Source: Campylobacteraceae bacterium (lineage in GTDB: Bacteria; Campylobacterota; Campylobacteria; Campylobacterales; Sulfurovaceae). From it: DNA of 52,202 bases. Under the pieces are notes generated by a model that did no database searches, was not told the origin of the DNA, and saw only the letters and a list, made by a program, of their open reading frames with translations. A program made the translations under genes and the position numbers. Below, piece after piece: positions 1 to 52,202 of the stretch (positions within the stretch are counted from its first letter, which is position 1; every line of letters begins with the position of its first letter). The stretch spans positions 1 to 52,202 of the forward strand of contig JALWMP010000074.1 in the NCBI GenBank assembly GCA_026996165.1. The letters are read 5' to 3'.

Positions 1-522
1 GTAAGGAGGCATACACTCAGGACACCCAAGAGAGTTAATCTTTAGCTTATAGCCAATGCCAAGAGCCTTAAAGATGTCACCTATCATCTGTATAATAGTA
101 AAGTCCTCATATACAGAAGCCTCTCCAAAGCTCTCACAACCAAATTGGTGAAACTCTCTTAGTCGCCCCTTTTGAGGTCGCTCATAACGAAACATAGGTC
201 CATAGTAATAGAACTTAAACTTCTCATTTTGTCGTCGGTCGAGTTTTGCTTGAACAAAAGAGCGAACCACCCCTGCTGTACCCTCTGGACGCATACAGAC
301 ATCGTTTCCACCTTTGTCCTCAAACTGATACATCTCTTTGCCTACAATGTCAGAACTCTCACCAACAGAGCGTTTAAAGAGTTTTGTCTCTTCTAAAATG
401 GGGGTCTCTATGTAGCTATAGCCATATCTCTTAGCAATAGTAGTAGCAGTAGTTACAATATGCACAAAGCGTTCACTCTCTTCAAAAGTTAAATCTTTCA
501 TACCACGAAGTGCGTTTATCAT
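1..522 (-). CDS. hisS: Histidyl-tRNA synthetase, N-terminal part (gene runs off the left edge)
   Basis: Minus-strand reading from ATG at 522 gives MINALRGMKDLTFEESERFVHIVTTATTIAKRYGYSYIETPILEETKLFKRSVGESSDIVGKEMYQFEDKGG..RPEGTAGVVRSF, typical class II HisRS motifs. Confidence 0.93.
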   Translation of the reverse strand, partial: MINALRGMKDLTFEESERFVHIVTTATTIAKRYGYSYIETPILEETKLFKRSVGESSDIVGKEMYQFEDKGGNDVCMRPEGTAGVVRSFVQAKLDRRQNEKFKFYYYGPMFRYERPQKGRLREFHQFGCESFGEASVYEDFTIIQMIGDIFKALGIGYKLKINSLGCPECMPPY

Positions 523-606
523 CTATATTCCTAGTTTTTATTTGTGGAATTATACAGTAGATTAGGTTATAATGCTGAATTAAAAAATATGAAAGTGACA
601 CCATAG

Positions 607-1497
607 ATGGCAACAGAGACAAAATCAGGCTTTATCGCCGTAGTAGGGCGACCAAATTCAGGCAAGAGTACCCTTTTGAACTTTTTGGTTGGTGAGAAAC
701 TAGCGATGGTTTCAAAAAAGGCACAAGCCACTAGAAAACGAATGAATATTATAGTTATGCACAAGGGCAATCAACTTATATTTGTAGACACCCCTGGTAT
801 TCATAAAAAAGAGCGACTTATAAATGAGTTTATGTTAGAAGAGGCACTAAAGGCAATGGGGGACGCTGATTTAATCTTATTTTTAGCTCCTATTACCGAT
901 AGATTAGATGAGTATGAAAAGTTTTTAGCTCTAAAAGAGAGTTCAAAAGCAAAACATATTGTACTTCTTACAAAAATGGACCATGTACCACAAGGGAAGA
1001 TTTTAGAGAAGCTTGGAGAGTACCAAAAGTATCAAGATAGATTCGAAGCGATTATCCCTTTTTCAGTTAATAAAAAAGTAGGAAAAGAGGCACTTCTTGA
1101 TGAGGTGGTAAAGCATCTTCCTCCATCTCCACCACTTTACGATACTGACATTACAACTACAGAGTTTGTAAGAGACATCTACAAAGAGCTTATTAGAGAA
1201 TCTATCTTTGAGAACCTTTCAGATGAGATTCCTTATGAGTCCGATGTAACTATTGAGAAGATAGATGAGAGTGAAGAGATGGATAGAGTCTATGCTACAA
1301 TAATTGTAGAGAAAGGGACTCAAAAAGGGATTATTGTAGGAAATAGAGGAGAAGGAATCAAGCGTGTAGGGAAATTGGCACGAAAACAGCTTGAACTCTT
1401 TTCAGGAAAAAAAATCTACCTAGATTTGCATGTAGCCGTTAAAAAAGGTTGGTCAAAGTCTCGTGGTGGGCTTGAAGATATGGGGTATGTTTTCTAA
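607..1497 (+). CDS. era: GTPase Era
   Basis: G1 GRPNSGKST, G3 DTPGIH, G4 TKMD, C-terminal KH region (GNRGEGIKRVGKLARKQLE). Confidence 0.96.
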   Translation: MATETKSGFIAVVGRPNSGKSTLLNFLVGEKLAMVSKKAQATRKRMNIIVMHKGNQLIFVDTPGIHKKERLINEFMLEEALKAMGDADLILFLAPITDRLDEYEKFLALKESSKAKHIVLLTKMDHVPQGKILEKLGEYQKYQDRFEAIIPFSVNKKVGKEALLDEVVKHLPPSPPLYDTDITTTEFVRDIYKELIRESIFENLSDEIPYESDVTIEKIDESEEMDRVYATIIVEKGTQKGIIVGNRGEGIKRVGKLARKQLELFSGKKIYLDLHVAVKKGWSKSRGGLEDMGYVF

Positions 1498-2174
1498 TGA
1501 CACTACACTCTATTAAAATGGGAATATATTCGTTGTTATTGACCAACTATTATGGTTTAAAACTTAAAAAAGTTACTACACAAGAAGAGAAAAAAAGACT
1601 CCGTTTTGATTACTCTGAAACTCTGTTAAAAAAGCTAAAGATTGCTGTAGAGGTCAAAAATCAAGAGCGTCTTATTGATGGTCAATACCTAATTTTATCA
1701 AACCATAGAGGAATTATTGACCCTCTAATCTTAGAGATAGCACTTGAAAAGAGTAATATCTATGGGGTTTGGGTCTCTAAAAAAGAGCTTTACAACTCAC
1801 CCTTTTTTGGTATATTTGTTCGTAATGCAGGTTCAATTCTTCTTGACAGAGAGAAGAGTCAAATGTCAGGATTTTTTGCAGATGTTAAAAAGGCTGTCAA
1901 AGAGGGGGCTTCTGTTTTTATCTTTCCTGAGGGTACACGAAACAAAACCAAAGAGAAGCTTTTAGAGTTTAAAGAGGGGTTTAGGATTATTGCTCTGAAA
2001 AATAGACTCCCTATATTGCCTGTCTATATTCGCACTCAAACCCATGAGGCTTTGGGTAGTGCTTTGGCAGATAAAAAGTTAGAGCAGACCATAACTATTG
2101 AGATTGGTGAGCCTATTGATTACAAAGAGCGTGGGAATATTCAAGAGATTTATGAGGGGATGTTTGGAATATAG
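1497..2174 (+). CDS. plsC: 1-acyl-sn-glycerol-3-phosphate acyltransferase (PlsC family)
   Basis: NHRGIIDP and FPEGTRNK acyltransferase motifs; start overlaps the era stop. Confidence 0.88.
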   Translation: MTLHSIKMGIYSLLLTNYYGLKLKKVTTQEEKKRLRFDYSETLLKKLKIAVEVKNQERLIDGQYLILSNHRGIIDPLILEIALEKSNIYGVWVSKKELYNSPFFGIFVRNAGSILLDREKSQMSGFFADVKKAVKEGASVFIFPEGTRNKTKEKLLEFKEGFRIIALKNRLPILPVYIRTQTHEALGSALADKKLEQTITIEIGEPIDYKERGNIQEIYEGMFGI

Positions 2175-2220
2175 AAAAAAACTGGACTGAAGATTCTAAA
2201 TTTATTGATTAGGCTTATCT

Positions 2221-2247
2221 TATACCGAAACTTTAAGATTCGGTATA
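2221..2247. terminator. Inverted repeat between convergent plsC and aminotransferase genes
   Basis: tataccgaa / ttcggtata perfect 9-bp stem with 9-nt loop. Confidence 0.5.
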
Positions 2248-2269
2248 TATTTAAGAAAAAAACAAAGGT

Positions 2270-3442
2270 TTATTTTTTCAACCCTTGAACAAAATGTTCA
2301 ATACGCTTAACACCTTCTCTAATAGTTTCTATGTCGGTAGCAAAAGAGAATCTAAAGTACCCTTCTGCTCCAAAACCAACACCAGGGACAACAGCAACAC
2401 CTTCAGCCTCTAGTAAATCTTTACAAAACTGCATAGAGTCATTTGAGACCTCTTTAATGTTAACAAAAAGATAAAATGCACCATTTGGTTTTACTACGCT
2501 AAGACCATCAACCCCATTAAAAAGCTCAACAGCCTCATTGCAACGCTCTTCAAAAGCGGCTCTCATCTCTTCTACCTCTTTGTCTATTGTACCATCAAGC
2601 CCTACAATAGCTGCATTTTGGGTAATAGAGTTTATATTTGAAGTACTTTGAGATTGTAGTTTATTCATTACAGAGATTAGCTCTGTATTTGCAGATGCCA
2701 TATAACCAAAACGCCAACCTGTCATAGCTGCTGATTTACTTAGTCCATTGATAGTAATGGTTCTTTGGAACATATCATCAGAGATACTAGCAGTTGCTAC
2801 AAATTGGGTATCTCCAAAAACAAGCTTTTCATACATTTCGTCTGAGGCTACAAGTACATTTGTATCTTTTAATACCTCTGCTAATGCTTCTAACTCCTCT
2901 TTTGAGTAGACAGCTCCTGTTGGGTTTGACGGCGAAGTTAAAACTAAAAGTTTTGTTTTTGGAGTAATAGCATCTTTTAGTTGCTCTGCTGTAATTTTAA
3001 AACCATTTTCGTCTGTAGTTTCAATAATCACGGAAGTTCCACCAGCATACTTAACAAGTTCAGGGTAAGTTACCCAGTAAGGAGCAGGAATAATTACTTC
3101 ATCACCTTCATCTATAAGAGCTTGAAAGAGGTTAAACAAAGAGTGCTTAGCCCCATTGTTAGTCTGAATTTGGTTAGTTGCATAGGTTAAGCCATTTTCC
3201 CTTTTAAGCTTGTTTGCAACTGCCTCTAAAAGTTCTGGAGTACCAGGAACAGCAGTATATTTTGTATGTCCTTCATCAAGTGCTTTTTTAGCAGCTTCTT
3301 TAACAGCAACAGGTGTGTCAAAGTCTGGTTCTCCAGCAGAGAAAGAGATAACATCTTTACCCTCTGCTTTAAGTTCTCTAGCAAGAGTAGAGATAGCAAT
3401 GGTTAAAGAGGAGGAAAGTGTTTGAATACGTTTTGAAAGCAT
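2270..3442 (-). CDS. aspC: Pyridoxal-phosphate aminotransferase, aspartate aminotransferase family
   Basis: FSAGEPDFDTP, SPSNPTGAVYS, NGLSKSAAMTGWRFGY PLP-lysine motif. Confidence 0.9.
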   Translation of the reverse strand: MLSKRIQTLSSSLTIAISTLARELKAEGKDVISFSAGEPDFDTPVAVKEAAKKALDEGHTKYTAVPGTPELLEAVANKLKRENGLTYATNQIQTNNGAKHSLFNLFQALIDEGDEVIIPAPYWVTYPELVKYAGGTSVIIETTDENGFKITAEQLKDAITPKTKLLVLTSPSNPTGAVYSKEELEALAEVLKDTNVLVASDEMYEKLVFGDTQFVATASISDDMFQRTITINGLSKSAAMTGWRFGYMASANTELISVMNKLQSQSTSNINSITQNAAIVGLDGTIDKEVEEMRAAFEERCNEAVELFNGVDGLSVVKPNGAFYLFVNIKEVSNDSMQFCKDLLEAEGVAVVPGVGFGAEGYFRFSFATDIETIREGVKRIEHFVQGLKK

Positions 3443-3535
3443 GATGTACGCCCTTGTTTTTTTTTGATAGACTCGTTGTACCGAAATCTTAGAAGTATAC
3501 TAAAAATTAATTAAATATTTAATAGAACTTATAGC

Positions 3536-4237
3536 TTATCTCATTGACTTAATAAAGCTTGAGTATATTTCGGTAAGTTCATGGTCCTCTTTTTCCATAA
3601 GTTTGATATCACCTGTTTTGACAGTCTCTTCTAAGACAGCAATACGTTTAAACAGATAGTTAAGAACCTCTTTTGTAATGTCTGGTAACATATCATGACG
3701 AAGCTCTTTGTTCTTTGTATCTCCACTAATAATTCTAGCAGGAACACCCACAGCTGTTGCACAGCATGGAACATCTTTAACTACAACAGAATTTGCTCCA
3801 ATTTTAGAATTGTTACCAAGAGTAATATTTCCTAAAACTTTAGCTCCAGCTCCAATAACTACATTATTTCCTACAGTTGGGTGTCGTTTTCCTGAAGAGG
3901 TACTTACTCCCCCAAGTGTAACTTGTTGATATATAACTACATCATCTCCAATAACAGATGTCTCTCCAATCACTACTCCTGCAGCATGGTCAATAAAGAG
4001 TCGTTTTCCAATTTGAGCAGCAGGGTGAATATCTACAGTAGTTATAAATCTGCTTAATCCTGAGATAAATCTAGGAATAAATCGTAATCCTTTTTTATAT
4101 AGATAGTGTGCAAATCTATGGAAAAATAAAGCCCATAAACCAGGATAGTTAAAAAAAAGCTCAAACCCAGAGTGTAAGGCGGGGTCATTTCTTTTAATAT
4201 TATAGAAATCTTCTTTTATTGTTCTGAATGGGTTCAC
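3536..4237 (-). CDS. cysE: Serine O-acetyltransferase
   Basis: Left-handed beta-helix hexapeptides, [32 protein letters not shown]. Confidence 0.93.
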
Positions 4238-4251
4238 CTATTTTCCTAAGT

Positions 4252-6105
4252 TTAATTTTCATTATGTGCTTGTATAGTCTTAAGATAACTATTTTCGCTT
4301 AAATATAGATATAATTTCCCTAATAATTCTTCTTTTTGAGTAGAATTGATAAGAGATGAAGCTTCAATTTGATGTTTTAGCCTCTTATCTAAATAATTTC
4401 TATCGTAATCTAAATCTTCTAACACATCTATAATATTTTGAGACTCTATCAATTTTTCAAGTTGAAAGTCACCATTTTTGTCAAAGTTAACAACTACTTC
4501 AGTAGGGTGGGTAAATAGGTTGTGCTTCATGCCTAAGACCTCTTGGTAAGCACCTGTTAGAAAGAAAGCTAAAAAGTACTCATCTTTGGTTACATCGACA
4601 TTATGTAAGTAGAGTGGAGTTTTGTCCTCAAAACTAATTTCACCATCAGAGTCACAAGTAATGTCCCAAAGTGTAGCAGGATTTGTAGGGGAGGTGTTTA
4701 GCTTGTCAATAGGCATCATAGGAAAGTGCTGTTTTAAGCCCCAAAAATCAGCTAACGATTGAAAAGCAGAAAAGTTTACTAAGTAACGCTCTTGAATTTT
4801 ATTTTGTAGTCGTTGTAGTTCGCTAGGAGCTATGTCACTTAGTAAAACTATAGACTTTTTTATAATGAGATTAACTAGTATCTCACAGTTAGAACGGTCT
4901 TCAAGGTCTATATATCCTAAATCAAACAGAGTTAAAAGACTCTCCATATGGTCAAGTGCATCGTGTAAGTACTCTCGTGCATTGTTACAGTTAATTGAAT
5001 TCCAAAGAGCATAAAGTTCTGCAATAAGAGGAGGGTTTTTTTCTTTAAGTCGTAGTGATTTCTCTTGATAGTCTTGTGAAAATAGCTCTAGCACAGGGGC
5101 AATAAGTACAGAGTGAGAAGCCGCAATAAAACGACCCGATTCAGTAAAGATGTCAGGCTCATCTATCTTTTTGTTTTTGGCTATCTCTTTAATTAAAAAG
5201 ACAACATCGTTTGCAAACTCTACAAGGGTGTAGTTTACCTCTTTTGTCTGTTGATGTTGTGCATACTCTATAGCCAATCCTCCACCAATATTAATAGCAC
5301 TAAGAGCAAAAGCTCCACGCTTTTTAAGCTCAGCATAGATATTTCCTGCTTCTCTTAGAGCCTTTTTGAGTGGATTAATCTGTGACATTTGAGAGCCAAT
5401 ATGAAAGTGAATCATCCATAGTTGTTTAAGTAGATTATGTTTTTTTATAAGGTCATATGCCTCTAAAAGCTCGGTAGAGGTAAGTCCAAATTTAGAACTA
5501 TAGCCACCACTCTTTGCCCAAATTCCAATACCAGAGCTATGTAACCTAATACGTACTCCAATCTTTGGAACAACTGTCATATTAAACTCTTGTTTAACTT
5601 CAATAATAGTCTCTAACTCTCCAAGCCCTTCAATGGTAATAGTAATATTGTGTCCCATATTTGCAGCAATAAAACATAGAGAAATCATCTCCTTATCTTT
5701 AAATCCATTAACAGTAATAGGCGCTCCAAGAGGAGTGTGTGTCATAGCAATAATAAGCTCTGCTTTGCTACCTGCTTCTAAGCCATAGTTGTACTCTTTT
5801 GAGACCTCTATAAGTGAGTTAACAAAGTTTGGAAACTGGTTAACCTTTAGAGGAAATACAGCTTGAAAAGAGCCTTTATAGTCAAACTCTTTTTTTGCAC
5901 GATGGAACTCATTGTATAGTGTATCTATCTGTTTTTTAATTAGGTGTGGAAAACGAAGAAGTAGAGGTCCTTTGTAGCCTCTCTCTCTTACATTAGATAC
6001 AATCTCTAATAAAGAAGGTCTCTTTGCATAGTTAATATTAACTGTGCTATTTTTTATAATAAAATTTCCATCTCCCCAAATATCTATGCCATAATTTTTC
6101 TCCAT
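4252..6105 (-). CDS. speA: Biosynthetic arginine decarboxylase
   Basis: YGIDIWGDGNF N-terminus, FPLKVNQ PLP lysine region, IHFHIGSQ, GGGLAIEY. Confidence 0.93.
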   Translation of the reverse strand: MEKNYGIDIWGDGNFIIKNSTVNINYAKRPSLLEIVSNVRERGYKGPLLLRFPHLIKKQIDTLYNEFHRAKKEFDYKGSFQAVFPLKVNQFPNFVNSLIEVSKEYNYGLEAGSKAELIIAMTHTPLGAPITVNGFKDKEMISLCFIAANMGHNITITIEGLGELETIIEVKQEFNMTVVPKIGVRIRLHSSGIGIWAKSGGYSSKFGLTSTELLEAYDLIKKHNLLKQLWMIHFHIGSQMSQINPLKKALREAGNIYAELKKRGAFALSAINIGGGLAIEYAQHQQTKEVNYTLVEFANDVVFLIKEIAKNKKIDEPDIFTESGRFIAASHSVLIAPVLELFSQDYQEKSLRLKEKNPPLIAELYALWNSINCNNAREYLHDALDHMESLLTLFDLGYIDLEDRSNCEILVNLIIKKSIVLLSDIAPSELQRLQNKIQERYLVNFSAFQSLADFWGLKQHFPMMPIDKLNTSPTNPATLWDITCDSDGEISFEDKTPLYLHNVDVTKDEYFLAFFLTGAYQEVLGMKHNLFTHPTEVVVNFDKNGDFQLEKLIESQNIIDVLEDLDYDRNYLDKRLKHQIEASSLINSTQKEELLGKLYLYLSENSYLKTIQAHNEN

Positions 6106-6183
6106 TTTTTCTCCTCTTAAATAAACATGTTATTATATCTAGTATATTTGTGTATAATTTTAAAAACTAAGATTAGGATAGAT

Positions 6184-7098
6184 ATGAAAAATATTATTGC
6201 TATTGATTTGGGTTCAAATAGTTTAAGAATTTTAAAGATGAGCTGTAAGACAAAAGAGCGTTTAGGTGAGTTTCATAAAACAGTAAAGACAGCCGATGGG
6301 TTGAGTCACTCAGGAGTTATCTCTAAGGAGGCTATAGAACGTGTGATTTTAGCTCTCAATGAAGCAAAAGTAAAACTTGACTTTAGTGATGCAAAAGTAA
6401 AGGCTGTAACTACAGAAGCAATTCGTCAAGCAAACAATAGTGATGATGTTTTAAAAACAATTAAAGAGCAAACAGGTATAGTTTTTGAAATAATAGATGG
6501 AGAACAAGAGGCTCTTTATGCTTTAACAGCTATTCAGGAGCGTTTAAAGCTTTTAGGGGAGTTACCAAAGAGTTTTATGATGGTAGATATTGGAGGTGGT
6601 TCAACAGAGGTACTTTTTCACTATGAAGATGGTAAAACATTTTCAAAGAGCTTTCCAATAGGTATTGTAACTGTGACTCAAACGTTTAAAACAGTACCTG
6701 AAATAGCCAATGCAATACCAGTACTAATGAACCCAATAAGAGAGTACTATAATGAAATTACTACTCAATACGGAGGGGTTGAGCTCTTTGTTGCAACAGC
6801 AGGAACACCTACAACAGTAGCTTCAATGAAATTAGGTATGGAGTATGAGACTTATGATGCTCAAAAGATTCACGGTACAAGACTTGTTCAAAAAGATTTG
6901 GTAACACAACTTAAGAGACTATTAGGGATGTCTCCAGAGGAGCGTATAAAAACTGTTGGTGTTGGGCGTGATGATTTGATTGTATCTGGTATTTTGATTT
7001 ATGATGAACTATATACTATTTCAGGTTTTAAAGAGTCTATGGTCATAGATGATGGAATCCGTGAAGGTGTAGCCTTTTCACTATGTAAACAGGGGTAG
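6184..7098 (+). CDS. ppx: Ppx/GppA phosphatase family protein
   Basis: IAIDLGSNSLRIL, VDIGGGSTEV, GTPTTVASM. ORF extends to 6127, but the ATG at 6184 better fits the family N-terminus. Confidence 0.88.
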   Translation: MKNIIAIDLGSNSLRILKMSCKTKERLGEFHKTVKTADGLSHSGVISKEAIERVILALNEAKVKLDFSDAKVKAVTTEAIRQANNSDDVLKTIKEQTGIVFEIIDGEQEALYALTAIQERLKLLGELPKSFMMVDIGGGSTEVLFHYEDGKTFSKSFPIGIVTVTQTFKTVPEIANAIPVLMNPIREYYNEITTQYGGVELFVATAGTPTTVASMKLGMEYETYDAQKIHGTRLVQKDLVTQLKRLLGMSPEERIKTVGVGRDDLIVSGILIYDELYTISGFKESMVIDDGIREGVAFSLCKQG

Positions 7099-7120
7099 AG
7101 TGTAGTCCCTTGACTACACT
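7099..7120. other. Short perfect hairpin just upstream of the nucleotidyltransferase start
   Basis: agtgtagtc-cctt-gactacact, 9-bp stem, 4-nt loop; no following T-run. Confidence 0.5.
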
Positions 7121-7128
7121 ATCAAAAT

Positions 7129-8511
7129 ATGTATTTACCCCAAATAATAAAAACTATATCAAGAGATTTAAAAGAGATAAATGCTAAAGCTATTGTAGTA
7201 GGTGGAGCAGTTCGTGACTATTTTTTAGGTTTACCAAGTAAAGATTATGATGTTGAAGTTTATGGTTTAAAAAGTGTTGAGACTTTACAAAATATCCTTG
7301 CTAAATATGGTTCTGTTAACCTTGTAGGTAAAAGTTTTGGAATTTTAAAGTTTGTATATGATGGAGAGGAGTATGATTTCTCTTTTCCTAGAAGAGAACA
7401 AAAAGTCTCTACAGGGCATAAAGGGTTTGATGTAGTATGTGATGGCTTTATGGAGTTTAAAGAGGCATCTTTGCGTAGAGATTTTACTATAAATGCACTT
7501 GGTTATGATGTAGAGCTAAAGAGCTTTTTAGACCCTTTTAACGCTAAAGAAGATATAGAATCTAAAATATTGAGACATATTAATTCTAAAACATTTGTAG
7601 AAGACCCTTTACGTGTCTATAGAGCTGTACAGTTTTCTGCTAGATTTAGTTACATTTTAGACAAAAAGACATTTAAACTTTGTCAAAATATGGTAAAAGA
7701 GGGTCTATTAGATGAGCTACCAAAAGAGAGAGTGTATATAGAGTTTAAAAAGCTACTTTTAAAATCAAAAAAGCCCTCTATTGGTTTTAAACTTATGAGA
7801 GAGTTGGGAATAATAGAACGATATTTTCCTGAACTCTATGCAGTTGTTGGTGTACCTCAAAGTCCTATTTGGCATCCAGAAGGTGATGTGTGGGTACACA
7901 CACTTATGGCACTTGATAAGATGATAGAATTTAAAATAGGTGATGAAAAGCAAGACTTAAAGATGATATTTGCCATAGTGTGTCACGATTTAGGAAAAGC
8001 AACTCATACACAAATAACTCCAGAAAAAATAACAGCTATTGGTCATGAAAAAGCAGGAGTAGAGCCTACAAAGAGTTTTTTATATAGGCTTACTAATGAG
8101 CATGATTTTATAGCTTCTATTCTTCCTTTAGTTAGATACCACTTAGCTCCATCTATCTATTTTAGAGGAAAAGCAAAAAATTCAACTATTAGAAAGTTGG
8201 CAACAAAAGTAAATATAGAGGAGCTAGTAATTGTAGCAAGAGCAGATTTTTTAGCTAGAACAACAGAGGCTTCTCTAAAAGGAATTTATGAAGCAGGTGA
8301 CTGGTTGCTTAAAAAAGCAGAGGAGTTAGATGTCTACCGTGAACCATTAAAGCCTCTACTTCAAGGACGAGATTTAATTGAACTTGGGTATAAACCATCA
8401 AAAGAGTTTAAATTTTTGTTAGATAGTCTCTACAGAGAACAGTTAGAGGGAAGAATAGATAGTAGAAGTGATGCAGTTGCATTTATATTAAGCTTAAAGA
8501 AAAAGAGTTAA
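7129..8511 (+). CDS. cca: CCA-adding / poly(A) polymerase family tRNA nucleotidyltransferase with HD domain
   Basis: GGAVRDYFLGLPSKDYDVEVYG, RRDFTINALGYD, HDLGKATHT HD motif. Confidence 0.92.
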   Translation: MYLPQIIKTISRDLKEINAKAIVVGGAVRDYFLGLPSKDYDVEVYGLKSVETLQNILAKYGSVNLVGKSFGILKFVYDGEEYDFSFPRREQKVSTGHKGFDVVCDGFMEFKEASLRRDFTINALGYDVELKSFLDPFNAKEDIESKILRHINSKTFVEDPLRVYRAVQFSARFSYILDKKTFKLCQNMVKEGLLDELPKERVYIEFKKLLLKSKKPSIGFKLMRELGIIERYFPELYAVVGVPQSPIWHPEGDVWVHTLMALDKMIEFKIGDEKQDLKMIFAIVCHDLGKATHTQITPEKITAIGHEKAGVEPTKSFLYRLTNEHDFIASILPLVRYHLAPSIYFRGKAKNSTIRKLATKVNIEELVIVARADFLARTTEASLKGIYEAGDWLLKKAEELDVYREPLKPLLQGRDLIELGYKPSKEFKFLLDSLYREQLEGRIDSRSDAVAFILSLKKKS

Positions 8512-9115
8512 TATTGAACTAATGGCTATCTATTTATAATTAATTTTATGTTTATAAAATAAGGGAATATTATGTCTACTATTACAAAAAAAGATGTTTT
8601 AAAGAGTATTAGAGCTGCAAGAAGAGAACATGTAACATGGGTCTATAAAGCAAAAAAATTGGTTAATGGGTTAGAAATTTCTAAAGATGAGATACCTTTA
8701 AAGGTAACATCTTGTGAATTTGGAAAATGGTTCTATTGTGACGGTCAAATTTTGCTTTAGAGTTTAAATTTTTGTTAGATAGTCTCTACAGAGAACAGTT
8801 AGAGGGAAGAATAGATAGTAGAAGTGATGCAGTTGCATTTATATTAAGCTTAAAGAAAAAGAGTTAATATTGAACTAATGGCTATCTATTTATAATTAAT
8901 TTTATGTTTATAAAATAAGGGAATATTATGTCTACTATTACAAAAAAAGATGTTTTAAAGAGTATTAGAGCTGCAAGAAGAGAACATGTAACATGGGTCT
9001 ATAAAGCAAAAAAATTGGTTAATGGGTTAGAAATTTCTAAAGATGAGATACCTTTAAAGGTAACATCTTGTGAATTTGGAAAATGGTTCTATTGTGACGG
9101 TCAAATTTTGCTTTA
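8403..9115 (+). repeat. Perfect 356-bp tandem direct duplication (copies 8403-8758 and 8759-9114, plus 1 shared base)
   Basis: Base-by-base comparison at offset 356 shows no mismatch. The unit covers the 3' end of cca, the intergenic region, and the first ~187 bp of the CZB-like gene. Confidence 0.95.
8572..8760 (+). pseudogene. Truncated duplicate of the CZB-type protein (62 aa)
   Basis: Identical to residues 1-62 of ORF 8928-9398; the TAG stop is created exactly at the duplication junction. Confidence 0.85.
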
Positions 9116-9398
9116 TATTTTTAAAGAGGAAGCTGTAGAGAAGTTAGAATCAAAACATAGAGAGTTACATGATATATATATGAATATTTTTAAAATATAT
9201 TTTAGCACAACAAACTCATCACTATTGTCAAAGCTCTTAAAACGGAAAAAAAAGAAAATTTCAGCAACCCAAGAGCAAACGGCTATTAAGTATCTTGTTC
9301 AGTTAGAAGCAGTATCTGTTGAGTTAATATCTTTTTTAAATGTTATTGAAAAAAAGATAAATAGCATAGATGAAAAAAGTTTTGAGAAGTTTTTATAG
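8928..9398 (+). CDS. Stand-alone chemoreceptor zinc-binding (CZB)-like domain protein
   Basis: REHVTWVYKAK..SCEFGKWFYCDG..SKHRELHDIY matches the CZB H..W / C.FGKW / H..LH pattern. Confidence 0.72.
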   Translation: MSTITKKDVLKSIRAARREHVTWVYKAKKLVNGLEISKDEIPLKVTSCEFGKWFYCDGQILLYIFKEEAVEKLESKHRELHDIYMNIFKIYFSTTNSSLLSKLLKRKKKKISATQEQTAIKYLVQLEAVSVELISFLNVIEKKINSIDEKSFEKFL

Positions 9399-9535
9399 CT
9401 CTTTGATAGTTGATAGAGTGTAAAATTCTTTATAAATAGTTAAAGCTTACATAGAACAACACTTTTTTAATTAATTTTTATATCTTATAGTTATAATTCT
9501 TTTAACCTAAATTTATTAAAGAAAAAGGAAATAGG

Positions 9536-9946
9536 ATGCACAAAATTATGTTAACATTATTATTTTGTTCTGTCGTTAGTATGGCAAATAGTGAACAAAA
9601 TAGTACTACGAAAAAGCAGGAGATACTAATAAAAACACTTCAAGAGGTTAAGCAGTTTAAAAGAGATAAAAACAATGAGATTCAGAGGCTTAAATCTGAG
9701 CTTAAATTATTAAGAAAAAAGTTTAAAACTATAAAACATACAAAAAATAAAGAGATAAAAGAGTTAAAAAAAAGAGTTAAAGTAAGTCAAAATAAAATTA
9801 TAGCTTACCAAAAATCTCAAAAAAAATTAAAAAATGAGCTTAAAGCTACTAAAGGTACAGTTAAAGATTTACATGTACTTTTAAAGAAAAAACGTCAGAT
9901 TGAAATGGACGAGTATGCACTAGGTAGATACTATTACAATCATTAA
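9536..9946 (+). CDS. Secreted Lys-rich coiled-coil protein
   Basis: Signal peptide MHKIMLTLLFCSVVSMA followed by long K/E-rich coiled coil. Confidence 0.6.
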   Translation: MHKIMLTLLFCSVVSMANSEQNSTTKKQEILIKTLQEVKQFKRDKNNEIQRLKSELKLLRKKFKTIKHTKNKEIKELKKRVKVSQNKIIAYQKSQKKLKNELKATKGTVKDLHVLLKKKRQIEMDEYALGRYYYNH

Positions 9947-9951
9947 AAGAT

Positions 9952-12066
9952 TTATGATGTAAACCCCATAACCTTTCCATCTTGAAGCTTTTTAAGCTTC
10001 AACTCCTCTTTAAGACGCTCTATAAACTCCGAAGCAGACTTAATTTTTTTAAATTTACTCTGTCTCTTAATTGTAGCAAAATCTCCAGGGGTTAAGTTTT
10101 TAATAGATTTTATTTGATGAAGCTCTTGATTAGTAACTACTAGATTTAAGGTATCTAAATAAGAGATAAAAATCTTCTCTAGCTGTTTAGGCTCTAAACT
10201 TTTAAACTCTAGTTTCATATCAAAGCGACGTAGACTAGCTTGGTCTAAGTGGTCGATTAGGTTAGTAGTTGCAATGAAGATACCCTCAAACTTTTCCATC
10301 TGAACTAACATCTCATTTACTTGTGTCACCTCCCAATTTACTTTAGCTTGACCTCTCTCTGCTAAAAAACCATCTACTTCATCAAAAATAAGTACAGCCT
10401 CCTCCTCTTGAGCTTCTCTAAAGGCATTGGCTATATTTTTTTCAGTATCTCCAACCCATTTGCTCATAAGAGATGAACCACTTTTTATAATAAAAGGTCT
10501 ATCTAACATCTTTGCAATATGTTTAGCAAATGCACTCTTTCCTGTTCCTGATGCACCATAGAAACAGATTCGTGCTGATTTGTTTTCTTTGATTCCCTCT
10601 ACTAACTCCTCTAAATTACTGTTTGTATTGACAAACTCTAAGTTGTAGTTCTCTGGTAAAATACTCTCTGAAGTTAAAATTACCTCCTCATGACCTTGAG
10701 CTTTTAGGGTGTTATTTATAAGATGGAGTAGAGCTTTATTTTGTTTTGCTATTGGTAGATTTTCTGTTACTTTCATAGCAGAGGATATAAGTGCAGGAGC
10801 AATTCCCTCATGTTCAGAGAGCCTCTCAATCTCTCTATTGCTCAATATCTCTTTAGTATGTTTTCTAATAATATCAGCACGTTTATTTTTACTTGGAATG
10901 GGTAGCTCAATACTCATGTTAAAACGGCGAATAAGTGCATTGTCAATGCTATCAATATTGTTAGTAATCCAAATGGTTGGTACATTGTTATTTTCTAAAA
11001 TTTTATTAATCCATGCTTTGTCTGACTGCTGTTTAGGTAACATAAAAAAGCCCCCATCATAACTCTCAAAGACATCTTCTGCTTCATCATACATCAAAAT
11101 GGTTTTACTATTAAAAAAGAGAGCCTGAGCAGTTTTGTAGAGACGTAGACGTGCTTCACCCTCAATCGGGTCACCATCACTATCAGCATAGCTTATCTCA
11201 TAGAGCTTTGTTCCTAATATATTAGCAATAGTTTTAGAGAGTTCAGTCTTCCCTGTACCAGGGAGTCCATAGAGTAAGATATTAACTCCTTTTTGTTGCT
11301 TTTCTAGAGCTTTATTTAGAAATGGCATTAAAATCTCTAAGTCACTCTTGATATAGGAGTAGTCCTCTAGATTTAGTGTTCCTCTATCTGACTCTTTAAC
11401 AGAGTCTTTTATCATCTCTGTAATATCTCCACTATGATTAAGCATATTGTCTGCAAATTCACGATTTATAAGCTTTAACATAGAACCAAAAGAGTAGTTA
11501 TCTTCACTATCTAAAGTAAGTAGTGCAGAACGGCTAAAGGTAGATTGAGCAGAAAAAATATCATTTACTGTTTCAATAGGAATATCTAAAAGAGTACTCA
11601 AAATACGTTTTACACGAGAAGTATTAAGCTCTATACCTAATAAAGAGAGAGCATTTTCAAGAATGTCATACTGTTTTAGTAAAATAACAAACTCTAAAAT
11701 CTGTTTTTCATAAGGATTTAATGCTATGAGTTCAGAGAGCTTTTCTATGTTCTCTCTTAGTAGTGGTGATGAACTAAATGGTGCTTGTTTGTGCATACGA
11801 AGTAGACGTTTTTTAAGTATGCTTAGTGGCTCTTTTCGTTGAAAATCATCATAGTCAAACTCTACATACTTCTCTAAGCCTAAAAAGATTGCTATATCTT
11901 CATATTCAAAGTCATTATCGCTATCAATAAAGCGTTTATGTCCACCCATCTCAATAATAACTTTGAGTATCCAATAGCTAATTCTGTCATGTAGTTCATG
12001 AGGAATAAGCTGTTGTTCAACACTATCTATATCAAACTCATCTTCTCTAGTTCCAAAAAGATTCAT
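9952..12066 (-). CDS. Tandem AAA+ ATPase (two AAA modules)
   Basis: Walker A GLPGTGKTE and GASGTGKSA; Walker B ILMYDEAED and VLIFDEVDGF; RRFNM and RRFDM arginine fingers. Confidence 0.85.
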   Translation of the reverse strand: MNLFGTREDEFDIDSVEQQLIPHELHDRISYWILKVIIEMGGHKRFIDSDNDFEYEDIAIFLGLEKYVEFDYDDFQRKEPLSILKKRLLRMHKQAPFSSSPLLRENIEKLSELIALNPYEKQILEFVILLKQYDILENALSLLGIELNTSRVKRILSTLLDIPIETVNDIFSAQSTFSRSALLTLDSEDNYSFGSMLKLINREFADNMLNHSGDITEMIKDSVKESDRGTLNLEDYSYIKSDLEILMPFLNKALEKQQKGVNILLYGLPGTGKTELSKTIANILGTKLYEISYADSDGDPIEGEARLRLYKTAQALFFNSKTILMYDEAEDVFESYDGGFFMLPKQQSDKAWINKILENNNVPTIWITNNIDSIDNALIRRFNMSIELPIPSKNKRADIIRKHTKEILSNREIERLSEHEGIAPALISSAMKVTENLPIAKQNKALLHLINNTLKAQGHEEVILTSESILPENYNLEFVNTNSNLEELVEGIKENKSARICFYGASGTGKSAFAKHIAKMLDRPFIIKSGSSLMSKWVGDTEKNIANAFREAQEEEAVLIFDEVDGFLAERGQAKVNWEVTQVNEMLVQMEKFEGIFIATTNLIDHLDQASLRRFDMKLEFKSLEPKQLEKIFISYLDTLNLVVTNQELHQIKSIKNLTPGDFATIKRQSKFKKIKSASEFIERLKEELKLKKLQDGKVMGFTS

Positions 12067-12349
12067 GAGGAACTCCTATAGTTGTTTAATTTTTTAAGAA
12101 GTATAGCGATTAAGTTTATAAAAAGAGATTTAGTATAAAAAATAGATTGTTACCTTTCTTTTAAAATTTTTATTTTTTTTATTTAAAGAAGCTTGAAATA
12201 AAATATTTCACATTTAGTCACAATTTATTTATATAAAATAACTAAAAGGAGATTAGATAAGATGAAAAAAATTTTTGAATTAAATTAAATTAAAAGTATT
12301 TAATCCTTAAGAGTATATTATTGATAGTTATGTTACTATCACTCTTAAT

Positions 12350-14002
12350 ATGCAAACAAATAAAATAGTAAATGACACTGTCTATGGTCACATTCCCTAC
12401 TCAGGATTAGAAGAGAAATTTTTACAAAGTAAAATAGTTAATCGTCTACTTTTTGTTTCTCAAAATGCTTTAGCATATTTTGCTTTTCCTTCGATTACAA
12501 CGAAACGTTATATTCACTCTATTGGAACAATGAATGTGGTCTCTTATATGTTTAAAAACTCTCTCATTAATGCTTCGTTTAAGAGTCGTAGTAAATTTTT
12601 AAAAAAGGCTAGATACTCTATAAAGAGGATTATTAAAGATTATAAATTGGAGATAGATTTAAAAAACTTACAGATAGAGGATAAGCTACTACTAGGATTT
12701 TCTTTAGCATTAAAAGAGAAAGAGAATACAACTTATCTTATTTTACTTCAATCATTGAGATTAGTAGGTCTTTTGCATGATGTTGGGCATTTGCCTTTTT
12801 CTCATCAAACAGAGTATGCACTTAAACGTCTTTACGATTCAGTCTCTAAAGTAAAAGAGCCAAACCAAGAGCAGAAACTATTTTTGAAGTTTTATTCTAC
12901 ACTAACCAATTCTGGAGAAATGGTACTTCATGAAGGTATAGGTTATGCCTATCTTGATATGTTGTTTAACCATGAAGTCTCAGAACAAAGTAATAGCTCT
13001 AAAGCACTGGTAAAGTTATATTATATATTGGTTAAAGATATTTTCGATGAGGTTGAACGATATGGATTTGATTATAAAACTTTACATGACTATATTAGCT
13101 CAACTGTTGATGCAGACCGTATTGACTACATTAATCGTGACCTTCTAGCAAGTGGTTATATCTCTACTTCATCGGACTTTTTACGTGTTACACGAGAGGT
13201 AATTTTAGTAGAGGAGAATGATAGATTTAAACTCTGTTTTTTGACTTCTGGGCTTTATGATATTGAACATCTACTAGAGAGTCGTTTTAATCTATATAAA
13301 AAGGTCTTTTTTACTCATCAGATTAGTCATTTAGATACTCTACTTGAAAAGGTTATCACTTTTTTAGCAAAGGATTTCTTGACTATTGCTCCAAAGGAGA
13401 AAAAGGTTTATGAAACGGTAGCGATGATGTGGAAGTTTACTACTGAAAAGAATCCTGAAAAACAGTTAGATATTATCTCTCAACTTGATGAAAATTGGCT
13501 TATTTCACTCTTTAAGAAGGAGTATTTTAAGATAAAGTATCAACTTAGTTTAACTTACAAAGAGCGTTACTATTTAGCTGCATTTGAAGATATACTCTTT
13601 GGAAAGCATCTGTTTAATGCAAGTTGGAAAAATCTTTCAGAGTTTTATAATGTTTTGGGACTTACTACAGATGAACGTTTTAAGTTTAGAGAGAAGTTTG
13701 GTTCTATTTCAAAAGAGAAACGTAAGAAGTTAGAGGAGCATTTAGAAAGTCTTATAGAGAAGTACGGTAAAGATAATAAGTTTTATAGTTATAGCATTGT
13801 CTCTATGTCTATTGGAATAGATAAAAACTTTTTGCTTTATGATGGTAAAAAAACATTGATTATAGATGAAATATCTACATTACGAAAAAGATTAAAGACC
13901 TCTATGGCAAACTCTGTACCATTTTTTATTTTTTCAAATGAAAAAATATTATCTTTAGAGATGAGAAAAGAGATTAAGAAGATTTTATTTGATGTTTTTT
14001 AA
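12350..14002 (+). CDS. HD-domain phosphohydrolase, SAMHD1/dGTPase-like
   Basis: RYIHSIGT...LLHDVGHLPFSH...HEGIGY...STVDADRIDYINRDLLASG. Confidence 0.8.
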   Translation: MQTNKIVNDTVYGHIPYSGLEEKFLQSKIVNRLLFVSQNALAYFAFPSITTKRYIHSIGTMNVVSYMFKNSLINASFKSRSKFLKKARYSIKRIIKDYKLEIDLKNLQIEDKLLLGFSLALKEKENTTYLILLQSLRLVGLLHDVGHLPFSHQTEYALKRLYDSVSKVKEPNQEQKLFLKFYSTLTNSGEMVLHEGIGYAYLDMLFNHEVSEQSNSSKALVKLYYILVKDIFDEVERYGFDYKTLHDYISSTVDADRIDYINRDLLASGYISTSSDFLRVTREVILVEENDRFKLCFLTSGLYDIEHLLESRFNLYKKVFFTHQISHLDTLLEKVITFLAKDFLTIAPKEKKVYETVAMMWKFTTEKNPEKQLDIISQLDENWLISLFKKEYFKIKYQLSLTYKERYYLAAFEDILFGKHLFNASWKNLSEFYNVLGLTTDERFKFREKFGSISKEKRKKLEEHLESLIEKYGKDNKFYSYSIVSMSIGIDKNFLLYDGKKTLIIDEISTLRKRLKTSMANSVPFFIFSNEKILSLEMRKEIKKILFDVF

Positions 14003-14092
14003 AATTTAGTTATGATATTTTAGAATAAAATATAATTTTTTTGGTTATTATTCTTTTTGGATTGTAAAGAGCTCTACAAAGGTATAAGAAGA

Positions 14093-15421
14093 ATGAGTAG
14101 TAAATATTTAGCAAATGGTACTATAATAGGTGGTCACTATAAAATTATAGATGTTTTAGGTGAAGATGATTTTGAAATTCTCTATTTAGTGAAAAATATC
14201 CATCGGGAGGGGAGCTTTTTTGTTATAAAAGAGCTTTTTTTAGAGGTATTTTCAGAGAGAAAAGGTAGTAGTGTAGAGACAATACCTGAGGCACAAGGGG
14301 TATTCAATAAAAGAAAAGCTGAGATTATAAGAGAAATAGATAATAATCTTCATCGAAGATATATTAAAGATGAGATTAAAGTTTTTGCTTACTTTGAAGA
14401 AAATAATACTATTTATAGTTGTATGGCATATACTCCTAATGCAAAAGTAGAGGCTTATTTACAGTTTGAGCCTAAAGAGGATACAAAATTACCACGTTTA
14501 GAAGAGTTGACTCAGATAGTAGAGGAGAAGAAAAAAAGCTCTTCTGTAGTTTTAATTGGAGTTGTTTTATTAATGGTTGTAGGTGGTTTAACTTTTGCTT
14601 TTAATCAATATGGTGATAAACTAAAAACAACTGCACTTAATATCTGGAGTAGTGATAAAAAACCTATAGAGTTAAATACTACTCAAGATAAAAACAATAC
14701 AGTAATATCCACTACTAAGAAGAACATTGTTGAGGTAAATAGAACCCAAGCTGATAAAAAGATACCAGAGAGTTCTAAAACAGAATTAAATGTAACTAAA
14801 ATTATTGAGGACAATAAAGTAGAAGAGGCAAATATAACTAATAAAAAAATAGTGGATTTACCTAAAAAAGAGCTAAATATAACAAAGCAAAAATCTCTAG
14901 TGATTGAAAAAAATATAACAACAGATAGTGTAGATAGAGACATAAATATTACTAAAAATATAATAAAAGTAAATGATAGCAATATAACAGATAAAGAAGA
15001 TAATAGGAGTATTCAAAAAGATAGTAATTTAAGTGAAATATTTTCAGAGGCAAATTTAAAGAAGTTTTTAGATAACTATATGAAAATAACAGCACACTCT
15101 TCATCTAAAAAAATCATGAAGCTTTATGACAGTAAGATAAAAAGATATTTTAAATTTAAAAATATAACACCTGCAAAAGTTGGTAAATCAGTTCGTGCAT
15201 ATAATCGAAAATGGAAACATAGAAATTTTAAACTATTAAATTTTAAAGTTTTAAAAAGATATAGCAAAAATGGAGTAAACTATTGTGATATTAAGACCCA
15301 TACTAAATGGTATGTATCTAATTCTAGTGGAAAAAGAGGAGTAGGATACTCTAAAGGCTTTATGACTATTAAAGATACAAAAAATGGATTTAAAGTAAAA
15401 GCAGTTTATGGAATTAAATAA
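14093..15421 (+). CDS. Degenerate Ser/Thr-kinase N-lobe - TM - sequon-rich linker - NTF2-like domain protein
   Basis: GHYKIIDVLGEDDFEILYLVKN..FVIKELF..FEENNTIYSCMAY resembles a PknB N-lobe with no catalytic C-lobe; TM VVLIGVVLLMVVGGLTFAF; C-terminal ~110 aa NTF2-like. ORF extends to 14057 (TTG), but the ATG at 14093 is preferred. Confidence 0.65.
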   Translation: MSSKYLANGTIIGGHYKIIDVLGEDDFEILYLVKNIHREGSFFVIKELFLEVFSERKGSSVETIPEAQGVFNKRKAEIIREIDNNLHRRYIKDEIKVFAYFEENNTIYSCMAYTPNAKVEAYLQFEPKEDTKLPRLEELTQIVEEKKKSSSVVLIGVVLLMVVGGLTFAFNQYGDKLKTTALNIWSSDKKPIELNTTQDKNNTVISTTKKNIVEVNRTQADKKIPESSKTELNVTKIIEDNKVEEANITNKKIVDLPKKELNITKQKSLVIEKNITTDSVDRDINITKNIIKVNDSNITDKEDNRSIQKDSNLSEIFSEANLKKFLDNYMKITAHSSSKKIMKLYDSKIKRYFKFKNITPAKVGKSVRAYNRKWKHRNFKLLNFKVLKRYSKNGVNYCDIKTHTKWYVSNSSGKRGVGYSKGFMTIKDTKNGFKVKAVYGIK

Positions 15422-15500
15422 AAAATGGTATAAATATATATTTTTTAATGAGTATAAGGTATAATCTTTAAAAATTAATAGATAGAAACAAAAAAGGAAA

Positions 15501-16400
15501 ATGGTGATTAATGCCGTTGAGAGAAAGATAGAGCAGTATATATCAGACTTAGAAGATAGTCATGTAAAGAGACTCTATAAAAAAATACCACATGGTAAAC
15601 GACTTCGTACTAAATTAATTTTAAAAATTGCAGGGTCAAGTTTAAAAGTTATAAAAACTGCTGCAACAGTTGAGATGATTCATGCAGCAAGTCTTTTACA
15701 CGATGATGTCATTGATGATGCTTATCATAGAAGAGGAAAAGTCTCTATTAATGCAAGTGATGGCAATAAAACAGCAATTATGATGGGAGATATACTATAC
15801 TCAAAAGCTTTTTTTGAGTTGAATTCAATCTCGCCTGAAGTATCAAGAGTTATATCTAATGCAGTAGTTCAATTAAGTCTTGGAGAGTTGGCTGATGTAG
15901 AGTTATCAAGAAGATTTCATACAAACAGAGATGCCTACTTAAAGATGCTATATCAGAAGACAGCCTCTTTAATGGAAGCTTCTGCTGAATCAGCTGCTAT
16001 ATTAGTTGGGAAAAATCGTCAAGCCTATAGGAAATATGGTAGAAATCTTGGACTAGCTTTTCAGATGATAGATGATATTTTAGATATTACTCAAGATAGT
16101 ACTACTTTAGGAAAACCTGCTTTACATGATTTTGAAGAGGGTAAGGTTACTTTACCATATATCTATCTTTTTGAGAGTTTAGCTGAGGAAGATAGAGCAT
16201 TTTTACTATCTCTTCATCGTAAACGTTTAACTCAAGATGAAGCAGAGTGGATTAAATCTGCTATGAAGAAGCATAAGATTATAGAAAAAGCTTATAGTGA
16301 AGCAAAAGCATTGATTGATGAAGCTATAGAGCTGATGGAGTCTTTAGGAGAGAATGACTTATCAAATATTGCAAAAGCGATGATTGAGAGAGCATTTTAA
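15501..16400 (+). CDS. ispB: Polyprenyl synthetase (octaprenyl-diphosphate synthase-like)
   Basis: LLHDDVIDDAYHRRG and QMIDDILD Asp-rich motifs. Confidence 0.9.
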   Translation: MVINAVERKIEQYISDLEDSHVKRLYKKIPHGKRLRTKLILKIAGSSLKVIKTAATVEMIHAASLLHDDVIDDAYHRRGKVSINASDGNKTAIMMGDILYSKAFFELNSISPEVSRVISNAVVQLSLGELADVELSRRFHTNRDAYLKMLYQKTASLMEASAESAAILVGKNRQAYRKYGRNLGLAFQMIDDILDITQDSTTLGKPALHDFEEGKVTLPYIYLFESLAEEDRAFLLSLHRKRLTQDEAEWIKSAMKKHKIIEKAYSEAKALIDEAIELMESLGENDLSNIAKAMIERAF

Positions 16401-17704
16401 TGTATTATCAAATTTTATCATTTAACCATAATAATTGTGAACAAGCTTTTCGTGAGCAGATGGCATTTGCCGATGAAGAAGAGAAGAGTACTTTTTTAAA
16501 TGAGTTAGTAGAGTTTAAGTTTATTCATGAAGCATTTGTAGTCTCTACTTGTAATCGTGTTGAGATAATGGTTGCAACTTCTGATAACTTCTCTTCATAT
16601 CATACAATATTAGGTCTATTGAGTAAAAAATCAGGTATTGATTTTTATAAGTTAAAATCTTCTGGACGTAAGTATGATGATGAAGATGCGATTGTTCATA
16701 TATTTTCTGTTGTATCTTCTTTAGACTCTTTAGTTATAGGTGAATCGCAAATTACAGGTCAAGTACGAGAAGCATTTAGATTTTCTTATGAAAATGGAAC
16801 AGCAGGTCCTAAATTAAATCGTGTAGTTTCTCAGGCTGTTAAGTGTGCAGCAGAAGTTCGAAACCAGACATCTATCTCTAGTAGACCTCTATCTATAGCT
16901 TCTGTAGCAGTAGCACAAGCTCATAAGATTTATGGTGACAATATAACAGGTATGCGTGGTATTGTTATTGGGGCAGGAGAGATGGGGATTATTGCTACAA
17001 AAAACCTTTTGCGTTTGGGTTGTGATGTTCTCCTTTTGGGAAGAGATATTGAAAAAACAGAAAAGATTGCAGAAGAGTTAGGTGAAAATGTAAAAGCTGC
17101 TAGTGTTGAAAATTTACCAAGATATTTAAACCGTTACCGTCTTTTGTTCTCTGCTACCTCTTCAAAAAAACCTATTATTGAGCCATGGATGATAGAAAAT
17201 GCAAACTTAGAACGTGTTTGGTTCGATATGGCAATTCCAAGAGATATTGGAGATATGGGATTAGAGAACTTAAAACTCTTTAGAATAGATGACCTAAAAA
17301 ATATATCTAGTGAAAATTATGCGTTAAAGCAAGAACAAGCTATTAAAGCTAAAGAGATAGTCTTAAAGTATAAAGATGAGTACTACGCATGGATTAAAGT
17401 ACTCTCTATAGAACCAATTATAAAAGAGATGAGATTACAAGTACAAAATGCTATAGAAAAAGAGCTAAATCGTGCTATAAAGAAGAGATTTGTTCCTAAA
17501 GAGTTTGAGTCGAACATAAAAAAGATGTCAGAGCAGATGTTTAATCGTTTTTTGCATGATGCTACTCAAAATTTACGACAAAGTTCAGCACAAACTAATG
17601 GAAGTAATAAAGTAGATGCGATTAGAGAGATATTTAATATAGATATAGATGATAGTAATATACAACAATATGATAATGAACACCATGTTAAAGGATATAG
17701 ATAA
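16400..17704 (+). CDS. hemA: Glutamyl-tRNA reductase
   Basis: [35 protein letters not shown]. Confidence 0.95.
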
Positions 17705-18966
17705 TGAGATTTTCAAGAATGTTAATACCAACAACAAAAGAGACCCCAAATGATGCTGTTTTAGCCTCTCATAAACTTTTGTTGAGAGCAGGTTTTATTC
17801 AATCTGCTAGTGGAGCAGGACTATACAACTTCTTACCATTAGGAAAAATAACCTTAGACAAAGTAAGAGCTGTAGTAAAAGATGAGTTAGACAAAGCAGG
17901 ATGTAATGAAGTCCACTTACCAATAGTAACTCCTCTTAGTCTTTGGGAAGAGACAGGTAGAGCTGATAAGTTTGGAAAAGAGCTTTTACGTTTTAAAGAT
18001 AGACATGAGAACAGCTTTACTCTTAGTCCAACCAATGAGGAGGCAATGGTAAATTTAGTACGTCAAACAGTTAAGAGTTATAAGCAACTTCCTCTAAATG
18101 TTTATCAAATTAATTGGAAATTTAGAGATGAGGTTAGACCTCGTTTTGGATTAATGAGAGGTCGTGAGTTTCTTATGAAAGATGCTTATAGTTTTCATGC
18201 TACTGTAGAAGATATGAAACGAGAGTTTGACTTAATGGAGCAGACTTACAAAAAAATTTTTACTCGTTTAGGTTTAGAGTTTAAAGTGGTAGAGGCTGAC
18301 TCTGGAGCTATTGGTGGGGCTGGTTCAAAAGAGTTTATGATATTAGCTGACTCTGGAGAAGACACTATTATGGTTTGTGATAGTTGTGACTTTGGAGCGA
18401 ATGTAGAGGTTATAGCAGAAGATGAAACAAAATGTCCTAAGTGTGGTGGAAATCTTAGTCAAACAAAAGGGATAGAAGCTGGACATATTTTCCAATTAGG
18501 AACAGTATACTCAGAACCAATGAAAGCAGAGTTCTTAAATGAAAATCAAAAGCTTGAGCCTTTTGTTATGGGAACTTATGGTATTGGTGTTAGTCGTCTT
18601 TTAGCAGGAATCATAGAGCAAAACCATGATGAAAAGGGGTGTGTCTGGACAAAAGCATCTGCTCCATACAATGTAGATATTATTGTAGCTAAAGCAAAAA
18701 ATGAAGAGCAGATAGAAGTAGCCGAGAAAATCTATGATGAGCTTCAAGCTAAAGGTATAGATGTACTTTTAGATGACAGAGCCGATAAAAAGACAGGATT
18801 TGGTGTTAAAATGAAAGATTTTGAGCTTATTGGAATAAACTATGCTATTGTTGTGGGTAATGATATTAGTGAGGGTAAAGTTGAGCTTATTGCTCGTAAA
18901 GACCTCTCAAAAGAGAGTGTTTCTTTAGAGAGTATAGTTGATGTTTTAATAGAGAAGTTGGCATAA
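17704..18966 (+). CDS. proS: Prolyl-tRNA synthetase lacking the INS editing insertion
   Basis: [63 protein letters not shown]; only 420 aa. Confidence 0.95.
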
Positions 18967-18967
18967 G

Positions 18968-19399
18968 ATGATTTATATATTTGTCTATTTTCTTTTAGAA
19001 CTTTTTTTCTCTTTAGAAGTTGGTGCTCGTATTGGTTTTTTGTGGTCAGTTATTTGGATAGCAACTACTTTTATTATAGGAATGGGACTTATTCAGAATG
19101 CACATATAAATATAAAGATGAATATGCAGAGTCTATCAATGGGAAAATTGGACATGAAAACTTTTCATGATTCGGCAACTTCTTATTTTTTAGGTGCAAT
19201 CTTATTGATTGTTCCAGGAGTTTTTTCTGATATTTTAGGAGTAATTGCACTTCTATATACTTTTTATTTACAATTTGCTGGTACAATGTCGAGTTCTAAA
19301 AATAAAACTAATATAAATAATTTAAATCAACAAGGAGATGATGATGTCATTGATGTCGAGATTATTGAGTCTAGCAGTCATAACCACATTAACCGTTAG
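18968..19399 (+). CDS. fxsA: FxsA family membrane protein
   Basis: Small polytopic protein with E(V)GARIGFLWSV and FLGAILLIVPGVFSDILGVIALL. Confidence 0.8.
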   Translation: MIYIFVYFLLELFFSLEVGARIGFLWSVIWIATTFIIGMGLIQNAHINIKMNMQSLSMGKLDMKTFHDSATSYFLGAILLIVPGVFSDILGVIALLYTFYLQFAGTMSSSKNKTNINNLNQQGDDDVIDVEIIESSSHNHINR

Positions 19400-20195
19400 T
19401 GCTGGAAGTAATGCAGATGAGGTAAAATCTTATGTGAAAAATCATATGATTCAAAATAAACAAGTAAAAGTAACCAAAGTTGATATTATTGACTCTAAAC
19501 TTTTAGATGAACCAAAAGGTTGGGAAGCATTTTTTATAAATATCCATGCCAATGTTAAAAAAGGTCCAACTATATTTGATAAAGTAACAGTTCCTGAGAC
19601 ACTTTTTGTAAAAGATGGTTATACTGTTCCTACACTTATTAATCTTGAAACAGGTGAAGATTTAAAAATGGTACTTAAACCAGACCTTAAATCAAATGTT
19701 TATGATGAAAAACATTTAATTGCAGGAAATAAAGATGCTAAACATAAATTGGTGATTTTTACCGATCCAATGTGTCCATTTTGTCGTGAAAAAGTCCCTG
19801 AAGTATATAAGGCAGTAAAAGAGAATCCTGATACCTTTGCACTCTACTATTATCATCTACCTCTTTTAAGAATTCATCCTGTATCTGACATCATCACAAG
19901 AGCAATGCAGGTAGCTAAATCAAAAGGTGTAAAAGAAGATAAAGTTATGGAGCTTTATAAACTTAAAGTTGGACGAACAGAAGTCAATGCGACTAAAGTT
20001 TTAGGTGAAATTAAAAAGCAGTTTGGTATTGATGTAACAGAAAAAGAGATTAATGATGAAAAAATCTCTAAAGAGATTACATTTGATAGAGATATGGCAA
20101 CTCAATCAATGGTGACAGGAACACCTACACTCTATATTGATGGTAAGTGGGATCCAAGTCGAAATGAGTATAAAAAATTTATTAATAAGAAATGA
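19344..20195 (+). CDS. Periplasmic thiol:disulfide interchange protein (DsbC/DsbG-like, CPFC active site)
   Basis: Signal peptide, FTDPMCPFCREKVPE, TGTPTLYIDGKW; RBS aaggag at 19332-19337. Three consecutive ATGs at 19338, 19341 and 19344. Confidence 0.85.
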   Translation: MSLMSRLLSLAVITTLTVSAGSNADEVKSYVKNHMIQNKQVKVTKVDIIDSKLLDEPKGWEAFFINIHANVKKGPTIFDKVTVPETLFVKDGYTVPTLINLETGEDLKMVLKPDLKSNVYDEKHLIAGNKDAKHKLVIFTDPMCPFCREKVPEVYKAVKENPDTFALYYYHLPLLRIHPVSDIITRAMQVAKSKGVKEDKVMELYKLKVGRTEVNATKVLGEIKKQFGIDVTEKEINDEKISKEITFDRDMATQSMVTGTPTLYIDGKWDPSRNEYKKFINKK

Positions 20196-20230
20196 ACTGA
20201 ACGATTAATAGAGAGAATAAAAGGGATTTT

Positions 20231-21196
20231 TTGAAAACAGTAACCATAGCAACTAGAGCTAGTGACCTTGCCCTTTGGCAAGCGTATCATGTCCGTGATA
20301 GAATAGAGAGAGCTTTTCCAAATATTAAAGTAGAACTTAATGAAATTACTTCAAATGGGGATAAAATTTTAGATAAACCTCTTGCTCTTATTGGGGGTAA
20401 AGGACATTTTACTAAAGAGTTAGAAGATGAGATGTTAGCAGGAAATGCAGATATAGCAGTACACTCTTTAAAAGATGTACCATCTTATATGCCAGAAGGT
20501 TTAGAGTTAGCAGCTATTACAGAACGTCAGGACCAGTCAGATGTTTTTCTCTCTCATAAGTATGAGTCATTTCACTCTCTTCCAAAAGGTGCTGTGGTTG
20601 GTACAACAAGTTTAAGAAGACGTATGCAACTACTCTCTGTTCGTCCTGACTTAAAGGTAAAAGATTTACGAGGTAATGTAAATACTCGTCTTAGAAAATT
20701 AGCAGAAGGTCAATATGATGCAATTATTTTAGCATTTATTGGGCTAAATCGCTTAGACCTTTTAAAAGATATTCCTTTTACTGAAAAGCTTCCTCTCTCT
20801 GTTATGATTCCTCCTATGGGTCAAGCTGCTTTAGGTATTCAGATTAAGAGTAACGATGATGAAGTTCGTAAAGTTGTTAAAATTCTAAATCATGAAGATA
20901 CTTTTTTAGCTTCTCAAATAGAACGAGATTTTATTAGTGAGATTGGAGCAGGTTGTTCTGCTCCTGTTGCTGTTAATGCAACTATAGATGAAGTTGGTTT
21001 AGTAACTGTAAAAGCAATGGTAGGTTACCCAGATGGTTCAAAGATTTTAGAAGAGCAAGTATCTGCTTCAAGAATAGCTTGTAAAGGTTTAGGGCTACTT
21101 CTTGCAGAGCTTATGATAAAAAAAGGGGCAATGAAGATTCTTAAAAGAGCTGAAGAGATGGCTTTTAAGGGTGACACTCCTGCTGAGAGGATTTAA
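20231..21196 (+). CDS. hemC: Porphobilinogen deaminase
   Basis: IATRASDLALWQA, HSLKDVPS, GTTSLRRRMQL, LRGNVNTRLRKL, EIGAGCSAPVA. Confidence 0.96.
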   Translation: MKTVTIATRASDLALWQAYHVRDRIERAFPNIKVELNEITSNGDKILDKPLALIGGKGHFTKELEDEMLAGNADIAVHSLKDVPSYMPEGLELAAITERQDQSDVFLSHKYESFHSLPKGAVVGTTSLRRRMQLLSVRPDLKVKDLRGNVNTRLRKLAEGQYDAIILAFIGLNRLDLLKDIPFTEKLPLSVMIPPMGQAALGIQIKSNDDEVRKVVKILNHEDTFLASQIERDFISEIGAGCSAPVAVNATIDEVGLVTVKAMVGYPDGSKILEEQVSASRIACKGLGLLLAELMIKKGAMKILKRAEEMAFKGDTPAERI

Positions 21197-21297
21197 AAAA
21201 CTATATGATAATATTGGTAGAGCAATATCTCTACCTCATTACCCATAAATAATACTACAGATTTATGCTATAATCAAACTAAAAAATAAGAGCAATA

Positions 21298-22431
21298 ATG
21301 CTAAAACTAAAAATACTCCTCTTCTATTTTCTAATCTTAAAAACTCTTTACGCCCAAGAGGATGTTGCTTATAGTTTTTATCTTTCAACTACCACCCCAT
21401 ATAAACAAGAGGCTGTACTTTTAGATGTCAATATCTCTCAGCTTGACCACTCTAAGGTTATGCTTTTTAATTTTACACTAAAGAGTTCTAAAGATTATAG
21501 CTTTTATCAAATAGGGCTTAAGGAGCGTGAGAAGTATCATGATTTACGACATGAGTATAGTTACCTAATCTATCCTAAAAAGAGTGGTAGAGTTAAGATT
21601 GAGTTTGAGATGGTGAAGTCTTTGACCGATGATGACAAAGTTACCTACTCTATTTCAGGAGATAGAGATAGTGTTAAACGTTTGGAGAAAGAGGATATAG
21701 TAGTTAGTTTAAAGCCAATATTTTTAGATGTTAAAGCTCTGCCTAAAGGTGTTGAATTGGTAGGTGATTTTAAACTGACTCATAGTTTAGATAGACAAAA
21801 GACAGAAGCATTTGACCCTATTAATTTTAAGGTTAAATTAAAGGGTAGAGGAGAGGTTGAGCCTTTTGATATTTTAAAAGAGAGTAAAAGCTATAGACTC
21901 TTTCACCAAGCTCCAAAGGTTAAAAAGTTCCACACTAAAGATGGAACAACTACCGATATAGAGTGGGAGTATGCTATCTCAGCTAAAGAGAGTTTTACTC
22001 TACCCTCTATAGAGTTAAAAGCTTTTAACCCAAAGAGTAAAAAGGTATATACTCTAAAAATTCCTGAATATAAGATAGAAGTAGATAAGGTAAAAGAGGA
22101 GAGCTTACTCGATAGTGAAGATGTACCTGCCGTCTCAAAACCTATTGATTGGGATTGGTGGAGTTGGTTGTTCTCTTATATTTTTGTCTTTATGGCTGGT
22201 TTTTTAATGCCTCGTGACCTATTTAGACGAAAAAAGCCTATAGTAAAAAACGATGAAGATAGTTTAGCAGAGCAGATTAGAGGTGCAAAGAGTCATAAAG
22301 AGCTGTTAGAGATTTTATTGGCACAAAATAACAGCAAATACTCCAAAGCCATAGAGGCTTTGGAGTTGGTACTCTATAGAGGTCATAAGATTTCACTCTC
22401 TAAGATTTTAGATATGATAAATATAGGTTAA
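21298..22431 (+). CDS. BatD-like periplasmic protein with C-terminal TM
   Basis: Signal peptide, beta-rich repeats, C-terminal TM WLFSYIFVFMAGFLM; BatD/oxygen-tolerance-like organisation. Confidence 0.6.
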   Translation: MLKLKILLFYFLILKTLYAQEDVAYSFYLSTTTPYKQEAVLLDVNISQLDHSKVMLFNFTLKSSKDYSFYQIGLKEREKYHDLRHEYSYLIYPKKSGRVKIEFEMVKSLTDDDKVTYSISGDRDSVKRLEKEDIVVSLKPIFLDVKALPKGVELVGDFKLTHSLDRQKTEAFDPINFKVKLKGRGEVEPFDILKESKSYRLFHQAPKVKKFHTKDGTTTDIEWEYAISAKESFTLPSIELKAFNPKSKKVYTLKIPEYKIEVDKVKEESLLDSEDVPAVSKPIDWDWWSWLFSYIFVFMAGFLMPRDLFRRKKPIVKNDEDSLAEQIRGAKSHKELLEILLAQNNSKYSKAIEALELVLYRGHKISLSKILDMINIG

Positions 22432-24369
22432 AAACTTCTGTTCAAACTCTTTAGCAGGAATAGCTTTTGAGCATAGGTAGCCTTGGTAGTAGATGGAGTC
22501 ATCTATTTCCATTAGTTTCTCTCTTTGCTGTTCATTCTCTATTCCCTCTATAATAATTTTATAGTTAAACTGTTTTCCAATGGCTATAATACTTTTTACC
22601 AACTCTTGGCTATCTGGATTGGTTAAGATGTCATTAATAAATATCTTATCTATTTTAAGAACTTTAAAGGCTATCTTTTTAAGATATGAAAGAGAGGAGT
22701 AACCTGTTCCAAAATCATCTATGCTACACTCAATACCTTTATCTTTTAGTTTTTGAATAATCTCTTGAGTCTTTGTAAAGTTGTCTAGTAGTGTAGTTTC
22801 TGTTAAATCGAGTTTTATAAGTGAGGGACTAATGTTTCCTTTAGTTATGCACTCATCAAGTTGCTCTACAAAATTAATCTCATTTAGCTGTCTTGCATTG
22901 ATATTAATAGAGATATATTCAAAGTTGATAATGTGTGCATTTTTCCAAACATAGAGTTGTTTACAAGCCTCCTTTGCAACCCACCAACCTATTTTGGTAA
23001 TAAGTCCAGATTCAGTTGCCATAGGAATAAATTTATCTGGCATAATGAGACCTTTAGTAGGGTGATTCCATCTAATTAATGCCTCTACAGCATTTAGAGT
23101 ATTGTTACGAATAGAGACTATAGGTTGATAATATAGTTCAAGTTCATTGTTATCTATGGCAGATTTTAGGTCATGTTGTAAAGAGGTAAGTTCTTGTTGT
23201 TGTAAGTCCAAGGAGTGGTCATAAAATCTTATGTTATTTAATCCTTCACGTTTTGTTTGGTACATTGCCATATCTGCTTTACGAATAATCTGCTCTGTAT
23301 TATTTGAATTTGGCTCAATAAGAACGATTCCTATACTACTTGTCATGTAGAGGTCTAAGCCTTCAATTTGAAATGCTTCATTAAATATCTCTTTAATTTT
23401 TAATGCTATATTCTTTGCCTCTTTTCTTGCTACTTTAATATTTTTGGTATAGAAAGGAATTATCATAATAAATTCATCTCCACCAATTCTTGAGAGATAT
23501 TTTTTGTCAATCTTTAAAGTTTTTAGACGAGAGGCTACTTCTAGTAGAAGTTTGTCGCCTACAATGTGACCAAATGTATCATTAATCTGTTTAAAGTGGT
23601 TTAAGTCCATATAAAAAAGAAAAGAGTAGTAATCAATATGCTCTACTTTTTCTATCATTTTTTTCATATAGTTTTGATAGTTTCTTCTGTTTGGGAGGTC
23701 TGTTAATGCGTCGTGTAAAGATATGTAGTTGATTTTTTCATAAGTATTATGCTCAATACTTTTATCTTCTATTGTACCTATACCACCAATAATCTCATTG
23801 TTGTCATCAAGTAGTGAGGAGCATGTAAGCTCAATCCATATTGGATTGTCTTGGAATGTAATATTAAAAGAGCCTATAGTCTCTTTTTGGGAAGAGTTAA
23901 CAAGTACATATTTGAGTGTATCTATAACTTTTTTATCTTTTAATGTGTTAAGATTAAATTTTTTTAAATTTTTATCTAAACCAAGAAGTTTTTTAAACAT
24001 ACTGTTATATCTAATAATATTAAGATTATGGTCATAGTAAAAGATACCAATAGGAGCTTGTTTCAAAAATGCAGTAAGCTTTTTCTCTTTTGTTGCAAGT
24101 TGCTCTTTTGCCCATTGGTAACGTTTTTGGATAGTATATGTTTCATTAAATATCTGATTTAACTGTTTAATAGCTAATATAAGTAAAAGATAAAAAGTAG
24201 CAAGAAGTGCTTGTAATATATAGTTATATGGAACATTAGAAAAAGATAAAAGTATAAAGATAAAAATAAAAATAACTGTAATAAAAATGGAAGCTATTTT
24301 AGTTCGATTTCTAATATTAGTAATGTTAATCTGTTTAGATATATGCTCAATAAAGTTTTTCATAACCAT
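22408..24369 (-). CDS. Membrane PAS-GGDEF-EAL cyclic-di-GMP protein
   Basis: N-terminal TMs, PAS-like segment, RIGGDEF, VEALIRW (EAL), DDFGTGYSSL. Confidence 0.93.
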   Translation of the reverse strand: MVMKNFIEHISKQINITNIRNRTKIASIFITVIFIFIFILLSFSNVPYNYILQALLATFYLLLILAIKQLNQIFNETYTIQKRYQWAKEQLATKEKKLTAFLKQAPIGIFYYDHNLNIIRYNSMFKKLLGLDKNLKKFNLNTLKDKKVIDTLKYVLVNSSQKETIGSFNITFQDNPIWIELTCSSLLDDNNEIIGGIGTIEDKSIEHNTYEKINYISLHDALTDLPNRRNYQNYMKKMIEKVEHIDYYSFLFYMDLNHFKQINDTFGHIVGDKLLLEVASRLKTLKIDKKYLSRIGGDEFIMIIPFYTKNIKVARKEAKNIALKIKEIFNEAFQIEGLDLYMTSSIGIVLIEPNSNNTEQIIRKADMAMYQTKREGLNNIRFYDHSLDLQQQELTSLQHDLKSAIDNNELELYYQPIVSIRNNTLNAVEALIRWNHPTKGLIMPDKFIPMATESGLITKIGWWVAKEACKQLYVWKNAHIINFEYISININARQLNEINFVEQLDECITKGNISPSLIKLDLTETTLLDNFTKTQEIIQKLKDKGIECSIDDFGTGYSSLSYLKKIAFKVLKIDKIFINDILTNPDSQELVKSIIAIGKQFNYKIIIEGIENEQQREKLMEIDDSIYYQGYLCSKAIPAKEFEQKFLTYIYHI

Positions 24370-24496
24370 TATTATAAGATAAAAAAATTATATTTAACAT
24401 AAAATGTTCTTTTCTTGAAAGATATAAGATAAATATAACTCATATCTAAAAAAAACTTGCTAAAATTATGGATTACTAAAAATAGAGGATATTACT

Positions 24497-24943
24497 ATGA
24501 AAGTACTTTTAATAAAAGACGTAAAAAGCCTAGGTAAAAAAGGCGAAATTAAAGAGGTAAAAGATGGCTATGGTCAAAACTTCTTAATTGCAAAAGGAAT
24601 GGCTAAATTAGCTACTCCTGAAGTTATTGCTCACTGGAAATCAGAGCAAGAGAGAAAAGCAAAAGAGTTAAAAGAGACTTTAGAGCGATTGAAAAAAGAA
24701 GAAAAAGAGTTATCTTCAAAACCAATTATTATTATTAAAAAACTTGCCCCTGCTGGAATCCAAGGGTCAGTAGGTAAAGATGATATTGCTAAAGCAATTA
24801 AGGAGCAAATGAACATAGAGATTGATAAAAAGACAGTAGAGCTTAAAAAAGCACTAAAAACTGTAGGTGAACATAAAGTAGGTATTAAATTGGGTCATGG
24901 AATTCATGCTCATGTAACCGTAGAGATTAAAGGAGAAGAGTAG
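24497..24943 (+). CDS. rplI: 50S ribosomal protein L9
   Basis: [31 protein letters not shown]. Confidence 0.97.
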
Positions 24944-24944
24944 A

Positions 24945-25475
24945 GTGTTTCACGCAACAACAATACTTGCCTATAAAGGTAAAGACAATGCTGTTATTGG
25001 TGGTGATGGACAGGTTAGCTTTGGAAATACTATCTTAAAGGGTAATGCTACTAAAATACGTTCTCTATATAAAGGAAAAATTTTAGCAGGTTTTGCAGGA
25101 AGTACAGCCGATGCTTTTAATCTTTTTGATATGTTTGAGACTATTTTAGAAGAGAAAAAGGGTGACATCTTAAAATCAGTTATTGAGTTTTCTAAAATGT
25201 GGAGAAAAGATAAACATCTGCGTCAACTAGAGGCTATGATGTTAGTTTTAAATCGTGAGCATGTTTTTATTTTAACAGGAACAGGTGATGTAGTTGAACC
25301 AGAAGATGGTAAGATTGCATCTATTGGTTCTGGTGGAAATTATGCTATTGCTGCTGCTAGAGCCTTAGATAAGCACGGAAACCTTAGTGCTAAAGAGTTG
25401 GTTAAAGAGTCTTTAACCATTGCAGGTGAGATTTGTATCTACACCAATACAAACATTAAATTATTGGAGCTTTAA
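24945..25475 (+). CDS. hslV: ATP-dependent protease subunit HslV (GTG start)
   Basis: [24 protein letters not shown]; immediately upstream of hslU. Confidence 0.96.
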
Positions 25476-26825
25476 TTGAGTACTATTATACCAACTAATC
25501 TAACACCAAAAGAGATTGTTGCATTTTTAGATAAATATGTTATAGGGCAACAAAATGCTAAAAAAACTATTGCTGTAGCACTTCGTAACCGTTATAGACG
25601 TTTACAGTTAGACCCTGAGTTACAACGTGATGTTATGCCAAAAAATATCCTAATGATAGGAAGCACAGGGGTGGGTAAGACTGAGATTGCGAGAAGACTC
25701 TCAACTATGATGCGTTTACCTTTTGTTAAAGTAGAAGCAAGTAAATTTACAGAAGTAGGTTTTGTAGGTCGAGATGTTGAGTCAATGATTCGTGACTTAG
25801 CTGCTAATGCTTTAGTTTTAGTACGTGAAGAGCAAAATGAGTTAAATAAAGAGAAGATAGAAGCTTATATTGAAAATAAAATCATAGAGAAACTTCTACC
25901 TCCTCTTCCAGCAGGTGCAAGTGAACAAAAACAGGCAGACTATGAGGCTTCATTTGCAAAGATGCAGGAGAAGTTAGCTAATGGTGAACTTGACCATTTA
26001 AAGATTGAAGTTAATATGCCAACACCAACTATTGATGTAATGGGTGCTGGAAATATGCCTCCAGAGATGGCAAATGTACAAGAGTCTATCATAAAAGTTA
26101 TTGGTGGTATTAATAAAAAGGGGAAAACTAAAGAGGTTACAGTTAAACAGGCTAAAAGTATTTTAGCTCAAGAGGCTAGTGAAGAGCTTTTTGATGAAGA
26201 GAAGTTAAAAGATTTGGCGTTAAAGAAGATAGAAGAGGGTGGAATTGTCTTTATTGACGAGATAGACAAGATTGCTGTTCCTGCAAACTCTTCATCACGT
26301 CAAGACCCAAGTAAAGAGGGGGTTCAAAGAGATTTACTTCCTATTGTAGAAGGTTCAAATGTTCAAACAAGAATAGGGCAAGTGAAAACCGACCATATCT
26401 TATTTATATCAGCAGGGGCATTTCATCTCTCTAAACCTAGTGACCTTATTCCAGAGCTTCAGGGGCGTTTCCCTTTAAGAGTTGAGCTTGATTTTCTTGA
26501 TGAAGAAGCACTCTATAGAATCTTAACAGAGCCTAAAAATTCACTTATTAAGCAGTATAAAGCTCTTCTTTCAGTTGAAGATGTAGATTTGGTATTTGAA
26601 GAGGATGCTTTAAGAGCTATAGCACAATACTCTGCAACAGCAAATGAAAAAACAGAAGATATTGGAGCTAGACGACTTCATACTATTATGGAAAAGATTG
26701 TAGAGGACATCTCTTTTAATGCAGATGAGTTTGCAGGTCAAACTATTAATGTTGACATAACCCTTATTGATGAGAAGCTTGAAAAAGTTGTTGATGATGA
26801 GGATACTACTCGTTATATCTTATAG
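25476..26825 (+). CDS. hslU: HslU ATPase (TTG start)
   Basis: LTPKEIVAFLDKYVIGQQNAKK, GSTGVGKTEIARR, GIVFIDEIDKIA. Confidence 0.97.
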   Translation: MSTIIPTNLTPKEIVAFLDKYVIGQQNAKKTIAVALRNRYRRLQLDPELQRDVMPKNILMIGSTGVGKTEIARRLSTMMRLPFVKVEASKFTEVGFVGRDVESMIRDLAANALVLVREEQNELNKEKIEAYIENKIIEKLLPPLPAGASEQKQADYEASFAKMQEKLANGELDHLKIEVNMPTPTIDVMGAGNMPPEMANVQESIIKVIGGINKKGKTKEVTVKQAKSILAQEASEELFDEEKLKDLALKKIEEGGIVFIDEIDKIAVPANSSSRQDPSKEGVQRDLLPIVEGSNVQTRIGQVKTDHILFISAGAFHLSKPSDLIPELQGRFPLRVELDFLDEEALYRILTEPKNSLIKQYKALLSVEDVDLVFEEDALRAIAQYSATANEKTEDIGARRLHTIMEKIVEDISFNADEFAGQTINVDITLIDEKLEKVVDDEDTTRYIL

Positions 26826-26836
26826 AGAACTAATAG

Positions 26837-27202
26837 ATGAAAATACGCGTCTACTACGAAGATACTGATGCAGGTGGTATAGTCTATCATACAAACTACC
26901 TAAAATATTGTGAAAGAGCAAGGTCTGAACTCTTTTTTTCTCAAGGGAAAATACCTATAGGTGAAGAGAAGAGTGGCTTTGTAGTTCGTCATATAGATGC
27001 AGACTTTTTGGGTATGGCAAAACTCGGTGATATGTTAGAGGTAAAAACGGAAGTTATAAAAAAAAGAGCAGCCTCAATACTCCTTAAGCAGATTGTACTT
27101 AAAAATAAAATAACAATTTTTGAGATGATAGTTACTTTAGTATTTGTAAAAGATGGTCGCCCAAAAGCTATTCCTGAAGATATTTATAGTTTCTTTAAAT
27201 AG
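26837..27202 (+). CDS. ybgC: YbgC/FadM-type acyl-CoA thioesterase
   Basis: VYYEDTDAGGIVYHTNYLKYCERARSE. Confidence 0.9.
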   Translation: MKIRVYYEDTDAGGIVYHTNYLKYCERARSELFFSQGKIPIGEEKSGFVVRHIDADFLGMAKLGDMLEVKTEVIKKRAASILLKQIVLKNKITIFEMIVTLVFVKDGRPKAIPEDIYSFFK

Positions 27203-27254
27203 GAGTGATTTTATCCTAAATATGTTATACTTAAAATAAAATAGGTATTTAATA

Positions 27255-27932
27255 TTGAAACTAAAAGATAAAAAATTACTCATATTTGATTTAGATGGAA
27301 CGTTAATAGATAGTTCAGGTGATTTAGCTTTATCAGTTAACCATACACTAAAAACTCTAAATCTTCCAACTTACGACATAGAGACAATACACCATTGGGT
27401 AGGAAATGGAGCTGAGACATTGGTTAAACGAGCTTTATCAGGCTCTATAACTATTGATACTAGCTTAGAAGAGAGTTATTGGAAAAATGCACTTAAGATA
27501 CTTTTAGATTTTTACTCTAAAAATTTAACTGTAGAGACAGTTACCTATCCAAATGTTATAACTACTCTAAAAACCCTAAAGGAACAAGGATACAAACTTG
27601 CCATTGTGACAAATAAACCTTTTCTTTTTGTTGAGCCTATTTTAAAAGAATTTGGTCTAAATGATTTGTTTGAGGTTATCTTAGGTGGTGATAGTTTAGA
27701 TGAGAAAAAGCCAAATCCACTACCTCTACTCTATGTTTGCCAAAAACTTGACATATCTCCAAGTAAAAGTGTTATGATTGGTGACTCTAAAAATGATATT
27801 TTAGCTGGAAAATCAGCCAATATAGATTCTATTGGAGTAACTTATGGTTACAATTATGGTGAGAGTATTGAGAGTTATGAACCTACTATAGTTTGTAATA
27901 GATTTGAAGATATTTTAGAGAGTTTAAAATGA
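27255..27932 (+). CDS. gph: Phosphoglycolate phosphatase / HAD hydrolase
   Basis: LLIFDLDGTLIDSSGDL, VTNKP, KPNPLPLL, MIGDSKNDILAG. Confidence 0.88.
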   Translation: MKLKDKKLLIFDLDGTLIDSSGDLALSVNHTLKTLNLPTYDIETIHHWVGNGAETLVKRALSGSITIDTSLEESYWKNALKILLDFYSKNLTVETVTYPNVITTLKTLKEQGYKLAIVTNKPFLFVEPILKEFGLNDLFEVILGGDSLDEKKPNPLPLLYVCQKLDISPSKSVMIGDSKNDILAGKSANIDSIGVTYGYNYGESIESYEPTIVCNRFEDILESLK

Positions 27933-29338
27933 GAAAAATAAAAATAGCCATTGTCGGTGGTGGTGTAGCTGGAGCTACCTCTGCTATTTACCTTGCCAAG
28001 CTTGGGTTAGATGTAACCATTTTTGAAAGAGAGTCTAGTCTTGTCTCTGGTCCACCCTTTTGTCATCTTCATGCAGGGGGAAATCTCTATAGAGAGATTT
28101 CAGATGAGCAGTGTATTAAACTACTAAAACAGTCGATAGATTTTTTAAAGTTTTATCCTTTTGTAGTGGACTATCGTCCTACTGTTATTGCTTTGCCTTC
28201 TACAGATAAACAGTCCCCAAAGCAACTCTTGCTACGTTTAAAGCTTTTGACAAAAGAGTATGAGAGGCTTATTGAAAAAGATAGTAGCAACCAAGTTTTA
28301 GGAGAGCCTAGAGAGTACTTTAGACTCTACTCAAGAGAGGATTTAGAGAGGCTAAAGTCTAAAAATGTTCCGACTAAACCTAAAGATTCAGATGAATGGA
28401 TGGTTGCAGTTTCTCAAAATTTAGACTTTGAGACGGTACAATTTCCTCTTATTTTAGTTCAAGAGTATGGATTAAATCTCTTCCGTTTAGCATCAGGTGC
28501 AACATTAATATTAGAAAATATGAAAAATGTTACATTAAAAAGAGATACCGAAGTGACCAATATTCAAAGAGAAGAAGAGGGTTGGCTAGTAGGCTACAAT
28601 AATAAACAAGAGAGCTTTGACTACCTTATCAACTCAGCAGGTTTTAGAACAGGAAAAATAGACGATATGCTCGGTGTTCCTTGTAAACGAATGGTAGAGT
28701 TTAAAGCTGCCTATGTGAGCCATTGGAAGAGCAAAGAGCAGACACCATTTCCTGAGATTATCTTTCATGGAGAGAGAGGCACACCACAAGGAATGGGGCA
28801 ATTTACCCCTTACCCTAATGGATATTTTCAACTACATGGTATGACTAATAGTATTACTCTTTATGATGATGGTTTAGTTGTTAATACCTCTTTTAGTTGT
28901 CAACCAAAGCTTAAAAAAAAGTTTATTGAGAAGATAGAGAAGTCGTGGAGTCAAGAAGAGATAGAGGAGCGTACAAAGTTAGCAATAGAGCATTTAAGTA
29001 GATTTATTCCTAATTTTTCAGAAGCTACAGTAGGTTCAAAGCCTCTCTTTGGTGCTCAACAGATTCCAGGAGATGACCCAACTCTTCGTGTTGCAGAGGT
29101 TAGTTTTCCAACAAGAGCTTATGCTCGATGTGAGATTGTAAAAGTATCATCAGTAGTTGATATGGTAAAAGCTATTAAAAATAACTTGATAGAGCTTGAA
29201 TATATTGAGAATGTAGAAGAGAATATCTCTTTCTCTTCTGAATTGCTAGAGGAGCAGATTGATTCTTTAGCCCAAATGATTTGTAGGCAGAGAGACTATC
29301 CATCTTCTTTAGGGTGTTTAAATATTAATATATCTTAG
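27929..29338 (+). CDS. FAD-dependent oxidoreductase
   Basis: IAIVGGGVAGATSAIYLAKLGLDVTIFERE dinucleotide-binding motif. Confidence 0.8.
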   Translation: MRKIKIAIVGGGVAGATSAIYLAKLGLDVTIFERESSLVSGPPFCHLHAGGNLYREISDEQCIKLLKQSIDFLKFYPFVVDYRPTVIALPSTDKQSPKQLLLRLKLLTKEYERLIEKDSSNQVLGEPREYFRLYSREDLERLKSKNVPTKPKDSDEWMVAVSQNLDFETVQFPLILVQEYGLNLFRLASGATLILENMKNVTLKRDTEVTNIQREEEGWLVGYNNKQESFDYLINSAGFRTGKIDDMLGVPCKRMVEFKAAYVSHWKSKEQTPFPEIIFHGERGTPQGMGQFTPYPNGYFQLHGMTNSITLYDDGLVVNTSFSCQPKLKKKFIEKIEKSWSQEEIEERTKLAIEHLSRFIPNFSEATVGSKPLFGAQQIPGDDPTLRVAEVSFPTRAYARCEIVKVSSVVDMVKAIKNNLIELEYIENVEENISFSSELLEEQIDSLAQMICRQRDYPSSLGCLNINIS

Positions 29339-29918
29339 TATGTAGTGTAGAGATGTGTTGAACAATAGTATTTTCAATACTCTCTATATTATCAGTAGCA
29401 TCTATAAGCAGATGAGGTAGCTCTAGCTTCTCTAAACTCTCTTTCATATGGTTTTGCACATAGATTAAATACTCCAATCCACGCAACTCAATACCATCTA
29501 ACTCTTTCTCTCCTAAACGCTCTTTTAGTGTCTCCATATTTGTAATAAAAAGAACAATAAGGTCAGGAAAATGCTCCTCTAGTGCAAATCTGTTGAGTTC
29601 TACTAGATGTTCAAAATCAAAGTCATCATTTGCAAGGGCATAACCAATTCCAGAGAGGAAGCCTCTGTCAGAGAGAATTAATTTATCTCTATTTGGTTTA
29701 ATGACTTGGGAGTAGTGTTCAGCTCTGTCGGCTAAAAAGAGGAGTAGTTCAGCTCTTTTTGATGTAAGTGAATCTTGGAGTAAAATCTCTCTAGCCTTAA
29801 TGCCAAATGGAGTTCCTCCAGGCTCTTTTGTTACGACTACATTTTTAAATTTTTGAGCTATTCGCTCTATCTGTGTGCTTTTTCCACAGGTGTCAATGCC
29901 TTCAAATAGTATATACAT
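29325..29918 (-). CDS. tmk: Thymidylate kinase
   Basis: YILFEGIDTCGKSTQ, TKEPGGTPFG, LSDRGFLSG. Confidence 0.94.
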   Translation of the reverse strand: MYILFEGIDTCGKSTQIERIAQKFKNVVVTKEPGGTPFGIKAREILLQDSLTSKRAELLLFLADRAEHYSQVIKPNRDKLILSDRGFLSGIGYALANDDFDFEHLVELNRFALEEHFPDLIVLFITNMETLKERLGEKELDGIELRGLEYLIYVQNHMKESLEKLELPHLLIDATDNIESIENTIVQHISTLHTKIY

Positions 29919-30407
29919 TTACTTTTTACCTTTTGATTTTATCTCATTTAAAATAGATTTTGGAACTAAGTGGTCAATCTCTCCACCGAATTTTAAAATA
30001 GCTCTAACTACCGATGAGGAGATAAAGGAGTACTCAAGTTTTGGCATAAGATAGATAGTCTCTAGTTCTTTTTTGAGTGAGACATTAGCATATCCCATCT
30101 GCTGTTCATACTCAAAATCGGTAGATGAGCGAATCCCTCTTATAATAATGTTAGCATCTAGTTCAGTTGAGAGGTCAACTAGCAATGAATGAAACTTTAT
30201 TACTTCTATATTTTTAAGATGAGCTGTTGCTTTTTCTATCATATCTATTCTCTCTTCAATAGAAAAGAGAGGGGTTTTACTAGGGTTTTCTCCAATAGCT
30301 ACAATGATTTTGTCAAACATATTTGCTGAACGCTCAATAATATCTAAATGACCAAGTGTAAGAGGGTCAAAAGTTCCAGGGTAGATTGCTATTCTATTTT
30401 TGTTCAT
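29919..30407 (-). CDS. coaD: Phosphopantetheine adenylyltransferase
   Basis: AIYPGTFDPLTLGHLDII, IIRGIRSSTDFEYE, SFISSSVVR. Confidence 0.96.
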   Translation of the reverse strand: MNKNRIAIYPGTFDPLTLGHLDIIERSANMFDKIIVAIGENPSKTPLFSIEERIDMIEKATAHLKNIEVIKFHSLLVDLSTELDANIIIRGIRSSTDFEYEQQMGYANVSLKKELETIYLMPKLEYSFISSSVVRAILKFGGEIDHLVPKSILNEIKSKGKK

Positions 30408-30929
30408 CTAGTTCCATCGCTTATATAGGTTGTTCTCTATGCCTAGTACATCGTACCACTTTCCAATAATAAACCGTTCCATCTCTTCAATAGTTTGCGA
30501 CTCTGAGTAAAAACCCATAATAGGAGGGGCAATAATTACACCAAGTTTAGCCAACTTTTCCATATTTTCTAATGCAATAGCAGAGAAAGGAAGTTCTCTA
30601 GGAGCAAGAAGTAGCTTTTTCTGCTCTTTAAGTGCTACGGAGGCTGTTCTTGTTACTAAATTATCTGCAATGCCACATGCAATTTTAGCTAGTGAGTTCA
30701 TACTACATGGAATAACAACAGTTATATCTACTTGAAAAGAGCCTGAAGCGATAGATGAAGCAATATTGGAGTTATCATGAAAGACAATGTTTGAGTTTTC
30801 AAAGTGGTTAACGGTTAAAGCATTATTTGAAGTAATAAGATGTACCTCTATATCTTTTGGAAGATACTCAATGAACTTTTTTCCAAGTTCTATGCCTGAA
30901 GCACCTGTAATGGCTACAACTAATTTCAT
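30408..30929 (-). CDS. ubiX: UbiX-family flavin prenyltransferase
   Basis: VVAITGASGIELGKK, PCSMNSLAKIACGIADNLVTRTASV, LAPRELPFS. Confidence 0.93.
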   Translation of the reverse strand: MKLVVAITGASGIELGKKFIEYLPKDIEVHLITSNNALTVNHFENSNIVFHDNSNIASSIASGSFQVDITVVIPCSMNSLAKIACGIADNLVTRTASVALKEQKKLLLAPRELPFSAIALENMEKLAKLGVIIAPPIMGFYSESQTIEEMERFIIGKWYDVLGIENNLYKRWN

Positions 30930-31018
30930 ACTGTTCCTGTGGTGGTATATTTATATTAAGAAGTATATCAAAAAAATATATATTAATATGTAAAATATGT
31001 GGGAAAAGTTATAAGAGG

Positions 31019-31103
31019 TGGTACCACAGGTCGGATTCGAACCGACACGCCCGAAGGCAGAAGATTTTGAGTCTACCAAGTCTACCAGTTCCATCACTGT
31101 GGC
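31019..31103 (-). tRNA. tRNA-Leu (anticodon CAA), CCA encoded
   Basis: Revcomp GCCACAGTGATGGAACTGGTAGAC..CTCAAAA..GGTTCGAATCC..CTGTGGTACCA; 7-bp acceptor stem, long variable arm, TTCGAAT T-loop. Confidence 0.93.
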
Positions 31104-31162
31104 ACAATCCAATATGAAATTGGAGTGCAAGTATACAGTGATGAAGCTTAAATAATTGTTAA

Positions 31163-31435
31163 TTACGCTACTGCGTCTTTTAAAGATTTTCCAACTTTAA
31201 ATTTAACTGCTTTTCTAGCAGGAATTTGAACAGTTTTACCTGTAAGTGGAACTCTTGCTTCTCTTGCGGCTCTCTCTACTGTTGAGAATGAACCAAAACC
31301 AATAAAACTTACAGTTTTACCCTCTTTTAGTGCATCTGTAATTGTCTCCAATATTGCATTTAGTGCTTCATTTGCATCTTTTTTAGATAAACCCGACTTC
31401 TCTGATACTGCATCAATAAATTCTGCTTTTCTCAT
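31163..31435 (-). CDS. hup: HU family DNA-binding protein
   Basis: MRKAEFIDAVSEKSGLSKKDANEAL..GFGSFSTVERAAREARVPLTGKTVQIPARKAVKFKVGKSLKDAV. Confidence 0.95.
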   Translation of the reverse strand: MRKAEFIDAVSEKSGLSKKDANEALNAILETITDALKEGKTVSFIGFGSFSTVERAAREARVPLTGKTVQIPARKAVKFKVGKSLKDAVA

Positions 31436-31596
31436 TAAATCATCCTTTGTAAAATATTTATACTCAATTCTACAATTTTTTTTTTAAAATAACAAGGAAT
31501 TTACAAAAAAGATGTTAAAAATGGTTTAAAAGAGACTATCTTTGGGATTTTTGTTTAAAATGATGTTATAATTTTTTAAATATTTTAGGAGTCTTA

Positions 31597-33885
31597 GTGC
31601 ATATTTTTATACTAATATTTATGATAATCTTTATCTATGGGTCATTTTCTACTATTTTTCATTCAACAGAGATGGTTGGTAAAATAGGGCAAAGTTTTGG
31701 AGAAGGAAATATTGAACTTTTTGGATATTTGGCTTATCTCAATCTACTTATGTTACTATTTCCTCTATATAAAGTTTATAAAGATGAAAAGCTATTGAAA
31801 GATATAGAGTTTCATACGGGTTGGATGCTTCTGTTTATCTCAGCTCTTCTATTTCAATCTTTGGTTGTAGATATTTATAAGAGTGGAGCAATTTCATTAA
31901 GCTTGTATGATTTTTTAAATCCATATATTGGTAAAGCTGGAATGTGGCTTTTATGGATTTTATCAACTTTGGTTGCTTTAATATTAATATTGAATGATAT
32001 TCCAGATGTAAAACGTGCTATACAATTTGTTGTAAAATATATTGAAATTATTATAAACAAAAGCAAGTTATTTTGGAATAAAATTGAAAATCCATTTTTT
32101 GATAAAAAAAGTACAGAGAGTATGACAACAATCGTTGCTCAAAGACGAGCTAGAAGAACAAATAGTGAAGATAAAACAAAAATAGTAAAGCAAAAGAGAC
32201 CTAAAAAAATTTCTCATAAGAAAAAAACAGTTAAGAAGAAAAAGGTTGTGCAAGAGAGACCTATACTAGAAGAGCGTCCTATTGAGGAGATTGGAAACTT
32301 AACTATTGAACCTTTGCAATCTATGGTAGATAAAGAGCCAAAGGTAGAAGATGAGGTGTCGTCTATTGAACCTGTTGTTCTATCTGATGAAGAGGTATTA
32401 GTAAAAAAAAGTACAAAGATTATTGATGAGTTAGAAGAAAACCGTGCATTGATGGAACAACTTGAAAAGGGTGAGATTGAAGAGCCTGAAGATTTTATCT
32501 TACCATATTTAGAGTTTTTAGAAGAAGCACCAAAGAGTTCTAGAAAGATTGATGAAGAGGAGATAGACCGTAAAGTACATGAACTTCTTGATAAATTGGG
32601 ACAGTTTAAAATTACTGGTGAAGTTATGGACATTTACTCAGGACCATTAGTTACTACTTTTGAGTTTAAACCAGCTGCCAATGTTAAAGTCTCTAAAATT
32701 TTAAACTTGCAAGATGACCTTGCCATGGCACTAAGAGCAGAGACTATTCGTATTCAAGCTCCAATCCCTGGGCGAGATGTAATAGGAATAGAGATACCAA
32801 ATGACAGTTTTGATACCATTTACTTACGAGACATTTTAGAGAGTGAACTTTTTCAGACTTCTAAGTCACCACTTACTATTGCTTTAGGTAAAGATATTGT
32901 AGGTAATCCATTTGTAACAGACCTTAAAAAGTTGCCTCACTTGCTGATTGCAGGAACTACAGGTTCTGGTAAATCTGTAGGTATTAACGCCATGATTTTA
33001 TCATTGCTATATAGAAATGACCCTGACTCACTCAAACTTATGTTGATTGACCCTAAGATGTTGGAGTTTTCTATCTATAATGATATTCCACATCTTATTA
33101 CTCCTGTTATTACAGATGCTGCAAAAGCGATAGCTGCTTTAGCCAATATGGTAGGAGAGATGGAGCGTCGCTATAAGTTAATGGCAGAGAGTCGTACTAA
33201 AAATATTGACAACTATAATGAAAAGGCAAAAAAGAAGGGTATTGACCCTATGCCATTTATTGTTGTAATTATTGATGAGTTGGCTGACCTTATGATGAAT
33301 GGTGGTAAAGATGTTGAGTACTCCATAGCAAGATTAGCACAGATGGCTAGAGCAGCTGGTATTCACCTTATAGTTGCAACACAGAGACCAAGTGTCGATG
33401 TTGTTACAGGTCTTATTAAAGCAAACTTACCATCAAGACTCTCTTACAGAGTAGGGCAACGAATTGACTCAAAGGTTATTTTAGATGCACTAGGAGCTGA
33501 CACTCTACTTGGAAAGGGAGATGCTCTCTTTACTCCTCCAGGGACTAATGGTTTAGTGCGTATACATGCTCCATGGAACTCTGAGGAAGAGATTGAGGAG
33601 ATTGTAGAGTTTTTAAAAGAGCAGAGAGCTCCTGACTATGATGAACGATATTTAGTTCAAGATGGTTCTGATGCAAAAGTAGGAGTTGGTATACAAGGTG
33701 AGTTAGATGAGTTGTATGAAGAGGCAAAGCAGATTGTTTTAAATGACCAAAAGACCTCTATATCTTATCTGCAACGAAAACTTCAAATTGGTTATAATCG
33801 TTCAGCAAATATTATTGAACAGCTTCAAGAGATGGGGGTTCTTTCAGCTCCTAACAATAAGGGGCAGAGAGAGATTTTGCTTTAA
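31597..33885 (+). CDS. ftsK: DNA translocase FtsK (GTG start)
   Basis: N-terminal TMs, LLIAGTTGSGKSVGINAM, VVIIDELADLMM, C-terminal gamma-like winged helix. Confidence 0.95.
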   Translation: MHIFILIFMIIFIYGSFSTIFHSTEMVGKIGQSFGEGNIELFGYLAYLNLLMLLFPLYKVYKDEKLLKDIEFHTGWMLLFISALLFQSLVVDIYKSGAISLSLYDFLNPYIGKAGMWLLWILSTLVALILILNDIPDVKRAIQFVVKYIEIIINKSKLFWNKIENPFFDKKSTESMTTIVAQRRARRTNSEDKTKIVKQKRPKKISHKKKTVKKKKVVQERPILEERPIEEIGNLTIEPLQSMVDKEPKVEDEVSSIEPVVLSDEEVLVKKSTKIIDELEENRALMEQLEKGEIEEPEDFILPYLEFLEEAPKSSRKIDEEEIDRKVHELLDKLGQFKITGEVMDIYSGPLVTTFEFKPAANVKVSKILNLQDDLAMALRAETIRIQAPIPGRDVIGIEIPNDSFDTIYLRDILESELFQTSKSPLTIALGKDIVGNPFVTDLKKLPHLLIAGTTGSGKSVGINAMILSLLYRNDPDSLKLMLIDPKMLEFSIYNDIPHLITPVITDAAKAIAALANMVGEMERRYKLMAESRTKNIDNYNEKAKKKGIDPMPFIVVIIDELADLMMNGGKDVEYSIARLAQMARAAGIHLIVATQRPSVDVVTGLIKANLPSRLSYRVGQRIDSKVILDALGADTLLGKGDALFTPPGTNGLVRIHAPWNSEEEIEEIVEFLKEQRAPDYDERYLVQDGSDAKVGVGIQGELDELYEEAKQIVLNDQKTSISYLQRKLQIGYNRSANIIEQLQEMGVLSAPNNKGQREILL

Positions 33886-33900
33886 TTTAGGAAACGCACC

Positions 33901-35745
33901 CTATGCTAACTCTTTAAATAAAGGTTCATATCTCTCTTCAATCTCATCTAAAGCTTCTGAAGCCACTTCAAGACGCTCAAACAACTCATCAATCTCTGAT
34001 TGAAGCTTTCCAATAGTTTGAGAAGCCTCTATCATTGCAGAGTTATCACCACTCTCAGAGGCTTTCATTAACTTCTCATTTTCTGCCTCTAGCTCCTCTT
34101 CAAGCTCCATAATCTTCTCTTCGCAAAACTCTAACTCTTTTTTATGTGGTGCATTCTCTTTGCTTCGTGCTTGAATGAGTGCTGAGCGTTGCTTTTTGAT
34201 TTCAGCTCTACTTAGTTTAGGTTTTTGTGACTGTTTAGGTTTATTCTCAACTACTCCACCTTCCTCTTCCCAACCTATCTTTTCTAAAAACTCATCGTAA
34301 GTTCCATCAAAATACTCAGCCCCACCTTTATGAAAGATAACCAAAGCATCTGCTAAACGACGTAGAAGCATCTCAGAGTGAGTAACCATAATGGTTGAGC
34401 CTTTAAACTTCTCTATAGCTGTGCAGAGAGAATCAATAGAGTACATATCTAGGTGGTTGGTAGGCTCATCTAGTAGAAGTAGGTTAGCCTCAGTAGCTAT
34501 AATCTTTCCTAACATAACACGGCTACGTTCACCACCTGAAAGAACAGAGATTTTCTTGTCGGCTAACTCTCTACTAAACATCATTGTTCCACAGATACTT
34601 CGTGTCTGGGCAATTCCAAGCTTTAAAGTTACCGATGAAATTTCATCTATAATAGAGTTGTTAGGGTTGAGCCGTTCAATATTTGTCTGTCCAAAGTGAG
34701 CCATAGCTGTAGATGGGTGAAATTTTAGTTCACCCTCTTGTGCTTTTAACTCTCCAGATATGACATTTAGCAGAGTAGATTTTCCTTTACCATTTTTACC
34801 AATAATAGCTAAGGTTTTTCCATTCTCTAGGGCAAAAGAGAGATTTTCAAAGAGCTTTTCATCTTCTTTGTAGCCAAATGCCAACTTTTCAACTCTTAAA
34901 TTAATTTTTGCAGGGGTCTCTTTGTAGTTAAAGTTAAAAGCAAGATTGCTCTCACTCTCTAAACTCTCCATCTCTTCCATCTTATCAAGAATCTTCTGTT
35001 TTGACTGTGCTAGGGCAGCTGTTGAGGCTCGTGCTTTGTTCTTTGCTACAAACTCCTCTAACTCTTTACGCTTTTTCTCTTGGTTTTGGCGTGTCTTCTC
35101 ATAAGTCTCATCACTTAGGGCTAAGGTCTCATCATACTTTTTAGTATTACCTTGAATAATACGTAGAGATTTACGCCCAATTCCCATAGTATGAGTAGTA
35201 ACAGAGTCCATAAACTCACGGTCATGAGTAATTAAAATTACTTCTCCTTCAAAAGAGCGTATAAATTGTTTTAGCCAACGCAAGGAGAGTAGGTCAAGGT
35301 AGTTTGTAGGCTCATCTAGTAGGAGCATATTGGGTTCAGTTGCTAAGAGTTTTGCTAAGTTAATACGAATCTGATACCCACCTGAAAAGCTCATAGGGTC
35401 TTTCTCTAAATCTTCACTTGTAAAGCCTAGTCCAAATAGTATCTTCTCTATTTTATAGAAGTTATACTGCTCATCTTCACTTAGAACTAAAGAACACTCC
35501 TCTCTTACAGTAGGTTTGGTAAAGACCAAGTGTTGACGTAGTGTTCCTATTTTATAGTTTTTAGGAATCAAGACCTTACCACTGTCGTAACTCTCCTCTC
35601 CTAATATAATTTTAAAAAGTGTAGATTTTCCTGAACCATTTCGTCCAATAAGACCTATTTTTTGATTGGCATTTATCTTTAGGTTAATGTTTTTAAAAAG
35701 TATTTGTTCACCGAAGCTTTTTGAGAGATTAGTTAGTTGTATCAT
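33901..35745 (-). CDS. ABC-F family ATP-binding protein
   Basis: Two Walker A (GRNGSGKST, GKNGKGKST), two signatures (FSGGYQ, LSGGERSR), LLLDEPTNYLD/LLLDEPTNHLD, no TM domain. Confidence 0.93.
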   Translation of the reverse strand: MIQLTNLSKSFGEQILFKNINLKINANQKIGLIGRNGSGKSTLFKIILGEESYDSGKVLIPKNYKIGTLRQHLVFTKPTVREECSLVLSEDEQYNFYKIEKILFGLGFTSEDLEKDPMSFSGGYQIRINLAKLLATEPNMLLLDEPTNYLDLLSLRWLKQFIRSFEGEVILITHDREFMDSVTTHTMGIGRKSLRIIQGNTKKYDETLALSDETYEKTRQNQEKKRKELEEFVAKNKARASTAALAQSKQKILDKMEEMESLESESNLAFNFNYKETPAKINLRVEKLAFGYKEDEKLFENLSFALENGKTLAIIGKNGKGKSTLLNVISGELKAQEGELKFHPSTAMAHFGQTNIERLNPNNSIIDEISSVTLKLGIAQTRSICGTMMFSRELADKKISVLSGGERSRVMLGKIIATEANLLLLDEPTNHLDMYSIDSLCTAIEKFKGSTIMVTHSEMLLRRLADALVIFHKGGAEYFDGTYDEFLEKIGWEEEGGVVENKPKQSQKPKLSRAEIKKQRSALIQARSKENAPHKKELEFCEEKIMELEEELEAENEKLMKASESGDNSAMIEASQTIGKLQSEIDELFERLEVASEALDEIEERYEPLFKELA

Positions 35746-35784
35746 TATGTTCCATTGTTGAAGATATGATGAAATTATATATTA

Positions 35785-35801
35785 CGTCGGCTGAACCGAC
35801 G
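35785..35801. repeat. REP-like hairpin cgtcgg-ctgaa-ccgacg
   Basis: Perfect 6-bp GC-rich stem in an AT-rich intergenic region. Confidence 0.55.
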
Positions 35802-35825
35802 CATAAAGGAGATTTTTTGAGAGGT

Positions 35826-36620
35826 CTATTTTTTATCTTTTATAACTACTTTAGCATACATACCAGGGAAGATATTTTTGTCTCCTCTATCAAAAGTTAT
35901 ACGCATCTGAATTTTATGGGTCATTGGATTTGCCGCAGGTACAATGGCTTTAATAGTTCCAACAGTACTATATTTAATAGAAGGGATTTTAACTACAAGC
36001 TTTTGCCCAACAGAGACTTTAGAGATAATACTTTCAGAAACAGAGACATGAACCTCTAAATCTTCTGTATCAACCATCATAATAGTAAGCATACCAGGCA
36101 TAATCATATCACCAACTTTAATGTTTCTTCTAACAATTACACCATCTGAAGGGGCTTTCATCTTAAGATAGTTAAATAGACTAGCCATCTGTCTAGCTTT
36201 TATATTTGCCTGTTCTACCATAACTTGAGCTGAATCTAACATCGCTTTAACATTTTCAGCTTGAGAGGTTAGGTCATCTAAATCTCCTATGACTGAATTG
36301 GTTTTTTTTTCTAAACGTTTTCTTTTTTTATTTATATTTTCTAAACGCTTTCTCCAAAACTCAACTACAATCTTTGACTGCTCTAGCATTAAGTCAGCTT
36401 GTGACTTCATAATATCAAATTCGGCAGATTCCATTTCGTATAGTACATCTTCCCGTTTTACATGGTCTCCAACTTTTACATTTACTTTTTTGACATAGCC
36501 CATATAGCGACTACCTATCATCTTTTGACCATCTGAGACAACTGTCCCTGTTACTATAATATCCTCAGCATGTAGCAATGATATTATGAGTAAAAATGCT
36601 ATAACTAAACCTTTTCTCAT
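35826..36620 (-). CDS. Periplasmic adaptor subunit (HlyD/RND membrane-fusion type)
   Basis: Signal peptide, GYVKKVNVKVGDHVKREDVLYEMES lipoyl-like motif, coiled-coil hairpin, MKAPSDGVIVRRNIKVGDMI. Confidence 0.82.
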   Translation of the reverse strand: MRKGLVIAFLLIISLLHAEDIIVTGTVVSDGQKMIGSRYMGYVKKVNVKVGDHVKREDVLYEMESAEFDIMKSQADLMLEQSKIVVEFWRKRLENINKKRKRLEKKTNSVIGDLDDLTSQAENVKAMLDSAQVMVEQANIKARQMASLFNYLKMKAPSDGVIVRRNIKVGDMIMPGMLTIMMVDTEDLEVHVSVSESIISKVSVGQKLVVKIPSIKYSTVGTIKAIVPAANPMTHKIQMRITFDRGDKNIFPGMYAKVVIKDKK

Positions 36621-36644
36621 AGGTATCTCCTTTCTTCTAATTGA

Positions 36645-37055
36645 TTACCATTTACGTATTTGAATATGACATTTTAAGCACTGTTGTGTAATTTTACTAT
36701 ATGCTTGTAGAGCTTGTACTGGGTCACCATCTGCAAAACGCTCCTCTATATCTTCTGCTTTTTGTTTAATCTTTTTTTTGATTTTATTGCTCATCTTTAT
36801 ATTGTTATTGAACCACTTTTCATAGATATCTTTAGTATTTATCTCTGAGTCTGTAGGTACAACTTTAACAATAGTCTCTTTAAGAGTCTTTACACCATCT
36901 TTAACAATATCAATATTATTATAGAAGAATCCTGTTTGAATATCTTGCATCGCTTGTGCCATCTTTTGCATATCTAAAACTCTTTGAGCTTGTGTATAGG
37001 CATTAAGAGAGGTAGTTGCCATCATAAAAGCTGGTATTAGTAGAAGTTTTTTCAT
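36645..37055 (-). CDS. Secreted cytochrome c'-like monoheme protein
   Basis: Signal peptide; single CXXCH near C-terminus (QQCLKCHIQIRKW) after a helical domain. Confidence 0.72.
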   Translation of the reverse strand: MKKLLLIPAFMMATTSLNAYTQAQRVLDMQKMAQAMQDIQTGFFYNNIDIVKDGVKTLKETIVKVVPTDSEINTKDIYEKWFNNNIKMSNKIKKKIKQKAEDIEERFADGDPVQALQAYSKITQQCLKCHIQIRKW

Positions 37056-37262
37056 TTTTCTATTCCTTTAGTTTAAACTTATGAATTATTATAACGGATT
37101 ATTTTGAATATAGAATCTTTTTTACTATTTTTATTATAGATAAATTACATTTAGTTACTAAATAACTTTTATAAAAATGATATATTATTATTACTATTGT
37201 TTAAGTATTATTTTAAATATAAGTTGATATGATAGCAATATCACAATTAAAGGATTTAACTT

Positions 37263-37898
37263 ATGAAAAAAATCATAATCTTAAGTGCAACAACTGCTCT
37301 ATTATTAACTACGGCTTCGGCTGATTTCTCTTTTGGAGATATGTTTAAAGATATGAAAGAGGCTGCAACATCTATGAGTAAAGATATGAAAGATTCAGTT
37401 TCTTCAATGAAAGATGGTGCAGTGGAGACATCAAAATCGGCAGAGAGAACTGTTTCTAATGTAAGTTCAGATGTAAAAGATTCATCTGTAAAGGTATCTG
37501 ATGATTTAAAGACAGCAGAGGTTTCAACATCTAAAGATACAAGAGATTCAGCAGTAGAGTTAGCAGAAGATACAAAAGATTCTGTAACAAATACTACTAA
37601 AGACCTTAAAGACTCAACAACAATCGCATCAAAAGATATGAAAGATTCAGCAGTTGCTGTATCTAAAGATGTAAATGATGCTACAAAATCAGTTTCATCT
37701 GATACAAAAGATAGTGTAAAGACTGTTTCAGATAATGCTAACGATTCAACAAAAACAGCTACTACAGAGGCATCATCAACAGCAAAAGAGGCTTCTGATG
37801 ATGCTTCAAAATCAGTAAAAACTGTTTCAGACAATGCTAATGATTCAGCAAAAACAGCTTCAACAGAGGCATCTGAAGCTACAAAAGATAATAAATAG
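37263..37898 (+). CDS. Secreted 11-mer-repeat (LEA/apolipoprotein-like) protein
   Basis: Signal peptide MKKIIILSATTALLLTTASA; many KDS/SKD 11-residue repeats. Confidence 0.65.
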   Translation: MKKIIILSATTALLLTTASADFSFGDMFKDMKEAATSMSKDMKDSVSSMKDGAVETSKSAERTVSNVSSDVKDSSVKVSDDLKTAEVSTSKDTRDSAVELAEDTKDSVTNTTKDLKDSTTIASKDMKDSAVAVSKDVNDATKSVSSDTKDSVKTVSDNANDSTKTATTEASSTAKEASDDASKSVKTVSDNANDSAKTASTEASEATKDNK

Positions 37899-38042
37899 TT
37901 CTCTTAAACTTTCTAAATACTTGGGTTACTTTTGTAGCCCAAACTTCTCTACTTACCATTTTATTATTTTAGTGCTATATTAAGTTGTATTAAATATATG
38001 TGACAGTAAAATTTTTAGAAATTTTAAAAACAAGGATTTTCA

Positions 38043-38309
38043 ATGAAAAAAATTATGCTAATTTCTGGAATTGTGGCAATAACACTAACAACAGCTTCAG
38101 CTGATTTCTCTTTTGCTAAGATGTATGAGGAGTTAAAAGCAGTAGCAGAGGCAACAGATGTTAACGTCTCTCATGTAAATGAATCTAACTCTACAAATAG
38201 TACAACAGTTGTAGAGAGTAACTCTACTGATATAAATAGTTCTAAGAGTGAAATCTCTTCAGATGTAAATGTTTCTGATGAGAACAATAGTCAAACTTCT
38301 ACTAAATAG
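38043..38309 (+). CDS. Small secreted Asn/Ser/Thr-rich protein
   Basis: Signal peptide MKKIMLISGIVAITLTTASA then DFSF shared with the upstream ORF; six D/E-X-N-X-S/T motifs. Confidence 0.65.
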   Translation: MKKIMLISGIVAITLTTASADFSFAKMYEELKAVAEATDVNVSHVNESNSTNSTTVVESNSTDINSSKSEISSDVNVSDENNSQTSTK

Positions 38310-38336
38310 TATAAGTAAATTTTATTTTCTTCTATT

Positions 38337-38374
38337 AAAAAGCTACTAAAGGAGGTCACCTTTAGTAGCTTTTT
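38337..38374. terminator. Strong bidirectional rho-independent terminator
   Basis: aaaaagctactaaagg-aggtca-cctttagtagcttttt, perfect 16-bp stem. Confidence 0.93.
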
Positions 38375-38464
38375 AACTCTCTACCTTCAAAAATATTCAA
38401 TCAAAATATATTTAAAGATAAAAAAATGTTATTATTAATATTAATAATAAAAGAGGAGTTATCT

Positions 38465-39490
38465 ATGAAAAAAGTTTTATTGCTTTCTTCAATATCGCTA
38501 TTTTTACCAAATAGTATTTTTGCTGAGTCAAACACTTCTAGTGTGATTAATATTAATATACCTGAAGTTCCAACAGTTCCAAAATTAGAAGTACACTATA
38601 CCAATACAAAAGAGCAAGTTAGCAGTGATAGAGCTATTAAGTTTTCAAAGAGAGTGCCACCTAACTATATTACTAGTGAAGAGCGTTATGGAAAAGGTGG
38701 TGTAGGTGCATCTCTATCTCACTCAAAAGCAATGGTAGGAGATGTTGATAAAGGGCGTATCTCTGCTTATCTAAGAGCTGATTTAATAGATGTAGAGAAG
38801 GCAAAAACAAAACTAAAAAATGCAGGATTTGAGGTTTTAGCTACTACCCCATTAGATGATAGTGGAGAGCTTATATCTATTGTTTTTACTAATGAGGCAT
38901 TAAAAAAGATGGCTTCTAAAAAAGGAAGAGGTTATTTAGGAACGCTACGTCTGCTTATAGATAAAAAAAATAAGCAGATAAGCATTACCAATCCTCTATA
39001 TTTAGCAAAAGCATTCTTGCAAGATGAATTTAATGAAAAAGAGGCAAAAATAGTTCTAAAGGCTTTAGATAAAGAGTTCAAAGGTGCTAAAAACTCATTA
39101 GATAAGTTAAAGTTTCAAGCACTACCAAATTATAATTTTATGAAAGGTATGCCTCACTTTAGTGACCAAATAGTAGTAGCTAAAGGTAAAGAGCTAAAAG
39201 CTAAAGCAGTTAAAAATAAGAATGTTGCTTTTGTATTGGATCTTCCAAATGGTTCAACACTTATTGGTATAAAACTAGGTAAAAAGGCAAATATTTTTCC
39301 TAAAAGAATTGGTACAAACAATGCAGGTATGTTACCTTATCCAGTTTTAATAGAAGATGGTGAAGCAAAGATTCTTGACCCTAAATACTATTTGGCATTA
39401 ATGTATCCTGAACTAAAGATTGAAGGATTTATGGCAATAGCTATGATACCAAAAGCTATTAAAAATGATTGTAAAAAGATTTTTAAATAA
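38465..39490 (+). CDS. Secreted protein of unknown function
   Basis: Signal peptide MKKVLLLSSISLFLPNSIFA; ORF extends upstream to 38426, but 38465 gives a proper signal peptide. Confidence 0.65.
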   Translation: MKKVLLLSSISLFLPNSIFAESNTSSVININIPEVPTVPKLEVHYTNTKEQVSSDRAIKFSKRVPPNYITSEERYGKGGVGASLSHSKAMVGDVDKGRISAYLRADLIDVEKAKTKLKNAGFEVLATTPLDDSGELISIVFTNEALKKMASKKGRGYLGTLRLLIDKKNKQISITNPLYLAKAFLQDEFNEKEAKIVLKALDKEFKGAKNSLDKLKFQALPNYNFMKGMPHFSDQIVVAKGKELKAKAVKNKNVAFVLDLPNGSTLIGIKLGKKANIFPKRIGTNNAGMLPYPVLIEDGEAKILDPKYYLALMYPELKIEGFMAIAMIPKAIKNDCKKIFK

Positions 39491-39501
39491 AAAATAGTTT
39501 G

Positions 39502-39528
39502 AGACAAGGATATCTTATCTCCTTGTCT
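39502..39528. terminator. Rho-independent terminator
   Basis: agacaagga...tccttgtct stem followed by tattttttaaa. Confidence 0.85.
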
Positions 39529-39534
39529 TATTTT

Positions 39535-39762
39535 TTAAAGCTCTTTTTGGGCTTTTTGTAGAGCTTCAATAACTTGTGCAATATTTGCCTTTGGAATATG
39601 AACTTTCCATTCAGGTTCAGTTGCATCAGCCTTTAGGCTAATACCTATACTAGCTACACTTTCACTGTTTGGACCATAAGGCTCTTCAATAGTAGATACC
39701 ATTATTTTACCTTTTGTTCCTGCTAAATCTATCTCATCTATTTTTGTTATTTTATCACTCAT
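39535..39762 (-). CDS. Small conserved-looking cytoplasmic protein of unknown function
   Basis: ORF 39535-39777; likely start ATG at 39762 (MSDKITKIDEIDLAGTKGKIM). Confidence 0.5.
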   Translation of the reverse strand: MSDKITKIDEIDLAGTKGKIMVSTIEEPYGPNSESVASIGISLKADATEPEWKVHIPKANIAQVIEALQKAQKEL

Positions 39763-39829
39763 GATAATACCTTTCAATAATTTATTTAAAGTGTGAGTAT
39801 ATCATGATTTTTTTAGAATTTACTTCAAT

Positions 39830-40456
39830 TTAATTGGAATTTATAGGTGTAAACTCATGTTCAGCACACTGTATTTTTCCTGTTTTACATTTATCTTTAT
39901 AAAAATCTCTATAAGCATTTTTTGCCTCTTTTAATGCTTGTTTTAGTTTGTCACTTTTTGTAGCAGTTCCATCATCTCTTTTCCAAACCATAACTTGATG
40001 TTTCGCATCATCAATAACAATCTTTAAAATATCACCATCTAGTTTAATATCAATATTGTCTTGAATAGCAATTTTAGATTCACCATTATCATCATATATT
40101 ACTTTTTGCACAAATTTTCCATCTTTTTTAAAGAAAATACCTAAATATGTTTCTGCAAGACCATTTATAACTGTTGCATAGTAGTATCCATAGTTATCAA
40201 CATCTAACTCTTCAATAACTAAATAGCCTTCATTAAGTTCTTGACGAATACTTTCATTGCTATATAGACCATGTTGAAGAATATACTCACCAACAATAGA
40301 GTTTTCAGGTATGATTTTTAAATCATCAACATCTGTAGTTTGATTAGTAATTGGTAGTCCAGCTGGAACATCATTTTGAACAGTAGGTTTTATAGCACTA
40401 TTATTACATGCTGTAGTAAATAGTAAGGTGAAAAGAAGTAGAAATATATAGGGCAT
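39830..40456 (-). CDS. Predicted lipoprotein
   Basis: Signal peptide with lipobox LFTTAC. Confidence 0.65.
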   Translation of the reverse strand: MPYIFLLLFTLLFTTACNNSAIKPTVQNDVPAGLPITNQTTDVDDLKIIPENSIVGEYILQHGLYSNESIRQELNEGYLVIEELDVDNYGYYYATVINGLAETYLGIFFKKDGKFVQKVIYDDNGESKIAIQDNIDIKLDGDILKIVIDDAKHQVMVWKRDDGTATKSDKLKQALKEAKNAYRDFYKDKCKTGKIQCAEHEFTPINSN

Positions 40457-40732
40457 ATTTATCCTTGTATTAAAATATTTACTTATTCTATCATATAAAA
40501 GATAATAGTAATTTAATGAATAGTAAATAGAAAGCTATTATGTAACAAATATTAACATTTATTTTTTACAATAAATTATTATTTATTAAATAGATTATAT
40601 TTGGTTAACCTTTTAAAAAATAATTAATCTTTTGAGTTAATATTAAATTAATATTAAAGAATTTTAACCTATAATAATCATATGTTTAAGATTTGATAGA
40701 GTCTATAAGAAAATATATAATAAGGATATATT

Positions 40733-41206
40733 ATGAAATTAAAAGAGGTTGCAGAAGTAATTAAAGGTGCTTATCTTTTAGAGGGTAAAGCTAATGAAAA
40801 TAAAAGACAATATCAAGAGCTTAGTATGGTTTCACTAGAGCCAATTTCTTTTTTAGATGAACGAAAAATTATTAAGGTTAATTCATCTACAGAAGTATTA
40901 AGTAAACAGTTAACAAAGGCAGGAGATATTGTAGTTAGTCTATATTTTCCAATGATTGCTTGTTATGTAGAAAAAGGTCAAGAGGGCTATGTTGTTCCTC
41001 ATTATATGGCAATCATTCGTATGAAGCCTTATGTTAAATTAGATAGTCGTTTTATTGTCCATTTTATTAACTCTGCTCGTGGGAGAAGAGCTTTACAAAA
41101 AGTCTCAAAAGGGTTAAGTTTAAGTCGTCCTACATCATTACCATTAGTAGCATTAAATGAAGTAGAGTTATTAGCTGAATCTAACAAAGTAATAGATAGG
41201 TTTTAA
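40733..41206 (+). CDS. Single-TRD HsdS-like (type I restriction specificity domain) protein
   Basis: KLKEVAEVIKG..LTKAGDIVVSL..VVPHYMAIIRMKP..DSRFIVHFINSARGRRALQKVSKG..LPLVALNEVELL resembles one HsdS target-recognition domain; 157 aa. Confidence 0.6.
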   Translation: MKLKEVAEVIKGAYLLEGKANENKRQYQELSMVSLEPISFLDERKIIKVNSSTEVLSKQLTKAGDIVVSLYFPMIACYVEKGQEGYVVPHYMAIIRMKPYVKLDSRFIVHFINSARGRRALQKVSKGLSLSRPTSLPLVALNEVELLAESNKVIDRF

Positions 41207-41233
41207 AAAGAAAACTTTTTAAGTTTTCTTTTT
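41205..41233. terminator. Bidirectional terminator between convergent genes
   Basis: aaaaagaaaactt-ttt-aagttttcttttt, 13-bp perfect stem. Confidence 0.85.
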
Positions 41234-41240
41234 TATTAGA

Positions 41241-41831
41241 TTAGATTTTACTTTTAATAAAGTTTTCCATATCTTCAACAATCGGCTCTAAAGCACGTTC
41301 CCCATCAATTACTTTTAGTAGATTTTTCTTAGTATAAAACTCTTGAATTTCTGCTAATGGGTCAGTATAAATCTTCATTCTATCAAAGAAGACTTCAATG
41401 CTATCATCACTTCGTTCTTCACCTGGCTTAGCTTCTGCTGCACGTCCTAAGATTCTCTCTTTTGCTATATCTTCACTTACACGAACTTCAATGGTAGATA
41501 CAAGCTCAATGTCATCTTCTTTTTCTAAAAGCTCATCTAGTGCTCTCATCTGCTCTACTGAACGAGGATAGCCATCTATTAATATGTTATCTACAGGTGC
41601 ATTTTTAATTGCAGAGATAATAGTGTTAATGATAATATCAAGAGGAACTAAAGCACCTTTAGAGATATAGCTTTCTATAGTTTGACCAAGTTGGCTTCCA
41701 CTAGCTACCTCTTCTCGAAGCATATCACCTGTTGAGTAGTGAACAATGTTCTCATTTTTTTCGGCAATTATACTTGCATCTGTTGTTTTTCCTGAGCCTG
41801 GAGCTCCTATGATAAGAAAGAGTTTTTTCAT
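41241..41831 (-). CDS. adk: Adenylate kinase
   Basis: LIIGAPGSGKTTDA, STGDMLREEVASGS, IDGYPRSVEQMRAL. Confidence 0.93.
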   Translation of the reverse strand: MKKLFLIIGAPGSGKTTDASIIAEKNENIVHYSTGDMLREEVASGSQLGQTIESYISKGALVPLDIIINTIISAIKNAPVDNILIDGYPRSVEQMRALDELLEKEDDIELVSTIEVRVSEDIAKERILGRAAEAKPGEERSDDSIEVFFDRMKIYTDPLAEIQEFYTKKNLLKVIDGERALEPIVEDMENFIKSKI

Positions 41832-41856
41832 GTTTTTCCTTTATTTTTTATATTTT

Positions 41857-41876
41857 GGTGCGATAGCAATCGCACC
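41857..41876. repeat. REP-like hairpin ggtgcgat-agca-atcgcacc
   Basis: Perfect 8-bp stem directly abutting the aspS stop codon. Confidence 0.75.
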
Positions 41877-43643
41877 CTACGCATTTATCTGTTTACGAAC
41901 TCTTAGGCTAAGTTCGTTTAGCTGTTCTGGCTCAACTGGGCTTGGAGCTTGAGTTAAGAGACATTGTGCTTTTTGTGTTTTAGGGAAGGCAATAACCTCT
42001 CTAATGCTACTAGCACCTGTCATAAGCATAATAAGTCTATCAAGTCCTATAGCAAAACCACCATGTGGAGGAGCTCCATACTTAAAGGCTTCTAGCAAGA
42101 ACCCAAACTTCTCTTGTGCCTCTTCATCTGAGATTCCCATAAGTTTGAAAATCTCTTTTTGTAAATCCTCTTTATGAATACGAATCGAGCCACCACCAAG
42201 CTCTGTACCGTTAAGTACAATGTCATAAGCAACAGATTTTAAATCTTCAATGTCATCATAAACAATTTTACCATTTTCATCAGTCTCTGGCATGGTAAAG
42301 GCGTGGTGCATCGCTTTTGTCTTTCCATCTTCTACTTCAAACATTGGGAAGTTCATTACCCATAAGAACTCAAACTTGTCTTGTGGAATAATCTCCATAA
42401 GTTCAGCAAGATAGATTCTAAAGCGTCCCATATAGTCCCAAACAAGTTTTCTGTTTCCTGCACCAAAGAAGACTGCATCACCAACTTCAAGTTCACATCT
42501 CTCAACAATAGCTTTAAGGTCATCTTCACTAAAGAACTTTGTGAGTGGTCCTTTTAGACCATCTTCTTTCATTTGGAAGTAACCTAAACCTGCTGCTCCA
42601 AACTTACGAACATAACTCTCAAAGCTTTTCATTTGACGTTTTGAGAAAATCTCATCGCCTTTTGGTACTTTAAGGGCTTTAATTCTGTTTGCTTTTGTAT
42701 CTTTGGCAATGTTTGAGAAAATCTCATTGTCACAATGTGCAAAGATGTCAATAACATCAACCATAGCAAGGTCATAACGTATGTCAGGTTTGTCTGTACC
42801 ATACTTTTCCATCGCTTCCATATAGTCCATACGTCTAAACTTAGTAGGAATCTCAAAACCACACTTATCAAAGATATTATAGATAAGTTTTTCGGCTACC
42901 TCTATGACATCCTCTTGGTCACAAAATGACATCTCAACATCTATCTGTGTAAACTCAGGTTGTCTGTCTGCTCTTAGGTCTTCATCTCTAAAACATTTTG
43001 CAATCTGGAAGTAACGGTCAAAACCACCAACCATAAGAAGCTGTTTAAAGAGCTGTGGAGATTGAGGAAGAGCATAGAACTCTCCTGCATGAACACGGCT
43101 TGGTACAAGATAGTCTCTTGCCCCCTCTGGAGTCGATTTTGTAATAATTGGTGTCTCTACCTCTAAAAAACCTAACTCATCAAGGGTATTACGAGTTGCA
43201 ATGGTTGCTTTTGAACGAAGTTTAAAAATATCATAAGATTTTTGTGTTCTAAGCTCTAAATATCTATATTTTAGTTTAATCTCTTCGTTAACTTTTTCAT
43301 CACCAAGCTCAAAAGGCATAGGTAGAGAACGGTTTTCGATAATTAGCTCATCTGCAACAATCTCAATTTTACCAGTTTTGAGTTTAGGGTTCTCTAGCCC
43401 TTCGCCTCTAGCACGAACCTTGCCTGTTACAATAAGAACAAATTGGTCTCTTACCTCTTCTGCTAATTTGTGAGCCTCTGCACTATCAGCAGGGTCACAA
43501 ACCACTTGTACTACTTCATCTTTATCCCTTAGGTCAATAAAGATTAACCCCCCATGGTCACGACGACTTGACACCCAACCAGATACAGTTACCGTCTCGT
43601 CAATATTTGTTTCATTTACATCAGCACAATAATGTGTTCTCAC
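41877..43643 (-). CDS. aspS: Aspartyl-tRNA synthetase
   Basis: [71 protein letters not shown]. Confidence 0.97.
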
Positions 43644-43741
43644 TATTACTTCCTCTACTAAACATATATAGTTTAAAATTTTTCGCGATTATATCTAATT
43701 GTTTCATAGAAGTAGATGTAGGGTAGGGTAGCTTTGGTTAT

Positions 43742-43770
43742 CTAAAATAGAAAATCAAATATTTTTTAAA
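43742..43770. repeat. Left copy of imperfect direct repeat flanking the ATPase gene
   Basis: ctaaaatagaaaatcaaatattttttaaa; 26/29 match to 45224-45252. Confidence 0.65.
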
Positions 43771-43835
43771 TTTAAATATTCCAATTATATATATATGGTA
43801 TTATTATAATATATCTTATAATAAGGAATATTATA

Positions 43836-45155
43836 ATGTTTGTAAATAGAACAGTTGAACTAAAAACACTTGAAGAGGAGTATAAAAAAGATACAGCAAC
43901 ATTTACCGTAATATATGGACGAAGAAGAGTAGGAAAAACAGCACTAATTTCTGAATATATTCGTCATAAAAATCATATTTATCTCTATGCAACAGAGGGA
44001 AATATTGGGGAGCAACTTAGAGGATTTACCAAGCAAATAAAGAAATTTGTAAGCCCTCAAATGGCAAAAAATTTGGTATTTGAGAGTTTTACAGATGCTT
44101 TTGAGTTCTTAGCAGAGTTAAAACACTCTTCAAAATTGATTTTAGTTATTGATGAGTATCAAAACTTATGTAAACTAGAGCAGGGCTTTTCCTCTTCACT
44201 TCAACGAGTATGGGATTTGTATCTTTCTCATACCAAGATACATCTTATTTTATGTGGTTCAGTACTTTCTATGATGCACTCAGAAGTCTTGGCATACAAT
44301 GCTCCTCTTTATGGAAGAAGAACGACTAATATTCATCTAAAATCTCTACATTTTCAATACATAAGTATCTTTTTACCAACAGTATCAAAAGAGGATTTAA
44401 TGAATATCTACGCTTCATTTGGGACAATTCCAAAGTATTTAGCTGAGTATGATGCTAAGCAGAGTTTTATAGCAAATATTAAAAACAGAATACTAGATAA
44501 AAATGCCTATCTCTATAGTGAGGGGAACTTTTTACTTAAACAAGAACTAAGTGAAACAGGAACATATTTTGCAATTTTGGAAAGTATCTCAAAAGGTAAC
44601 ACCAAGGTAGGAAATATTGCTTCAAATTTGAGTAAGCCCTCTACTTTTTTAACTCCATATCTACAAAAACTTTTAGAGTTAGACATTCTTATAAAAGAGG
44701 TTCCTGTAACCGAGACAAATCCTCTAAAAAGTAAATTGGGTCGCTATAAAATAAAAGATAAGTTTCTTAATTTTTGGTTCTATTATGTCTATAAAAACTA
44801 CAACTACTTAGAGGTCAATCAAGTCGATATAGTTCTTGATGAGTTAAAATTAAATTTCAATGACAGATTTGTCTCTTTTGCTTTTGAGGATTATCTGTTA
44901 GAAGATATGCTCTTAAATCATCAAAAATACTTCTCATTTAGACCTCATAAAATAGGACGATGGTGGAATAATAAAGAGGAGATAGATATTGTTGCTTTTG
45001 ATGATGAAAATATCTGTTTTGTAGAGTGTAAGTGGCAAAATTCTGTTAACAAAGAGAGAGTTAAAGAGGGGTTGATTGCTAAAAGTAGGCTGGTTAAACA
45101 TAATAAGCATAGCTCCTTTTTAGTAGTTAGCAAAGGAGACTATTTTGGTGTTTAA
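43836..45155 (+). CDS. AAA ATPase with DUF234-type C-terminus
   Basis: YGRRRVGKTALISEYI Walker A, LILVIDEYQNL Walker B, PLYGRRTTNIHL; C-terminal EIDIVAFDDENICFVECKW nuclease-fold-like motif. Confidence 0.85.
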   Translation: MFVNRTVELKTLEEEYKKDTATFTVIYGRRRVGKTALISEYIRHKNHIYLYATEGNIGEQLRGFTKQIKKFVSPQMAKNLVFESFTDAFEFLAELKHSSKLILVIDEYQNLCKLEQGFSSSLQRVWDLYLSHTKIHLILCGSVLSMMHSEVLAYNAPLYGRRTTNIHLKSLHFQYISIFLPTVSKEDLMNIYASFGTIPKYLAEYDAKQSFIANIKNRILDKNAYLYSEGNFLLKQELSETGTYFAILESISKGNTKVGNIASNLSKPSTFLTPYLQKLLELDILIKEVPVTETNPLKSKLGRYKIKDKFLNFWFYYVYKNYNYLEVNQVDIVLDELKLNFNDRFVSFAFEDYLLEDMLLNHQKYFSFRPHKIGRWWNNKEEIDIVAFDDENICFVECKWQNSVNKERVKEGLIAKSRLVKHNKHSSFLVVSKGDYFGV

Positions 45156-45223
45156 CAAACTGTAGGGTAATTGTTATTGCACCACAAATAAAAGTCCGAT
45201 TTCTCTTGATTCTTTTATAATTC

Positions 45224-45252
45224 CTAAAATAAAAAATCAAATATCTTTTGAA
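45224..45252. repeat. Right copy of imperfect direct repeat flanking the ATPase gene
   Basis: ctaaaataaaaaatcaaatatcttttgaa; coincides with the 3' end of the 46-aa ORF. Confidence 0.65.
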
Positions 45253-45364
45253 AAAAAGAACGCTTTTTCTTCTTGTTGCCTCTCTTTTTTCTCTTTTTAG
45301 GCTCTAAGAGGTCAACATATTCGTTAGCCTCTTTTAGTTTTTTAGGTTCAAACTTAATCTGCAT
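45224..45364 (-). CDS. 46-aa highly basic small protein coupled to the OmpA-like gene
   Basis: Manual translation: MQIKFEPKKLKEANEYVDLLEPKKRKKRGNKKKKRSFFQKIFDFLF*. The ATG overlaps the end of the upstream gene by 11 nt. Absent from the supplied ORF track. Confidence 0.6.
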   Translation of the reverse strand: MQIKFEPKKLKEANEYVDLLEPKKRKKRGNKKKKRSFFQKIFDFLF

Positions 45365-46529
45365 CTAAAATTCTCTCTATCTCATACATAGCATCTTGGT
45401 TTTTGAGTTTAAACTTAATCTCAATTCTTCGTGAAGCATCTTTGTCCTCTACTCCATTATGTTTAATGACATCAAGATATGAGCGACCACTTGCTACAAG
45501 TTTATCTTTAATATTATTCTTTTTAATATAATCAAGTGTTAAGAGGTAGTTCATAACAGCAAAAGCACGTTGCTGAGAGAGTTTTAGGTTATATAGATAA
45601 GAGCCATCACTATCTGTATGCCCTTCAATTACTATCTTATCTAAATGTTCAGCAATATTTTTGTTGTTAATGAGTGCTGAAATATAGTCAATAAAGTTAG
45701 CTTTTAGTTGAGCTTTTGCACTCTCTTTTAGTACAGCAGAGCCTTTATCAAATAAGATGTTTGATGCTAGTCTAAGTGAACCACTCTTTTTGTCAATATT
45801 GACTTTACTTCCAAGAGCTTTTTTGAGTTCTGCGATAACTTTTAGTTTAATTCCTGTTAAGGATTTTATCTTAGCTTTTTGAGCTTGAAGTTTAGTTAGT
45901 AACTCATCATATTTTGTCTGTTTATTATCGAGAGCTTGTAGTAATTTTAATAGTTTTTCGTCACTTAGTTTTAACTTTTCATCTTTTTTACTAATTGTAT
46001 TAGAGAGTATCATAACTCTATTTTTATACTCTTCTAACTCTTTTTTACTACTACTAATAGTTGAGTTCTGCTCATTGAGCATATTTTCAAGTAAAACAAT
46101 ATGACTAGAGTAGTCATCAATTTTTGTATTTTGAGCAAGTAGTAGTTGATTGAGTTTTTCTATTTCATTACTTTTTAGTTTTAGACTATTTTGAGATATA
46201 GTTAACTCTTTATTGCTACTTTCAAGAGCTTTTTGTCGTTGTGCTAAGAGATTGTGAAGTTTATTAATTTCGTCCTCTTTCATCTGTAACTCTTGTGTCA
46301 TAGTAATAAGATGATTTGATTGTTCTGAAAGAGTTTGACTCTGCTCCTTAAGAGTCTCATTTTGTTCACTTACAATACTCTCTTTCTCTTCTAAAGAGTT
46401 TTTAATAATAGTCGATTTAACTAAAATAGCACCAATAAGTAAAATAAAGACAAAAAGTAGACCTGCCATAAGGTCTGCATAAGATATCCAAAAATTGCTC
46501 TCATTTTTAGATGAATCTGACTTAAACAT
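45354..46529 (-). CDS. MotB/ZorB-like OmpA-family protein with long periplasmic coiled coil
   Basis: N-terminal TM FWISYADLMAGLLFVFILLI with the stator Asp, long heptad coil, C-terminal OmpA motif IVIEGHTDSDGSYLYNLKLSQQRAFAVMNYL. Confidence 0.88.
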   Translation of the reverse strand: MFKSDSSKNESNFWISYADLMAGLLFVFILLIGAILVKSTIIKNSLEEKESIVSEQNETLKEQSQTLSEQSNHLITMTQELQMKEDEINKLHNLLAQRQKALESSNKELTISQNSLKLKSNEIEKLNQLLLAQNTKIDDYSSHIVLLENMLNEQNSTISSSKKELEEYKNRVMILSNTISKKDEKLKLSDEKLLKLLQALDNKQTKYDELLTKLQAQKAKIKSLTGIKLKVIAELKKALGSKVNIDKKSGSLRLASNILFDKGSAVLKESAKAQLKANFIDYISALINNKNIAEHLDKIVIEGHTDSDGSYLYNLKLSQQRAFAVMNYLLTLDYIKKNNIKDKLVASGRSYLDVIKHNGVEDKDASRRIEIKFKLKNQDAMYEIERILDAD

Positions 46530-46530
46530 A

Positions 46531-47664
46531 TTATCTGTTCTCTATTTGTTTAGATAGAGTATTGTGATACTCTGTAATAGTACGTTGCAAAATCCTGTTC
46601 TGCTCACTTGTACTATGGGCAAAATTTGCTAGTTTCATGACAATCTCTCCAACCTCTTGGTCAATTTTATGGAATGTCATATTGAGAGATTCTTCAAGAG
46701 TTGTATCAAACTTCTGTAAAGTTTTGTTAAGTCTATCTGTTGTTTTGGTAAACTCTTTAATATTCTGTTCTATTTTTTCACTTGCACTTAGTGCTGATTG
46801 TGAGGCATGTATTTTAGCTATAGTATCTTTTAGCTCAGTAGAGACCATTTTCATATGCTCTGTAATAGTTGTAAAGTTTTTATTTGTCTCATTAATAATA
46901 GTTTGGAAGTTCTCTAAGTGCTTTTCATTAAGGGTTTGAATAAACTCTAGGTTAAAAGTCTTTTTAAGAGCCTCTATCATCTTTTGGTCTCGCATCTCAT
47001 GTTGCATGTGTTCATGTCTCTTTAGTTCACTCTCAGACCAAATATAGCTCTCATAGACCTCATGAAGTTCATGAAGGTCGCTGTCAAGCTTTGAGAGACC
47101 TCTTTTTTCAAAAAAACTCCAAATAATAGATAGATATATACCATAAATAGAGGCATAAAAAGCAGTACCAATTCCAGAAAGAAGTATAGAGATGTCACTG
47201 TCAAGTTCAGTTGTATTAGTACTTGAAAAGTCAGGCATAGAGATAGCAATGGCTGTAAATGTTCCTAAAATACCAAGCATTGGAAATAGCGATGGGGCTA
47301 TGGAAGCGTAGTTGTCATTTCTAAATCCTTTATAGTAGTTTTCAAAAAAATCACTAAGATTAATAGTAGATTTTGTCTCATTTAAAATAGTTAAAGAGTT
47401 CTCTTTTATATGTTTTTGTAGTGCTTTTTGTAAGTTTATATACTCTTTACGCATTTTACAAATAACATAGTTTGCATTGTGTCTAATAAAGAAGAGAAAG
47501 ACTAAATATATAGTACTAATAATAATAAGAGAGTGTAGACTAACTTTAATTGGAAAAATTTGAAGATAACCTAATATAATAATTGCAAAAAATAGAGTCC
47601 CAAAAAAGGCTAAAATAAGATAGTTAATAAAACAGGGGGCTGTTGAACTGTTTGTGTTAGTCAT
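46531..47664 (-). CDS. MotA/TolQ/ExbB (ZorA-like) proton-channel protein with cytoplasmic tail
   Basis: SLFPMLGILGTFTAIAISMP and GIGTAFYASIYGIYLSIIWSFFEKR are MotA/TolQ TM signatures; ~190-aa helical C-terminal tail. Confidence 0.85.
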   Translation of the reverse strand: MTNTNSSTAPCFINYLILAFFGTLFFAIIILGYLQIFPIKVSLHSLIIISTIYLVFLFFIRHNANYVICKMRKEYINLQKALQKHIKENSLTILNETKSTINLSDFFENYYKGFRNDNYASIAPSLFPMLGILGTFTAIAISMPDFSSTNTTELDSDISILLSGIGTAFYASIYGIYLSIIWSFFEKRGLSKLDSDLHELHEVYESYIWSESELKRHEHMQHEMRDQKMIEALKKTFNLEFIQTLNEKHLENFQTIINETNKNFTTITEHMKMVSTELKDTIAKIHASQSALSASEKIEQNIKEFTKTTDRLNKTLQKFDTTLEESLNMTFHKIDQEVGEIVMKLANFAHSTSEQNRILQRTITEYHNTLSKQIENR

Positions 47665-48488
47665 TTTTTCTCCTTAGTAGAGTTTTTATCTTGCTCAATT
47701 TGAGAGCTATTTGTATCAGTTTGTTGCAGAACCTCTTTTACTAGATAGAAAAAGTTAGGGTGTAGTACATCTGCATAGGTTTTTACAATAGCTGTTTTAT
47801 AGGTACTTTTTGTAATAATATTTGTCACTTCTCCTACAGGAATATTTGGAAGAAAGATATTGTCCATACCTGATGTTAAAACCTTGTCTCCAACATTAAT
47901 TTTAGACCACTTAGGAATAAAGTTAACCTCAATATTTTCAGCATCAATACCTTTTGCAATTCCAGGTGTTTTATCTTTTCCAATAAAAGTTGAAAATTGG
48001 CAGATTGGGTTTGAAAGAAGAATGCCTTTTAGAGTATTATTCTCTTTAATTGCAATACCTGCTGCAACATTTTTTTGAATAAGTCCATAAATTTTATCTT
48101 CTCCAAGTTCACTACCTTTAGTAAGGTATACTTGTGAAAAATCATTTAATTTTTTATAAGAGATGGTTTGTACACGTAAAATATTGTTATGGTTATTGAA
48201 TTTTTTTTCATTAAATTGATTTAATTGTTCAAGTTGGACTATAGCAATTTTTTGTTGATATAGATATTTTCGTAAAAGAATATTCTCTTTTTTTAATTCT
48301 TGAATAGATTCTGCTTGATTGAGATATTTATCTTTTGAATCTTTAATACTGTTTGTAAATTGTAGATAGTACTTTTTTATAGGTAGAGATATAAGTGCAA
48401 ACTTATTTTGAAAGCTCTCCTCTTGTCTTAAGAGAAGAATCCCTAACACAATAAAAAATATAGATATTATTAATCGGCTAGTCTTCAT
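47661..48488 (-). CDS. mreC: Rod shape-determining protein MreC
   Basis: Single TM, coiled coil, beta-rich C-terminal domain with VGDKVLTSGMDNIFLPNIPVGEV; directly downstream of mreB. ORF extends to 48512. Confidence 0.9.
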   Translation of the reverse strand: MKTSRLIISIFFIVLGILLLRQEESFQNKFALISLPIKKYYLQFTNSIKDSKDKYLNQAESIQELKKENILLRKYLYQQKIAIVQLEQLNQFNEKKFNNHNNILRVQTISYKKLNDFSQVYLTKGSELGEDKIYGLIQKNVAAGIAIKENNTLKGILLSNPICQFSTFIGKDKTPGIAKGIDAENIEVNFIPKWSKINVGDKVLTSGMDNIFLPNIPVGEVTNIITKSTYKTAIVKTYADVLHPNFFYLVKEVLQQTDTNSSQIEQDKNSTKEKK

Positions 48489-49512
48489 AAACTGATTGTT
48501 GTAAGATGTCAATTTCTTCTAATGCCTTTCCTGTACCTTTTGCAACTGCTAGTAATGGGTCTTCAGCAACATATACAGGAAGTTTAATTATATTAGAGAG
48601 ATATTTATCTAATCCTCTGATTAACGCTCCACCACCAGTTAGAACTATTCCATTTTCAACAATATCTCCAGCTAAGTCAGGAGGTGTCTGTTCAAGTACT
48701 GCTTTTAGTGCCTCACCAATCTCTTTAATTGGTTCTTTCATTGCTTCTCTCATATGTTCAGAGTTGATTTCTATTGAAGTTAAAAGTCCTGCAACTTGGT
48801 CACGTCCTTTAACTGTCATAACCAACTCTTCATCTAGTTGAATAGCTGTACCAACTCTAATCTTTAACTCTTCTGCAATACGGTCACCAATAAGTAGGTT
48901 GAAATTTCTTTTCATATAATCTATAATAGATTTGTCTAGTTTATCTCCAGCTGTTCTAATAGATTTAGATAGGACAAGCCCACCAAGAGATATAACTCCA
49001 ATTTCTGTAGTACCACCACCAATATCAACAACTAAGTTTCCATTTGGGTCTTTAACAGGAATACCAGAACCAATAGCCGCTGCCATAGGTTCTTCAATAA
49101 GGTGAACCTCTCTAGCTCCTGCTGACATAGCAGACTCTTTAACTGCTTTTCTTTCGACTTGTGTAAGACCAAAAGGAACACATATAATGATTCTTGGAGA
49201 AAAAAGACCTTTTCTGTTATGTACTTTTTCAATAAAGTATCTAATCATCATCTCAGTAACATTAAAGTCTGCAATAACTCCATCTCTCATTGGACGAATA
49301 GCTTTAATATTACCAGGTGTTTTACCAACCATATCTTTTGCCTCTTGACCTACTGCCAAGATGTTTTCACGACCACGTTTGTCATATTGAATGGCTACCA
49401 CAGATGGCTCATTAATACTAATTCCTTTTCCTTTAACCAATACTAATGTATTTGCTGTTCCTAAATCTATTGCTAAATCGTTTGAAAATACTCCTAAAAG
49501 CTTCTTAAACAT
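48478..49512 (-). CDS. mreB: Rod shape-determining protein MreB
   Basis: NDLAIDLGTANTLVLVKGKGISINEPSVVA; VDIGGGTTEIGVISLGG. Confidence 0.97.
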   Translation of the reverse strand: MFKKLLGVFSNDLAIDLGTANTLVLVKGKGISINEPSVVAIQYDKRGRENILAVGQEAKDMVGKTPGNIKAIRPMRDGVIADFNVTEMMIRYFIEKVHNRKGLFSPRIIICVPFGLTQVERKAVKESAMSAGAREVHLIEEPMAAAIGSGIPVKDPNGNLVVDIGGGTTEIGVISLGGLVLSKSIRTAGDKLDKSIIDYMKRNFNLLIGDRIAEELKIRVGTAIQLDEELVMTVKGRDQVAGLLTSIEINSEHMREAMKEPIKEIGEALKAVLEQTPPDLAGDIVENGIVLTGGGALIRGLDKYLSNIIKLPVYVAEDPLLAVAKGTGKALEEIDILQQSVYED

Positions 49513-49524
49513 TCTATTTCCTTC

Positions 49525-50739
49525 TTATGCTATTTTTGAATTTTTTATATATATAGGTTTAGCTCCATTGTTGATTACATCTTCTGTAACAATAACTTCA
49601 TACCCCTCAAGTTCTGGTAACTCATACATTATGTCTAATAGAGACTCTTCCATAATTGAACGTAACCCTCTTGCACCAGTTTTTCGTTTAATTGCTTTTT
49701 GTGCAACTGCTTTTAAGGCAGACTCTTCAAATGTTAAAATGGCATTATCTATTTCAAAGAGTTTCTGGTACTGTTTTACAATAGAGTTTTTAGGTTCAAC
49801 CAAAATTCGTACCATATCTTCTAGTGTAATTGGTTCTAGTGTTGCAGTAACATGTAGTCGTCCAATAAGTTCTGGAATAATTCCAAAATGAACTAAATCG
49901 TCAGATTCTATAAGGTGCATTACATTTTCATTATCTTTATTACTTCGTTTTTCTTGTCCAAAACCAAGTTGGTTAGCTCCTAAACGTCTTTGGATAATCT
50001 CTTCAACACCATCAAATGCACCTCCACATATAAAGAGAATGTTTGAGGTATCTATTTGTAAAAAGTCTTGATTTGGATGTTTCCTTCCACCTTTTGGTGG
50101 AATATTAACAACTGAACCCTCTATAATTTTAAGAAGGGCTTGTTGTACCCCTTCACCTGAGACATCTCTTGTAATTGAACGATTTTCACCCATACGAGCA
50201 ATCTTATCCATCTCATCAATAAAAATTATACCACGTTCAGCTTTAGCAACATCATCACCTGCTGCTTGAAGAAGTTTTGTTAAAATATTTTCTACATCTT
50301 CTCCAACATAACCAGCTTCAGTTAGGTTAGTTGCATCTGAAATAGCAATCGGTACATCTAAAAATTTAGCGATAGTTTGTGCCAAAAGTGTTTTACCTGA
50401 ACCTGTAGGTCCAATAAGTAATATATTTGATTTCTCAATGCTTGTATCGTTCTCTTGTCTATTTTTAAAGATTCTTTTATAGTGATTATAGACAGCAACA
50501 GAGAGAGTCTTTTTTGCACTCTCTTGACCAATAACATAGTCATCTAATATTTTATGAATCTCTTTTGGGATTAGAAGAGTTGTTGGTTCTATATTATTAG
50601 AGCTACTCTCCTCTTCTCCAAAAAGAATCTTATACGCAGATGTAACACAGTTAGAGCAGATGTAAGCACGGTTACCTGCAATAAAAGGATTATTCTCTTT
50701 TTCAGTAGTATTACAAAAACTACACTCTTTTCTAGCCAT
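49525..50739 (-). CDS. clpX: ATP-dependent protease ATPase subunit ClpX
   Basis: N-terminal zinc finger [34 protein letters not shown]. Confidence 0.97.
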
Positions 50740-51523
50740 TATTATTCTTCCTTATATATGGAATACCACGTTTTGAATTCATGATAAACTCTACTAAATT
50801 TTTTACACTCTTTGAAGAGGTTTCTTTAAATATTTTTTTTGCTGATTCTTGAAGTGCTTGACCACTCTCAAATAGCTCTTTATATGCTACCTTAAGTGCA
50901 TTAATCTCTTCTCTTTGTATATGTCGTCGAAGTCCTGTAAGATTAAGTCCTCTTAAAGTAGCTCTGTTTCCCTCTGCTAAACAGTAGGGTGGTATATCTT
51001 GACTTAGAGCAGAAGCCCCAGCAATCATAGCAAAGTCACCAATATGAACAAATTGGTGAATAGGAGTTAGACCTCCAATAACAACGTTGTTACCAAGTTC
51101 AACATGACCTGCTAAGGTTGCCCCATTTGCCAAGATACAGTTGTCTCCTACTTTAACATCATGACCTAAATGGACATAACCCATTAATAGATTATTGTTG
51201 CCAATTTTAGTAATACTACCACCTCCCTTGGTTCCTGGGTTGATTAGGGTAAATTCACGAATTTTATTGTTATCTCCAATGATAAGTTCAACCTCTTCAC
51301 CATTGTATTTTAAATCTTGTGGGATTGAACCTATAACAGCATGAGAGAAGATATGATTATTTTTACCAATAGTTGTTTTACCCGCAATAACAGTATGTGC
51401 ATCAATAATGCTATTGTCTCCAATAACAGTTTTAGAAGAGACAGTTACATAAGGTCCAATAGTTACATTCTCTCCAATAGTTGAACCCTCTTCAATAACT
51501 GCTGTTGCATGTATATTTGACAC
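50732..51523 (-). CDS. lpxA: UDP-N-acetylglucosamine acyltransferase
   Basis: Hexapeptide repeats from [42 protein letters not shown]. Confidence 0.95.
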
Positions 51524-51556
51524 AAATTCCCTTTTTATATTTTTTTATATCAATAA

Positions 51557-52006
51557 TTATTTATCGACTATCATAGCTTTTAGTTCAGCTTCTGCTACTA
51601 ATTTTTCATTAACATAAGCTTTTGCATCAAGTTGCCAAATAGCACCTCTATGTTTAATTACACTAAGTCTATAAACTAATTGGTCTCCTGGTGTTACAGG
51701 AGAGCGAAATTTTGCTTTGTCAATACTCATAAAATAGACAACTTTTTCAGATGCTGCCTCTTGTTCCTCTTCACTAGAACTTTGAAAAGCCAATACACCA
51801 CCAGCTTGAGCCATACCTTCAATAATCATAACACCAGGGTATATAGGGTGGTCGGGAAAGTGTCCTTGAAATACAGGTTCAGAGATTGAAACATTTTTAT
51901 ATCCTTCAATGCTTACCCCCTTTTCTAATTTTGTTACACGGTCAAGTAGTAAAAAAGGATACCTGTGTGGTAATATTTTTTGAATTTCAACAACATCATA
52001 GAGCAT
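51557..52006 (-). CDS. fabZ: 3-hydroxyacyl-ACP dehydratase FabZ
   Basis: [37 protein letters not shown]. Confidence 0.96.
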
Positions 52007-52062
52007 TGAGTTTCGCCTTTAGAGAAATTTTTTAATTATTTTATCTAAAAAGAGTTAAAATG

Positions 52063-52202
52063 TTAAGTGATTTCTAACAGAACTTCTTTAACATCTTCAT
52101 AAATATGGTATTTATAGATAATTTCAAGCTTTTGAGTAGGAATTTTATCAACAATAACTATTAAAGATAAATCGTAAGGATTAGTAATTAATTGCTTTCT
52201 AA
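52063..52202 (-). CDS. C-terminal fragment of an unidentified protein (continues off the right edge)
   Basis: Open minus-strand frame ..RKQLITNPYDLSLIVIVDKIPTQKLEIIYKYHIYEDVKEVLLEIT*. Confidence 0.45.
   Translation of the reverse strand, partial: RKQLITNPYDLSLIVIVDKIPTQKLEIIYKYHIYEDVKEVLLEIT

Follow-up and report, generated by a model that had tools for sequence, protein, structure and literature searches.

Bacterial PglB-type N-glycosylation enzymes modify D/E-x-N-x-S/T sites (extended sequons), and the role of N-glycans on bacterial proteins is poorly understood. The known acceptors CmeA, CmeB, CmeC and HgpA each have one or two such sites (PMC7683400, PMC6025236). R331 of Campylobacter lari PglB has been proposed to bridge to the acid at -2; some relaxed PglBs retain the equivalent of this residue too, so the Arg alone is no guarantee of a minus-two rule (PMC4894442). 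The PglB of Sulfurovum lithotrophicum is counted among the identified oligosaccharyltransferases (PMC6025236). A literature search, which covered few subscription journals and thus gives weak evidence, found no natural sequon arrays in Campylobacterota.

The window analysed here, a whole stretch of 52,202 nucleotides, encodes a 442-aa protein with the following features:

14093..15421, + strand: whole gene, 442 aa, ATG start; half-kinase, transmembrane helix, sequon linker and NTF2-like domain
14093..14500, + strand: predicted cytoplasmic domain related to the Ser/Thr kinase N-lobe (from identity to the kinase L017, Foldseek and alignment)
14546..14602, + strand: single transmembrane helix spanning residues 152-170 (19 residues, hydropathy 2.75)
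14669..15034, + strand: array of 11 D/E-x-N-x-S/T sequons in a linker predicted to be disordered, residues 193-314
15026..15418, + strand: C-terminal NTF2-like domain, predicted periplasmic (from Foldseek and the model)

The 11 pentapeptides reported for this array in an earlier note on this DNA (ELNTT, DKNNT, EVNRT, ELNVT, EANIT, ELNIT, EKNIT, DINIT, DSNIT, EDNRS and DSNLS) are all present in frame and in the order given there, with the described Asn-to-Asn spacing of 6-17 residues and, as also claimed, without Pro at x in 11/11. Its rough background of one sequon per 1000 residues is close to the values in the protein's own genome, 0.74 per 1000 aa in cytosolic and 2.7 in exported proteins. 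In the 154-residue linker, 11/12 N-x-S/T sites are extended sequons, the lone exception being Asn294 (VNDS), without an acid at -2. From residue 325 onward, in the NTF2-like domain, no extended sequon occurs despite two N-x-S/T sites. A twelfth sequon of the protein, EENNT (residues 102-106), lies within the predicted cytoplasmic domain, would be beyond the reach of PglB and counts against the glycosylation reading.

Neither of the two refuting conditions named in the earlier note, loss of the acid at -2 in orthologous linkers and lack of a PglB homologue in the genome, holds. The acid at -2 is retained in close orthologues while the linker diverges. Across ten orthologous linkers, D/E occupies -2 in 82% of 84 N-x-S/T sites versus 13% of 80 other Asn, and at other offsets of the same N-x-S/T sites reaches just 0-20%, with no excess. 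This group was chosen after the sequons had been seen, and the addition of six other half-kinases leaves the share at about 72%. In the five closest orthologues 7-11 sequons persist at linker identities of 26-53%, for which a neutral decay model predicts 0.6-2.1. The positions of the array shift between orthologues, and in N-x-S/T alignment columns private to one orthologue the acid is still found at -2 in 10/16. In the tree, the root of which is unsure, a branch (support 90/85) separates the sequon-bearing rows from the others. These alignments show the acid at -2 of the array sequons to be under selection.

The protein that carries the array belongs to no family in Pfam or NCBIfam. The ATG at 14093 coincides with the beginning of the orthologues' alignment, and an in-frame TTG at 14057 could also serve as the start. 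The N-terminal 136 residues are 45% identical to the N-lobe of the true kinase L017, and the model of this part matches the PpkA, PknI and Stk1 kinases in Foldseek. The beta3 Lys46 and helix-C Glu81 are invariant in an alignment of six orthologues. The glycine-rich loop is absent (GEDDFE replaces GQGGFG); the C-lobe with HRD and DFG is missing, the transmembrane helix coming directly after the N-lobe, and a Pfam search found no Pkinase match to the 442-aa protein. Hydropathy, the Lys-rich cytoplasmic flank that precedes the helix and the types of domain suggest an N-in, C-out topology, which would place the linker in the periplasm. The whole-protein model, built on six sequences, has low mean confidence (pLDDT 56.5), although both folded domains reach pLDDT 70-90 over most of their length. 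In it, a long helix (136-184) spans the transmembrane region, and linker residues 200-300 have a pLDDT of about 24, from which disorder is predicted. The C-terminal domain has the helix-strand order and fold of the NTF2-like superfamily in the model and in Foldseek, where it matches Csd6, Pgp2, the periplasmic fragment of TraM and ARC6/PARC6. By sequence no Pfam NTF2 model matches it, and a PDB sequence search gave no relative at a safe E-value for this domain or the N-lobe, whereas the fold search gave matches.

The glycosylation machinery that the earlier note had proposed to look for is encoded in the same genome (G000), which has two STT3/PglB-type oligosaccharyltransferase genes. The product of one, on contig C179, matches C. 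lari PglB at 1e-115 and aligns to it with the equivalents of Asp56, Asp154, Glu319, Arg331 and the WWD motif present. This gene also lies in a pgl-like cluster, next to genes for a 592-aa 4,6-dehydratase, an aminotransferase, a 198-aa sugar-phosphate transferase, several glycosyltransferases and a flippase-like membrane protein; the first three we take, by reading, to be PglF-like, PglE-like and PglC-like, respectively. In the second PglB (657 residues, on the 5 kb contig C66) the catalytic motifs and the Arg motif contacting -2 are likewise readable. PglB was found in 27/34 genomes of the genus (12/13 of the good ones) and in 100/121 genomes of the family sample.

A proteome scan of 0.91 Mb, about half of the genome, covered 897 ORFs with simple ORF calling and signal peptides assigned by hydropathy only, and in this sample the 442-aa protein has the highest local sequon density. 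With this protein left out, D/E stands at -2 in 26% of the N-x-S/T sites of exported proteins versus 13% in cytosolic ones (p=1e-10), and the excess is confined to -2, other offsets remaining at background. Among proteins with <=3 sequons the values are 18% and 12% (p=0.004), and with <=1 sequon the excess is not significant; such dropping of array proteins by sequon count is a filter that conditions on the outcome. The sequence evidence matches the imprint that a working PglB system with a minus-two rule would be expected to leave. Genus g6, in whose sampled genomes (G005, G016, G026 and G035, two of them 95% complete) PglB was not found, is a natural control against which to read the sequon signal, and in a 0.10 Mb sample from it D/E occupied -2 in 3/20 exported N-x-S/T sites, a very small count.

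Other exported proteins of the same genome also carry arrays in their tails and linkers. They include a 258-aa protein with 11 extended sequons along a low-complexity segment (L099:3260-4033, - strand), a 310-aa lipoprotein-like protein with 10 (L047:768-1697, + strand) and a pilin-like cluster with 18, 6 and 5. Within the window, positions 38043-38306 (+ strand) encode an exported protein of 88 aa, without a Pfam match and with six extended sequons in its low-complexity tail (DVNVS, ESNST, ESNST, DINSS, DVNVS and DENNS). Elsewhere, an SH3-NTF2-SPOR protein (L063:2589-3581, + strand, and L029) has 2-3 extended sequons in the linker preceding SPOR, and a linker with DANTT, DANAT and EVNTT joins two cytochrome-like domains (L107:1580-2191, + strand).

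Many genomes of the genus contain half-kinases; outside it, 200 genomes of the order searched with the N-lobe produced a single weak match (E<=0.001). The named relatives of the 442-aa protein come from Campylobacteraceae MAGs and uncultured Sulfurovum. The gene neighbourhood is conserved in close relatives, with genes that we read as presumably an HD-domain gene, an ispA-like gene, hemA and proS. Distant half-kinases (L007, L010, L011, L013 and L019) and full kinases have 0-1 sequons and no array; since they mostly coexist with PglB, the array is a clade trait, and the architecture can do without it. We considered whether array and PglB strictly go together across genomes and abandoned the idea, as exceptions occur in both directions: in G118, G122 and G123 (70-82% complete) the array is present and PglB was not found, and in G102, G089, G112, G044 and G108 PglB is present and the array absent. 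G064 (95% complete) has neither. The full kinase L017 has a Pfam Pkinase match of 1.9e-38, a transmembrane helix and a C-terminal domain as in the 442-aa protein. L017, L018, L020 and L021 all combine a full Ser/Thr kinase, a transmembrane helix, a Pro/Thr-rich linker and a matching NTF2-like domain, and no half-kinase was found in these four genomes. The full kinase follows a PP2C-like phosphatase gene in L020, apparently also in L017.

An AT-rich gene tends towards Asn, Ile, Lys, Thr, Glu and Asp; a charged, disordered linker might then yield sequons incidentally, and here its DNA is 25% G+C and its residues are 13% N, 18% S/T and 16% D/E. Composition-preserving shuffles of the linker, however, yielded a mean of 0.56 sequons, with 0/20,000 reaching 11 (p<=5e-5), and random DNA of matching base composition is expected to give 0.085. 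The position profile, with the acid fixed at -2 and missing from Asn without S/T at +2, refutes composition as the sole cause, to which we attach next to no probability. The recurrence of similar motifs (ELNIT, EKNIT, DINIT) every 12-15 residues or so is what the duplication of a short unit might leave, the sequons then being copies without selective maintenance. Yet a search found no DNA tandem repeat beneath the array, every sequon is a distinct 15-base sequence with codons that vary from copy to copy, the alignments suggest no block duplication in orthologues, and at the observed divergence neutral decay would have erased most sequons, which makes such an expansion very improbable.

Rather unlikely, though of real weight, is the explanation that the sites are glycosylated and the array forms no stalk, serving more generally to ward off proteases or to aid solubility and having arisen because flexible tails and linkers tolerate sequons. 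The arrays in other exported proteins and the movement of positions among orthologues favour it; the count of 7-11 kept in close relatives and the place of the array in a membrane protein, with a folded part on either side, speak against it, neither point being decisive. We consider it likely that the linker sites were selected as a cluster of acceptors for the cell's own PglB and that the linker works as a glycosylated stalk. It is probably a densely sugar-coated periplasmic one, because the array is dense, the sequons are kept in close relatives despite the changed sequence, and PglB is encoded.

Under this stalk reading, the protein would insert N-in, bringing the linker to the periplasmic side, where many of the 11 linker Asn would receive from PglB a lipid-linked glycan that the pgl-like cluster makes. 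The glycans may give the unstructured linker an extended shape, solubility and resistance to proteases, and as a stalk, a role with which the disorder prediction is consistent, it would keep the NTF2-like domain at a distance from the inner membrane. On the cytoplasmic side, the half-kinase without a catalytic lobe would probably be a docking or signalling module. A wider proposal, which we put forward tentatively and hold at somewhat below even chances, is that in the Sulfurovum-like clade a receptor kinase became a catalytically dead half-kinase on a mucin-like N-glycan stalk, with the number of sequons selected and their position free, and that such arrays are the lineage's general way of building periplasmic linkers and tails. 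A sequon number kept while positions move would give a direct handle on N-glycan function, and the linker predicts that glycan density matters, not a particular site. In addition, the uncultured lineage is a natural source of dense acceptor arrays and, alongside them, of two PglBs.

Among known proteins, the membrane Ser/Thr kinases L017 and L020 share with the 442-aa protein the cytoplasmic N-lobe, one transmembrane helix, a linker and the NTF2-like domain, but the 442-aa protein lacks the C-lobe and with it the catalytic and activation residues, and the linkers of the full kinases, unlike its own, are Pro/Thr-rich and without extended sequons. PpkA-like kinases have the kinase fold in common with its N-lobe. 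The cell-shape peptidoglycan enzymes Csd6 and Pgp2 resemble it in the fold of the NTF2-like domain, at 12-14% sequence identity, whereas their carboxypeptidase domain is absent here. With the PglB system of Campylobacter jejuni and Helicobacter pullorum the genome shares the extended sequon, the PglB catalytic residues, a pgl-like cluster and the location of sites in regions that are, here by prediction, flexible. In contrast to the known acceptors named above, 11 sites fall within about 122 residues of one linker, which is far denser; the array is an unusually dense variant of the known PglB system and the densest target in the half of the genome that was sampled.
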